Shown in pieces: positions 1-39,180 of a DNA stretch of 39,180 nucleotides. The DNA comes from Acetobacteraceae bacterium (GTDB lineage: Bacteria > Pseudomonadota > Alphaproteobacteria > Acetobacterales > Acetobacteraceae), in NCBI GenBank assembly GCA_027488195.1, contig JAIYCD010000154.1, positions 1-39,180 on the forward strand, in the 5' to 3' direction. The position numbers were made by a program, and so were the translations under genes. The notes under the pieces are model-generated. The model was not told where the DNA came from. It did not search any database and worked only from the letters and a program-made list of their open reading frames with translations. Every line of letters begins with the position of its first letter. Position 1 is the first letter of the stretch.

Positions 1-50
1 CGATGCGCATCGAGATCGAAGTCACCGCTCGCCGCCAGAAGAAGGCCTGA
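1..50 (+). CDS. C-terminal end of an upstream gene (partial)
   Basis: An open frame runs into the window from the left and stops at TGA 48-50. Only about the last 15 residues are visible and they end in a basic tail, RRQKKA. This is too little to assign a family. The next gene starts 4 bases after the stop and its AGAAGG ribosome-binding site lies inside this frame, so the two are probably cotranscribed. Confidence 0.5.
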   Translation, partial: MRIEIEVTARRQKKA

Positions 51-53
51 ACC

Positions 54-452
54 ATGCGCTTTTCCGTGGACCGCCTGGATCACCTCGTCATCACGGTGAA
101 GGACGTGGAGATCAGCGCCGCCTGGTATCAGCGCGTGCTGGGGATGGAGCGCGCGGAATTCGGCCCGCATCGCCGCACCTCGCTGCGTTTCGGCGGGCAG
201 AAGATCAACCTGCGCCCGGTCGAGATGACGCAGGCCGAATGGTGGTCGGGCCCGGCCACGGCGCCGGGCGGGCAGGATCTGTGTTTCATCGTGACCGTCA
301 GCGCGCCGCAGGTGGTGGAGCATCTGCATCGCTGCGGCGTGGTGGTCGAGGCCGGCCCCGTGCCGAAGGATGGCGCGCTCGGCCCCATCAACTCCGTCTA
401 TTGCCGCGACCCCGACCAGAACCTGATCGAGATCAGCACCTACAGCGATTAG
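54..452 (+). CDS. VOC family (glyoxalase/dioxygenase fold) protein
   Basis: A 132-residue single-domain protein of the vicinal oxygen chelate fold. The N-terminus has the family pattern LDHLVITVKD followed by AAWYQRVLGM. The second half ends in VYCRDPDQNLIEIS, where the last Glu is the usual C-terminal metal ligand; His10 in LDHL is the usual first ligand. One such module of about 130 residues normally dimerises to build the metal site. The reaction cannot be read from sequence, since the family covers glyoxalases, ring-cleavage dioxygenases, epimerases and resistance proteins. ATG 54 is preceded by AGAAGG. It lies directly behind the gene cut by the window edge and 59 bases before fumC, separated by a double hairpin. 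Confidence 0.85.
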   Translation: MRFSVDRLDHLVITVKDVEISAAWYQRVLGMERAEFGPHRRTSLRFGGQKINLRPVEMTQAEWWSGPATAPGGQDLCFIVTVSAPQVVEHLHRCGVVVEAGPVPKDGALGPINSVYCRDPDQNLIEISTYSD

Positions 453-461
453 TGTCAGGGT

Positions 462-500
462 CCAGGGAACGAGTTCCCTGGCGGGGAGTTAGAGCCCCGC
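462..500. repeat. Double-hairpin intergenic element, copy 1
   Basis: Two adjacent inverted repeats fill the gap between the VOC gene and fumC. The first is CCAGGGAAC/GTTCCCTGG with a 2-base loop (462-481). The second has arms GCGGGG/CCCCGC (481-500). The same layout, a perfect 9-bp hairpin, then CGGGGAGT or CGGGGGAGT, then a G-run/C-run hairpin ending in AGCCCC, recurs at 20879-20929. The two therefore look like members of a dispersed REP-like family. Here it sits between cotranscribed genes, so it could affect transcript processing; no U-run follows it. Confidence 0.6.
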
Positions 501-511
501 AAGGAGACCAC

Positions 512-1897
512 ATGACCCGCACCGAAACCGACAGCCTCGGCACCATCGAGATCCCCGAGGACCGCCTCTGGGGCCCGCAGACCGAGCGCGCGCGCGCCCT
601 TTTCGCCATCGGCACCGAGCGTTTCCCGCCGCTGTTGATCCGCGCCATGGGCCAGCAGAAATGGGCGGCGGCCGAGGCCAATGCGCGCCTCGGCGAATTG
701 GCCCTGCACCTGGCCGACCCGATCCGCCAGGCGGCGAACGAGATCATCCAGGGCAACCGGGACGAGGATTTCCCGCTGACCATCTGGCAGACCGGCTCTG
801 GCACGCAGACCAACATGAACGCGAATGAGGTGATCGCGAACCGGGCCAACCAGCTGCTCGGCCAGCCGCTCGGCGCGCGGGAGCCGGTGCACCCGAACGA
901 TCATGTGAATCGCGGCCAGTCCTCGAATGACAGCTTCCCGACGGTGATGCACCTGGCCGCAGCGCAGGCGGTGCAGTTCCGGCTGCGGCCCGCCCTGGAG
1001 GCACTGGCGGGCGCGCTCAACGCACGCGCGGAGGAGTGGGCCGGCGTCATCAAGATCGGCCGCACGCACATGATGGATGCGGTGCCGGTCACGCTGGGCG
1101 GCGAATTCGCCACCTATGCCCGGCAGGTGATGAACGGCGTGGCGCGGCTGGAAGGCTGCATGCCGCGCCTGTTGCAACTGCCCCAGGGCGGCACCGCGGC
1201 TGGCACCGGCCTCAATCGCCACCCGGATTTCGACACGGTGTTCTGCGAGGTGGTGGGCACGCGCATCGGCCTGCCCTTCACCCCCAACCCCGACAAATCC
1301 GAGGGGATGGCGGCGCATGACGCGCTGCTGGAACTGCACGGCGCGATGAACACCATTGCCGCCTCCCTCATGAAGATCACGAATGACGTGCGCCTGCTGG
1401 GCAGCGGGCCGCGCGCGGGCCTGGCCGAGCTGATCCTGCCGGAGGACGGCCTCTCCAGCAGCATCATGCCGGGCAAGACCAACCCGACGCAGAGCGAAGC
1501 CTTGGCGATGGTCTGCGCGCAGGTCATGGGCAACCAGGTGACGGTGACGATCGGCGCGAGCCAGGGGCATCTGGAGCTGAACACCTACAAGCCCGTCATC
1601 ATCCAGGCCGTGCTGCAATCGGCGCTGCTGCTCGCCGATGCGTCCGAGAGTTTTTCCCGCAACATGGTGGCCAAGCTTGCCCCCAACCTGCCGCGCATCG
1701 CCGAGAACCTCGCGAAGTCGCTGATGCTGGCCACCGCGCTGAACCCGCATCTCGGCTATGACCGTGCCGTCGCGATCGCGAAGCTCGCGCTGCACGAGGA
1801 CCTCACGCTGCGCGAGGCCGCGTTGCGCCAGGGTGTCGCCGCGGAGGATTTCGACGTCTGGGTGCGGCCCGAGGTGATGCTGGGCCCCCAGGCGTGA
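512..1897 (+). CDS. fumC: Class II fumarate hydratase
   Basis: A 461-residue protein, the usual length of iron-independent class II fumarases. They hydrate fumarate to L-malate as homotetramers in the TCA cycle. Diagnostic blocks occur in order: TGSGTQTNMNANEV, HPNDHVNRGQSSND, KIGRTHMMDAVPVTLGGEF, GGTAAGTGLN, and the superfamily signature SSSIMPGKTNP carrying the mobile catalytic loop. ATG 512 follows AAGGAGA at a good distance; longer in-frame extensions upstream do not resemble the family. It overlaps the next gene by 4 bases. A second, unrelated class I fumarase-type enzyme is encoded at 6557-8072, so this one is probably the housekeeping oxygen-stable enzyme. Confidence 0.97.
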   Translation: MTRTETDSLGTIEIPEDRLWGPQTERARALFAIGTERFPPLLIRAMGQQKWAAAEANARLGELALHLADPIRQAANEIIQGNRDEDFPLTIWQTGSGTQTNMNANEVIANRANQLLGQPLGAREPVHPNDHVNRGQSSNDSFPTVMHLAAAQAVQFRLRPALEALAGALNARAEEWAGVIKIGRTHMMDAVPVTLGGEFATYARQVMNGVARLEGCMPRLLQLPQGGTAAGTGLNRHPDFDTVFCEVVGTRIGLPFTPNPDKSEGMAAHDALLELHGAMNTIAASLMKITNDVRLLGSGPRAGLAELILPEDGLSSSIMPGKTNPTQSEALAMVCAQVMGNQVTVTIGASQGHLELNTYKPVIIQAVLQSALLLADASESFSRNMVAKLAPNLPRIAENLAKSLMLATALNPHLGYDRAVAIAKLALHEDLTLREAALRQGVAAEDFDVWVRPEVMLGPQA

Positions 1898-2115
1898 CAC
1901 GGGGGCATCTGGTCAAACGCAGCCTGCGCCTCGCCGGCCACGCCACCTCCATCGCGCTGGAGCCGGAATTCTGGGCGGTGCTGGAGGCGGAGGCCGCCCG
2001 GCGCGGCATGACGCTCGCGGCCCTCGTGGCCGAGCAGGATGCAACGCGGATCGAGGCGGACCAGCCCTTGGCCAGCCGCCTGCGCGTCTTCGCGCTGGGC
2101 CTCAGCCGAGGCTGA
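1894..2115 (+). CDS. Ribbon-helix-helix domain protein
   Basis: A 73-residue protein starting at GTG 1894, with GTGA overlap onto the fumC stop. The pattern HLVKRSLRLAGHATSIALEP, then EFWAVLEAEAARRGMTLAALVAE, matches the short alphaproteobacterial ribbon-helix-helix family: a beta strand followed by two helices. Such proteins may bind DNA as dimers, but most members have no known target. It is translationally coupled to fumC. Its last 14 bases overlap the 3' end of chrA on the other strand, so the two transcripts converge. Confidence 0.8.
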   Translation: MTRGHLVKRSLRLAGHATSIALEPEFWAVLEAEAARRGMTLAALVAEQDATRIEADQPLASRLRVFALGLSRG

Positions 2116-3400
2116 GAACCCGCAGCACCAGCCCGGCCCCCGCCGTCACGCCCAGCACCGTGACCACGCCGAGCTTGAGGCGAAACAGGCAGACCGCCGC
2201 GAGCACGGAGAGCAACAGCGCCGCGGGCTGCAGGCTCCATGGGTCGGGCAGGATGCCCTCCATCCGCGTGAAGAGGACCCGCAGCGCGAACCAGAGGGCG
2301 AGATTGGCAATCACGCCGACCACCGCGGCGGTCACGGCCGCCAGCGCGCCCTTGAGGCGCGGCACGTCGTGCAGCCGCTCGATGTAAGGGGCGCCGAGGA
2401 AGATCCAGGCAAAGCAGGGGAGGAAGGTGACCCAAAGGGTCAGCCCGGCGCCTGCCACCGCGCCGAGCGCTCCGGAATCCCGCCAGCCCGCCAGGAAGCC
2501 TACGAATTGCAGCACGAGGATGAGCGGCCCCGGCGTCGTCTCCGCGAGGCCGAGGCCGGCCAGCATCTCGGGCGCCGACAGCCAGCGGTAATGCTCCACC
2601 GCCTCCTGCGCCACATAGGCCAGCACGGCATAGGCGCCGCCGAAGGTGACCACGGCCATCTTGGAGAAGAACCAGCCGATATCGGCGAAGACGCCGCCCA
2701 TCGGCATGAGAAGAGCCACGGGCCAGACCCAGAGCACGAGGGCCACCAGCCCCGCCCGGCGCGCCAACGGCGCCATGGCGGCGATGCGGCCGGGATCGGC
2801 CGCCAGCGCCGCATCGAGCGCGGCGGGCGCACCCTCACGCGGCTTGCCGTGGCCGCCGGCCGCGAAGGCCTGCGGCAGGGCATAGCCCATGGCGGCCGCG
2901 GCCAGCACGACGACGGGAAAGGGCAGAGCGAAGATGAAGAGTGCCAGGAAGGCCGTGACCGCCAACGCCCAGGGCAGGGCGCCCTTCAAGGCGCGCTTCG
3001 CGACCTTGATCAGCGCTTCCACCACCAGGATCAGCACCGCGCATTTCAGCCCGAAGAACAGCCCGGCGATCAGCGGCACATCCCCCAGGATCGCGTAGAC
3101 GAAGGAGAGCGCCAGCATCACCGCGGCACCCGGCAGCACGAACAGCAAGCCGGCGGCGATGCCGCCCTTCACCCCATGCATCAGCCAGCCGAGATAGGTG
3201 GCGAGCTGCATGGCCTCGGGCCCCGGCAGCAGCATGCAGAAGTTCAGCGCATGCAGGAAACGGCGGTCGCTCACCCAATGGCGCTGGTCCACCACCTCGC
3301 GCTGCATCATCGCGATCTGGGCCGCCGGCCCTCCGAAGGAGAGGCAGCCGATGCGCGCCCAGACGCGCAAGGCTTCGGAGAAGCTCGGCAATGCGCTCAT
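2102..3400 (-). CDS. chrA: Chromate efflux transporter ChrA (two-domain)
   Basis: A 432-residue membrane protein of the CHR family, which exports chromate from the cytoplasm in proton-coupled fashion. It has the long form with two homologous CHR halves. The N-terminal half carries SFGGPAAQIAMMQ and NFCMLLPGPEAMQLATYLGW. The second half carries TFGGAYAVLAYVAQEAVE and GLAETTPGPLILVLQFVGF. About ten hydrophobic segments are visible. I chose ATG 3400 (MSALPSFSEA) because family similarity begins there; in-frame sequence upstream is proline-rich and unlike the family. It is divergent from an OxyR-type regulator across 131 bases and converges on the ribbon-helix-helix gene. Confidence 0.92.
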   Translation of the reverse strand: MSALPSFSEALRVWARIGCLSFGGPAAQIAMMQREVVDQRHWVSDRRFLHALNFCMLLPGPEAMQLATYLGWLMHGVKGGIAAGLLFVLPGAAVMLALSFVYAILGDVPLIAGLFFGLKCAVLILVVEALIKVAKRALKGALPWALAVTAFLALFIFALPFPVVVLAAAAMGYALPQAFAAGGHGKPREGAPAALDAALAADPGRIAAMAPLARRAGLVALVLWVWPVALLMPMGGVFADIGWFFSKMAVVTFGGAYAVLAYVAQEAVEHYRWLSAPEMLAGLGLAETTPGPLILVLQFVGFLAGWRDSGALGAVAGAGLTLWVTFLPCFAWIFLGAPYIERLHDVPRLKGALAAVTAAVVGVIANLALWFALRVLFTRMEGILPDPWSLQPAALLLSVLAAVCLFRLKLGVVTVLGVTAGAGLVLRVLSLG

Positions 3401-3531
3401 ATGGGCCGTCCTGTCGGCGGGTGGCGGAACCCCAGGCGTCCTCCAGGGCGCGGCCGGCGTCAAGCCGCCCCTTGCCGCCCAGCCCGCGCTGGCGAATGCT
3501 GGCGCCCCAGCACTGCCCCTGGGGGAATCGC
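3401..3531. promoter_or_regulatory. Divergent promoter region between chrA and oxyR
   Basis: The 131 bases between the two start codons must hold both promoters. No convincing -35/-10 pair can be picked by eye in this GC-rich stretch. LysR-type regulators commonly bind such a shared region and control both themselves and the divergent gene. The region contains a direct repeat GCTGGCG and flanking CCCCAG/CTGGGG blocks, neither of which is a defined OxyR site. Confidence 0.3.
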
Positions 3532-4485
3532 ATGAACCTCGCCGGATTGAGCCTGCGCGATCTCGAATACATCACTGCGGTGGCGGAGCACCTGCATTTC
3601 GGCCGCGCGGCGCAGGCCTGCGGCGTGAGCCAGCCCACCCTCTCGGGACAGCTGCGCAAGCTCGAGGAATTCCTGGGCGTGGAGATCTTCGAGCGCAGCC
3701 CGCGCGGCGTCCTGGTGACGCGGCGCGGCGAGGATGTGGTGGCGCAGGCGCGCCGCATCATCAGCGAGGCGCGGCGCCTGTTCGAAATCGTGCGCATCGG
3801 GGCCGAGCCGCTGACCGGCACGCTGCGCCTCGGTGTCATCTCAACGCTTGGGCCCTATCTCGTCCCCTTCCTGCTCAAGCCCCTGCGCGCCCGCTATCCC
3901 GAGCTGAAGCTGCTGCTGACCGAGGGGCATACCCGCGCCCTGGCGCGCCAGCTGGAGGAGGGAGAGCTGGATGCGCTGCTCGCCACCAGCCCGATCGGCG
4001 ATTCCGAGCTGGTGGAACTGCCGCTCTTTCGCGAGGAGCTGGCGCTGGCCGTCCCGCGTGACCATCCGCTGGCCCAGGTGGAGGCCGTGAAGCCTGAGGA
4101 TATTCCCGTGGCCGAACTGATCCTGCTGGCCGAAGGGCATTGCCTGCGCGACCACGCCATCCAGCTCTGCCCCGCGCGCCTTCGCGAGGGCTCGCCGGAG
4201 TTGCAGGCGGCGAGCCTCGAGACGCTGCGGCAGATGATCGCGGCCGGCACCGGCGTCTCCTTCATGCCGCAGCTCGCCATCCAGGTGGGCGCGCTGCTGG
4301 ATGACCTGGTGGCCTATCGGCGCATCGTGGGCGGGCAGCACATGCGGGACGTGGCACTCTTCCATCGCCCGAGCTTCGGCCGCATCCGCGACATCCGGCT
4401 GCTGCGCCAGAGCATCGGCGAGATCCTGGCCGAGCAGAGTGCGGTGAAGGTGCACAAACCCGGGAAGGCCCGCGAGACGGCCTGA
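3532..4485 (+). CDS. oxyR: OxyR-type LysR regulator (peroxide sensor)
   Basis: A 317-residue LysR-family activator. Residues 7-65 form the winged helix-turn-helix (LRDLEYITAVAEHLHFGRAA, SQPTLSGQLRKLE) and about 95-300 the substrate-binding-like regulatory domain. The decisive motif is GHCLRDHAIQLC with Cys204 and Cys213. Their spacing of nine matches Cys199/Cys208 of E. coli OxyR, which form the peroxide-induced disulfide. GVSFMPQLA near residue 243 is also typical of OxyR. ATG 3532 follows GGGGGA. No catalase or peroxiredoxin gene is nearby; the divergent neighbour is chrA. Chromate reduction generates reactive oxygen, so control of chrA is plausible, though this is inference. Confidence 0.88.
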   Translation: MNLAGLSLRDLEYITAVAEHLHFGRAAQACGVSQPTLSGQLRKLEEFLGVEIFERSPRGVLVTRRGEDVVAQARRIISEARRLFEIVRIGAEPLTGTLRLGVISTLGPYLVPFLLKPLRARYPELKLLLTEGHTRALARQLEEGELDALLATSPIGDSELVELPLFREELALAVPRDHPLAQVEAVKPEDIPVAELILLAEGHCLRDHAIQLCPARLREGSPELQAASLETLRQMIAAGTGVSFMPQLAIQVGALLDDLVAYRRIVGGQHMRDVALFHRPSFGRIRDIRLLRQSIGEILAEQSAVKVHKPGKARETA

Positions 4486-4490
4486 ACGCC

Positions 4491-4790
4491 TCAGGCGGCG
4501 GCCAGCTTCGGGGCGAGCTGCTGGATCAGCGCCGTGGTGCAATCCGCCTGCTGCATGCAGGCCACCTCGGCGCGTTCGAGCAATTCGGGCAGTCGGGACG
4601 GATCCTGTTGGCCAGCGAGACAGGCCGAGGCTGCGCGCAGCGCGACCGTCGTCTCGCGCACCGCGCCAGCGAGGCGCAAGACCAGGTCCGCCAGCTCACT
4701 CGCCTCGTGGCGGGGCAGCGCGGGCCGGCTGGCCAGGAGGCTGTCAAACAGCAGCGCGTCGGGCGAGGGGGGCTGGGGGCGCGTATCCAT
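4491..4790 (-). CDS. Hypothetical 99-residue helical protein
   Basis: I do not recognise the family. The protein is alanine/leucine-rich and predicted almost wholly helical after a proline-rich N-terminus (MDTRPQPPSPD). It has three cysteines (ACL, ACMQQ, DCTT), and no signal peptide or membrane segment. ATG 4790 is preceded by AGGA. It lies 42 bases downstream of the flavoprotein gene on the same strand. The gap has the AT-rich stretch TTAACGAATTC, so it could be the operon's last gene or have its own promoter. The downstream neighbour oxyR converges on it with a 5-base gap. Confidence 0.6.
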   Translation of the reverse strand: MDTRPQPPSPDALLFDSLLASRPALPRHEASELADLVLRLAGAVRETTVALRAASACLAGQQDPSRLPELLERAEVACMQQADCTTALIQQLAPKLAAA

Positions 4791-4832
4791 GGAGCGATCC
4801 TGCCTCGCTCAGATTTGAGAATTCGTTAACGC

Positions 4833-6557
4833 TCACTCCGCCGCGGTCGCCAGCAGGCTCTGGCCGGGCTTGAGGCGCGTGAAGCGTACCTCGCGCCAGC
4901 CGAGCTTCACCCGCCCTTCCTCGAGTGTGACGACGGTGTGGCGAAGGCCCTTCGTATCCTCGTCCGTCTGGGGGAAATCCTCGCGCCAATGGGCGCCGCG
5001 GCTTTCGCAGCGCGCCTCGCTCGCCGCCACGATGGCGCGGCTCGTCAGGATCAGGCTTTCCAGGTTCAGCCAGTCCGCCCAGGACATGTTGAAGCCGCGC
5101 GCGCCATCCTTCACGCCGGAGGCGCGCAGCTCCGCCTCGATCGCATCCAGCCCCGAGGCGGCTTCGGCCAGGCCCTTCGCGTCGCGCAGGATGCCGGCCT
5201 TGTCCCACATGAGGTCCGCCAGCGCATCGCGCAGCGGGTTGAGGGGGCGCGCGGGCCTCCCGAAGGGGGCGAGTGCCGCGTCCTGCGCCAGCTGCAGCGC
5301 GAATTCATCGGGCGCTTCCAGCGCGCCCTCGCGCGGGACCCATGCGGCCATGGCATCGCCCGCGATGCCGCCGAAGACGGTGGAATTGGCCACGCCGTTG
5401 CCGCCGAGCCGGTTCGCGCCATGCACGCCGCCCGTATCCTCGCCGGCGGCGAAGAGGCCGGGCAGTTCGGTGCTGCCATCCGCGCGGAAGACCACGCCGC
5501 CCATCATGTAATGCGCCGTCGGCACCACGGGCACGCGGCCACCCGCGAGGTCGAAGCCCATATCGGCGCAGCGCTCGACCATGCCCTTGAACTGCTTGGC
5601 GACGTTCGCGGGGCCCAGATGCCCCATCTCGATCCAGAGCCCGCCCTCGGCATTCACGCGGCCGGCCTGGATCTCACGCTCCATCGAACGTGACACGATG
5701 TCGCGCGTGGCGCGCTCGCCCCTCGGGTCGTAATTGTGCATGAAGCGCTGGCCGTCGCCGTTCAGCAGGTAGCCACCGGCGCCGCGCAGCCCTTCCTCGA
5801 TGATGGTGCCGGTCATGCGCGTGCCGGGGCCGGCGAGCACGCCGGTGGGATGGAACTGCACCATCTCCATGTCGCGCAGCGCGAGGCCCGCCCGCAGCGC
5901 CATCGCCATGCCGTCGCAGGATTTGTCGCCCGAGGGGGTGTGGTACTTGTACATGGTGGGCCCGCCGCCCGTGCCCAGCAGCACGGCCTTGGCCTGCGCG
6001 AAGACGAAGCGGCCCGTGCGGATGTCGAGCAGCAGGACGCCCGAGAGGCGCGATCCATCGCGCGAGGGGATGAGGGCCAGCGCGCGATGTTCCTCCAGCC
6101 GCTCGATCCCGCGCGCCCAGGTCTGCTCGGCGAGGCGGTTGATGATCTCGATGCCGGTCAGGTCGCCCTTGTGGACCGTGCGGTCGAAGGTCTGCCCGGC
6201 GAAGGCCTTCTGGTGGATGCTGCCATCCGCGTTGCGGTCGAAGAAGCAGCCCCAGCGGTTCTCCAGCTCACGGATGCGGCGCTGGGCGACGGTGACGAGC
6301 GTCCAGGCCAGGTCCTGGTCATTCAGCCATTTCCCGCCATCGAGCGTGTCCATGAAATGCCGCTCGGCTGAGTCACCCGCGGCAAGGGCCACGTTGTAGC
6401 CGCCCTGCACCATGCGCGTGCAGCCCGACTTGCCGAGAAGGCCCTTCACCGCGACGGTGACGCGCAGATCCGGGTTCGCGGATTTCGCATGGAGTGCCGC
6501 CAGCAGCCCCGCGCCGCCGGAGCCAAGGACCAGGATATCGGTGGTGATGCGGTCCAT
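4833..6557 (-). CDS. Complex II-type flavoprotein subunit (succinate dehydrogenase/fumarate reductase family)
   Basis: A 574-residue FAD protein, close to SdhA/FrdA length. The Rossmann motif GSGGAG lies near residue 13. Substrate-site residues of the family are all present: His236 (VQFHPTG), Arg285 (TRDIVSR), His349 (PTAHYMMGG) and Arg383 (HGANRLGGN). The position equivalent to the FAD-linking histidine (E. coli SdhA His45, FrdA His44) is Cys46 in KSGCTRMVQGG, so the usual histidyl-FAD bond cannot form. I prefer ATG 6557 over GTG 6560 because GGGAG lies 7 bases upstream of it. The start overlaps the hydratase beta stop (TGATG). The iron-sulfur and anchor subunits lie upstream in the same operon but separated from it, an order unlike sdhCDAB. 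The true substrate is open. Confidence 0.88.
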   Translation of the reverse strand: MDRITTDILVLGSGGAGLLAALHAKSANPDLRVTVAVKGLLGKSGCTRMVQGGYNVALAAGDSAERHFMDTLDGGKWLNDQDLAWTLVTVAQRRIRELENRWGCFFDRNADGSIHQKAFAGQTFDRTVHKGDLTGIEIINRLAEQTWARGIERLEEHRALALIPSRDGSRLSGVLLLDIRTGRFVFAQAKAVLLGTGGGPTMYKYHTPSGDKSCDGMAMALRAGLALRDMEMVQFHPTGVLAGPGTRMTGTIIEEGLRGAGGYLLNGDGQRFMHNYDPRGERATRDIVSRSMEREIQAGRVNAEGGLWIEMGHLGPANVAKQFKGMVERCADMGFDLAGGRVPVVPTAHYMMGGVVFRADGSTELPGLFAAGEDTGGVHGANRLGGNGVANSTVFGGIAGDAMAAWVPREGALEAPDEFALQLAQDAALAPFGRPARPLNPLRDALADLMWDKAGILRDAKGLAEAASGLDAIEAELRASGVKDGARGFNMSWADWLNLESLILTSRAIVAASEARCESRGAHWREDFPQTDEDTKGLRHTVVTLEEGRVKLGWREVRFTRLKPGQSLLATAAE

Positions 6558-7165
6558 CACGTCACTCCCATCTTCGCGAGGACGGCGGCGCGCTTCGCTT
6601 CCACGCTGGCCTGAACATCGCGGTAAAGGCTGCCGCCATGGCTGTCCATGCCGACGATGAGCGGGCCGAAATCCTTGATGGCGAAGCGCCAGAGGCTCTC
6701 GGGATTCAAGTCATCCATGTCCACATCCTCGATGGCGGCGATCCAGGTGGTCTCCAGTGCCGCGGCACCGCCGATCACGGCGAGGTAGCAGCCGCCGAGT
6801 TCCTGGAAGGCCTTGGCCGAATCCTCGCGCAGGCCGCCCTTGCCGATGATGATGCGAACACCCTCGCGCTCCATCAGTGGGCGGGTGAAGCGCTCCATGC
6901 GGTCGGAGGTCGTGGTGCCGATGCAGACGGCCTCGTAGCCGGCCTGGTTCGTGCCGGACGGGTCCACCTTGCGGACGTTCGGCGCGGTGTGGATCACCGC
7001 GTGGCCGTTCAGGTCGAAGCGGGTGCGGCGCCCGCGGTCGAACATGTGGATCTGCGTCGCGTCACGAATGCCGAAGAGCGTGTCCTGCAAGGTCACCGTG
7101 TCGCCAGCGCGCAGCTTGCGGATATCGGCCTCGGTGCAGGGCATGTGGAGGGTATGGTGTGCCAT
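6557..7165 (-). CDS. Class I fumarase/tartrate dehydratase-type hydro-lyase, beta subunit
   Basis: A 202-residue protein matching the C-terminal domain of iron-sulfur class I fumarases and the beta subunit of two-subunit fumarase or L(+)-tartrate dehydratase. Family blocks include LRAGDTVTLQDTLFGIRDA, PSGTNQAGYEAVCIGTTTSDRME, RIIIGKGGLRED and the C-terminal KDFGPLIVGMDSHGGSLY. The subunit completes the active site formed with the alpha subunit, whose start codes only 4 bases upstream. Usual substrates are fumarate/malate, tartrate or mesaconate/citramalate; sequence alone does not separate them. A class II fumarase (fumC) elsewhere in the window makes a non-TCA substrate, or iron- and oxygen-dependent backup, worth considering. 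Confidence 0.9.
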   Translation of the reverse strand: MAHHTLHMPCTEADIRKLRAGDTVTLQDTLFGIRDATQIHMFDRGRRTRFDLNGHAVIHTAPNVRKVDPSGTNQAGYEAVCIGTTTSDRMERFTRPLMEREGVRIIIGKGGLREDSAKAFQELGGCYLAVIGGAAALETTWIAAIEDVDMDDLNPESLWRFAIKDFGPLIVGMDSHGGSLYRDVQASVEAKRAAVLAKMGVT

Positions 7166-7169
7166 GGCA

Positions 7170-8072
7170 TCAAAATCCGATCACCACGCCCTCGGGCGTG
7201 AATGTGGCACTCGCCCGGCGGGCGGAATGGCACTGCACATTCACCGCCACGGGGTTCATGGTGATGTGCGTCGCCGCAATCTCGACGTGGACGGCGAAGG
7301 CCGTGCTGTCGCCGCCAAGCCCCTGGGGGCCGATGCCGAGGCTGTTCACCGCCTCGGAGAGTTCCACTTCCAGCTTGGCGCCCTCCGCATCCGCGCAGAC
7401 GGAGCCCAGCGGCCGCGTCGCCGCCACCTTGGCGAGATGCATGCACAGGTCACTCGTGCCGCCGACACCCACGCCCAGGATGGTCGGCGGGCAGACCTTG
7501 CCGCCCGCCTTGATCGCCGCATCCACCACGAAGCGCTTCACGCCGGCCAGGCCATCGGCCGGGATCAGCATTTGCAGGAAGGAGCCATTCTCCGAGCCGC
7601 TGCCCTTCGGGATCATCTCAAGCCGCAGGGTGCGCGGCGTCTCGACGAAGTCGATGTTGATCACCGGCACATGCGCCCCGCAGGAGGAATGCGCGTTCAC
7701 CCGCGTGATGGGGTGCACCACGGAACTGCGCAGCGGATGCTCGCGCGTGGCACGCTCGGTCCCGCGCGCGATGGCCTGCTTCAGCGCCCAGCCATCCAGC
7801 TCCACATCGCGGCCTATCTGCACGTTGAAGATGGGAATGCCGGTATCCTGGCAGAGCAGGTTTTCCGTCCGCTCGGCCACCGCGATGTTCTCGATCATCG
7901 TGGCGAGGACCGAGCGCGCGAGGCCGTCCGTCTCGCTCGCATCAAGTCGAAAAAAGCCCTGCTTGATGTCGTCGGGCAGGATCTTGAGCGCCCTGATGTA
8001 CAAGAGCTTGGCGGCTTCCTCGATCGCGTCGGGGGTCACGCGCAGCTTGTCGGGGGGCGGGATGAGGGACAT
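7170..8072 (-). CDS. Class I fumarase/tartrate dehydratase-type hydro-lyase, alpha subunit
   Basis: A 300-residue catalytic subunit of the [4Fe-4S] hydro-lyase family. Likely cluster ligands are Cys74 (LLCQDTG), Cys194 (KVCPPTI) and Cys281 (VQCHSARR). Other family blocks are PKGSGSENGSFLQML and GVGVGGTSDLCMHLAK. The cluster is open at one iron, which binds substrate, so the enzyme is expected to be sensitive to oxygen and superoxide. ATG 8072 has AGGAAA upstream. The exporter gene ends 10 bases before it and the beta gene follows after 4 bases, so all are one transcript. Fumarate, tartrate or mesaconate are the known family substrates; the choice here is unresolved. Confidence 0.9.
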   Translation of the reverse strand: MSLIPPPDKLRVTPDAIEEAAKLLYIRALKILPDDIKQGFFRLDASETDGLARSVLATMIENIAVAERTENLLCQDTGIPIFNVQIGRDVELDGWALKQAIARGTERATREHPLRSSVVHPITRVNAHSSCGAHVPVINIDFVETPRTLRLEMIPKGSGSENGSFLQMLIPADGLAGVKRFVVDAAIKAGGKVCPPTILGVGVGGTSDLCMHLAKVAATRPLGSVCADAEGAKLEVELSEAVNSLGIGPQGLGGDSTAFAVHVEIAATHITMNPVAVNVQCHSARRASATFTPEGVVIGF

Positions 8073-8082
8073 GGGCGTTTCC

Positions 8083-8874
8083 TCAGACGAGAAGGGAGAG
8101 ACCGGAGACGAGCAGCAGGCCGAGCAGCACCAGGCGGAAGCCCTGCGCCGGCAGGTGCTTGCCCACGCGTAAGCCGGCCCAGGTGCCGAGCAGCAGGGCA
8201 GGGACGGCGGTGGCGGTCAGAAACATGGCCTCGCCCGTGAAGAAGCCGGTGAAGGCGAGGCCGATGATCGTCAGCGCCTGCATGATGGCGATGAAGGGCT
8301 GCATCAGCGCCCGCGTCTCCTGCGGCGGCATGCCCTGCATGTCGGCCCACATGCCGACCAGCGCGCCCACATAGCCGCCGATGCCGCCCAGGATGCCCGA
8401 GGCGAAGCCGATGGTGGCATCACTGCGCGGCGTGGCCCGCGCGCTCGGCGCGCGTAAGCGCAGCGCGAGCCGCGCGAGGGCAGGGTAGGTGGGTGCCCCC
8501 GTGCCCAGTGCCAGGCGCAGCACCGCGATGCGCGTCAGGGTGTAGCCGGCATAGAGCACCAGCAGCAGGCCGACGCCCGCCACCACCGCCCGCGCCGGCC
8601 CGAGTGCGAGGATGGCGATGCCCATCGGCAGCCCCAGCGTCGCGGTGCCGACATAGAGCCAGAGGCGCGGCCAGGGGATGTGATGCCGGACCGCATAGGT
8701 GCCGATGCCCTGCACGATCAGGCTGCCCATCACCAGCACGGGCGCCACCAGCGCGGGCGCCAGGAATTGCAGCAGGATCGCGGCGCCGACCAGCACGAAG
8801 GCGAAGCCCGCGATGCTCGCGCAGAAGGCGGCCAGCAGGCTGCCCGCCGAGATCAGGAGCGCGTCAGCCCACAT
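8083..8874 (-). CDS. TauE/SafE family membrane exporter
   Basis: A 263-residue polytopic protein with about eight hydrophobic segments and the two-fold repeat of the TauE/SafE (former DUF81) family. The N-terminal half has GSLLAAFCASIAGFAFVLV and the second half GFASGILGGIGGYVGALVGM. Members export sulfite, sulfoacetate or other small anions, and some carry carboxylates. The gene overlaps the preceding anchor gene by 11 bases and precedes the hydratase genes, so it is embedded in the operon rather than a bystander. Placement between complex II-like and hydratase subunits suggests it moves a substrate or by-product of this pathway across the inner membrane. Confidence 0.85.
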   Translation of the reverse strand: MWADALLISAGSLLAAFCASIAGFAFVLVGAAILLQFLAPALVAPVLVMGSLIVQGIGTYAVRHHIPWPRLWLYVGTATLGLPMGIAILALGPARAVVAGVGLLLVLYAGYTLTRIAVLRLALGTGAPTYPALARLALRLRAPSARATPRSDATIGFASGILGGIGGYVGALVGMWADMQGMPPQETRALMQPFIAIMQALTIIGLAFTGFFTGEAMFLTATAVPALLLGTWAGLRVGKHLPAQGFRLVLLGLLLVSGLSLLV

Positions 8875-9259
8875 TGAGCAGGAAAAGGATGCCGGCGGCG
8901 ATGGCGATGCCGGCCGAGGCCGCCACCATGTCCTTCTGCCGCGCCCGCCAGCCGAGGAATTCGAGCGCCATCACGCGCAACCCGCCGGCCAGATGCACCG
9001 CGAGCAGGACCACGAGACCCCATTCGGCGAATTTGAACAGCGCGCCATCGGTCCAGCGCAGGAAGCCCTCCAGCGCCGCCTCGCCCGAGATGGCCTGGCC
9101 CAGCGCCCAGAAATGCAGCGGCAGGAACAGCGCGAGCAGCAGGCCCGAGACGCGATGGATCACGAATGCGACGTAAGTCGGGTGGCGGCGATCCCCGCCT
9201 GATCGCCGCAGCGTGGCTTCACGCGGAGGCGTGAATCGGTCGGCAGATGGGTCAGGCAT
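8864..9259 (-). CDS. SdhC-like cytochrome b membrane anchor
   Basis: A 131-residue protein with three membrane segments (about residues 37-55, 78-97 and 112-130) after a hydrophilic N-terminus. HRVSGLLLALFLPLHFW (His35, Arg36, Ser38) is the SdhC signature that contributes to the quinone site. His89 in HLAGGLRVMALEF is the likely axial heme ligand. I chose ATG 9259 (MPDPSADRF); longer starts add a proline/serine-rich stretch unlike the family. It overlaps the upstream anchor gene by 8 bases and the exporter gene by 11. Together with the next subunit it would bind the soluble dehydrogenase to the inner membrane and pass electrons to or from quinone. Confidence 0.85.
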   Translation of the reverse strand: MPDPSADRFTPPREATLRRSGGDRRHPTYVAFVIHRVSGLLLALFLPLHFWALGQAISGEAALEGFLRWTDGALFKFAEWGLVVLLAVHLAGGLRVMALEFLGWRARQKDMVAASAGIAIAAGILFLLNVG

Positions 9260-9575
9260 GGTAGAGCCCCCAGGCGGCGCGGATGCCGAAGCCCGCGGTG
9301 ACCAGCCCGATGCCGAGCCAGAGCGCATCCACGCCGCGCCCACGCAGGCCCAGCCACTCGCCCGCGATGTTGCGCAGTCCGATCGCGCCGTGCAGCCCCG
9401 CGCAGAGCGCGAAGACGACGTAGAAGGCGAACCAGAGATCGGCGCCGCGCGTGCGCGCCAGGATCTCGGCGGCGGAAAGCCCGCCGCGGATCGCCAGCAT
9501 GATCGTCACCAGATGCACCAGCACCGCCACGCCCAGGAAGGCCGCCGTGATGCGCTGGATGGCCCAGAGCTTCAT
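9252..9575 (-). CDS. Second complex II-type membrane anchor
   Basis: A 107-residue protein with three membrane segments. It starts IQRITAAFLGVAVLVHLV, recalling the quinone-site region of SdhC/SdhD subunits, and has His62 in LHGAIGLRNIAGEW. That second pattern (His-x4-Gly-Leu-Arg) also occurs in the neighbouring anchor, so both subunits could supply a heme ligand, as in complex II with heme ligated from two chains, or hold two hemes. ATG 9575 overlaps the stop of the iron-sulfur gene (ATGA). The assignment rests on topology, motif and operon position. Confidence 0.82.
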   Translation of the reverse strand: MKLWAIQRITAAFLGVAVLVHLVTIMLAIRGGLSAAEILARTRGADLWFAFYVVFALCAGLHGAIGLRNIAGEWLGLRGRGVDALWLGIGLVTAGFGIRAAWGLYHA

Positions 9576-10306
9576 CAGCGCCGCCCCAGGAGGCTGTCCC
9601 AGAAGATCGTCCGCTTCAGCCCGGCAATGGCCGAGGAGGGGTCGAGATTCTTCGGGCAGCGTTCCGTGCAGGATTGGGTGGAGTGGCAGGAATGGCAGCC
9701 GGCATCGCCGCTGACGGCATCGAGCCGCTCCTTGTTGCCGCCATCGCGCACGTCATTCACCAGCGTCCAGGCGCGGTTCATCGCGGCGGTGCCGAGGTAA
9801 TCCTTGTTCCAGGCGACGATGTCGCAGGAGGCGTAGCAGACGCCGCAGCCGATGCATTCGATGCCCGCATCGGCGGCCTGGCGCTTCTTCGAGGTGGGCG
9901 GGACGACGGCGAATTCCTCCGGCACGGCGCCATCCGGCGCATCCTTGGGCTGGAATTTGCCCCCCGCGCGTGCCCATTTGTCGAAGAAGGGCGCCATGTC
10001 GGTGGCGAGGTCGCGGATGACGGGAAGGTTCGCGAGCGGCCGGATCTCCAGCGTCTCGCCGGGGCTCGCGACCCGCTTCACATGGGTGCGGCAGGTCCAG
10101 CGCGCCCGGCCATTCACCTCCATGGCGCAGGAGCCGCACATGCCCACACGGCAGGCGAAGCGATAGGCGAGGTCGGGCTGCTGCTCGCGCTGGATCTGCG
10201 TCACCACGTCGAGGATGGTCTGGTTCTCGCGCGCGGGCACCGCGTATTCCGCGAATGCCCCGCCCTCGGCATCGCCGCGCCAGATGCGGACCTTGAGATC
10301 GGCCAT
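9575..10306 (-). CDS. Complex II-type iron-sulfur subunit (SdhB/FrdB-like)
   Basis: A 243-residue protein with all ligands for three clusters. A plant-type [2Fe-2S] site uses Cys52, 57, 60 and 72 (CRVGMCGSC, then TC). A [4Fe-4S] site is expected from Cys151, 154, 157 and 217. A [3Fe-4S] site is expected from Cys161, 207 and 213. The position equivalent to E. coli SdhB Ile209 is Thr, so a fourth Cys converting the last cluster to [4Fe-4S] is absent. An additional Cys204-His-Ser precedes the last group. ATG 10306 has a strong GGGAGGA site. It is the first gene of the minus-strand operon and faces the 39-bp inverted repeat. Confidence 0.92.
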   Translation of the reverse strand: MADLKVRIWRGDAEGGAFAEYAVPARENQTILDVVTQIQREQQPDLAYRFACRVGMCGSCAMEVNGRARWTCRTHVKRVASPGETLEIRPLANLPVIRDLATDMAPFFDKWARAGGKFQPKDAPDGAVPEEFAVVPPTSKKRQAADAGIECIGCGVCYASCDIVAWNKDYLGTAAMNRAWTLVNDVRDGGNKERLDAVSGDAGCHSCHSTQSCTERCPKNLDPSSAIAGLKRTIFWDSLLGRR

Positions 10307-10329
10307 CGCTGTTCCTCCCGATGGGTGAT

Positions 10330-10368
10330 CCTGCCCCTGTCTTGTATAAGACACAAGACCGGGGCAGG
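10330..10368. promoter_or_regulatory. 39-bp inverted repeat in the divergent promoter, probable GntR operator
   Basis: The arms are CCTGCCCCTGTCTTGT (10330-10345) and ACAAGACCGGGGCAGG (10353-10368), complementary at 15 of 16 positions around a 7-base centre ATAAGAC. The core CTTGT-N7-ACAAG resembles operators of GntR-family repressors, which often read TTGTATAAGACAA-like palindromes. TATAAG at 10345-10350 inside it could serve as a -10 box for the plus-strand operon, so occupancy would block transcription. The repeat lies 24 bases from the iron-sulfur start and 28 from the ThDP enzyme start. The GntR gene at 12015 is the obvious candidate ligand. A role as an RNA hairpin is less likely given its position before both genes. 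Confidence 0.7.
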
Positions 10369-10395
10369 CTTCCCGGAAAGAGCAGGAGACGCATC

Positions 10396-12018
10396 ATGCA
10401 GCACGAGATCCGCGGCGCCGACATCCTTTGGGGCGCGCTGAAGAAAGGCGGCGTCACGCGCGTCTTCAGCCTCTCGGGCAACCACATCATGCCGGTCTAT
10501 GACGCCGCCTTCGGGCAGGGGATCGAGATCATCCATGTCCGCCACGAGGCCGCGGCCGTTCACATGGCCGATGCCTGGGCGCGGCTGACGGGCGAGGTAG
10601 GCGTGGCGCTGGTCACCGGCGGGCAGGGGCACAGCAATGCCGTGGCCGGCCTGCCGACGGCGCTGGCGGGCGAGGTGCCGTTGCTGCTGCTCTCGGGCCA
10701 TGCGCCGCTGAACGAATTGGGCCTCGGCGCTTTCCAGGAGACGCCGCAGGTCGAGATGGCCGCACCCCTCTGCAAGGCGGCCTGGCTCGCGCAAAGCACG
10801 GCGGGTCTCGCTTCCGACATCGCGCGCGCCTTCTCCATCGCGCGCTCAGGCCGGCCGGGCCCCGTGCATGTCTCGCTGCCCACCGATGTGGTGGAGGCCA
10901 AGGCCACGCCGAAGCTGCCGGAGGAGGGCGCCTACCTGGCCGCCCCCATGCCGCTCGCAGCCGAGAGCGCCGCCGCGATCCTCGCCGCCATCGCCGGCGC
11001 GGAGCGGCCCTTCCTGGCCGCCGGCCCGGCGCTGAACACCCCCAATGGCCGGCGCGCGCGGGCCGCGCTGGAAGCCGCGCTCGGCCTGCCGATCGCGCTG
11101 ATGGAAAGCCCGCGCGGCCTGGGCGACCCCTCGCTCGGTGCCTTCGCCGAGATGCTGGCGCAGTCGGATTGCGTGGTGCTCCTGGGCAAGCCGCTCGACT
11201 TCACCTTGCGCTTCGGCCGCGCACCCTTCGTAGATGCCAAGGCGCGCTGGATCGTGATCGAGCCCGACGCGAAGCTCATGGCCCGCGCCGTGGAGGGCCT
11301 GGGTGCGCGCCTCGCCCTCGGCGCCATGGCGGCCCCGCTGGAGGCGGTGGCCACGCTCGCCGCGCATGCCACGTCACATCCCAGCGCCGCCTGGGGCGCG
11401 GCCGTGCGCGAGGCCATCGCCCATCGCCCGGCGGCCTGGGCAGCACTCGCCGGCAAGCCGGGCGGCCCGGTGCATCCGGCCACGCTCGGAGCCGCACTCC
11501 GCCCCCATGTGGCCGAGGACGCCGTGCTGGTGATTGACGGTGGTGAGATCGGCCAATGGATGCAGGCCTGCCTCACAGCGCCCGAGCGCGTGATCAACGG
11601 TGTTGCGGGCGCCATCGGCGCCGCACTGCCCTTCGCGCTCGCCGCCCGCGCCGCGCGCCCTGCTGGCCGCGTCCTCGCCATTTGCGGCGATGGCACCTTC
11701 GGCTTCCATATGGCGGAATTCGACACCGCAATTCGGCACGACCTGCCCTTCGTGCTGGTCGTCGGCAACGACGCGAAATGGAATGCGGAATACCAGATCC
11801 AGGCGCGCGATTATGGCGCGAACCGCACCCATGGGTGCGAACTCGCCCCCGGCACGCGCTATGACCTCGTCGTCAGCGGCCTCGGCGGGCACGGCGAACT
11901 GGTCGAGCGCGGCGAGGACCTGGCCGCGGCCCTGGAGCGCGCCTTCGCCAGCGGCAAGCCCGCCTGCGTGAACGTCATGATCGAGGGCCTTCCCGCCCCC
12001 AATCTCCGCCGCGCATGA
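10396..12018 (+). CDS. ThDP-dependent enzyme of the acetolactate synthase/2-hydroxyacyl-CoA lyase superfamily
   Basis: A 540-residue protein with the three domains of the family. The N-terminal pyrimidine-binding domain has the catalytic Glu51 in RHEAAAVHMADAWARLTG. The middle domain spans roughly residues 185-320. The C-terminal diphosphate-binding domain has GDG at 431-433 followed about 27 residues on by GNDAKWN, the Mg-ThDP motif. GAFQETPQVEMAAPLCKA is shared by acetolactate synthases and 2-hydroxyacyl-CoA lyases. The enzyme probably makes or breaks a C-C bond next to a carbonyl; substrate unknown. It is too dissimilar in context to be the biosynthetic IlvB, and no IlvN-like subunit is present. 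ATG 10396 follows AGGAGA, and its end overlaps the GntR start. Confidence 0.85.
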   Translation: MQHEIRGADILWGALKKGGVTRVFSLSGNHIMPVYDAAFGQGIEIIHVRHEAAAVHMADAWARLTGEVGVALVTGGQGHSNAVAGLPTALAGEVPLLLLSGHAPLNELGLGAFQETPQVEMAAPLCKAAWLAQSTAGLASDIARAFSIARSGRPGPVHVSLPTDVVEAKATPKLPEEGAYLAAPMPLAAESAAAILAAIAGAERPFLAAGPALNTPNGRRARAALEAALGLPIALMESPRGLGDPSLGAFAEMLAQSDCVVLLGKPLDFTLRFGRAPFVDAKARWIVIEPDAKLMARAVEGLGARLALGAMAAPLEAVATLAAHATSHPSAAWGAAVREAIAHRPAAWAALAGKPGGPVHPATLGAALRPHVAEDAVLVIDGGEIGQWMQACLTAPERVINGVAGAIGAALPFALAARAARPAGRVLAICGDGTFGFHMAEFDTAIRHDLPFVLVVGNDAKWNAEYQIQARDYGANRTHGCELAPGTRYDLVVSGLGGHGELVERGEDLAAALERAFASGKPACVNVMIEGLPAPNLRRA

Positions 12019-12737
12019 CAGCACTCGCCCGCGCGCCCCTGTATGCGCGTGCCGAGCAGGAGTTGCGCGCCCGCATCGCGGCCGGCGAGTGGAAGCCGGG
12101 CGAGGCGCTGCCGACCGAGGCCGCGCTCTCGGGCCAACTCGGCATCAGCCAGGGCACGTTGCGGCGCGCGCTGGGCGTGCTCGAAGCCCAGCGCCTGATC
12201 GAGCGCCGCCAGGGCATCGGCACCTATGTCACCCAGGCGACCAGCGAGCGCGCGCTTTTCCACTTCTTTCGCGCCGAGGCCGTGGATGGCGGGCGCATCA
12301 GCCCCACCAGCCGCCTGCACCGTCTGGAGCGCGCACCCGCCACGGCCGAGGAAGCGGCGGCCCTTGTGCTGCCGCGCCGCGCCCGCGTGCATCGCCTGGC
12401 CCGCCAGCGCTTCGTGGCCGGCCGCGCCGCCATCGTCGAGGAAATCGCCCTGCCGGAGGCGCTCTTCCCCGGCTTCAACCTGCCCATCGGCGTGGAACTG
12501 ACCGATGAGCTTTATGTCCATTACCAGCGCCACCACGGCATCACGGTGATGCGCGTGACCGAGAAGCTCTCCGCCATCGGGGCACCACCCGCCATCGCCG
12601 GCCTGCTGGACCTCGCGCCCGGCGCGCCCATTCTTCACATCGCGCGGGTCGCCTTCGACGTGATGGACCGCGCGGTGGAGCGGCGCCTCTCCTGGATCGA
12701 GACCGGCGCGCTGCGCTACGCGATCGAGCTGCGCTAG
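12015..12737 (+). CDS. GntR family regulator with UTRA domain (HutC subfamily)
   Basis: A 240-residue regulator. Residues 8-75 form the winged helix-turn-helix (RAPLYARAEQELRARIAAGE, LPTEAALSGQLGISQGTLRRAL, GIGTYV). Residues about 95-235 form the UTRA ligand-binding domain, ending WIETGALRYAIELR. HutC-type proteins are usually repressors released by a pathway metabolite. The start overlaps the stop of the ThDP enzyme gene (ATGA), so the regulator is made with that enzyme and probably represses its own operon. The palindrome at 10330-10368 is its most likely site and would also place the complex II/hydratase operon under its control. The effector is unknown. Confidence 0.9.
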   Translation: MTALARAPLYARAEQELRARIAAGEWKPGEALPTEAALSGQLGISQGTLRRALGVLEAQRLIERRQGIGTYVTQATSERALFHFFRAEAVDGGRISPTSRLHRLERAPATAEEAAALVLPRRARVHRLARQRFVAGRAAIVEEIALPEALFPGFNLPIGVELTDELYVHYQRHHGITVMRVTEKLSAIGAPPAIAGLLDLAPGAPILHIARVAFDVMDRAVERRLSWIETGALRYAIELR

Positions 12738-12798
12738 CCCCCTCGTTCCCAGCGCCGTTTGCGCGTAGCCTCCGCCACGATTCCAAGGGGAGCCCGCC

Positions 12799-13776
12799 AT
12801 GAAAGCCGCCGTTGTCACCGCAGAAGGCCTGAAGTTGCAGGAGGTCCCCGTGCCCAAGCCGGGGCCGGAGCAGATCCTGGTCAGGCTGCGCGCCATCGGC
12901 CTGAACCGCGCGGATCTCGGCGTGGCGGCGGGCCATGCGCATGGCGCGGTGGGCGGCATCGGCGCCATCCCGGGCCTCGAGGCCGCGGGCGAGGTCGTGG
13001 AATGCGGCAGCGACGTGCCATCGCATCTCAAGCCCGGCATGCGCGTGATGGGCGGCATGGGCGCCAGCTACGCCGAATACGCCCTGGCCGATTGGGGGCG
13101 CGTGAACCTCGTGCCCGATGCCAACATGTCCTGGGAGGTGGCGGCGACGCTGCCCGTCGCACTCCAGACCATGCACAATGCGGTGGTCACGCAGGGGCTT
13201 TGCGCGCCGGGCAGTGCCATCATGATCCAGGGTGCTTCCTCGGGCGTGGGCCTGATGGGCTTGCAGATCGCGCGCCTCATGGGCGCCACCGTGGTGGTCG
13301 GCAGTTCGACCAACCCGGAGAAGCGCGCGCGCCTCGCCGAATTCGGCGCGACGCTGGCGGTGGACACGAACGACCCCGCCTGGGTGAAGCAGGTGCTGGA
13401 CGCGACCGACGGCCGCGGCGTGGATTCCGTCGTGGACCAGATCAGCGGGCCGCTCGTCTCGCAGACGCTGGCGGCGACGCGCGTCCTGGGGCGGATCATC
13501 AATGTGGGCCGCCTCGGCGGCGCCGTCGCGGATTTCGATTTCGACCTGCATGCCGCGCGGCGCATCTCCTATATCGGCGTCACCTTCCGCACCCGCAGCA
13601 ATGAGGAGGTGCGCGAGATCGTCCGGCTCATGCGGCAGGACCTTTGGGCGGCGCTGGAGGCGGGCAAGCTCGCTTTGCCGCTCGACCGGGTGTTCCATCT
13701 GGATGAAGTGCATGAAGCGCTGGCGCACATGAAGGCCAACGCCCATTTCGGCAAGATCGCGATGGTCACCGGCTGA
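12799..13776 (+). CDS. Zinc-type (MDR) alcohol dehydrogenase/quinone oxidoreductase
   Basis: A 325-residue medium-chain dehydrogenase/reductase. The N-terminal GroES-like domain has GLNRADL and PGLEAAGEV. The Rossmann domain has GASSGVGLMGLQIARLMGA for NADP(H) near residue 150. It lacks the structural-zinc cysteines and the catalytic Cys/His pattern of true alcohol dehydrogenases, so it belongs with the zinc-free quinone oxidoreductase branch, acting on enones or quinones. AAGGGGAG precedes ATG 12799. It lies 61 bases after the GntR gene on the same strand and may be part of that operon or have its own promoter. Confidence 0.85.
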   Translation: MKAAVVTAEGLKLQEVPVPKPGPEQILVRLRAIGLNRADLGVAAGHAHGAVGGIGAIPGLEAAGEVVECGSDVPSHLKPGMRVMGGMGASYAEYALADWGRVNLVPDANMSWEVAATLPVALQTMHNAVVTQGLCAPGSAIMIQGASSGVGLMGLQIARLMGATVVVGSSTNPEKRARLAEFGATLAVDTNDPAWVKQVLDATDGRGVDSVVDQISGPLVSQTLAATRVLGRIINVGRLGGAVADFDFDLHAARRISYIGVTFRTRSNEEVREIVRLMRQDLWAALEAGKLALPLDRVFHLDEVHEALAHMKANAHFGKIAMVTG

Positions 13777-13861
13777 CAGGCCCGATCGCGGCGACTGAAG
13801 ATGCCGATTGGCAAGACGCCGTCGTAAAGGTTAACAAGACATGGATCTCGGGAGTGAGACC

Positions 13862-14212
13862 ATGCTGCGTTCCCTATGCCTCGCCGTTGTGGTCGCCTTC
13901 CCGTTCACGGCGCAGGCGCAGATGGCACGGTATTGCAATGGCCGCGTCACGGCGGAAAGCACCACCACGGATCGCACGGCGACGCAGGTCATCTACATTG
14001 TCCAACTGCGGAACTCGTCGCCGGCCCCCATCAGCCTCGTCTTCACCTACCGGGGCAGCCTGCTGGACCGGCCGCAGAACCGCAGCATCCAGGTTCCCGT
14101 GACGCCGGGCCGCCAGACCTTCCCGGTCCGCCTTGGCCACCAGCCGCCCGGCGTCAGCCAGACCCTGATGGCGATGCAGCTCATCGAAGGCATCACCATC
14201 GGCGGCTGCTAG
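13862..14212 (+). CDS. Secreted protein of unknown function
   Basis: A 116-residue protein with a Sec signal peptide (MLRSLCLAVVVAFPFTAQAQ, cleavage after AQA). The mature part is rich in beta-prone residues, with paired cysteines near the start (YCNGR) and at the very end (IGGC), which could form one disulfide. The strand-like stretches TQVIYIVQLRN and ISLVFTYRGS suggest a small beta sandwich. The family is not recognised. I chose ATG 13862 over the in-frame ATG 13841 because GGAG lies 7 bases upstream and the signal peptide then starts correctly. It stands alone between the dehydrogenase and the convergent SOUL gene. Confidence 0.7.
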   Translation: MLRSLCLAVVVAFPFTAQAQMARYCNGRVTAESTTTDRTATQVIYIVQLRNSSPAPISLVFTYRGSLLDRPQNRSIQVPVTPGRQTFPVRLGHQPPGVSQTLMAMQLIEGITIGGC

Positions 14213-14248
14213 GCGCAACAGGGTGCGTTAGAGCCGCCGCGCCCTGGA

Positions 14249-14872
14249 TCATCGCGCTGCGACTGGCCGCCAAGCCTCGCTCCGCCGCAGCCCCGGGATG
14301 GTCCAGGGCGGATCATAGAACCAGGCGCCGCCGGGGCCGGTGGCACGCCACGCACTGCCCTCCAGCGCCGCAGCCAGGCGCGCCTCCGCCGATGCGACCG
14401 CGTCCGGGTTTGGCAACCCGCTGAACCGCAGTACGGCCACCTCCGTCTCGGGCAGGGTGCGGATGGTGATGCGCGGATCGCGCGGGCGGGGCAGGGTGGC
14501 CTCGCTGTAGCGGGCGGGCATGAAGAAGCCGATGCGCCACACGGCACCCTCCCGGGTCTGCGCGACCGGCGCCGTCATGCCGATGCGCTCGCCGGCCTGG
14601 GCGACGGGCGCTGTCATCCCGATGCGCTCGCTCGCCGTGTTCTCACCGAAGATATACGCGGCGAGCGGCCGGAATGCGGCGCTGCGGGCGTTTTGCTCAT
14701 CGCCCGTGACGTCCATCTCGGCAATCAGCCGGGCCGGGTAGCGGCGGATCTCCACCTCACCCAGCCGGGCGATCACGGTGAAGGGCGGTTCCTCGGTGCC
14801 ATCGCGCATGCCGAAGACGGAGCACGCCCCGAGCAAAGGCGCCAGTAGCAGGGGAAGGAGGCGCCGCCTCAT
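14249..14872 (-). CDS. SOUL-type heme-binding family lipoprotein
   Basis: A 207-residue protein. Residues 1-17 form a lipoprotein signal peptide with lipobox LLGAC, so it should be anchored in the envelope. The rest matches the SOUL/HBP family: FTVIARLGEVEIRRYPARLIAE at the start, FRPLAAYIFGEN, the paired MTAPV motifs and a C-terminal YDPPWTIPGLRRSEAW. Eukaryotic SOUL proteins bind heme; in bacteria the role is unproven. The segment ERIGMTAPVAQ occurs twice in tandem (see repeat). Its start overlaps the stop of the small membrane protein gene upstream (ATGA), so they form an operon. Confidence 0.88.
   Translation of the reverse strand: MRRRLLPLLLAPLLGACSVFGMRDGTEEPPFTVIARLGEVEIRRYPARLIAEMDVTGDEQNARSAAFRPLAAYIFGENTASERIGMTAPVAQAGERIGMTAPVAQTREGAVWRIGFFMPARYSEATLPRPRDPRITIRTLPETEVAVLRFSGLPNPDAVASAEARLAAALEGSAWRATGPGGAWFYDPPWTIPGLRRSEAWRPVAAR
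14558..14629 (-). repeat. In-frame duplicated segment inside the SOUL gene
   Basis: Two 33-base units (14558-14590 and 14597-14629), offset by 39 bases, encode the identical peptide ERIGMTAPVAQ. They differ at four positions and every difference is at a third codon base and silent. This points to an old duplication kept by selection on protein sequence rather than a fresh slippage event. Confidence 0.85.
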
Positions 14873-15099
14873 CGCTCGAACCGCAGCATGATGGCCACCC
14901 CCAACTGCACCGAGCCGAAGGTCAGCGCGCAGAAGAACCACAGCAGCATCAAGGGCAGGGGGTGCTCGCCGGCGCGGAGCAGCAGGCCCCCGAGCCCGAG
15001 CGGATCGGCCCAGAGGATCGCCGCCATCAGCACGGCCGAGAGCGCCATGCCGATGCCGACATGGGAGAGGTAGAAGCTGAGCTTCGGCGCGACATTCAC
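14869..15099 (-). CDS. Small two-segment membrane protein
   Basis: A 76-residue protein starting at GTG 15099. It has two hydrophobic helices, VGIGMALSAVLMAAILWA and PLMLLWFFCALTFGSVQLGV, joined by a short loop (GLLLRAGEHPL). It has no recognised domain. Its stop overlaps the SOUL start by 4 bases, so translation is coupled; a role in the same envelope process is inference. The TctC gene ends 31 bases upstream on the same strand. Confidence 0.65.
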   Translation of the reverse strand: MNVAPKLSFYLSHVGIGMALSAVLMAAILWADPLGLGGLLLRAGEHPLPLMLLWFFCALTFGSVQLGVAIMLRFER

Positions 15100-15130
15100 C
15101 CCCGGGATGTGGCCCCAGGGGCGGCGATGT

Positions 15131-16078
15131 TCAATCGGGCTGCATGCCGGTGCGGCGGATCAGCGGCGCCCAGCGCTCGGCATCCTCCCGCAGCTTGGCG
15201 GCCAGCGCCTCGGGCGGCGCATCCACCGGCTCGATGCCCAGCGCCCCCAGGCGCTCGCGCACCTCGGGGTTGCGCAGGACCTCGCCCACGGCCTGGTTGA
15301 TGCGCGTGACGATCGCGGCCTCGGTGCCGCGGGGCGCCACCAGCCCATGCCAGCCGGAGACGGCGATGTGGGAGACACCCGCCTCGGCCAGCGTCGGCAC
15401 ATCGGGCAGGGCCGCGGTGCGCGCCGCGGTCGAGACGGCAAGGCCGCGCAGGCGGCCGGCCTGCACATGCTGCGTGACGGCGCCGATATTGATCATGACA
15501 CCCTGGAGCGAGCCGCCCAGCAGGTCATTCACCGCGAGCGCGCCGCCGCGATAGGGCGCATGGGTCCAGCGCGTCTCGGTCGCCTGCTGGAGCAGTTCGA
15601 CCAGCAGGTGGGAGAGGCTGCCATTGCCGGGCGTGCCCACGGCCAGCGGCTCGCGCCGGCTGAGCGCTACGAATTCCGCGAGGTTCGCGGCCGGGAAATC
15701 AGCGCGCACCACCAGGATCTGCGGCACGGAGGTGACCTGCGCCACGGCCGCGAAATCCTCCACCGGATCGAAGGAGAGGCGGCGGAACAGGCCGCGATTG
15801 ATGGAGAGGCTGTCCGAGCCCGCGATGAGCGTCAGCCCATCGGGCCGCGCGCGCACACCCAGCTCATAGCCGATATTGCTGCCGGCCCCGGGATGGTTCT
15901 CGACCACGATGTTCTGGCCCAGCGCCGGGCCCAGGTGGCGCGCGATCAGGCGCGCCACGATGTCCTGGCTGCCGCCGGGCGCCACGGGCACGATGAGGCG
16001 AATGGGGCGGTCGCTTTGTGCGAGGGCCGGGGTGGCGAGGGCCAGCGCGGGAAGGAGGAGGATCTGGCGGCGGTTCAT
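15131..16078 (-). CDS. TctC/Bug family periplasmic binding protein (orphan), 1
   Basis: A 315-residue solute-binding protein of the tripartite tricarboxylate transporter type. The signal peptide MNRRQILLLPALALATPALA is followed by family blocks: RPIRLIVPVAPGGSQDIVAR, GQNIVVENHPGAGSNIGYE, APYRGGALAVNDLLGG and LPDVPTLAEAG. The GG in the first block caps the ligand carboxylate in known members. Ligands are typically C4-C6 carboxylates, nicotinate or aromatics. No TctA/TctB membrane subunits are in the window, as is usual for the expanded Bug families in this group and in Bordetella relatives. ATG 16078 is chosen from the signal peptide. A promoter with good -35 lies at 16146-16174. Confidence 0.92.
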   Translation of the reverse strand: MNRRQILLLPALALATPALAQSDRPIRLIVPVAPGGSQDIVARLIARHLGPALGQNIVVENHPGAGSNIGYELGVRARPDGLTLIAGSDSLSINRGLFRRLSFDPVEDFAAVAQVTSVPQILVVRADFPAANLAEFVALSRREPLAVGTPGNGSLSHLLVELLQQATETRWTHAPYRGGALAVNDLLGGSLQGVMINIGAVTQHVQAGRLRGLAVSTAARTAALPDVPTLAEAGVSHIAVSGWHGLVAPRGTEAAIVTRINQAVGEVLRNPEVRERLGALGIEPVDAPPEALAAKLREDAERWAPLIRRTGMQPD

Positions 16079-16145
16079 GCGAAGCTGCTCCGGGCTGGCG
16101 GAAAATACCCGCCGCTGCTGTGGAATAAACACGATTGTAGATAGT

Positions 16146-16174
16146 GAGATAAGTTCGCATCGAACGATCGTCAA
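16146..16174 (-). promoter_or_regulatory. Candidate promoter of the TctC gene with palindrome in the spacer
   Basis: On the minus strand TTGACG (16174-16169) is followed after 17 bases by TATCTC (16151-16146), a sigma-70-like pair with a strong -35. The spacer contains the perfect palindrome GTTCG-CAT-CGAAC (16153-16165). A protein bound there would block polymerase. GTTCGCAT recurs at 16192-16199. The alternative -10 TACAAT a few bases downstream lacks a matching -35. Confidence 0.45.
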
Positions 16175-16238
16175 CGTGAAATGGTCGGGCTGTTCGCATG
16201 TTTCCCCCGCGCCATACGCATTGCTCCGCGCGCAACTC

Positions 16239-16267
16239 TTGTTTCACGGCGGGTTCGGGGTGATATG
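16239..16267 (+). promoter_or_regulatory. Weak candidate promoter of cysK
   Basis: TTGTTT (16239-16244) and GATATG (16262-16267) are separated by 17 bases. The -10 lies only 8 bases before ATG 16276 and no ribosome-binding site is visible between them. If real, the cysK mRNA would be leaderless or nearly so. The match is modest. Confidence 0.3.
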
Positions 16268-16275
16268 CATCGGCC

Positions 16276-17295
16276 ATGAACGCCATCGCACCTGCACCCG
16301 TCCGCGGCCTCCTCGGCGCCATCGGAAACACGCCGCTCATCCGCCTCGCGCGCGCCAGCGCGGCCACAGGCTGCGAGATCCTGGGCAAGGCCGAATTCAT
16401 GAATCCGGGCGGCTCGGTGAAGGATCGCGCGGCACTCGCCATCATCGAGGGGGCCGAGGCGCGGGGCGAACTCCGCCCGGGCGGCGTGATCGTGGAGGGC
16501 ACGGCGGGCAATACCGGCATCGGCCTCACGCTGGTGGGCAATGCGCGCGGCTATCGCAGCGTCATCGTGATGCCGGAGACCCAAAGCCAGGAGAAGATCG
16601 ACTTCCTGCGCATGATCGGCGCCGACCTTCGCCTCATCCCGGCCAAGCCCTTCAAGGACCCCGGCAACTACGTGCATTATTCACGCCGGCTGGCGGAGGA
16701 ATTGAACGCGGCCGACCCGGGTTCCGCCATCTGGGCCAACCAGTTCGACAATCTCGACAATCGCGAGGGCCATCGCCGCACCACCGGCGCCGAGATCGTG
16801 GCGCAGGCGGGCGGCCGGGTGGATGCCTTCACCTGCGCCTGTGGCACCGGCGGCACGCTGGCCGGCATCGCCCTGGCGCTGAAGGCGCATGACGCCACCA
16901 CGCAGGTGGTGCTTGCCGATCCCATGGGCTCCGCCCTCTACGCCTGGCGCAAGACCGGCATGCCGGAGATGAGCGAGGGCACCTCCATCACCGAGGGCAT
17001 CGGCCAGTCCCGCGTGCCCGGCAACCTGGAGGGCGCGCCGATCGATGACGCGCTGCAGGTGACGGATGAGGAGGCGCTGGAGCAGGTCTTCGACCTCACG
17101 CTGCATGAGGGGCTGTGCATTGGCGGCAGCGCGGGGATCAACGTGGCGGCCGCGGTGAAGCTGGCGCGCCGGATGGGCCCGGGCCATCGCATCGTCACCA
17201 TCCTCTGCGATGGCGGGGCGCGCTATCAGTCCAAGCTGTTCAACCCGGAATTCCTTCGGTCCAAGAGCCTGCCCGTGCCAAGCTGGCTTGCATGA
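16276..17295 (+). CDS. cysK: Cysteine synthase A (O-acetylserine sulfhydrylase)
   Basis: A 339-residue PLP enzyme that makes L-cysteine from O-acetylserine and sulfide. Lys49 in NPGGSVKDR is the Schiff-base lysine. [11 protein letters not shown] is the substrate loop and [11 protein letters not shown] the phosphate cup. The loop reads TAGNTG rather than the TSGNTG of E. coli CysK, a variant common in alphaproteobacterial enzymes of this length. The gene is followed by a serine acetyltransferase with ATGA overlap, so the two last steps of cysteine synthesis are coupled. Cystathionine beta-synthase is the main alternative, made less likely by the partner gene. Confidence 0.92.
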
Positions 17296-17936
17296 CACTC
17301 GAGATCATCGAACTCGGCCGCTCCATCCGCGAGCGCGATCCCGCGCGGCCCTCCTGGCCCGAGGTGATCTTCTCCTATCCTGGACTGCACGCCGTGCTCT
17401 GGCACCGCCTGGCGCATCGCCTCTGGACGCTCGGCCTGCGCGGCTTCGGGCGCTTCACCTCGCATCTGGGGCGGATGCTCACGGGCATCGAGATCCATCC
17501 GGGGGCGAAGATCGGCCGGCGGCTCTTCATCGACCACGGCATGGGCGTCGTGATCGGCGAGACGGCGACGATCGGCGATGACGTGACCATCTATCACGGC
17601 GTGACGCTGGGTGGCCTCTCGCTCAAGGCGGGCAAGCGCCATCCGGACGTGCTGGACGGCGCGATCCTGGGTGCGGGCGCGCAGGTGCTGGGACCGATCA
17701 CGGTCGGGCGCGGCGCGCGCGTCGGCGCCAATGCGGTCGCCGTGGCCTCGGTGCCGGACGGAACCACCGTTGTCGGCATTCCGGCCCGCTGCTCCGGCCC
17801 CGATTGCCCCGAGGTGGTCACCGTGGGCTACGGCCTGCCCGCGCAGGAGATCGACCCGGTGGGCGAGCGCCTTGCCGCCCTGGAGAGCGAGATGCGCGCG
17901 CTGCGCGTCACTTTGGAGCAACGCCGGGCGGGTTGA
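17292..17936 (+). CDS. cysE: Serine O-acetyltransferase (EpsC/short CysE type)
   Basis: A 214-residue enzyme that acetylates L-serine with acetyl-CoA, supplying the substrate for CysK. It lacks the long N-terminal helical domain of E. coli CysE and so matches the short form. A left-handed beta-helix of hexapeptide repeats spans about residues 65-165, with catalytic His in [14 protein letters not shown] and [11 protein letters not shown]. The C-terminus continues beyond the helix ([16 protein letters not shown]) into a charged helix ending EQRRAG, unlike the CysE tail that docks into CysK. Whether the cysteine synthase complex forms is therefore uncertain. ATG 17292 overlaps the cysK stop. Confidence 0.9.
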
Positions 17937-18019
17937 GCGCGGCTGCGCGTGAATTTTGGGTAAACATCCAGGCCGCGCCGTTCTATCGTGGAATCATCCA
18001 GCCAGGAGATTCCCCGCAC

Positions 18020-19003
18020 GTGACCACTCGCATCACCCGCCGCGCCGCGCTGGCCGGCGCCAGCCTGCTGCCGGCCGGCCTTCCCCTTCCTGCGCTGGCG
18101 CAGCCCGCCTGGCCGAGCCGCCCGGTGCGCATCGTCGTCCCCTTCGCCCCCGGCGGTTCGGTGGACACCATGGCGCGCGCCGTCGCCGCCCGCATGGCCG
18201 AGCGCACCGGCCAGACGGTCACGGTCGAGAACCGCGCCGGCGCCAATGGCACGGTGGGCGGCATCGGCGTCTCCCAGTCGGCGCCCGATGGCTACACGCT
18301 GCTGGTCTCGGCCTCGGTGCAGACCATCGCGCGCCTCGTGATGCGTGCGCCGGGCTATGATCCGCTGACCGACCTCAAGCCCATCGCCCGCGTGGGCGAG
18401 GGGCCTTGCCTCATGGCGATCAACCCCTCCCGCCCGCAGACCACCATGGCCGAGATGGCCGCCGCCATGCGCGCCAATCCGCGCGACTGGTCGGCCGGCG
18501 TCTCCGCGCTGGGTTCGGCCGGGCACCTCGCCTCCATCGAGTTCGTGCGCCTGGTGGGCGCCGACATCACCTTCGCACCCTATCGCGGCACAGCGCCCAT
18601 CCTGGTGGATCTTTTGGGCGGGCGCCTCGGCTTCAACACCGACCCCATGCTCGCCATGCTGCCGCCGGTGCGCGCTGGCAGCCTTCGCGGCATCGCGCTC
18701 ACGGCGGCCCAGCGCAGCCCCGCCGCCCCGGAGATCCCGACCACGGCGGAGGCCGGTTTCGCCAGCGTGGACGCGCATTCCTGGTGGGCCATCTGGGGGC
18801 CGCCGCGCATGCCCGACGGCATCATCGCCCAGATCAACGCGCAGGTGGAGGCGATCATGGGCGAGGAGGCGATCCGCACCCGCCTTCAGGGCCTCGGCAT
18901 CGTGCCGCTCTTCCAGGCGGGCGCCGCGCTGGATAATTACATCGCGCGCGACTTCGACAAGGCGCAGACGCTGCTGCGCCTGGCGCGCGTCGAGCCCGAG
19001 TGA
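18020..19003 (+). CDS. TctC/Bug family periplasmic binding protein (orphan), 2
   Basis: A 327-residue binding protein beginning at GTG 18020, with CAGGAG 11 bases upstream. The signal peptide contains an Arg-Arg pair (ITRRAALAGASLLPAGLPL, cleavage near ALA) and may be Tat-type. Family blocks: RPVRIVVPFAPGGSVDTMAR, TVTVENRAGANGTVGG, APYRGTAPILVDLLGGR, PEIPTTAEAGF. The ligand is unknown. No transporter membrane subunits of this family are present. The gene is single and ends at a strong bidirectional terminator-like palindrome against dctM. Confidence 0.92.
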   Translation: MTTRITRRAALAGASLLPAGLPLPALAQPAWPSRPVRIVVPFAPGGSVDTMARAVAARMAERTGQTVTVENRAGANGTVGGIGVSQSAPDGYTLLVSASVQTIARLVMRAPGYDPLTDLKPIARVGEGPCLMAINPSRPQTTMAEMAAAMRANPRDWSAGVSALGSAGHLASIEFVRLVGADITFAPYRGTAPILVDLLGGRLGFNTDPMLAMLPPVRAGSLRGIALTAAQRSPAAPEIPTTAEAGFASVDAHSWWAIWGPPRMPDGIIAQINAQVEAIMGEEAIRTRLQGLGIVPLFQAGAALDNYIARDFDKAQTLLRLARVEPE

Positions 19004-19011
19004 GGCGGGGA

Positions 19012-19035
19012 AGGCCGGGGGCGCGCCCCCGGCCT
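19012..19035. terminator. Bidirectional terminator-like palindrome
   Basis: A perfect palindrome with arms AGGCCGGGGGC and GCCCCCGGCCT (11 bp, 2-base loop) lies between two convergent genes, 8 bases after the TctC stop and touching the dctM stop. The stem is very stable. There is no T-run on either side, so it is not a canonical intrinsic terminator, but its position fits transcript end protection for both genes. Confidence 0.6.
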
Positions 19036-20300
19036 CACCGCACGAGATACAGCGTCAGCACCGGAAAGACGCTGAGCAGGACCAGCACCACCGCCGTCGT
19101 CAGGCAATAGGGGATGGTCCAGAGGAAGATCTGGCCCGGCTTCATCTTCGTCACCGCCGCCGCGATGAAGAGCGCGATGCCGACCGGCGGCGAGACCAGC
19201 CCCAGCACCAGGTTGATCGACACCACCACGCCGAAATGCACGGGATCGATCCCGTAGATGTCGGTGGCGATCGGCAGCAGGATCGGCACCACCATGATCA
19301 GGCCGGGAATGCCGTCGATCACGGTCCCGATCACCAGCAGGATGACGTTGACCAGCAGCATGAAGGAGACAGGGCCGGTCGCGATGGTCTGCATCCAGGC
19401 CGCGATGTCCTGCGGCACCTTGCCGAAGGTCAGCACCCAGCCGAAGACCGCGGCCGTCGCCACCATGAAGAGCACCACGGCCGCGTTGCGCCCGGCGGCC
19501 AGCAGCATGCCCGGCAGGTCGCGGTCATGGAACTGGCGCGTCACGAAGCGGCCGATGAGATAGGCGGCGACGCAGGCGACGGCCGCACTCTCGGTGGCGG
19601 TCGCGATGCCCGTCGTGATGCTGCCGATGATGACGAGCGGGATCAGCAGCGTCATGACCCCATCGCGGATCAGCTTGAAGCGATCCGCCCAGCCCAGCGG
19701 CTGCGGCGTGGGGAAGGGGCGCAGCAGGCCCACCACGAAGATCACGAGGAAGAAGCCCGCCGTCATCATGAGCCCCGGGATGATGCCGGCCAGGAACATG
19801 TCGCCCGTCGCGACGCGCGCCAGCACCGCATAGACCACGAACATCATCGAGGGCGGGATGATCGGCGCCAGCAACCCGGCGGAGGCGGTGGTGGCGACCG
19901 AGAAGCGCCGGTCATACCCCTCGCGGTCCATCTCGGGGACGATGACGCGGCTCATGATGGCGATCTGGGCCGCGGCCGAGCCGAGGATGCTCGCCATCAG
20001 CGCATTCGCCAGCACGTTGATATAGGCGAGGCCGCCGCGCACCGTGCCGACAAAGGCGCGGGCGAGGCCGATCAGGCGCGTGGTGATGCCCGCCCCGTTC
20101 ATGATCTCGCCCAGGATCAGGAAGAGCGGGATGGCCAGCAGGCCGTAATTCTCCACGCCCCCGAACATCTGGATCGGGTAGGAGCCCAGCAGCACCTGGT
20201 TGTTGCTGGCGAAGATGTAGGCGGCGGCCGAGAGCCCCAGCACGATGCCGATGGGCGCGCCCACGAAGAGCAGGAATGCGAAGGCGAGGCCGGTGATCAA
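19035..20300 (-). CDS. dctM: TRAP transporter large permease subunit
   Basis: A 421-residue polytopic protein of the DctM family, the sodium-coupled transport subunit of tripartite ATP-independent periplasmic transporters. Twelve or so hydrophobic segments are visible. Family features include FVGAPIGIVLGLSAAAY at the N-terminus, IPLFLILGEIMN, SGLLAPIIPPSMMF-like sequence (ASAGLLAPIIPPSMMFVVYA) and SPPVGIALF near the end. I place the start at TTG 20300: AGGAGG lies 7 bases upstream, the stop of dctQ overlaps it (TTGA), and no ATG or GTG fits the N-terminus. It works with the dctQ and dctP genes directly upstream in transcription. Confidence 0.93.
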   Translation of the reverse strand: MITGLAFAFLLFVGAPIGIVLGLSAAAYIFASNNQVLLGSYPIQMFGGVENYGLLAIPLFLILGEIMNGAGITTRLIGLARAFVGTVRGGLAYINVLANALMASILGSAAAQIAIMSRVIVPEMDREGYDRRFSVATTASAGLLAPIIPPSMMFVVYAVLARVATGDMFLAGIIPGLMMTAGFFLVIFVVGLLRPFPTPQPLGWADRFKLIRDGVMTLLIPLVIIGSITTGIATATESAAVACVAAYLIGRFVTRQFHDRDLPGMLLAAGRNAAVVLFMVATAAVFGWVLTFGKVPQDIAAWMQTIATGPVSFMLLVNVILLVIGTVIDGIPGLIMVVPILLPIATDIYGIDPVHFGVVVSINLVLGLVSPPVGIALFIAAAVTKMKPGQIFLWTIPYCLTTAVVLVLLSVFPVLTLYLVR

Positions 20301-20863
20301 ACCTCCGCCTCCTGCCGCTCGGCGAAGGCCTCGCCCGAGCGCATGGCCGCAAGATCCTGCGTGAGGTTGGCCAGCGCATGGATGGTGGTGGTCAGCGCGA
20401 ACCAGGGCATGACCAGGAAGAAGAGCCATTTGGGCAGGTTCACCGTGGTCGGACGGTCCATGTAGATGCCGTTGTAGTTGACCTCGAAGAATGCCTGCAG
20501 GTTCCAGCCCTGGGCGATGAGTGTGGGCAGGTCGAACCACCACCAGCACAGCACCACCATCAGCACGCCGAAACCCAGCACCAGCAGGTCCACCAGGACC
20601 CGCGCGGCGTGGCGCAGGCGGTCGTGCAGGGGGTCGGTCAGCAGGGTGACGGCGAAGTCCATGCGCTGGTGCACCAGCAGCGAGGCGCCGATGAAGCAGC
20701 CCCAGACCATGGCGAAGACCGCCGCCTCATCCACCCAGAAGAGAGAGTAGTCGAGGCTGCGGGTGACGACGTTGAGCAGCACGAGTGCCAGCACCAGGGC
20801 CATGCAGATGACCAGCGCGCCGCGTTCGAGCGCGGCCACGGCGAGGCTGATGCGCCGCATCAT
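20297..20863 (-). CDS. dctQ: TRAP transporter small permease subunit
   Basis: A 188-residue protein with four membrane segments (about residues 13-33, 46-64, 88-109 and 144-165), typical of DctQ, which scaffolds the large permease. The motif VDEAAVFAMVWGCFIGASLLVHQRMDFAV fits the family core (W..E..... W..F.GA). I chose ATG 20863; an in-frame TTG at 20881 would place the start inside a perfect hairpin. The gene overlaps dctM by 4 bases. A hairpin pair (20879-20929) separates it from dctP. Confidence 0.9.
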   Translation of the reverse strand: MMRRISLAVAALERGALVICMALVLALVLLNVVTRSLDYSLFWVDEAAVFAMVWGCFIGASLLVHQRMDFAVTLLTDPLHDRLRHAARVLVDLLVLGFGVLMVVLCWWWFDLPTLIAQGWNLQAFFEVNYNGIYMDRPTTVNLPKWLFFLVMPWFALTTTIHALANLTQDLAAMRSGEAFAERQEAEV

Positions 20864-20878
20864 GTCAGTCCGGAGATG

Positions 20879-20929
20879 CAAGAACCTGAGGTTCTTGCCG
20901 GGGGAGTACGAGGGGGCAAAGCCCCCTCG
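20879..20929. repeat. Double-hairpin intergenic element, copy 2
   Basis: Hairpin 1 is CAAGAACCT-G-AGGTTCTTG (20879-20897), perfect with a 1-base loop. Hairpin 2 is CGAGGGGGC-AAA-GCCCCCTCG (20909-20929), perfect with a 3-base loop. The linker CCGGGGGAGTA matches the CGGGGAGT linker of the element at 462-500. It lies between dctP and dctQ in the TRAP operon. There it could stabilise the upstream dctP message and reduce read-through, giving more binding protein than permease; that function is inference. Confidence 0.65.
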
Positions 20930-20947
20930 CGGGACGCTGCCCGCACC

Positions 20948-21949
20948 TCAGCCGCGCGGAAAGGCCGCGCGCAGCTGCGCCAGTGCCGGCGCGCGCGGCC
21001 CCCAGCTCCGGTCGAACTGCGCCACCGCATCCCCGAAGAATTCGGGGCCGGTCGGCCGGATCTGCATGTTGCTCGCGCGCAGCTGTGCGCCCTGGCGTGC
21101 CTCGCGCTCGGGCATGCTGTCGCAGAGCGCGTCCAGCGCCTCGGTCATGGTGCCGCGGATCAGCTCGCGGTCGGGCGGCGCCAGCGTGCCGAAGACGCGC
21201 GCGGACATGAGGCCGACGGCGGGGAAGATGAAGTGGTTGGTCAGCAGCATCGTCCGGCAGAGGTCCTGGAACCGGTTGTTGATGATGCTCTCGAAATCGA
21301 GGTCCACGCCGTCGATCTGGCCGTTGGAGAGCGCCTCGAAGATCTGCGGCAGCGGCAGCGGCGTGGGCGCCATGCCGATGAGCGTGAAGAAGTCGCGCGT
21401 GGGGGCTGCGGGCGTGATGCGGATCTTCTTGCCACGCAGGTCGGCCAGCGTGCTCGTCGTCTCGCGCGTGCTGAGCTGGCGCATGCCCACCATGCCGTAG
21501 CGGAAGCCGACGCAGCCCGTGGCCTGGGGCAGGCCGTTCAGCAGGCCGAGCGCGATCGGGTGACGCAGCAGGCGCACCGCCTCCTCGATATCCTTCGCGA
21601 TGAAGGGGGCGAGCAGCGCGCCGAAGGCATCCACGCGGTTGCTGATTTCGGAGACCGTGAGCAGGCTCAAATCAAGTGCGCCGGTCTGCAACTGCTGCAG
21701 CATCGCCGCCTCATTGCCCAGCTGGCCCGAGGGAAAGAGCGTGACGGTGAAGCGCCCGCCCGAGGCGTCGCGCAGCCGCGTGCCCCAGGCCGTGAGCTGC
21801 TGGTTCCAGGTATGCGCGGGCGGCGTGATCAGGCCCAGGCGGAATTCGCGTGGCGCCTGGGCGCGGGCGTGGTTGGCGGGGAGTGCCAGGGTGGCGGCAC
21901 CCGCGGCGAGGCCCGTGAGGCCGGCGCGGCGGGTGATGGAACGCGTCAT
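20948..21949 (-). CDS. dctP: TRAP transporter substrate-binding protein
   Basis: A 333-residue DctP-family periplasmic protein. The signal peptide has an Arg-Arg pair (MTRSITRRAGLTGLAAGAAT) and ends near ARAQA. Family regions are visible: LGLITPPAHTWNQQLTAWG, GGRFTVTLFPSGQLGNEAAM, a long helix with ADLRGKKIRITPAAPTRDFF carrying the Arg that usually salt-bridges the ligand carboxylate, and LSNGQIDGVDLDFESIINN. ATG 21949 follows GGAGAGA. First gene of the dctP-dctQ-dctM operon. The ligand is probably an organic acid but cannot be named. Confidence 0.92.
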   Translation of the reverse strand: MTRSITRRAGLTGLAAGAATLALPANHARAQAPREFRLGLITPPAHTWNQQLTAWGTRLRDASGGRFTVTLFPSGQLGNEAAMLQQLQTGALDLSLLTVSEISNRVDAFGALLAPFIAKDIEEAVRLLRHPIALGLLNGLPQATGCVGFRYGMVGMRQLSTRETTSTLADLRGKKIRITPAAPTRDFFTLIGMAPTPLPLPQIFEALSNGQIDGVDLDFESIINNRFQDLCRTMLLTNHFIFPAVGLMSARVFGTLAPPDRELIRGTMTEALDALCDSMPEREARQGAQLRASNMQIRPTGPEFFGDAVAQFDRSWGPRAPALAQLRAAFPRG

Positions 21950-22022
21950 GTGGTCTCTCCGTCGGAGCGAGTGGTGGGGCCTGTGTGCGGCATGCATGGC
22001 TGCATTGCAAGGAGCCGCGCGC

Positions 22023-23042
22023 TCATTCCACCTGGATGACGAGTTTGCCGAAATTCTCGCCCTTGAGCAGGCCGATGAAGGCGCGCGGCGCGGCCTCCAG
22101 CCCCTTCACCACATCCTCGCGCCAGGTCAGCTGGCCGCCGCGGATCAGGCCCAGCATCACCGCGCGGAATTGCGGGTAGCGCTGCCAGCCATGGTCGCTG
22201 ACGATGAAGCCCTGGATGCGCAGCCGCTTGCGGACCACGGGGCCGAGATTGGGGCCGGCCGGCGCGCCGGCCGCATCTGCGCCGGGGGCGATGTTGTATT
22301 GCGCGATCATCCCGCACATCACCATCCGGCCGAAATCGCGCAGGCGCGGAAACACCGCCGCCTGCACATGGCCGCCGACATTCTCCCAATAGACGTCGAT
22401 GCCCTCGGGGCAGGCGGCGTCCAGCTGCGCATCGAGGTCGCCGCGATGGTCGAGGCAGGCGTCGAAGCCGAGCTCGTCCCTCACGAAGGCGCATTTGGCG
22501 GCACCGCCCGCGATGCCGATGACGCGCGCCCCCCGTGCCTTCGCGATCTGCCCCGCCACCTGGCCCACCGCGCCCGAGGCCGCGCTGATCACCACGGTCT
22601 CGCCGGGCTTTGGTTCGCCGATATCCTCGAGCCCCACCCAGGCGGTCAGCCCGGGCATGCCGAGCACGCCCAGATTGGCCGAAAGCGGCACCTCGTTCAC
22701 GTCCACCTTCCGCAGCTTGGCCCCATCCATGGCGCAGAATCGCTGCCAGCCCTGGCCGCCCATCACCGCATCGCCGGGTGCGAAGCTCGGATCATTGGAA
22801 GCGACGACCTCACCCACCGTCGCACCTTCCATGACGGCGCCGAGTTCGACCGGCTTCGCGTAGCTCTTCGCGTCACTCATCCGGCCGCGCATATAGGGGT
22901 CGAGGCTGAGGAAGCGGTTGCGGACCAGCACCTGGCCATGGCCAGGCAGCGGCGCCGGCCCCTCGACGATCTCGAAATCGGCCTCCACCGGTTCGCCGAC
23001 CGGGCGGCGCTTCAGCAGGACCTGCAGGTTCTTCTCGCTCAT
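22023..23042 (-). CDS. NADPH-dependent MDR oxidoreductase (CurA/alkenal reductase type)
   Basis: A 339-residue zinc-free medium-chain reductase of the leukotriene B4 dehydrogenase/2-alkenal reductase group, which reduce the C=C bond of enals and enones with NADPH. Diagnostic blocks: LSLDPYMRGRMSD, GMPGLTAWVGLEDIG, ISAASGAVGQVAGQIAK (cofactor loop), DVYWENVGG, CGMIAQYN and QGFIVSDH. The start ATG 23042 overlaps the aroKB stop (ATGA), so it is translated from the same message although its likely detoxification role has no clear link to aromatic biosynthesis. Confidence 0.9.
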   Translation of the reverse strand: MSEKNLQVLLKRRPVGEPVEADFEIVEGPAPLPGHGQVLVRNRFLSLDPYMRGRMSDAKSYAKPVELGAVMEGATVGEVVASNDPSFAPGDAVMGGQGWQRFCAMDGAKLRKVDVNEVPLSANLGVLGMPGLTAWVGLEDIGEPKPGETVVISAASGAVGQVAGQIAKARGARVIGIAGGAAKCAFVRDELGFDACLDHRGDLDAQLDAACPEGIDVYWENVGGHVQAAVFPRLRDFGRMVMCGMIAQYNIAPGADAAGAPAGPNLGPVVRKRLRIQGFIVSDHGWQRYPQFRAVMLGLIRGGQLTWREDVVKGLEAAPRAFIGLLKGENFGKLVIQVE

Positions 23043-24673
23043 GGTTCGCAGCCTTCCTCGGTGAGGAGCGCGCGGACCATCGCCTCGGTCACGCCGCTCT
23101 CGGTGAACACATCGCCCGGGGCGCGCAGCAGCACGAAGCGCATGGCACCGTCGCGCGCCTTCTTGTCGGCCCGCATCCGGGCGATCAGCCGCTCCACGCT
23201 GAAGCGGCGGGGCAGGGAAGCGATGCGGTTGGGCAGCCCCACCTCGCGCAGATGCTCGCGCACGCGGCCGGGCAATTCCTGCGAGCAGAGGCCGAGCCGC
23301 GCGGAGAGCGCGGTGGCGAGGCCGAGGCCGATGGCCACCGGCTCGGCATGCAGCAGCTCGCCGCCATAGCCGCACTCGGCCTCCAGCGCATGGCCGAAGG
23401 TGTGGCCGAGATTGAGCAAAGCGCGCCCGCCCTCCGGCTTCATTTCGAACTCGTCATCCACGACCACGGCGGATTTCAGCTTGCAGCTCTCCAGCACGGC
23501 ATGGGCGAGCGCGTCGGCGTCGCCCTGCATGGCGCGCGGCCCCTCGCTCTCGCACCACTCCCAGAGCGGGCCTTGCAGCAGGCCGTGCTTCGCCACCTCC
23601 GCCCAGCCCGCGCGCAACTCGCGGATGGGCAGGGTGCGCAGGGTCGCGGTATCGGCCAGGACGAGTTTGGGCTGGTGGAAGGCGCCCAGCAGATTCTTGC
23701 CGTGGCTCGTATTGATGCCGGTCTTGCCGCCGACCGAGCTGTCCACCTGGGCCAGCAGGGTGGTCGGGCATTGCACGAAGGGCAGGCCGCGCAGCACGGC
23801 GGCGGCCGCGAAACCTGCGAGATCCCCCACCACGCCGCCGCCCAGCGCGACCACGGCCAGGCGCCGGTCCGCCTTGGCCGAGAGGATGCCGTCCACCAGC
23901 CGCTCGAACTGCGCGAAGCATTTGCTGGCCTCGCCGGGGGGAACGAGAAACTCGGCGGCGATGGCGAAGCCCACATCGGCCAAGGATTCGCGCAGCGTCG
24001 GCAAATGCAGCGGAGCCACGGACTGGTCGCTGACGATGACGACGCGCCGGCCTTCCAGCCGCTGCGCCATCTCGGCGCCCGCGCGCTTCAGCACGCCCTC
24101 GCCGATCACGATGTCATAGGCGTTGCGGGAGAGTTCCACGCGCAGGCGCTCGTGCGGGCGATGGGCCGCCAGTGCCTCGGCCACGCGGCGGGTCGTCACG
24201 TCGGGGTGTTCGTCGGTGCAGAGCAGGGTCACATCGGCCTCGGCATAGGCGGGGTGGCGGGCGGCCATCAGGCGGTCCAGGACCTCACGCGGGTCCTGGC
24301 CCACGAACATGGGGCGGTGGTCCCGGCCGGCCACGCGGCGCAGCAGGGTGGAGAGGCGGCATTTCAGCCAGAGTGCCGTGGCCCCCGCCTCGCGGATCGC
24401 GGCGCGGGAGCGCGGGTCCACATAGGCCCCGCCGCCGGTCGCCAGCACGATGGGCTCGCCGGAATTGAGCAGGCGGGAGATCACGCGCCGCTCGCCCTCG
24501 CGGAAATGCGCCTCGCCATAGCGGGCGAAGATCTCCGAAATGGGGATGCCGGCCGCCTGCTCGATCTCGGCATCGGCGTCGAGGAAGGGCAGGCCGAGGC
24601 GCGCGGCGAGGCGGCGGCCGACCGAGGACTTGCCGGCGCCGGGCATGCCGACCAGCACGATGCTGTTCTGCAT
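23039..24673 (-). CDS. aroKB: Bifunctional shikimate kinase/3-dehydroquinate synthase
   Basis: A 544-residue in-frame fusion of two shikimate-pathway enzymes. Residues 1-170 are shikimate kinase: Walker A GMPGAGKSSVGRR at 9-21, DADAEIE, ATGGGAYVDP, and the lid RDHRPMF. Residues about 178-544 are 3-dehydroquinate synthase: ALGGGVVGDLAGFAAA (NAD loop), PTTLLAQVDSSVGGKTGIN, metal ligands in AEVAKHG and NLGHTFGHALE. The short linker AALAAHRPHERLRVEL joins them. The enzymes are steps 5 and 2 of the pathway, so the fusion is not substrate channelling between consecutive steps. ATG 24673 has no clear Shine-Dalgarno sequence; GTG 24718 is an alternative. Similar fusions are known in Thermotoga and some Rhodospirillales. 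Confidence 0.93.
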   Translation of the reverse strand: MQNSIVLVGMPGAGKSSVGRRLAARLGLPFLDADAEIEQAAGIPISEIFARYGEAHFREGERRVISRLLNSGEPIVLATGGGAYVDPRSRAAIREAGATALWLKCRLSTLLRRVAGRDHRPMFVGQDPREVLDRLMAARHPAYAEADVTLLCTDEHPDVTTRRVAEALAAHRPHERLRVELSRNAYDIVIGEGVLKRAGAEMAQRLEGRRVVIVSDQSVAPLHLPTLRESLADVGFAIAAEFLVPPGEASKCFAQFERLVDGILSAKADRRLAVVALGGGVVGDLAGFAAAAVLRGLPFVQCPTTLLAQVDSSVGGKTGINTSHGKNLLGAFHQPKLVLADTATLRTLPIRELRAGWAEVAKHGLLQGPLWEWCESEGPRAMQGDADALAHAVLESCKLKSAVVVDDEFEMKPEGGRALLNLGHTFGHALEAECGYGGELLHAEPVAIGLGLATALSARLGLCSQELPGRVREHLREVGLPNRIASLPRRFSVERLIARMRADKKARDGAMRFVLLRAPGDVFTESGVTEAMVRALLTEEGCEP

Positions 24674-24772
24674 GCGCGGGGCGGGGCTGGAATCGGGCTG
24701 GGCGAGGTTGCGTGACACTGGGCACAAGGCTAGCACAATCGATGAATCCTGCGAGGGGACGCCACAGCCGTC

Positions 24773-24919
24773 ATGTTTCGCCGCCCGGTGCTCACCCTGG
24801 TCCTGTTGCTGCTTTGCGCCGGCGCGCTCGGCCTGCTGGCGCTTGGCGCCTTCCCGCCCGCCGTCACCACGGCGCCGGTGGAGCGCACCCTGCCCAATGA
24901 CCGCTTCCAGGTGCGCTGA
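24773..24919 (+). CDS. 48-residue single-span membrane protein
   Basis: A short frame: basic start MFRRP, one hydrophobic helix from VLTLVLLLLCAGALGLLALG, then a proline-rich tail AFPPAVTTAPVERTLPNDRF. The layout is that of an inner-membrane anchored peptide with the tail outside. It fills the gap between aroKB and xerD and ends 15 bases before xerD, so it is probably the first gene of that transcript. The ribosome-binding site GAGGGGA is far (about 13 bases). I recall similar short proteins ahead of xerD in related genera, but this is memory and not checked. Function unknown. Confidence 0.55.
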   Translation: MFRRPVLTLVLLLLCAGALGLLALGAFPPAVTTAPVERTLPNDRFQVR

Positions 24920-24934
24920 GGGGCGCGCCCCGCG

Positions 24935-25822
24935 ATGAACCGGCACCTCGAAGCCTTTCTGGAAATGATGTCGGCCGAGCGCGGAGCCGCCCGCAACACG
25001 CTGGAAGCCTACCGCGCCGATCTGGAGAGCGCGCTGGCCCATCTGGGGGAGGACCCCGTCTCGGCCACGCCCGAGGATCTGCGTGGCTGGCTCGCCACCC
25101 AGGCGATGTTCTCGGCCCGCACCCAGGCGCGGCGGCTCTCCTCGCTACGGCAATTCTACCGCTTCCTGGCGCGGGAGGGGCTGCGCCCCGATGACCCGAC
25201 CGAATTGCTGGACGCGCCCAAGGCGCCCGCCTCCTTGCCGAAGGCCTTGAGCGAGGCAGAAGTGGGCCAGTTGATCGAGGGCGCCGGCCGACTGCCCGCG
25301 GCCCAGGCGCCCATCGCCATCGCCGCGATCGAGCTGCTCTACGCCTCGGGCCTGCGCGTCACGGAATTGGTCACGCTGCCCGCCGGCATGTTGCGCGCCG
25401 AGGAACCGCTGGTGACCGTGATGGGCAAGGGCCGGAAAGAGCGCCTGGTGCCGATCTCCCGCCGCGCGCGGGAGGCGGCGGCGGCCGCCCAGGCCGGGCT
25501 GGTGCCGCGCGGCAAGGGGCGGCTATCTGCGCGGAAATGGCTGCTGCCCTCACGCGGGGCGAATGGCCACCTGACGCGCCAGGGTGTCGGGCTTTTGCTG
25601 AAGCAGGCCGCGCTCGCGGGCGGGCTCGACCCCGCCCGCGTCAGCCCGCATGTGCTGCGGCACAGCTTTGCCACGCATCTTCTTTCGCGCGGGGCCGACC
25701 TGCGCGCGTTGCAGACCCTGCTCGGCCATGCCGACATCGCGACCACGCAGATCTACACCCGCGTGCTGGAGGAAAGGCTGCGGGCGGTGGTGGAGGAGCA
25801 CCACCCGCTGGCCCAGGGCTGA
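24935..25822 (+). CDS. xerD: XerD-like tyrosine recombinase
   Basis: A 295-residue site-specific recombinase of normal XerC/XerD length. Residues 1-85 are the SAM-like core-binding domain; 105-285 the catalytic domain. The full catalytic set is present: Arg141 (ASGLRVTEL), Lys165 (MGKGRKER), His239 and Arg242 (SPHVLRHSFATHLL), His265 (LLGHADI) and Tyr274 (TQIYTRV). Such enzymes resolve chromosome dimers at dif with a partner. No attachment site or mobile genes surround it, so it is the housekeeping enzyme and not an integrase. XerC is the alternative name; separation by eye is not firm. Confidence 0.9.
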   Translation: MNRHLEAFLEMMSAERGAARNTLEAYRADLESALAHLGEDPVSATPEDLRGWLATQAMFSARTQARRLSSLRQFYRFLAREGLRPDDPTELLDAPKAPASLPKALSEAEVGQLIEGAGRLPAAQAPIAIAAIELLYASGLRVTELVTLPAGMLRAEEPLVTVMGKGRKERLVPISRRAREAAAAAQAGLVPRGKGRLSARKWLLPSRGANGHLTRQGVGLLLKQAALAGGLDPARVSPHVLRHSFATHLLSRGADLRALQTLLGHADIATTQIYTRVLEERLRAVVEEHHPLAQG

Positions 25823-25826
25823 CGCC

Positions 25827-27524
25827 TCAGGCCGCCCGTACCCGGTTGAGGAACTCGCCCACCTGGTGCCGCAGGGTTTCCGCCTGTTGCGCCAACTCGG
25901 CCGAGGTCGCACTGACCTGGCTCGCCGCGCCCCCCGTGTCGGTGGTGGCCTGCTGCACCTCCGCGATCTGGTCGGCGATTTCCCCGGTGCCATCCGCCGC
26001 GTGCTGCACGCTGCGGGCGATCTCCCGGGTGGCCGCGCCCTGCTCCTCGACGGCCGCGGAAATCGCGACGGCGATTTCGCTGATCTTCACGATAGTGGCG
26101 CGGATGCCTTCGATCTCCGAGGCGGTGCTGCGGGTTGCGTCCTGCATCGCCTTGATCTGCACCGCGATGCTCTCGGTCGCCCTCGTGGTTTGGCCGGCCA
26201 GGCTCTTCACCTCGCTCGCCACCACGGCGAAGCCCTTGCCGGCCTCGCCCGCGCGTGCCGCCTCGATCGTGGCGTTCAGCGCCAGCAGGTTGGTCTGGCC
26301 CGCGATGTCGCCGATCAGGCGGAGCACCTCGCCGATCCGCATGGCCGCGTCATTCAGGTTGTGGACGGTCGCGTTGGTCTGCTCCGCCTGCTCGACGGCG
26401 GCCTGAGCCACGCGGGTGCTCTCCTGGACCTGGCGGGAGATTTCCGCGACCGAGGCACTGAGCTCCTCCGTGGCTGAGGCCACGGTGCTGACATTCGCAT
26501 TGGCCTCGGCCGTGGCGCGCGACACGCTGCCGGCGCGCTCGGAGGTCTGCTCGGCGATGCCGACCATGGAGGTGGCGGAGGCGTTCAGCTCTGAGGAGGC
26601 GGAGGCGATGCCGCGCACCACGCCGCCCACCTCGGCCTCCAGATTGGCGGCGAGCTGGTGGAGGCTGGCGCGGCGGGCCTCTTCGGCCTCCTGCTTCTGG
26701 CGCTCCTGGGCCTGGCGGAGCTGCTCGGTCTCGCGCAGGCCCGCGATGAAGCCTTCCAGCGCACGGGCCATGGCGCCGATCTCGTCGCCGCGTCCGGTAT
26801 CGGGCACGGTCGTCTTCAGATCCCCATCAGCGGCCCCATGCATCGCCTGGCCGAGCCGCCCGAGCGGGCGGGTGACAAGGCTGGAAAGCAGCCAGATGGC
26901 GAAGCCGAGGCTGGCCAGGACCAGGACGGAAATCACGATCTTCGCGGTGGAGAGCGCCTGGTGGAGCTCGGCCGTGGCCGTGTTGTTCTCCCGCTCGGCG
27001 ATCGCCTGGATGGCGTCTGTCACGCGGCGGCTGACGGTGCGAAGTTCACCGACCGGGGTGTAGAAATCGCGCCGCAGCAGCGCGAGCCCCTCGGTGCGGT
27101 TGCCGTCGGCCATCAGGCGCATGCCGGTCAGCGCGACGCCGCGCAGCCGCGCGAACTCCCGTTCGACCACCGCGAAATCCGCCTCCAGGGGCGTGCCGGC
27201 GATGGCGCGGAGCACCTGCGGCTTGCGCTCAGCGAAGGTCGCGCCCATCGCGTCGATCTCATTGATCGCAGTCGAGATGTCCTGGGGGTCGGCGAATGTC
27301 GTCGCGCGCCAGACGGTGCGCGGCAGATCCACCGTGAGCAGGTTGAGCCGCGCCGCATAGATCGCGCCGGTGGCCTCGCGCTCGATCAGCTGGGAGTATC
27401 GGTCGTCGGACTCCTGAACCATCCGGACCAGGGCGTAGGCGCTGCCGGCGGCAATGAGCGCGAGGAAAAAGATGGGGATGAGCGCCTTCCAGGTTACCGG
27501 CGCACGCGAAAGCAGGGACGTCAT
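25827..27524 (-). CDS. Methyl-accepting chemotaxis protein
   Basis: A 565-residue chemoreceptor. Membrane helix 1 spans about 12-35 and helix 2 about 195-216, enclosing a roughly 160-residue helical periplasmic sensor of the four-helix-bundle type. A HAMP domain follows ([20 protein letters not shown]). The cytoplasmic signalling domain has the conserved hairpin tip [20 protein letters not shown], which contacts CheA/CheW. No C-terminal CheR pentapeptide is present. ATG 27524 is chosen for the AAGGAG upstream (12 bases); ATG 27551 lacks one. The ligand is unknown. It converges on xerD with a 4-base gap. Confidence 0.93.
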
Positions 27525-27576
27525 GGGGCAAGCTCGCTCCTTGGCAGTCATGGGCCCGTGCCTGTGCGCGGGCGCC

Positions 27577-27609
27577 CCCGGCCTGAGCGCGTTTGACGCT
27601 CCGGCCGGG
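27577..27609. repeat. Stable hairpin upstream of the chemoreceptor gene
   Basis: Arms of 13 bases (27577-27589 and 27597-27609), complementary except for one position, around a 7-base loop CGTTTGA. It sits in the leader of the chemoreceptor gene, 53 bases before the start, and about 90 bases after the stop of the lipoprotein gene on the same strand. No T-run follows. It may end or stabilise the lipoprotein transcript, or form a leader structure. Confidence 0.5.
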
Positions 27610-27697
27610 TGACCAAGGGTCGTCCCAGATTCGTTACCGAGACATGACTTGTTTGATAAGTGAAACTAGAAAATGCCTCATTTTTGATCTCTGATCG

Positions 27698-28183
27698 TTA
27701 CGAAGCCCGGGCGCTGCGCGGCACGCAGACCGCGTTGGAACCGACATGCGGCAGGAAGCATTCGTCCGTCGGCCCGCGCAGGTAGAACCCGTTGGGCAGG
27801 TTCCAGGCCTGGCTGATCTGCACGAAGGCCAGCCCGCGATTGTCATCGGTCCGCGGGCAGCGCCCACCGATGCTGAAGGCCGGCGTGACCGGGCCAGAGG
27901 GCGAGGAGATCGGCAGCGTGCGCGAGGTGCGGCCCTGCTGGAGCACGCCGCAGGCGGCCGCGCCCGGCAGCGACTGAAGCACGCCATACTCTCCGAAATT
28001 GGCTGCGGGCCGAATGCGGATGGGCTGCCCGGCGGCGATCTGCGCCTCGGTCGGGAAGGTGATGCGGTTGTTGGGCTGGACCGGCTGGACGGCAGCGGGG
28101 GCGGCGGCGGTGGGCGCTGGCGACTCGGTCGCGCAGCCGATCAGGGCCAGCGGCGCGAGGATGGCGAGGGGGATGAGGCGCAT
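27698..28183 (-). CDS. Putative lipoprotein, unknown function
   Basis: A 161-residue protein with lipobox LALIGC at residues 12-17, followed by an Ala/Pro-rich linker (ESPAPTAAAPAAVQPVQ). The mature part has four cysteines (AACGVL, GRCPRT, DECFLP, AVCVPR), possibly two disulfides. No family recognised. ATG 28183 is preceded by no convincing ribosome-binding site but fits the signal peptide. Monocistronic or followed by the chemoreceptor gene. Confidence 0.72.
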   Translation of the reverse strand: MRLIPLAILAPLALIGCATESPAPTAAAPAAVQPVQPNNRITFPTEAQIAAGQPIRIRPAANFGEYGVLQSLPGAAACGVLQQGRTSRTLPISSPSGPVTPAFSIGGRCPRTDDNRGLAFVQISQAWNLPNGFYLRGPTDECFLPHVGSNAVCVPRSARAS

Positions 28184-28267
28184 GTGGGGGTGTGTCCGAG
28201 CGGCGCGCGGACCATCCGCGCGCCTGGACGCAAGCCTAGGCAGCGTTAACCGCCCCGCTCAAGACAT

Positions 28268-29143
28268 TCAGCCCCGGGCTTCCCGCACCAATTGCCGCAG
28301 CCGGGTCGCGGCCTCAGCACCCTTGCGGCAGTCGCGCCACATGGCCTCTGCGACGCGCTGGTGGACGGTCACCGCCTCCTCCGCCGCGGTGATACCGGCG
28401 ACGCCGGTGGCGGCGCCGGGCGGTGCATCGGCCGCGATGGGCGAGGTGACCACATGCGCCCGGTCCCGCCCGCGCAGCACCATGAAAGGCGCCGAGGGCT
28501 GGATGCCTGTGGCAAGGCCGAGTTGAAGCCCGATCGGCACCGTCTCCATGATGACGGCCATGGCCTCGCATTCCTGGGCCGCCGCCTCGCGCGCGCGGTT
28601 GCGCGACGCATCGGGGATGGCGAGCCCGCCGGCCACGCCCTCACGCAGGAAGGTGGTGACGGCCGATTCGCTGAGCACGGCGATCACGCTCGGCCGCTTC
28701 TGGACATAGAGGCGCTTGCGCGCCGTCAGCGCGCCGAGCCCCTGCTCGATCAGTGAGATGGCGACGCTACGGTCCGGCCCGGCGGGCACGGCCTGGGTCC
28801 AGGCCTCGGCCAGCGCACCTTCCAGCGCCTCTCCGGTGATCTGCCAGCAGAAGGCGCCGCCGACGAGCAGGATCTGGTCCGCCTGCTCCTCCAGCCCGCG
28901 CAACCGCTCCTGGAAGGCGGGGGGGCGAGCAAAATACTCTATTCCGATGCCGAGCAACGACAGCGGGGAGACCTTCAGCAATTCCGCAAGGCGCCGGATC
29001 GTCTCCAGCTTGATCACCTCGCCCTTCTCATAGCGATAAAGGGCGGCACGGGAGACACCCAGCCGTGCGGCGATCTCCTCGGCACGCATTCCTGATTCCA
29101 TGCGATAGGCACGGAGCTGTTGACCGATGTCAGCGAATTTCAT
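28268..29143 (-). CDS. XRE family transcriptional regulator
   Basis: A 291-residue regulator. Residues 5-62 form a Cro/C1-type helix-turn-helix (IGQQLRAYRMESGMRAEEIAARLGVSRAALYRYEKGEVIKLETI). The remaining 220 residues form a mainly helical domain that I cannot assign, presumably for ligand sensing. The gene is divergent from the M20/dioxygenase operon. The 204-base space between them carries a regularly spaced repeat array close to this gene's start, so autoregulation and control of the neighbour are likely. That is inference from layout. Confidence 0.85.
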   Translation of the reverse strand: MKFADIGQQLRAYRMESGMRAEEIAARLGVSRAALYRYEKGEVIKLETIRRLAELLKVSPLSLLGIGIEYFARPPAFQERLRGLEEQADQILLVGGAFCWQITGEALEGALAEAWTQAVPAGPDRSVAISLIEQGLGALTARKRLYVQKRPSVIAVLSESAVTTFLREGVAGGLAIPDASRNRAREAAAQECEAMAVIMETVPIGLQLGLATGIQPSAPFMVLRGRDRAHVVTSPIAADAPPGAATGVAGITAAEEAVTVHQRVAEAMWRDCRKGAEAATRLRQLVREARG

Positions 29144-29168
29144 GAATCATGCCTCGTCGCTCATCACG

Positions 29169-29221
29169 TGCAGCCATCGGTGCTTGCAGCCATCGAGGCT
29201 TGCAACCGTAGGTGCAACCAT
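29169..29221. promoter_or_regulatory. Array of four TGCARCCRT repeats, probable operator
   Basis: Nine-base units TGCAGCCAT (29169), TGCAGCCAT (29185), TGCAACCGT (29201) and TGCAACCAT (29213) lie in the same orientation with start-to-start distances of 16, 16 and 12. The first two 16-base periods agree at 14 of 16 positions. The array begins 26 bases before the XRE start codon. Direct repeats at constant pitch fit cooperative binding by a multimeric regulator. Confidence 0.55.
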
Positions 29222-29312
29222 AAGGTGGTAAGGGTTTAAAGATACAACCTTTGCAAACGAGATCAAGCATCATCAGCCAAGAATTGCCTCAAAAATCGTA
29301 ACGAGCCGAGAG

Positions 29313-29342
29313 TTACGCGCGGCACCGCTTTCTGGCTAGATT
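29313..29342 (+). promoter_or_regulatory. Weak candidate promoter of the M20 hydrolase operon
   Basis: TTACGC (29313-29318) and TAGATT (29337-29342) are 18 bases apart. The -10 ends 5 bases before ATG 29348 and no ribosome-binding site precedes the start. If used, the message would be leaderless. Confidence 0.3.
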
Positions 29343-29347
29343 GCGCC

Positions 29348-30511
29348 ATGAACCCAGATCTCCTCTCGAAGCTCACCCTCTGGCGCCGCCATCTTCATGC
29401 CCATCCGGGCCTGACCTTGGATGAGGGCGAGACGGCGCAATTCGTGGTCGCGAAGCTGAAGGAACTAGGCGTCACCGAAATCGAGACGGGAATCGGCGGC
29501 CATGGCGTGGTGGCCACGCTGCGCCGCGCGGCGGCCGGAACCGGCGGCAACCGCAGCGTGGGCCTGCGCGCCGACATGGACGCACTCCCCATCCAGGAGC
29601 TGGACGAGACGTTGCCGCATCGCAGCCGCAAGCCCGGCGTCATGCACGCCTGCGGCCATGACGGCCATACCACGGCCCTGCTGGGGGCCGCCGCGCTCCT
29701 GCTGGAGGACCAGAGCTGGTCCGGCACGGTGCGCCTCGTCTTCCAGCCGGCCGAGGAGGGCGGGGGCGGCGCCCGCCACATGATCAAGGACGGGCTGTTC
29801 CAGCGCTTCCCGATGGACCGCATCTTCGGCTGGCACAATTGGCCGGGGCTGGAGGCGGGCCACATCGCCATCCATGAGAGGGCGGTCATGGCCGCCGGGG
29901 CCCGCTTCGACGTGACATTCGAGGGCCATGCGGGCCACGCCGCCCTGCCGCACATGACGCGCGACCCGATGCTGGGCATCGGCCATGCGATCGTCGCGCT
30001 GCAATCCATCGTGGGGCGCAACGTGGATCCGCTGCAATCGGCCGTGGTCAGCGTCACCATCGCGGAGGCCGGCACCGCCGGAAACCAGATCTCCAACCGC
30101 GCGAAGCTGACGGGCACCGCCCGCTGGCTGGACGAGACGGTGGGCGACCTGATCGAGGCCCGCATGCGCGAGATCGCCCATGGCATCGCCGCCGCCTATG
30201 GCCTCACCGCCGAGGTCGGCTTCCGACGAGGGGTGCCCGTCACCGCCAATCACCCGGCCGAGCGCGAGACGGCCGCCGCCGCCGCCGCCAGCGTCACGAC
30301 CGCCCGCCGCGACCTGCCGCCCGCCATGACGGGCGAGGACTTCTCCTGGTTCCTGGCCGAGGTGCCCGGCGCCTTCGTCTGGATCGGCAATGGCCCGGCC
30401 GATGGCGGGCGCGAATTGCACCACCCGGCCTATGACTTCAACGATGACGTGCTCCCGGCGGCCTCTGGCTTTCTGGCGGCCGTGGCCAAGCGCTCGCTCG
30501 GAGGCGAATGA
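29348..30511 (+). CDS. M20 family amidohydrolase
   Basis: A 387-residue dinuclear-metal amidohydrolase of the M20D group (hippurate, N-acyl-amino-acid and IAA-amide hydrolases). Metal-binding blocks: MHACGHDGHT with two His, QPAEEGGGGARHM with the catalytic Glu pair, GWHNWPG, and a C-terminal HHPAYDFND. The insertion/dimerisation domain spans about 180-290 with TFEGHAGHAALPHM. It hydrolyses the amide bond of an N-acylated amino acid or similar compound; exact substrate unknown. It overlaps the thiol dioxygenase gene, so its product may feed that enzyme. It is divergent from the XRE regulator. Confidence 0.9.
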   Translation: MNPDLLSKLTLWRRHLHAHPGLTLDEGETAQFVVAKLKELGVTEIETGIGGHGVVATLRRAAAGTGGNRSVGLRADMDALPIQELDETLPHRSRKPGVMHACGHDGHTTALLGAAALLLEDQSWSGTVRLVFQPAEEGGGGARHMIKDGLFQRFPMDRIFGWHNWPGLEAGHIAIHERAVMAAGARFDVTFEGHAGHAALPHMTRDPMLGIGHAIVALQSIVGRNVDPLQSAVVSVTIAEAGTAGNQISNRAKLTGTARWLDETVGDLIEARMREIAHGIAAAYGLTAEVGFRRGVPVTANHPAERETAAAAAASVTTARRDLPPAMTGEDFSWFLAEVPGAFVWIGNGPADGGRELHHPAYDFNDDVLPAASGFLAAVAKRSLGGE

Positions 30512-31101
30512 TGCCCGATATCTCAAGGCTGCGCCGCTACATCCAGGCGATGACCCGCCTCGCCGACCAGAACCCTTCCGAGGCGCGCTGGCTCGCCGAG
30601 GGCGAGGCCCTGCTGGCCGAGCTCATCGCCCATGACGACTGGCTGCCGGAGGCGCTGGCCGAGCCGGGGCCCACCTATCGGCAATACCTGTTGCATTGCG
30701 ACCCGCTGGAGCGGTTCTCCGTCGTCAGCTTCGTCTGGGGCATCGGCCAGCGCACGCCCATCCACAACCACAAGGTCTGGGGCCTGGTCGGCATGCTGCG
30801 CGGCGCGGAAGTGAGCGTGACCATGCACCCCGAGCCCGGGAAGCCGATGCGCGAGGGCCAGGTGGATCGCCTGACGCCCGGCCAGGTGGTGGGTGTGGGC
30901 TCAGGCGAGGAGGATGTGCATTGGGTGGAAAACGCGATCCCCGATCGTCCTTCCATCTCCATCCATGTCTATGGCGGCAATATTGGCGCGATCGAGCGCC
31001 ACACCTTCGACGCCGCGACCAGCGCGAAGAAGCGCTTCGTCTCGGGCTATACGAACAGCGCGGTCCCCAACCTCTGGGATCGGTCGGCCGAGCTGGCCTG
31101 A
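30511..31101 (+). CDS. Thiol dioxygenase, 3-mercaptopropionate dioxygenase-like cupin
   Basis: A 196-residue cupin of the cysteine dioxygenase family. The iron ligands are His85 and His87 (TPIHNHKVWG) and His137 (GEEDVHWV); Tyr154 (HVYGGN) is the conserved active-site Tyr. From memory it resembles Pseudomonas 3-mercaptopropionate dioxygenase throughout (YLLHCDPLERFSVVSFVWG, SISIHVYGGNIGA, SGYTNSAVPNLWD). Gln58 seems to occupy the position where true cysteine dioxygenases have the carboxylate-binding Arg. It would add O2 to a thiol, giving a sulfinate. I chose ATG 30511 because GGAGG is 6 bases away; ATG 30508 is only 3 away. Confidence 0.88.
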   Translation: MPDISRLRRYIQAMTRLADQNPSEARWLAEGEALLAELIAHDDWLPEALAEPGPTYRQYLLHCDPLERFSVVSFVWGIGQRTPIHNHKVWGLVGMLRGAEVSVTMHPEPGKPMREGQVDRLTPGQVVGVGSGEEDVHWVENAIPDRPSISIHVYGGNIGAIERHTFDAATSAKKRFVSGYTNSAVPNLWDRSAELA

Positions 31102-31165
31102 CGCAGGGCCGGGCAACCCGGGGCCTGGGCGCGCGTTGAGCGGGCGCTCTCTGAAAGGCGCCCGC

Positions 31166-32111
31166 ATGCCCCCATGGCCCATTGGCGCCGCATTGTTGCT
31201 GTGGCTTGCCGCCGCACCCGCATTTGCCCAAACCGCCCAGAAGGCCGACCCGGCCGGCAGTCTCGCTCTCTCCTATGACAACGACCACGTGGCGGGCACG
31301 GACCGCTACACACGAGTCGTATCCAGCTGGACTGGCTCGCCTGGTTGAACCGGCAGCCGGGGCTGATCTTCCCCAAGGGCGGCGCACCGCGTTGGGGCCT
31401 CTCGCTTGGCCAGTCCATCTTCACCCCCGCCGACACGCGCCGTCGCAACCCCGACCCGCTGGACCGCCCCTATGCCGGCTGGCTCTTCGGCTCCGTCTCG
31501 CTGGTCTCGAGCACGGCGACCGCCTTGGGCGCGATGGAATTGCGGGTCGGCATGATCGGGCCTTCGGCGCTCGGCCGCCAGGCGCAGAACGGGGTGCACC
31601 GGCTGCGCAGCCTGCCGCTCGCCGAGGGGTGGGCCTATCAGCTGCGCGACGAGCCGGGGGTGAACCTCATCCTCGCGCGGCAATGGAGGGTGAATCGTGC
31701 GCTGGGCTGGTGCCGGGGCTGACGGCGAGCCTGGGCAATGTGATGACCTATGCGAGTGCGGGCCTCTTGCTGCGGCTGGGCACCCGGCTCGATGCGGATT
31801 TCGGGCCGCCGCGGACCCGCCCGGCGCTTTCGGGCTCGGCCTTCTTCGAGCCTGGCGAGGGGCTGGGCTGGTATATGTTCGCGGGTGTCGAGGGGCGGGC
31901 GGTGGCGCGCAACATTTTCCTCGATGGCAACACCTGGCAGGAGAGCCGTCGAGTGGATCGCATCCCCGGTGTCGGCGATGCGAGCCTCGGTGCGGTGGTC
32001 ATGTGGGGCGCGGCGCGGCTTTCAGCGACCTGCGTGTTCCGCAGCCGGGAGTTCTCAGGCCGGCCGGGGGCGGCGCAATATGGCTCGGTCAGCGCCTCAT
32101 TCCGGTTCTGA
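31166..32111 (+). pseudogene. lpxR: LpxR-like lipid A deacylase, disrupted by two frameshifts
   Basis: Three segments in three frames join into one LpxR-like outer-membrane protein of about 315 residues. Segment 1 has the signal peptide MPPWPIGAALLLWLAAAPAF and SYDNDHVAGTDRY. Near 31309 one base is missing: adding it restores YYTSRIQLDWLAWLNRQPG. Segment 2 keeps the family His and Glu (NGVHRLRSL, GWAYQLRDEPG). Near 31709 another single base is missing: adding it restores LGLVPGLTASLGNVMTYA. Segment 3 ends in SVSASFRF with the terminal Phe of beta-barrel proteins. LpxR removes the 3'-acyloxyacyl chain of lipid A. Both lesions are one-base losses, so recent inactivation or sequencing error are the alternatives. 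Confidence 0.85.
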
Positions 32112-32130
32112 GAAAACATTCAAAAACAGT

Positions 32131-32454
32131 CTATTGTTCACCATTCTTAATGTGTTGCAGCACATCAAACCCCTCGAAGCTGGGCGGTCCCAGCGTCAGG
32201 TTTCTGCTGCTGCCGGCGCCCGAATGGGCGCGGCGGAACTGATCGGACCTCGTCCAGGCCTCGAACGCCGACCGTGAGGCCCAGAGGGTGGAGGAGGTGT
32301 AGAGGATGTGATCCTCAGTCTGCGGCCCGCGCAGAAGTTGGAAACTGACGAAGCCTGGCAACTCGTGCAGCCGGCTCTCACGGGTCAACCAGACCTGCTC
32401 GAACTCGGCGGCATGCTCGGGGATGACGCGGAAGCGGTTGGCGGCGACGAACAT
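32131..32454 (-). CDS. Antibiotic biosynthesis monooxygenase domain protein
   Basis: A 107-residue ferredoxin-like alpha/beta protein of the ABM superfamily. Family pattern: ANRFRVIPEHAAEFEQVW, LPGFVSFQLLRG, ILYTSSTLWASRSAFEAWTRS, FRRAH. It is closest in look to HmoA/IsdG-like heme-degrading members, which contain the same GF.SF and W....AF..W..S elements, but the heme ligand His cannot be fixed with confidence. Its 3' end converges on the lpxR pseudogene with a 19-base gap. ATG 32454; probably a single gene. Confidence 0.8.
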   Translation of the reverse strand: MFVAANRFRVIPEHAAEFEQVWLTRESRLHELPGFVSFQLLRGPQTEDHILYTSSTLWASRSAFEAWTRSDQFRRAHSGAGSSRNLTLGPPSFEGFDVLQHIKNGEQ

Positions 32455-32508
32455 GGCAGGGCCCCGAAGTGATCAGGCCCGCAGCATGGCACAAGGCGCG
32501 CCGGGGTG

Positions 32509-33243
32509 TCAGCGCGCCGGGCGGGCCTGGGCCACGCGCGTCACGTTGGCCGGGCGGTTGTTGCTCGCCACACGCTGCTGCGTGGCGCGGCTGCGCGGCG
32601 CGGCGGAACGACGTGAGTAGGAGACGGGGCGGATCATGTCATCCGAGGCGTCAGCGAGGCCGGTATTGGCCGGGCGGTTGTGGATGAAGCCGTAGGTCGG
32701 GTACTCGCGGCCGAAATTCGCATTGCTCCAGCCCACCTGCACCCGCACACGGGTCCAGGAATTGTCGTCGGACACGTCCATCACCTGGACATTGCGCATG
32801 ACGGTGCCGCGCCGGATGCCGGGGCCGCCCCAATTGGCATGGTCGATCTCGATCAGCCGGGCATTGAGCACGCGGGAGACGACGGCGACATGGCCGGAGC
32901 CCATGCCCCCCGAACCCGGCCAGGCCAGAACGGAGCCGACCTGCGGGCGTTGGCCGCGGGCATACCGGCCGGCAGCATTGTGCCACCAGTCGCGGCCATT
33001 GCCCGAGATGTCCATGCCGGTGACGGAGCGCGCATAGGGCACGCAGGTCAGGCCGCCAAAACCGCTCGACGCGCTCTGGCGCGGGCGGGACTGCCGGTTG
33101 GTCTGGCCCGCGGTGCTGCGGGACTGAGCGGCCGAAGCGCGCACATCCGACCGTGCATCCCCGCGGGAGGCGGCTGCCTCCGGCACGAAGGGCGATGCGG
33201 CAAGCATCAGGCACATGGTCATGGTGACGAGCTTCAGACGCAT
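32509..33243 (-). CDS. CHAP domain secreted amidase/peptidase
   Basis: A 244-residue exported protein. A signal peptide (LVTMTMCLMLAASPF, cleavage near AAA) is followed by a low-complexity Ser/Arg/Gln linker (residues 27-60). The CHAP domain covers about 62-180 with catalytic Cys67 (LTCVPYARS), His118 (GSGHVAVV) and a third residue in IEIDHANW. CHAP enzymes cleave peptidoglycan peptide or amide bonds. The C-terminal 50 residues are basic and disordered (RRSAAPRSRATQQR), perhaps for wall binding. ATG 33243 follows AGGAGG at 8 bases. Monocistronic, with a long upstream region. Confidence 0.88.
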   Translation of the reverse strand: MRLKLVTMTMCLMLAASPFVPEAAASRGDARSDVRASAAQSRSTAGQTNRQSRPRQSASSGFGGLTCVPYARSVTGMDISGNGRDWWHNAAGRYARGQRPQVGSVLAWPGSGGMGSGHVAVVSRVLNARLIEIDHANWGGPGIRRGTVMRNVQVMDVSDDNSWTRVRVQVGWSNANFGREYPTYGFIHNRPANTGLADASDDMIRPVSYSRRSAAPRSRATQQRVASNNRPANVTRVAQARPAR

Positions 33244-33529
33244 GCAGGACCCCTCCTGGGCAGACAGAATGTTTCGCTGTGTTTCGGGGTATCGGCCAGG
33301 GGCGGGTCCGGCAACCACGAAAATCGACATACGACGTAACTTTGCGTGATTCGTCCGTGCCGCGCGCATCTTGATGCAGAAATCAGGATGATTTTCCTGC
33401 AAAACCCCCTGCTCGTGGATTATGCCACAGTGTTGCGACGTAAATGCCACAGGCGCAGCGCCAGTCATGATCGGCGTCGCGCAGCATTGCTGGGGCGCCA
33501 TCCAATCATGTTGCAGGGGGCCAGACATG
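33244..33529. other. Intergenic region upstream of the CHAP gene
   Basis: No gene is visible in these 286 bases. The half nearest the CHAP gene must contain its promoter. ATGCCACAG occurs twice in the same orientation (33422-33430 and 33444-33452), 22 bases apart, or about two helical turns. An imperfect inverted repeat, TGCAGAAATCA with TGATTTTCCTGCA, spans about 33376-33402. GC content is noticeably lower than in the genes. Confidence 0.4.
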
Positions 33530-33561
33530 AAAAAACGCGCGGGCCTGACCAGGCCCGCGCG
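33530..33561 (-). terminator. Intrinsic terminator of ridA
   Basis: On the minus strand a perfect 11-bp stem CGCGCGGGCCT/AGGCCCGCGCG with a 4-base loop is followed directly by six T residues (33535-33530). This is a canonical rho-independent terminator, 44 bases past the ridA stop. It is the clearest terminator in the window. Confidence 0.88.
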
Positions 33562-33577
33562 CTTCTCAAACTATTGA

Positions 33578-33597
33578 CGGGGAGTGAAGGCTCCCCG
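33578..33597 (-). repeat. Second small hairpin after ridA
   Basis: CGGGGAG-TGAAGG-CTCCCCG, a perfect 7-bp stem with a 6-base loop, starts 8 bases after the ridA stop and precedes the intrinsic terminator. It may protect the mRNA 3' end; no T-run of its own. Confidence 0.5.
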
Positions 33598-33604
33598 CCC
33601 GGAA

Positions 33605-33955
33605 TTACTTGCAGGCGGTGATCATGATTTCGACGAGGTGGCGCGGATCGGCCATATTCGCCTGCACGCAGGCGCGGGCCGGGCGGCCGGCATCGCCCAG
33701 CCATTCCACCCAGACCTTGTTCATCGCGTCGCGGTCACGGATGTCCTTCAGCCAGATCTGCGCCTGCAGGAGGCGCGTCGTGTCGGTGCCATTGGCTTCC
33801 AGCAGCGCGTCGATCTTGGCGACGACCTGGCGGGTCTGGCCCGTGACATCCTGGCTCAGATCGTCGGCGGTGATGCCGGCGAGATAGACGAAATTGTGGT
33901 ACTCGACGGCGCTGCTCAGAATCTGGTTGCTGCCGGTGCGGTTGATCTTGCTCAT
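33605..33955 (-). CDS. RidA family protein (enamine/imine deaminase type)
   Basis: A 116-residue Rid/YjgF trimeric protein. RidA enzymes hydrolyse reactive enamines such as 2-aminoacrylate from PLP enzymes. Visible family elements are VEYHNFVYLAGITADD, GQTRQVVAKIDALLEANG, the Asp-rich WLKDIRDRDAMNKVWVEW and the terminal segment RPARACVQANMADPRHLVEI, where Arg in RPAR is the residue that binds the substrate carboxylate. The last half (VQANMADPRHLVE in place of the VxxLP motif) suggests a Rid subgroup rather than the archetype. ATG 33955. Single gene with its own terminator. Confidence 0.88.
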   Translation of the reverse strand: MSKINRTGSNQILSSAVEYHNFVYLAGITADDLSQDVTGQTRQVVAKIDALLEANGTDTTRLLQAQIWLKDIRDRDAMNKVWVEWLGDAGRPARACVQANMADPRHLVEIMITACK

Positions 33956-34097
33956 CTCGGGCGTTGCTCCTGCTGGTGGTGTGGCAGTTGAGACTTAACG
34001 CAGGGTGCGGCAGGGCGGAAGGCGGCGGCACCACCATATTCCGGTTGCAAAACGGTCCGGCCGGCCCAAACTCCCTCCTCAAACTGGAGGATTGCCG

Positions 34098-34475
34098 ATG
34101 CGACCCTTGTTGGGCCTGTTCCTGGCCGCCGGGACGGCCGGCCTTATGGCATGCGCGACTCCGCCCGGACCGCTGCCACCGTCACCCGCCGCGACCATCG
34201 GCCTCAGCGACGCCATGATCCAGACGGTGGATGCGCTGGCGGCGGCGCGCGCGCATGCCGCCCGCCAAGGCCAGCGCGGCCTGCAGGCCTGCGGGGCCGA
34301 GGCGGTGTTCCATATCATGACGGTGCCGGTGACCGGGCCGGGGGGCACCCAGGTCGCGCATCTCGTCCTGGCCCCGCCCGAGACGCATGACGGGCCGCAT
34401 TCCAGCACCGTCACTCTCACGCTTTCCGGCGATGACTGCGATGCGCCCCAGCCGCCGCCCGCCCGGCGCCGCTGA
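34098..34475 (+). CDS. Putative lipoprotein, unknown function
   Basis: A 125-residue protein with signal peptide MRPLLGLFLAAGTAGLMAC; lipobox GLMAC places the lipid Cys at residue 19. Two further cysteines (LQACGAE, DDCDAP) could pair. Strand-like stretches AVFHIMTVPV, VAHLVLAPP and SSTVTLTL suggest a small beta domain, followed by a Pro/Arg tail. The family is not recognised. ATG 34098 has CTGGAGG 7 bases upstream. Converges on the next small gene with a 6-base gap. Confidence 0.7.
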   Translation: MRPLLGLFLAAGTAGLMACATPPGPLPPSPAATIGLSDAMIQTVDALAAARAHAARQGQRGLQACGAEAVFHIMTVPVTGPGGTQVAHLVLAPPETHDGPHSSTVTLTLSGDDCDAPQPPPARRR

Positions 34476-34481
34476 ACCCAC

Positions 34482-34658
34482 TCAGGCGGGGCCCTCCTTG
34501 CCATAGCCTTCGCGCAGCCAATCGACCACGGGGAGGGGGGCGCTCCAGATATTCAGCCGGATGGCGGGCGCCAACTGCGCGATGATGATCAGCCCAAGCA
34601 GGCGGGTCATCAGCCCTGGGCGCCAATTGCCGCGCCAATGCGGCATGGCCAGGTGCAT
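34482..34658 (-). CDS. Small membrane-associated protein, start uncertain
   Basis: A 58-residue frame from ATG 34658: MHLAMPHWRGNWRPGLMTR, a hydrophobic helix LLGLIIIAQLAPAI, then NIWSAPLPVVDWLREGYG. The composition is protein-like. The frame stays open upstream as PPPPPPRLFFRDF through a 13-base C tract back to the Gfo/Idh stop, but no ATG, GTG or TTG is available there. Losing one C would instead join it to a frame starting at TTG 34770. The gene may be longer and misread at the homopolymer, or phase-variable. Family unknown. Confidence 0.5.
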   Translation of the reverse strand: MHLAMPHWRGNWRPGLMTRLLGLIIIAQLAPAIRLNIWSAPLPVVDWLREGYGKEGPA

Positions 34659-34686
34659 GAAGTCCCGGAAGAAGAGCCGGGGTGGA

Positions 34687-34699
34687 GGGGGGGGGGGGG
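34687..34699. repeat. Thirteen-base G homopolymer
   Basis: An uninterrupted run of 13 G on the plus strand (C on the minus strand), flanked by GGTGGA and AGGCTC. It is the longest homopolymer noticed in the window. It lies 29 bases upstream of the small gene on the minus strand. Such tracts slip during replication and are also error-prone in sequencing. Confidence 0.95.
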
Positions 34700-34844
34700 A
34701 GGCTCGTCGGGTGGCGGCCCCTGTTGCGTGGCGCGGGGCTGTCCCGCGGCCAAAGTTCAGCGAGGGCCAATGCCGCGCGGGCGCACAGGTTGCGTCCCGC
34801 GTGAAAATTCCTGGTCGAGCGGCAGAGATTTGCCGCCGCCAGCT

Positions 34845-35822
34845 TCAGGCCGGCACGGCATAGGCGCTGCCGGAGGCGGCGGCGCCGATCATCGTCTCAT
34901 AGACCGAAACGCCATGGATCGCCTCATCCACCGGCAGCGGATAGGCGGGGCCACCGGCCACGGCCGCGGCGAAGGCCTCCAGCTCGGCATGCTCGATGTC
35001 GGTCACCGGCCATTCGCGCGTCCATTCCTTGCCGTCGCGGCCGCGGAAGAACAGCGTCTCATGACCGCGCAGCTCCAGCAGGCCATCCGTGCCGAAGAGC
35101 GCGACGCGCCAGTAGCGCGGCGCCAGCGCCAGGGTGGCGAAGGTCACGGTCGCGCCATGGGTGAGGGTGGCGAGCATCGCCGTCGTGTCGTCAATCGTTG
35201 TGCTGACCTTGGCGTGGCTGAGCACGCGCACATCCCGGAAGCGCCCGGCCAGGTGGATGATCATGTCCACCATGTGGATGCCCATGCCGCCCATGCCGCC
35301 CAGCGGGCTCTCGGAACGGTCGGCGCGCCACATGCCCTCCTTATAGGCGAAGGCGCCGGGGCCGCTGAACTGGCCCTCCACATGCAGCAGCGTGCCGATG
35401 CCCCCATCGGCGATGATCTTCTTCATTTCCGCCACCGCGGGCAGGAAGCGGCGGTTATGGCCCAGCGCCAGGACCACGCCCGCCTTGGCGCAGGCGGCGA
35501 CCGAGGCCTCGGCGCTCGCCTTGCTGAGCGTGAAGGGCTTCTCGACGAAGACATGCTTGCCTGCGGCGGCGGCCGCGATCACCTGCTCGGCATGGATGCC
35601 GTGCGGGCTGGCGAGTGCCACGGCCTGCACCTCGCGGTCGGCCAGCACTTCGGCATAGGTGGCGTGCAGGCGGATGCCCTTCTCGGCCGCGTAGTCGCGC
35701 GCCTTGTCGAGCGTGCCGGTGGTGCCGGCGACGAAGCGGATGGCCGCGCCGTTCTTGCCCTGCACGGAGTTCACGAGCGTGCGGCCCCAATTGCCCATGC
35801 CGATGATCGCGGTGTTCAGCAT
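34845..35822 (-). CDS. Gfo/Idh/MocA family oxidoreductase
   Basis: A 325-residue NAD(P)-dependent dehydrogenase. The N-terminal Rossmann domain has IIGMGNWGRTLV and, at about residue 92, the family EKP motif (HVFVEKPFTLS), whose Lys is in the active site. The C-terminal domain is a beta sheet used for sugar or cyclitol binding. GGMGGMGIHMVDMIIHLAG carries the conserved Asp/His pair region. The substrate is likely a sugar or inositol derivative. ATG 35822 follows AGGAAGAA. It lies 10 bases after an MFS gene on the same strand, so the transporter may import its substrate. Confidence 0.9.
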   Translation of the reverse strand: MLNTAIIGMGNWGRTLVNSVQGKNGAAIRFVAGTTGTLDKARDYAAEKGIRLHATYAEVLADREVQAVALASPHGIHAEQVIAAAAAGKHVFVEKPFTLSKASAEASVAACAKAGVVLALGHNRRFLPAVAEMKKIIADGGIGTLLHVEGQFSGPGAFAYKEGMWRADRSESPLGGMGGMGIHMVDMIIHLAGRFRDVRVLSHAKVSTTIDDTTAMLATLTHGATVTFATLALAPRYWRVALFGTDGLLELRGHETLFFRGRDGKEWTREWPVTDIEHAELEAFAAAVAGGPAYPLPVDEAIHGVSVYETMIGAAASGSAYAVPA

Positions 35823-35832
35823 CGAATTCTTC

Positions 35833-37068
35833 CTATGTCGGATTCTCAAGATGTCTGGCCCAGCGGCGCATCCGTGTCACGCCCCAGGCCGTCACCAGCA
35901 TGGCGCAGCATGCCGCGATGATGGTGGGCAGGCGCATGCCGAACACCTCGCCCGCCGTTCCCAGCACGAGCGCGCCCAGCGCTGGGCAGGCGCGGGTGAT
36001 GAGCCCCCAGAGCGCCAGGGTCCGCCCGCGCATTTTCGTCAGCGCGGCCGATTGCGCCAGCGTCTGCACCGAGATCCCGTGGATCGAGGCGCAGGCGCCA
36101 TAGAGCGCGCCACAGAGCACCGCGAAGGCGAACCAGCCGGTCGCGACGAAGGCCACGACGCAGACCGCCTGCGCGCCGGTCGCCAGCACGGCGATGCGCG
36201 TGGTGCCCTCAAGCCGCCCGCGCGAGGCGACCCAGAGCCCGGCGACCAGGGCGCCGATGCCGATCGCCGCGGTCAGCATGGCCAGTCCGGCCGCGCCTTG
36301 GCCGAACAGCCGCTCCACATAGGGGGGCAGCACCTCCTGCACGCCGCGCAGCAGGATGGCGCTGATGCCGGCGAATAGCAGGATGGGGCCGATCCCCGGG
36401 TGGTTGGCGGCATAGCGCACGCCTTCCACCGTCTCGGCCAGCAGCGAGGCCTCGGGCGCGTGGCCCTGGATATGGGCGGGGTCCACCCTCATCATCGGCA
36501 GGCTGGCGGTCGCGATCACATAGGCCGCGACATTGCAGAGGATGGCCGGCACCACGCCCCAGATGGCGATCATGGGCCCGGCGATGGCGGGTCCGAGGAA
36601 GCGCGCCACGTTGAAGCAGAGCGAGTTGCAGGCGACAGCCGCCGGCAGGTCCGAACGGGGCACCAGGCCCGGCATCAGCGCCTGGCGGGCGGGCTGGGCG
36701 AAGCTCGCGGCAATCCCGCCGATCACCTCGAACACGAGCAGCGAGCCGATGGAGATGACGCCGGTCCAGGTCAGGATGGCGATGCCCAGCGCCTGCGCGC
36801 CGATCACACCCTGGGCGATCATGGTCAGCTTCACGCGGTTCATGCGGTCCGCGACCGCGCCGGCGATCGGGCTGAACACCACGGCGGGTGCCAGGTCGCA
36901 GAAGGCCACCATGCCGACCCAGAAGGCGGAGCGCGTCAGCTCCCAGGCCAGCCACATCACCGCGATGCGGTGCATCCAGAGCCCCGTCCAGGCGGTCAGG
37001 CTGGCGGAGAAGAAGATCCGGGCATCGCGGTGGGAGAGGGCGCGGCCGAGCGCGCCGAAAGGCCCCAG
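35833..37068 (-). CDS. MFS transporter (start uncertain)
   Basis: A protein of about 411 residues with eleven or twelve membrane segments, of the MFS type with an N-terminal SHRDARIFFSASLTAWTGLW and loop-2/3 motif GAVADRMNRVKL. Members of this group include enterobactin exporter-like and multidrug efflux proteins. No ATG, GTG or TTG occurs in the correct frame before the first membrane segment. CTG 37068, overlapping the stop of the lipoprotein gene, is the best-placed start; ATG 36975 would cut part of helix 1. It precedes the Gfo/Idh gene by 10 bases. Confidence 0.82.
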   Translation of the reverse strand: MGPFGALGRALSHRDARIFFSASLTAWTGLWMHRIAVMWLAWELTRSAFWVGMVAFCDLAPAVVFSPIAGAVADRMNRVKLTMIAQGVIGAQALGIAILTWTGVISIGSLLVFEVIGGIAASFAQPARQALMPGLVPRSDLPAAVACNSLCFNVARFLGPAIAGPMIAIWGVVPAILCNVAAYVIATASLPMMRVDPAHIQGHAPEASLLAETVEGVRYAANHPGIGPILLFAGISAILLRGVQEVLPPYVERLFGQGAAGLAMLTAAIGIGALVAGLWVASRGRLEGTTRIAVLATGAQAVCVVAFVATGWFAFAVLCGALYGACASIHGISVQTLAQSAALTKMRGRTLALWGLITRACPALGALVLGTAGEVFGMRLPTIIAACCAMLVTAWGVTRMRRWARHLENPT

Positions 37069-37069
37069 A

Positions 37070-37489
37070 TCAGGAGCCCGACCGGGTGCCTCGGCGCGGG
37101 GGCGTGGGGGCGGGCGGCGGCGGGGCGGGCGTCGCGGCCGGCTGCACCGAGGGGTCGTTCTGGGTGTTCGCGCGGATGCATTCGTTGATGCGGCGCTCGA
37201 ACAGGTACTGGCGGCCCAGCACATCGGACTGGTTGGTCGAGGGCTGGCCGCCGAAGCCCGCGCCGAGGCGGGAGCTGCTTTCATCCTCGCGCAGCAGCTG
37301 GCCGCGGTCCTGGCGCTGCAATTCGCGCGCGGCTTGTTCCCGGCAGGCCTGGGCCACCGCGGCATTGGTGGCGGGATTGCCGGGGCGTGGCGGCGAGAGG
37401 CTCGGCGTGTCGAAGCGCGGCAGCCCTGAATTGGGGGCGCCGCAGGCGGCAAGGAGCAGGACGGGCAGGAGCCAGGCGGCGCGCAACAT
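37070..37489 (-). CDS. Putative lipoprotein, unknown function
   Basis: A 139-residue protein with signal peptide MLRAAWLLPVLLLAAC and lipobox LLAAC. The mature part has a predicted helix with the conserved-looking segment NAAVAQACREQAARELQRQDRGQLLRE, then DVLGRQYLFERRINECIRAN, and ends in a Pro-rich basic tail. Two cysteines in the helices could pair. No known family recalled. The stop lies 2 bases before the probable MFS start, so translation is coupled. Confidence 0.72.
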   Translation of the reverse strand: MLRAAWLLPVLLLAACGAPNSGLPRFDTPSLSPPRPGNPATNAAVAQACREQAARELQRQDRGQLLREDESSSRLGAGFGGQPSTNQSDVLGRQYLFERRINECIRANTQNDPSVQPAATPAPPPPAPTPPRRGTRSGS

Positions 37490-37517
37490 GCGGGGGAGTC
37501 TTCCTTCAGAAGGGGCG

Positions 37518-37991
37518 TCAGGCGGAGGCATGCGAGATGCTCCGGGCCAGCATCGCACGCAATGGGCCATCTTCGAAACGCCCCGTCGCATCGATGGGCG
37601 CCCGGGCGGCGGCGGCCAGCAGGGCCGGGTGGAATTCCGCCCCATCGGCCGCGATGGTGAAGAGCCCGCGCAGCCATTTGGCCCGGCCCAGCACCTCGAC
37701 CAGTGCCAGCAGCCGCAGGCAAAGCGCGAGATCGCTCAGTGAATTCAACCCCTGCCGCCGGGCCATCGCCTCGGCCCAGCAAGCGGCATCTGCGTCGGTC
37801 AGGGCGATTTCCACCCCATCCTCGAAGGCGATCAGCCGCGCGGGCCCCCAGAGCCCCGCCTCGGCCGAGGCGCGCGCCGCCTCCCAGGCGGATTCCAGCG
37901 CCGAAGGCGGAACGGCCGGCAAGGCGGAGGCGACAACGCCGAGTTGATGCCGCAAGGCGCCGGAGGGCAGGGCGGTGGTGGTGACCGTCAC
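37518..37991 (-). CDS. Hypothetical protein
   Basis: A protein of about 157 residues from GTG 37991, the only plausible start after the SGNH hydrolase stop. It is mostly helical and Ala/Leu-rich, with GPARLIAFEDGVEIALTDADAACW near the middle and ALCLRLLALVEVLGRAKWLRGLF later. No signal peptide, membrane helix or recognised motif. The gap to the upstream SGNH gene is 16 bases, and the following lipoprotein gene starts 28 bases on. The four genes thus look cotranscribed. Function unknown. Confidence 0.6.
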   Translation of the reverse strand: MTVTTTALPSGALRHQLGVVASALPAVPPSALESAWEAARASAEAGLWGPARLIAFEDGVEIALTDADAACWAEAMARRQGLNSLSDLALCLRLLALVEVLGRAKWLRGLFTIAADGAEFHPALLAAAARAPIDATGRFEDGPLRAMLARSISHASA

Positions 37992-38007
37992 CTGGGCGGG
38001 CGGGGGA

Positions 38008-38763
38008 TCAATTGGCCGCGAGCTGCGCCTCGCGCTGCCCGGCCGAGCGGAGCAGGGCGGCGGCGAGGGCCTCGGCGAGGCAGGAATATCCAAGGTCATT
38101 GTGGTGCAGCCCGTCCTGGGCCAGCACCTCGCCGGGCGGCAGCCCCGCTTCCTGCCAGCCGCGCATGAGGCGGGAGCGGGCGAAGAGCGGCACGCGCTCC
38201 TCCTCCGCGAGAAGCCGCATCGCCGCGTCGAAGCGGGCATGGGCGGGGGCGTCCAGGATCCGGGGCGAGCGCTGGTTGTCCATCAGCACGACCTCGACCC
38301 CCGCCTGGCGCAGGCGGCGCAGGCCCTGGCGCATCAGGTCGAGGAAGGCGGCGGGGTCGCGCCCCAGCAGCACCTCATTGCCGCCGGCCTGCCAGATCAC
38401 GAGGTCCGGGTCATGCGCGATCACGTCGGATTCCATCCGGGCCAGCATCTCCTGGCTGGTCTCGCCCGACTTTCCTGCATTGATGACCTGCAGTTCCACG
38501 CCGGGCAGCTTGCGGCGCAGCACGGCCTCCAGCCGGTTCGGGTAGCTCGCCTGGGGCGAGGAGGCCCCGGCCCCCTCGGTGGAGGAGGAACCGAGCGCCA
38601 CGATGGTGAGCGGCTCGCCGGCATCGAGCTCGGCCTGGACGCCGAGCAGAGGCGCCAGCGCTTCGCGCACCGAGGGGCAGCCGGGGGCGGCCATGACGCT
38701 TGCGGGAAGCGACAGAAGGCCGAGCAGCAGGAAAGGGGGGACGCGCCGCAGCATTCCCGTCAT
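38008..38763 (-). CDS. Secreted SGNH/GDSL-type hydrolase
   Basis: A 251-residue exported hydrolase. The signal peptide RRVPPFLLLGLLSLPASVMA ends near residue 26. Block I is VALGSSSTEGAGAS with the nucleophile Ser at about 59-60, the Gly site is in INAGKSGETSQEML, block III is WQAGGNEVLL (Asn), and block V is AQDGLHHNDLGY with the Asp-x-x-His pair. All four SGNH residues are there. It probably removes an acyl or acetyl group from a periplasmic substrate. ATG 38763 gives a good signal peptide; ATG 38754 is an alternative. It is divergent from opgC, 19 bases away, so a glucan-related substrate is worth testing. Confidence 0.88.
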   Translation of the reverse strand: MTGMLRRVPPFLLLGLLSLPASVMAAPGCPSVREALAPLLGVQAELDAGEPLTIVALGSSSTEGAGASSPQASYPNRLEAVLRRKLPGVELQVINAGKSGETSQEMLARMESDVIAHDPDLVIWQAGGNEVLLGRDPAAFLDLMRQGLRRLRQAGVEVVLMDNQRSPRILDAPAHARFDAAMRLLAEEERVPLFARSRLMRGWQEAGLPPGEVLAQDGLHHNDLGYSCLAEALAAALLRSAGQREAQLAAN

Positions 38764-38782
38764 ATAGGGCGGGATGACGCCC

Positions 38783-39180
38783 ATGGCTACGCAAACCGCC
38801 ACCGCGCCCCCCCCGGCACTCCCCCGGCCGGGGCGCGACCCGCGTGCCGATATCTGCCGTGGCCTGGCGCTCTGGATGATCGTGATCAACCACACGCCGG
38901 GCAATTGGGTGGGCGGCTTCACGCTGAAGAACTTCGCCTTCGCCGACGCGACGGAGGCCTTCGTGCTGCTGGCGGGCTATGCCGGCGCCTTCGCCTATGC
39001 CGGCCAGGCCGATCGCCAGGGCTGGGCGCCGGCGGCGGCCGCGCTGATCCGGCGCATCGGCAAGCTTTATGTCGCGCATATCTTCTTGCTGGTGGTCTTC
39101 ACCGCGCAGGTGGGCTTCTCGGCCGCCACGCTGGACCGCGCGGCCTATCTGGACGAGCTGGCGCTGGACCCCTTCGCCGA
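38783..39180 (+). CDS. opgC: OpgC-like acyltransferase (5' part)
   Basis: The first 132 residues of a gene cut by the window end. After a Pro-rich start (MATQTATAPPPALPRPG) comes RDPRADICRGLALWMIVINH, then NFAFADATEAFVLLAGYAGAFAY, both hallmarks of OpgC/acyltransferase-3-like membrane proteins. Further membrane segments follow (KLYVAHIFLLVVFTAQVGF). OpgC succinylates periplasmic osmoregulated glucans. Whether glucan synthesis genes follow cannot be seen. ATG 38783 is preceded by GGGCGGGA. Confidence 0.85.
   Translation, partial: MATQTATAPPPALPRPGRDPRADICRGLALWMIVINHTPGNWVGGFTLKNFAFADATEAFVLLAGYAGAFAYAGQADRQGWAPAAAALIRRIGKLYVAHIFLLVVFTAQVGFSAATLDRAAYLDELALDPFA

Follow-up and report, generated by a model that had tools for sequence, protein, structure and literature searches.

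What is a complex II-like enzyme for when its genes enclose a hydratase and a transporter, in a genome that already has a succinate dehydrogenase and a fumarase? We address this question for a divergent gene module in the window (the whole stretch of Acetobacteraceae DNA analysed, 39,180 nucleotides), which the first-pass annotation read as a dedicated catabolic route.

The module and its housekeeping counterparts

The minus-strand operon comprises seven nearly abutting genes, in the order iron-sulfur subunit, two membrane anchors, TauE, hydratase alpha, hydratase beta and flavoprotein. Beyond an 89-bp gap, the plus-strand operon encodes a ThDP enzyme and a GntR regulator. Domain searches confirmed all nine genes of this two-operon arrangement by position, strand and family, as first annotated:

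4833..6560, minus: complex II-like flavoprotein (PF00890, Succ_DH_flav_C), proposed catalytic subunit of a 3-sulfopropionate dehydrogenase
6557..7165, minus: class I hydratase beta subunit (PF05683), proposed 3-sulfoacrylate hydratase
7170..8072, minus: class I hydratase alpha subunit, Fe-S type (PF05681; CQDTG motif retained)
8083..8874, minus: TauE/SafE-family exporter (PF01925), proposed sulfite exporter
8864..9259, minus: SdhC-like membrane anchor, AncC (Sdh_cyt; TIGR02970 above cut-off)
9252..9575, minus: SdhD-like membrane anchor, AncD (Sdh_cyt above cut-off; TIGR02968 below, 24.6 against 41.8)
9575..10306, minus: SdhB-like iron-sulfur subunit (Fer2_3 and 4Fe-4S dicluster domains; TIGR00384 above cut-off)
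10339..10359, no strand: palindromic operator-like site between the operons (palindrome search, locus scan)
10396..12018, plus: ThDP-dependent enzyme of the acetolactate synthase / 2-hydroxyacyl-CoA lyase kind (domain and model scores)
12015..12737, plus: GntR/UTRA (HutC-like) regulator (GntR and UTRA domains)

The junctions of the minus operon measure -1, -11, -11, +10, +4 and -4 bp if AncC is taken to start at 9262; placing the start at the ATG at 9259 shortens the AncD-AncC overlap to 8 bp. The ThDP and GntR genes overlap by 4 bp. Likely start codons are the ATGs at 10306 (iron-sulfur subunit), 9259 (AncC) and 10396 (ThDP enzyme).

A canonical sdhCDAB lies on a separate contig of the same genome (C174, L048): its sdhA passes TIGR01816 (982 bits, cut-off 727), sdhC passes TIGR02970, sdhD passes TIGR02968 and sdhB has the SdhB domains. 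The separate fumC noted in the first pass is likewise real (ORF 239-1897 on the plus strand of the window, matching Lyase_1 and FumaraseC_C). Since both are present besides the module, the module is not the housekeeping pair; this upholds the earlier reading of a dedicated route outside TCA duty and removes the concern that it might be the only succinate dehydrogenase of the genome.

A candidate 3-sulfopropionate route and its sulfonate neighbourhood

We propose, with moderate confidence, that the module would degrade 3-sulfopropionate (3-SP), the sulfonate analogue of succinate, with both substrate and chemistry inferred. The membrane-bound complex II-like enzyme would convert 3-SP to (E)-3-sulfoacrylate and pass electrons to quinone, and the class I hydratase would add water to give 3-sulfolactate, so that the route would mirror, on sulfonate analogues, the steps from succinate through fumarate to malate. 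L-geometry at C2, as fumarases produce it, is here named (R), because CH2SO3 outranks COOH, and it is (R)-sulfolactate that SuyAB takes as substrate. These known enzymes, whose genes are present, would split it into pyruvate and sulfite, the SlcC- and ComC-like dehydrogenases of many relatives may link in the other sulfolactate enantiomer, and TauE, judged by its family, would export the sulfite. In 3-SP a sulfonate replaces one succinate carboxylate. With one carboxylate and one sulfonate the best-fitting substrate is thus not a dicarboxylate, contrary to the first-pass annotation; from its list of candidates the sulfonated acid gained ground through the recurring sulfonate genes described below, while methylsuccinate, mesaconate, citramalate and tartrate lost it.

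According to PMC11489063, Enterococcus gilvus produces 3-SP when it degrades sulfoquinovose and dihydroxypropanesulfonate, other bacteria with E. gilvus-type genes probably do so as well, and some bacteria form it from homotaurine. The same paper describes bacterial degradation of 3-SP as unreported except in a thesis (J. Mayer), in which Roseovarius nubinhibens ISM is reported to degrade it via sulfoacrylate and sulfolactate, the very intermediates proposed for the module. A 2026 review, in the portion accessible, calls the mechanism of 3-SP degradation in Bilophila unclear (PMC12890257). We found no published gene assignment for 3-SP degradation in the open-access literature searched. The module makes the question directly testable: it brings candidate genes, leads to a sharp prediction of stereochemistry and is carried by strains known by name.

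Two peptide patterns retrieved 523 matching stretches, with many Polynucleobacter genomes among the carriers; if the proposal is true, hundreds of loci would probably need re-annotation. The six core genes occur together, beyond what chance would give, in all 48 named loci with full flanks (about 10 kb on both sides), and FAD, iron-sulfur and two membrane subunits, the make-up of the complex II superfamily, are co-encoded in 48/48. The gene order, which the first pass allowed might be confined to close relatives, is conserved far beyond them. A gene of the TauE/SafE family (PF01925), putatively transporting sulfite, lies near the module in 47 of the 48 at a loose threshold.

In many relatives the module sits inside C3-sulfonate islands with SuyAB, SlcC-like, ComC-like or HpsN genes; these and TauE are the recurring neighbours. 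A Methylobacterium plasmid unites module, ThDP, TauE, SuyAB, SlcC-like, ComC-like and GntR genes. The SlcC and ComC names are given by context: the ComC-like proteins score 160-173 bits (cut-off 500), and the SlcC-like ones match only general 2-hydroxyacid dehydrogenases. HpsN of one locus (L110) matches PDB 8v35 at 5e-237. The gene caller used for neighbourhoods is rough, may miss short or overlapping genes and is unreliable on low-GC genomes such as L072. Genes of this kind (hpsNOP, slcC, comC, suyAB, tauE/suyZ) make up the C3-sulfonate catabolism described for C. pinatubonensis, Chromohalobacter and Paracoccus, whose routes, in the parts of the sources accessible, proceed without a complex II-like enzyme and hydratase.

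The association holds at genome level. SuyB was found in 9/12 module genomes of the window's own family against 10/138 without module, in 8/9 against 23/362 in a sample of the class, and in 14/14 against 16/166 in a Burkholderiaceae-like family, there always on the module contig and about 3-11 kb away. Overall, 31 of 35 sampled module genomes carry it, over a background of 6-10% in the others. Several points speak against the 3-SP reading. A SuyB-grade gene is absent from four of the 35 (G095, G058, G134, G438), two of which have Xsc, in a sulfoacetate-like cluster, while G095 has neither; and in the window genome suyAB lies on another contig without the operator (C148; L171 10271-11743). The SuyB and SuyA encoded there are 73% and 53% identical to proteins of the C. 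pinatubonensis hpsN-hpsO-suyAB cluster. At the loci of the closest relatives, no SuyA, SuyB, SlcC, ComC or HpsN gene was found within 10 kb.

The flavoprotein family is also paired with a second hydratase type (type II module), beside which sulfite oxidase genes occur in some cases. A full-length malonate-semialdehyde dehydrogenase gene adjoins the type II module in three loci, in Pseudomonas MPC6 and on two related Cupriavidus plasmids; the MPC6 and N-1 enzymes pass TIGR01722 (695 and 690 bits, cut-off 448.5), and M. nodulans retains only a 75-residue remnant. In two haloarchaeal plasmids the hydratase is replaced by an argH-family lyase. XcbC, a bacterial protein of coenzyme M synthesis, forms sulfoacrylate. 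The haloarchaeal lyase, which has no counterpart in the window, stays below the XcbC cut-off (256.9 against 575 bits) and exceeds that of argH (323 against 279.5). An 'argininosuccinate lyase' is listed among coenzyme M enzymes in the accessible part of PMC11507031. Both the malonate-semialdehyde dehydrogenase and the argH-like lyase pairings fit a C3 sulfonate. It is conceivable, at slightly under even chances, that a complex II paralogue family switched from succinate to 3-SP and has teamed up, over its evolution, with three or more different hydratases. One would be class I type A, which in the window would supply SuyAB with sulfolactate; another, class I type B, would in some carriers release malonate semialdehyde and sulfite without a further enzyme; and in haloarchaea an argH/XcbC-like lyase would take this place. 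A widespread sulfonate pathway linked to the respiratory chain would then be hidden under the annotations succinate dehydrogenase and fumarase.

Flavoprotein, hydratase and competing readings

The flavoprotein falls below the cut-off of every one of 25 listed NCBIfam models (TIGR01812: 438.6 against 567.3 bits) and forms a clade apart from SdhA, FrdA and NadB (support 1.000, or 0.999 with further paralogues added). One paralogue, on C12, was considered as NadB and rejected, as the comparison places it in another flavoprotein family. The enzyme shares the four-subunit make-up of E. coli SdhA/FrdA complex II, and the alignment retains the equivalents of FrdA H232, E245, R248, R287, H355 and R390, residues with catalytic roles in C=C chemistry. 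It differs in its separate clade, in the split operon with a hydratase inside and in three features common to 28/28 sequences: the covalent-FAD His is Cys, Thr244 is Glu, and an Arg- or Lys-bearing loop is inserted at the same end of the pocket. The Glu is not obvious as a sulfonate binder.

The hydratase contains the Fumerase and Fumerase_C domains and the cluster-binding CQDTG region of the class I fumarase / tartrate dehydratase family. Like E. coli TtdAB (PDB 7xky) and class I fumarase, it has both domains, CQDTG and KGN/KGG-type motifs and a two-subunit build; unlike them, it has IRDATQI for the ARDxAH region (Leu for Gln in a few), GTTT for GPTT and a beta subunit under the equivalog cut-offs. 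In the genomes searched, the beta subunit forms a discrete family: identities stay at or above 67% and then fall to 37%. Both subunits miss the L(+)-tartrate dehydratase models (beta 143.5 against 264 bits, alpha 178.1 against 365); against the fumarate hydratase models, alpha is above (PRK06246, 302.5 against 276) and beta below (PRK06043, 132.6 against 269).

Several other readings have to be weighed against these features. The hydratase might direct OH to the carbon of 3-sulfoacrylate that bears the sulfonate, yielding the bisulfite adduct of malonate semialdehyde. This adduct would split into malonate semialdehyde and sulfite, so that the hydratase itself would desulfonate and SuyAB would be unneeded. 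The malonate-semialdehyde dehydrogenase beside type II modules, the near-constant TauE, also where SuyAB is lacking, and genome G095 agree with this. The window's type I hydratase shares, however, only 37% identity in alpha and 29% in beta with the type II enzyme of MPC6, and most of the sampled module genomes carry SuyB, as given above; we consider direct desulfonation unlikely here. A C4 sulfonate is improbable: sulfosuccinate, for example, could be oxidised to sulfofumarate and hydrated, then either lose sulfite (giving oxaloacetate) or be oxidatively decarboxylated and enter the sulfolactate route as sulfopyruvate, by the same reaction types and, we reason, with SlcC, ComC, SuyAB and TauE serving downstream. 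The malonate-semialdehyde dehydrogenase would be superfluous for such a route, and sulfosuccinate stems mainly from man-made surfactants, yet many genomes of the fresh-water genus Polynucleobacter carry the module.

The authors of PMC12421959 interpret a 'fumarate and tartrate' cluster with TauE, induced on sulfofucose in Paracoccus wurundjeri, as an additional succinate dehydrogenase/fumarase pair that boosts the TCA cycle during growth on C3 compounds. By gene content this 'cluster 3' is likely a module of the window kind, whose induction on a sulfosugar the 3-SP route may explain. The retained catalytic residues suit such a pair, but the canonical sdhCDAB and fumC, the altered substrate pocket and neighbours such as SuyAB, HpsN and sulfite-handling genes make it quite improbable. 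Plain dicarboxylate degradation, through methylsuccinate-mesaconate-citramalate or of tartrate, is very improbable: class I hydratases for fumarate, mesaconate and tartrate exist, and among NCBIfam models tartrate dehydratase is the one that the beta subunit matches best, below cut-off as given above, but inspection of the neighbourhoods by eye and annotation revealed no citramalate, mesaconate or tartrate genes beside the module, and sulfonate genes instead. When the covalent-FAD His is lost, succinate oxidation suffers more than fumarate reduction does. The Cys thus favours the reductive direction and counts against the proposed oxidation of 3-SP, unless it carries the flavin itself, and would be expected of a reductase that uses sulfoacrylate, from dehydrated sulfolactate, as an electron sink yielding 3-SP. 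The named carriers, Roseococcus, Roseomonas and Polynucleobacter among them, are for the most part aerobes, and the TauE and sulfite oxidase neighbours indicate desulfonation; we regard this reversal as extremely improbable. As the main reading we have accordingly rejected the spare succinate dehydrogenase/fumarase pair, methylsuccinate-mesaconate-citramalate, tartrate and the reductive electron sink.

ThDP enzyme, regulator and operator

Within 3-SP degradation, a 2-oxo acid or an aldehyde is the probable substrate of the ThDP enzyme, which would act upstream or on a side branch. The gene lies within 10 kb of the module in 32 of the 48 full-flank loci and is absent from that range in 16; the C-C cleavage assigned to the enzyme in the first pass is putative. 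It scores below the Xsc model TIGR03457 (165.8 bits, cut-off 676.4). A role as sulfopyruvate decarboxylase feeding Xsc is disfavoured, as Xsc exceeds its cut-off in only 3/150 family genomes, the window genome (88% complete) not among them. An orthologue in Variovorax (56%) adjoins tannase-like and MFS genes, with a TauD/TfdA dioxygenase gene some 4-5 kb off and no module or SuyAB gene annotated around it.

The regulator has the GntR and UTRA domains of HutC-like proteins, with a palindromic putative operator in the promoter region, and scores below the HutC equivalog (90.7 against 220). It may repress both operons through this imperfect palindrome, GTCTTGTATAAGACACAAGAC, for whose 14-base core 0 matches are expected in shuffles of the window. 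We looked for a common regulon of module and suyAB and found none: the operator is absent upstream of suyAB and, with up to 3 mismatches allowed, has a single copy genome-wide. Across the scanned loci, the palindrome is absent where the GntR gene was seen to be missing and present in every locus with both the promoter region and a GntR gene.

Two divergent operons apart from the housekeeping enzymes

The first-pass annotation had described two divergent operons, and this is borne out by nine genes placed on the two strands; the gene families it had named were likewise confirmed by family searches.

9575-10306, minus strand, iron-sulfur subunit
9252-9575, minus strand, anchor
8864-9259, minus strand, anchor
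8083-8874, minus strand, TauE, a putative sulfite exporter
7170-8072, minus strand, class I hydratase alpha
6557-7165, minus strand, class I hydratase beta
4833-6560, minus strand, complex II-like flavoprotein
10396-12018, plus strand, ThDP enzyme
12015-12737, plus strand, GntR/UTRA regulator

Junctions in the minus operon range from an 11-base overlap to a 10-base gap. Among the NCBIfam matches listed, only two equivalog models are passed, generic fumarate hydratase (alpha) and TIGR02970 (the SdhC-like anchor).

The module (flavoprotein, iron-sulfur subunit, two anchors and both hydratase subunits, together six core genes) is not the housekeeping succinate dehydrogenase/fumarase pair, because the genome has a canonical sdhCDAB and a fumC besides. 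The separate fumC, already claimed in the first-pass annotation, lies at the 5' end of the window. The same annotation would have taken the module for the ordinary succinate dehydrogenase had the genome held no other; it does hold one, on contig C174, with SdhA passing TIGR01816, SdhC TIGR02970 and SdhD TIGR02968. Canonical SdhA and the module flavoprotein are 36% identical. A third flavoprotein of this genome, on contig C12 (loci L049, L004), is 35% identical to the module's, has the motif LIGRGGATVMAQMT, is without the FrdA-type His loop and adjoins a small ferredoxin-like match; it belongs to a separate family, also found in genomes G003, G005 and G072.

Conservation of the module and its putative operator

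Among 150 family genomes the module flavoprotein is present in 12 (own included) at 64-100% identity, and since every other match is at 39% or below, it forms a discrete family in this sample. The beta subunit occurs at 67-75% identity in nine further genomes of 385 (class sample) and at 73% in one further genome of 398 (phylum sample), where the remaining matches at the search threshold reach only 36-37%. We scanned 84,980 species genomes with two peptide patterns, which gave 523 matching stretches and hence fewer loci, and read the best 80. Full flanks, meaning about 10 kb (at least 9.6 kb) to either side, were available for 48; the other 32, on short contigs or near contig ends, were left out. 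Conservation of the gene set, which the first-pass annotation had proposed as a check, holds for the core: all six genes stand together in 48 of the 48 full-flank loci among these best 80 of 523 stretches. A TauE-family gene accompanies them in 47/48 (at a loose threshold of 27% identity over 60% of length) and the ThDP gene in 32/48. At least one gene for SuyA, SuyB (SuyAB, sulfolactate sulfo-lyase), SlcC, ComC or HpsN is present in 20/48; either ThDP or at least one of these five is found in 46/48, and both in 6/48.

The 89-bp gap between the operons holds an operator-like palindrome, GTCTTGTATAAGACACAAGAC, unique in the genome. It or a close variant recurs in loci with both the gap and GntR (L034, L035, L037, L076-L079, L081-L086, L089, L090, L092-L095, L101), and also on the short contigs L080, L087 and L099, where GntR would fall past the end. 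It was not found in loci without GntR in their flanks (L036, L038, L097, L098, L100, L102, L103), nor in L039 and L088 (one genome) and L096, whose contigs end too early to show GntR. L091 has GntR, but its contig begins inside the iron-sulfur gene, hence the gap is not on it.

Several other genes recur nearby. A chromate-transporter gene (CHR family; window 2102-3463, minus) lies close to the module in 24 of the 80 named loci (best 80 of 523 stretches) and in L036 and L038 adjoins rhodanese-like ORFs recognized by eye. A PALP-family cysteine-synthase-like gene lies at 16276-17295 (plus) of the window; similar ORFs were seen by eye close to the modules of L042 and L043, as were beta-propeller-like and desaturase-like ORFs, which recur in L034 and L039. 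A protein of ~750 residues stands beside the module in L036 (8168-10435), L067 (7621-9864), L068 (1039-3363), L118 and L215 (17479-19800); the L036 and L215 copies, those tested or annotated, are DUF3604, and in L036 the gene occupies the place of TauE. In Siccirubricoccus sp. (L037 11555-13178, G088) the ThDP gene is broken into two reading frames, through either a true mutation or an error in sequencing.

Association with C3-sulfonate genes

Beyond the closest relatives, the module in many cases lies within a C3-sulfonate island. That of Polynucleobacter (L110) comprises an ABC transporter, HpsN, HpsO-like and HpsP-like genes, the module, TauE, ThDP, SlcC-like and ComC-like genes, SuyA, SuyB and GntR. 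Its HpsN matches the sulfopropanediol 3-dehydrogenase structure PDB 8v35 (E 5e-237), and its HpsN, HpsO and HpsP are 79, 63 and 61% identical to C. pinatubonensis plasmid genes. Methylobacterium radiotolerans carries such a set on one plasmid, pNYY1_1, typed as mobilizable, under the generic annotations succinate dehydrogenase, fumarate hydratase and UxaA family hydrolase. As no NCBIfam model names SuyA or SuyB, we used the C. pinatubonensis HN-2 cluster as SuyAB reference; its order agrees with the hpsRNOUPsuyAB order described in a passage of PMC11382572. The window genome's proteins share 73% (SuyB) and 53% (SuyA) identity with this reference. SlcC and ComC are names given here from gene order and general likeness: SlcC-like proteins match general 2-hydroxyacid dehydrogenase models, and the best model for ComC-like proteins, L-sulfolactate dehydrogenase, scores far under its cut-off.

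Across genomes, the module mostly travels with SuyB. In its own family (150 genomes, module detected through the flavoprotein) SuyB is found in 9/12 module genomes vs 10/138 others, and SuyB or Xsc, of the sulfoacetaldehyde pathway, in 11/12 vs 11/138. In the class sample (module detected through the beta subunit, own genome excluded; 385 genomes searched for beta and 372 for SuyB, with G438 examined singly) the counts are 8/9 vs 23/362, the module genome without a SuyB-grade gene being G438 (78% complete). In a Burkholderiaceae-like family (180 genomes, beta subunit) they are 14/14 vs 16/166, and SuyB is on the module's contig, ~3-11 kb off, in 14/14, the G963 match being partial. One-sided Fisher tests give 2e-7, 8e-9 and 6e-13, respectively, values that overstate the strength as related genomes are treated as independent. 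In G095, searches for SuyB and for Xsc both came up empty. A SuyB-grade gene is also missing from G058 and G134, which carry Xsc within an apparent sulfoacetate cluster: its surroundings (G058:C8, L177; G134:C34, L178) resemble a sulfoacetate degradation cluster in their ADP-forming ligase-like and aldehyde dehydrogenase-like ORFs, seen by eye. Among 72,556 plasmid records the flavoprotein family is present in 18 and SuyB at a minimum of 60% identity in 13; six records have both (three Methylobacterium, P. versutus, P. ferrooxidans, R. jostii RHA1). The module of Rhodococcus jostii RHA1 pRHL1 (L184) is diverged (flavoprotein 54%, hydratase 48 and 51%) with another gene order, and pRHL1 also carries SuyB (62%) at a distance of ~20 kb.

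An iron-containing alcohol dehydrogenase found in the islands (L110 5569-6717, plus; L143 14761-15903, minus) is a candidate for 3-hydroxypropanesulfonate or DHPS; the L110 protein is nearest the ErcA, lactaldehyde reductase and SarD models, under all cut-offs. A class III aminotransferase, possibly for homotaurine, adjoins HpsN and the module in L104 (19314-20603, plus), one of 80 loci (best 80 of 523 stretches).

Substrate and direction of hydration

Residue roles in FrdA are general knowledge, and we use the literature numbers of E. coli FrdA. The flavoproteins retain the residues of C=C chemistry and those binding one carboxylate (H355, R390). At the opposite end of the pocket Glu replaces Thr244, and a positively charged residue is contributed by an inserted loop, Arg in 25/28 and Lys in 3/28. 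Judged from sequence, this one-end change would suit a substrate that pairs a single carboxylate with another anionic group, such as 3-sulfopropionate (3-SP). The covalent-FAD His is Cys in 28/28 flavoproteins (18 sequences and 10 added), which is evidence against easy oxidation and so weighs against 3-SP oxidation, our preferred reading. The family, RHA1 and haloarchaea included, branches apart from the sampled SdhA, FrdA and NadB sequences at a support of 1.000 (0.999 in the other tree).

A second class I hydratase, termed type II (37 and 29% identity between the MPC6 and window hydratases), partners the flavoprotein family on plasmids of Paracoccus versutus, P. seriniphilus, Sulfitobacter, Pseudorhizobium, Cupriavidus, Pseudomonas MPC6 and M. 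nodulans, where the gene order is FeS-anchors-flavoprotein-alpha-beta. G076, one of the 12 own-family module genomes, carries the type II alpha. Besides TauE and SuyAB, the P. versutus island includes a TTT transporter, ComC- and SlcC-like genes and an HpsN-like gene annotated as hisD. In MPC6 the beta subunit is followed, with no gap, by a gene for a CoA-acylating (methyl)malonate-semialdehyde dehydrogenase; Cupriavidus N-1 and P-10 have a full-length gene of this type (61% to MPC6), on the strand opposite the module and ~1.3-2.9 kb upstream of it, and the MPC6 and N-1 proteins pass TIGR01722. M. nodulans retains only a 75-residue remnant upstream of the module (L218 6958-7182, plus), as if a route had been lost or replaced. 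Save for a weak partial match in L216, no such dehydrogenase was found in type II loci L213, L215, L216, L221 and L222. Sulfite oxidase or dehydrogenase genes are present in MPC6 and M. nodulans. Next to the type II modules of L213 (16405-17412), L214 (15561-16601), L216 and L218 lies a gene for a 'putative sulfate exporter' of YeiH type, assigned to PF03601 in L213, the locus tested; L213, L214 and L216 have NIPSNAP proteins as well. The flavoprotein (46-47%) and iron-sulfur subunit of Haloarcula GH36 and Natribaculum have TauE, an argH-family lyase and two UxaA-type genes as neighbours; Haloarcula has an Ldh_2 gene in addition, and neither locus has annotated anchors. Our guess is that these UxaA proteins are SuyAB, a guess because they are 35-37% identical to SuyA/SuyB.

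Hydration of a C3 unsaturated sulfonate one way would yield sulfolactate and require SuyAB; hydration the other way would yield malonate semialdehyde and sulfite and require a malonate-semialdehyde dehydrogenase. Both partners are observed beside the flavoprotein family, the latter in only three loci, and this is our main argument for favouring 3-SP over sulfosuccinate as the substrate.

Fumarase forms L-malate, designated (S). In sulfolactate CH2SO3 ranks above COOH, and the same geometry is therefore (R). That (R)-sulfolactate is the L form is in line with the name of the 'L-sulfolactate dehydrogenase' model included in NCBIfam and with a passage of PMC5695019 terming ComC (R)-sulfolactate dehydrogenase. 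The SuyAB substrate is given as (2R)-sulfolactate in part of PMC11489063. With fumarase-type geometry the hydratase product would be (R)-sulfolactate and could pass directly to SuyAB, a hand-over that fits the absence of SlcC- and ComC-like genes, none of which was seen beside suyAB in the window genome. According to a passage of PMC11489063, 3-SP degradation is unreported save for a thesis that describes a route through sulfoacrylate and sulfolactate in R. nubinhibens; the mechanism in Bilophila is called unclear in a passage of PMC12890257. By analogy with the P. versutus cluster, the 'fumarate and tartrate' cluster of Paracoccus wurundjeri, as described in part of PMC12421959, may be a type II module.
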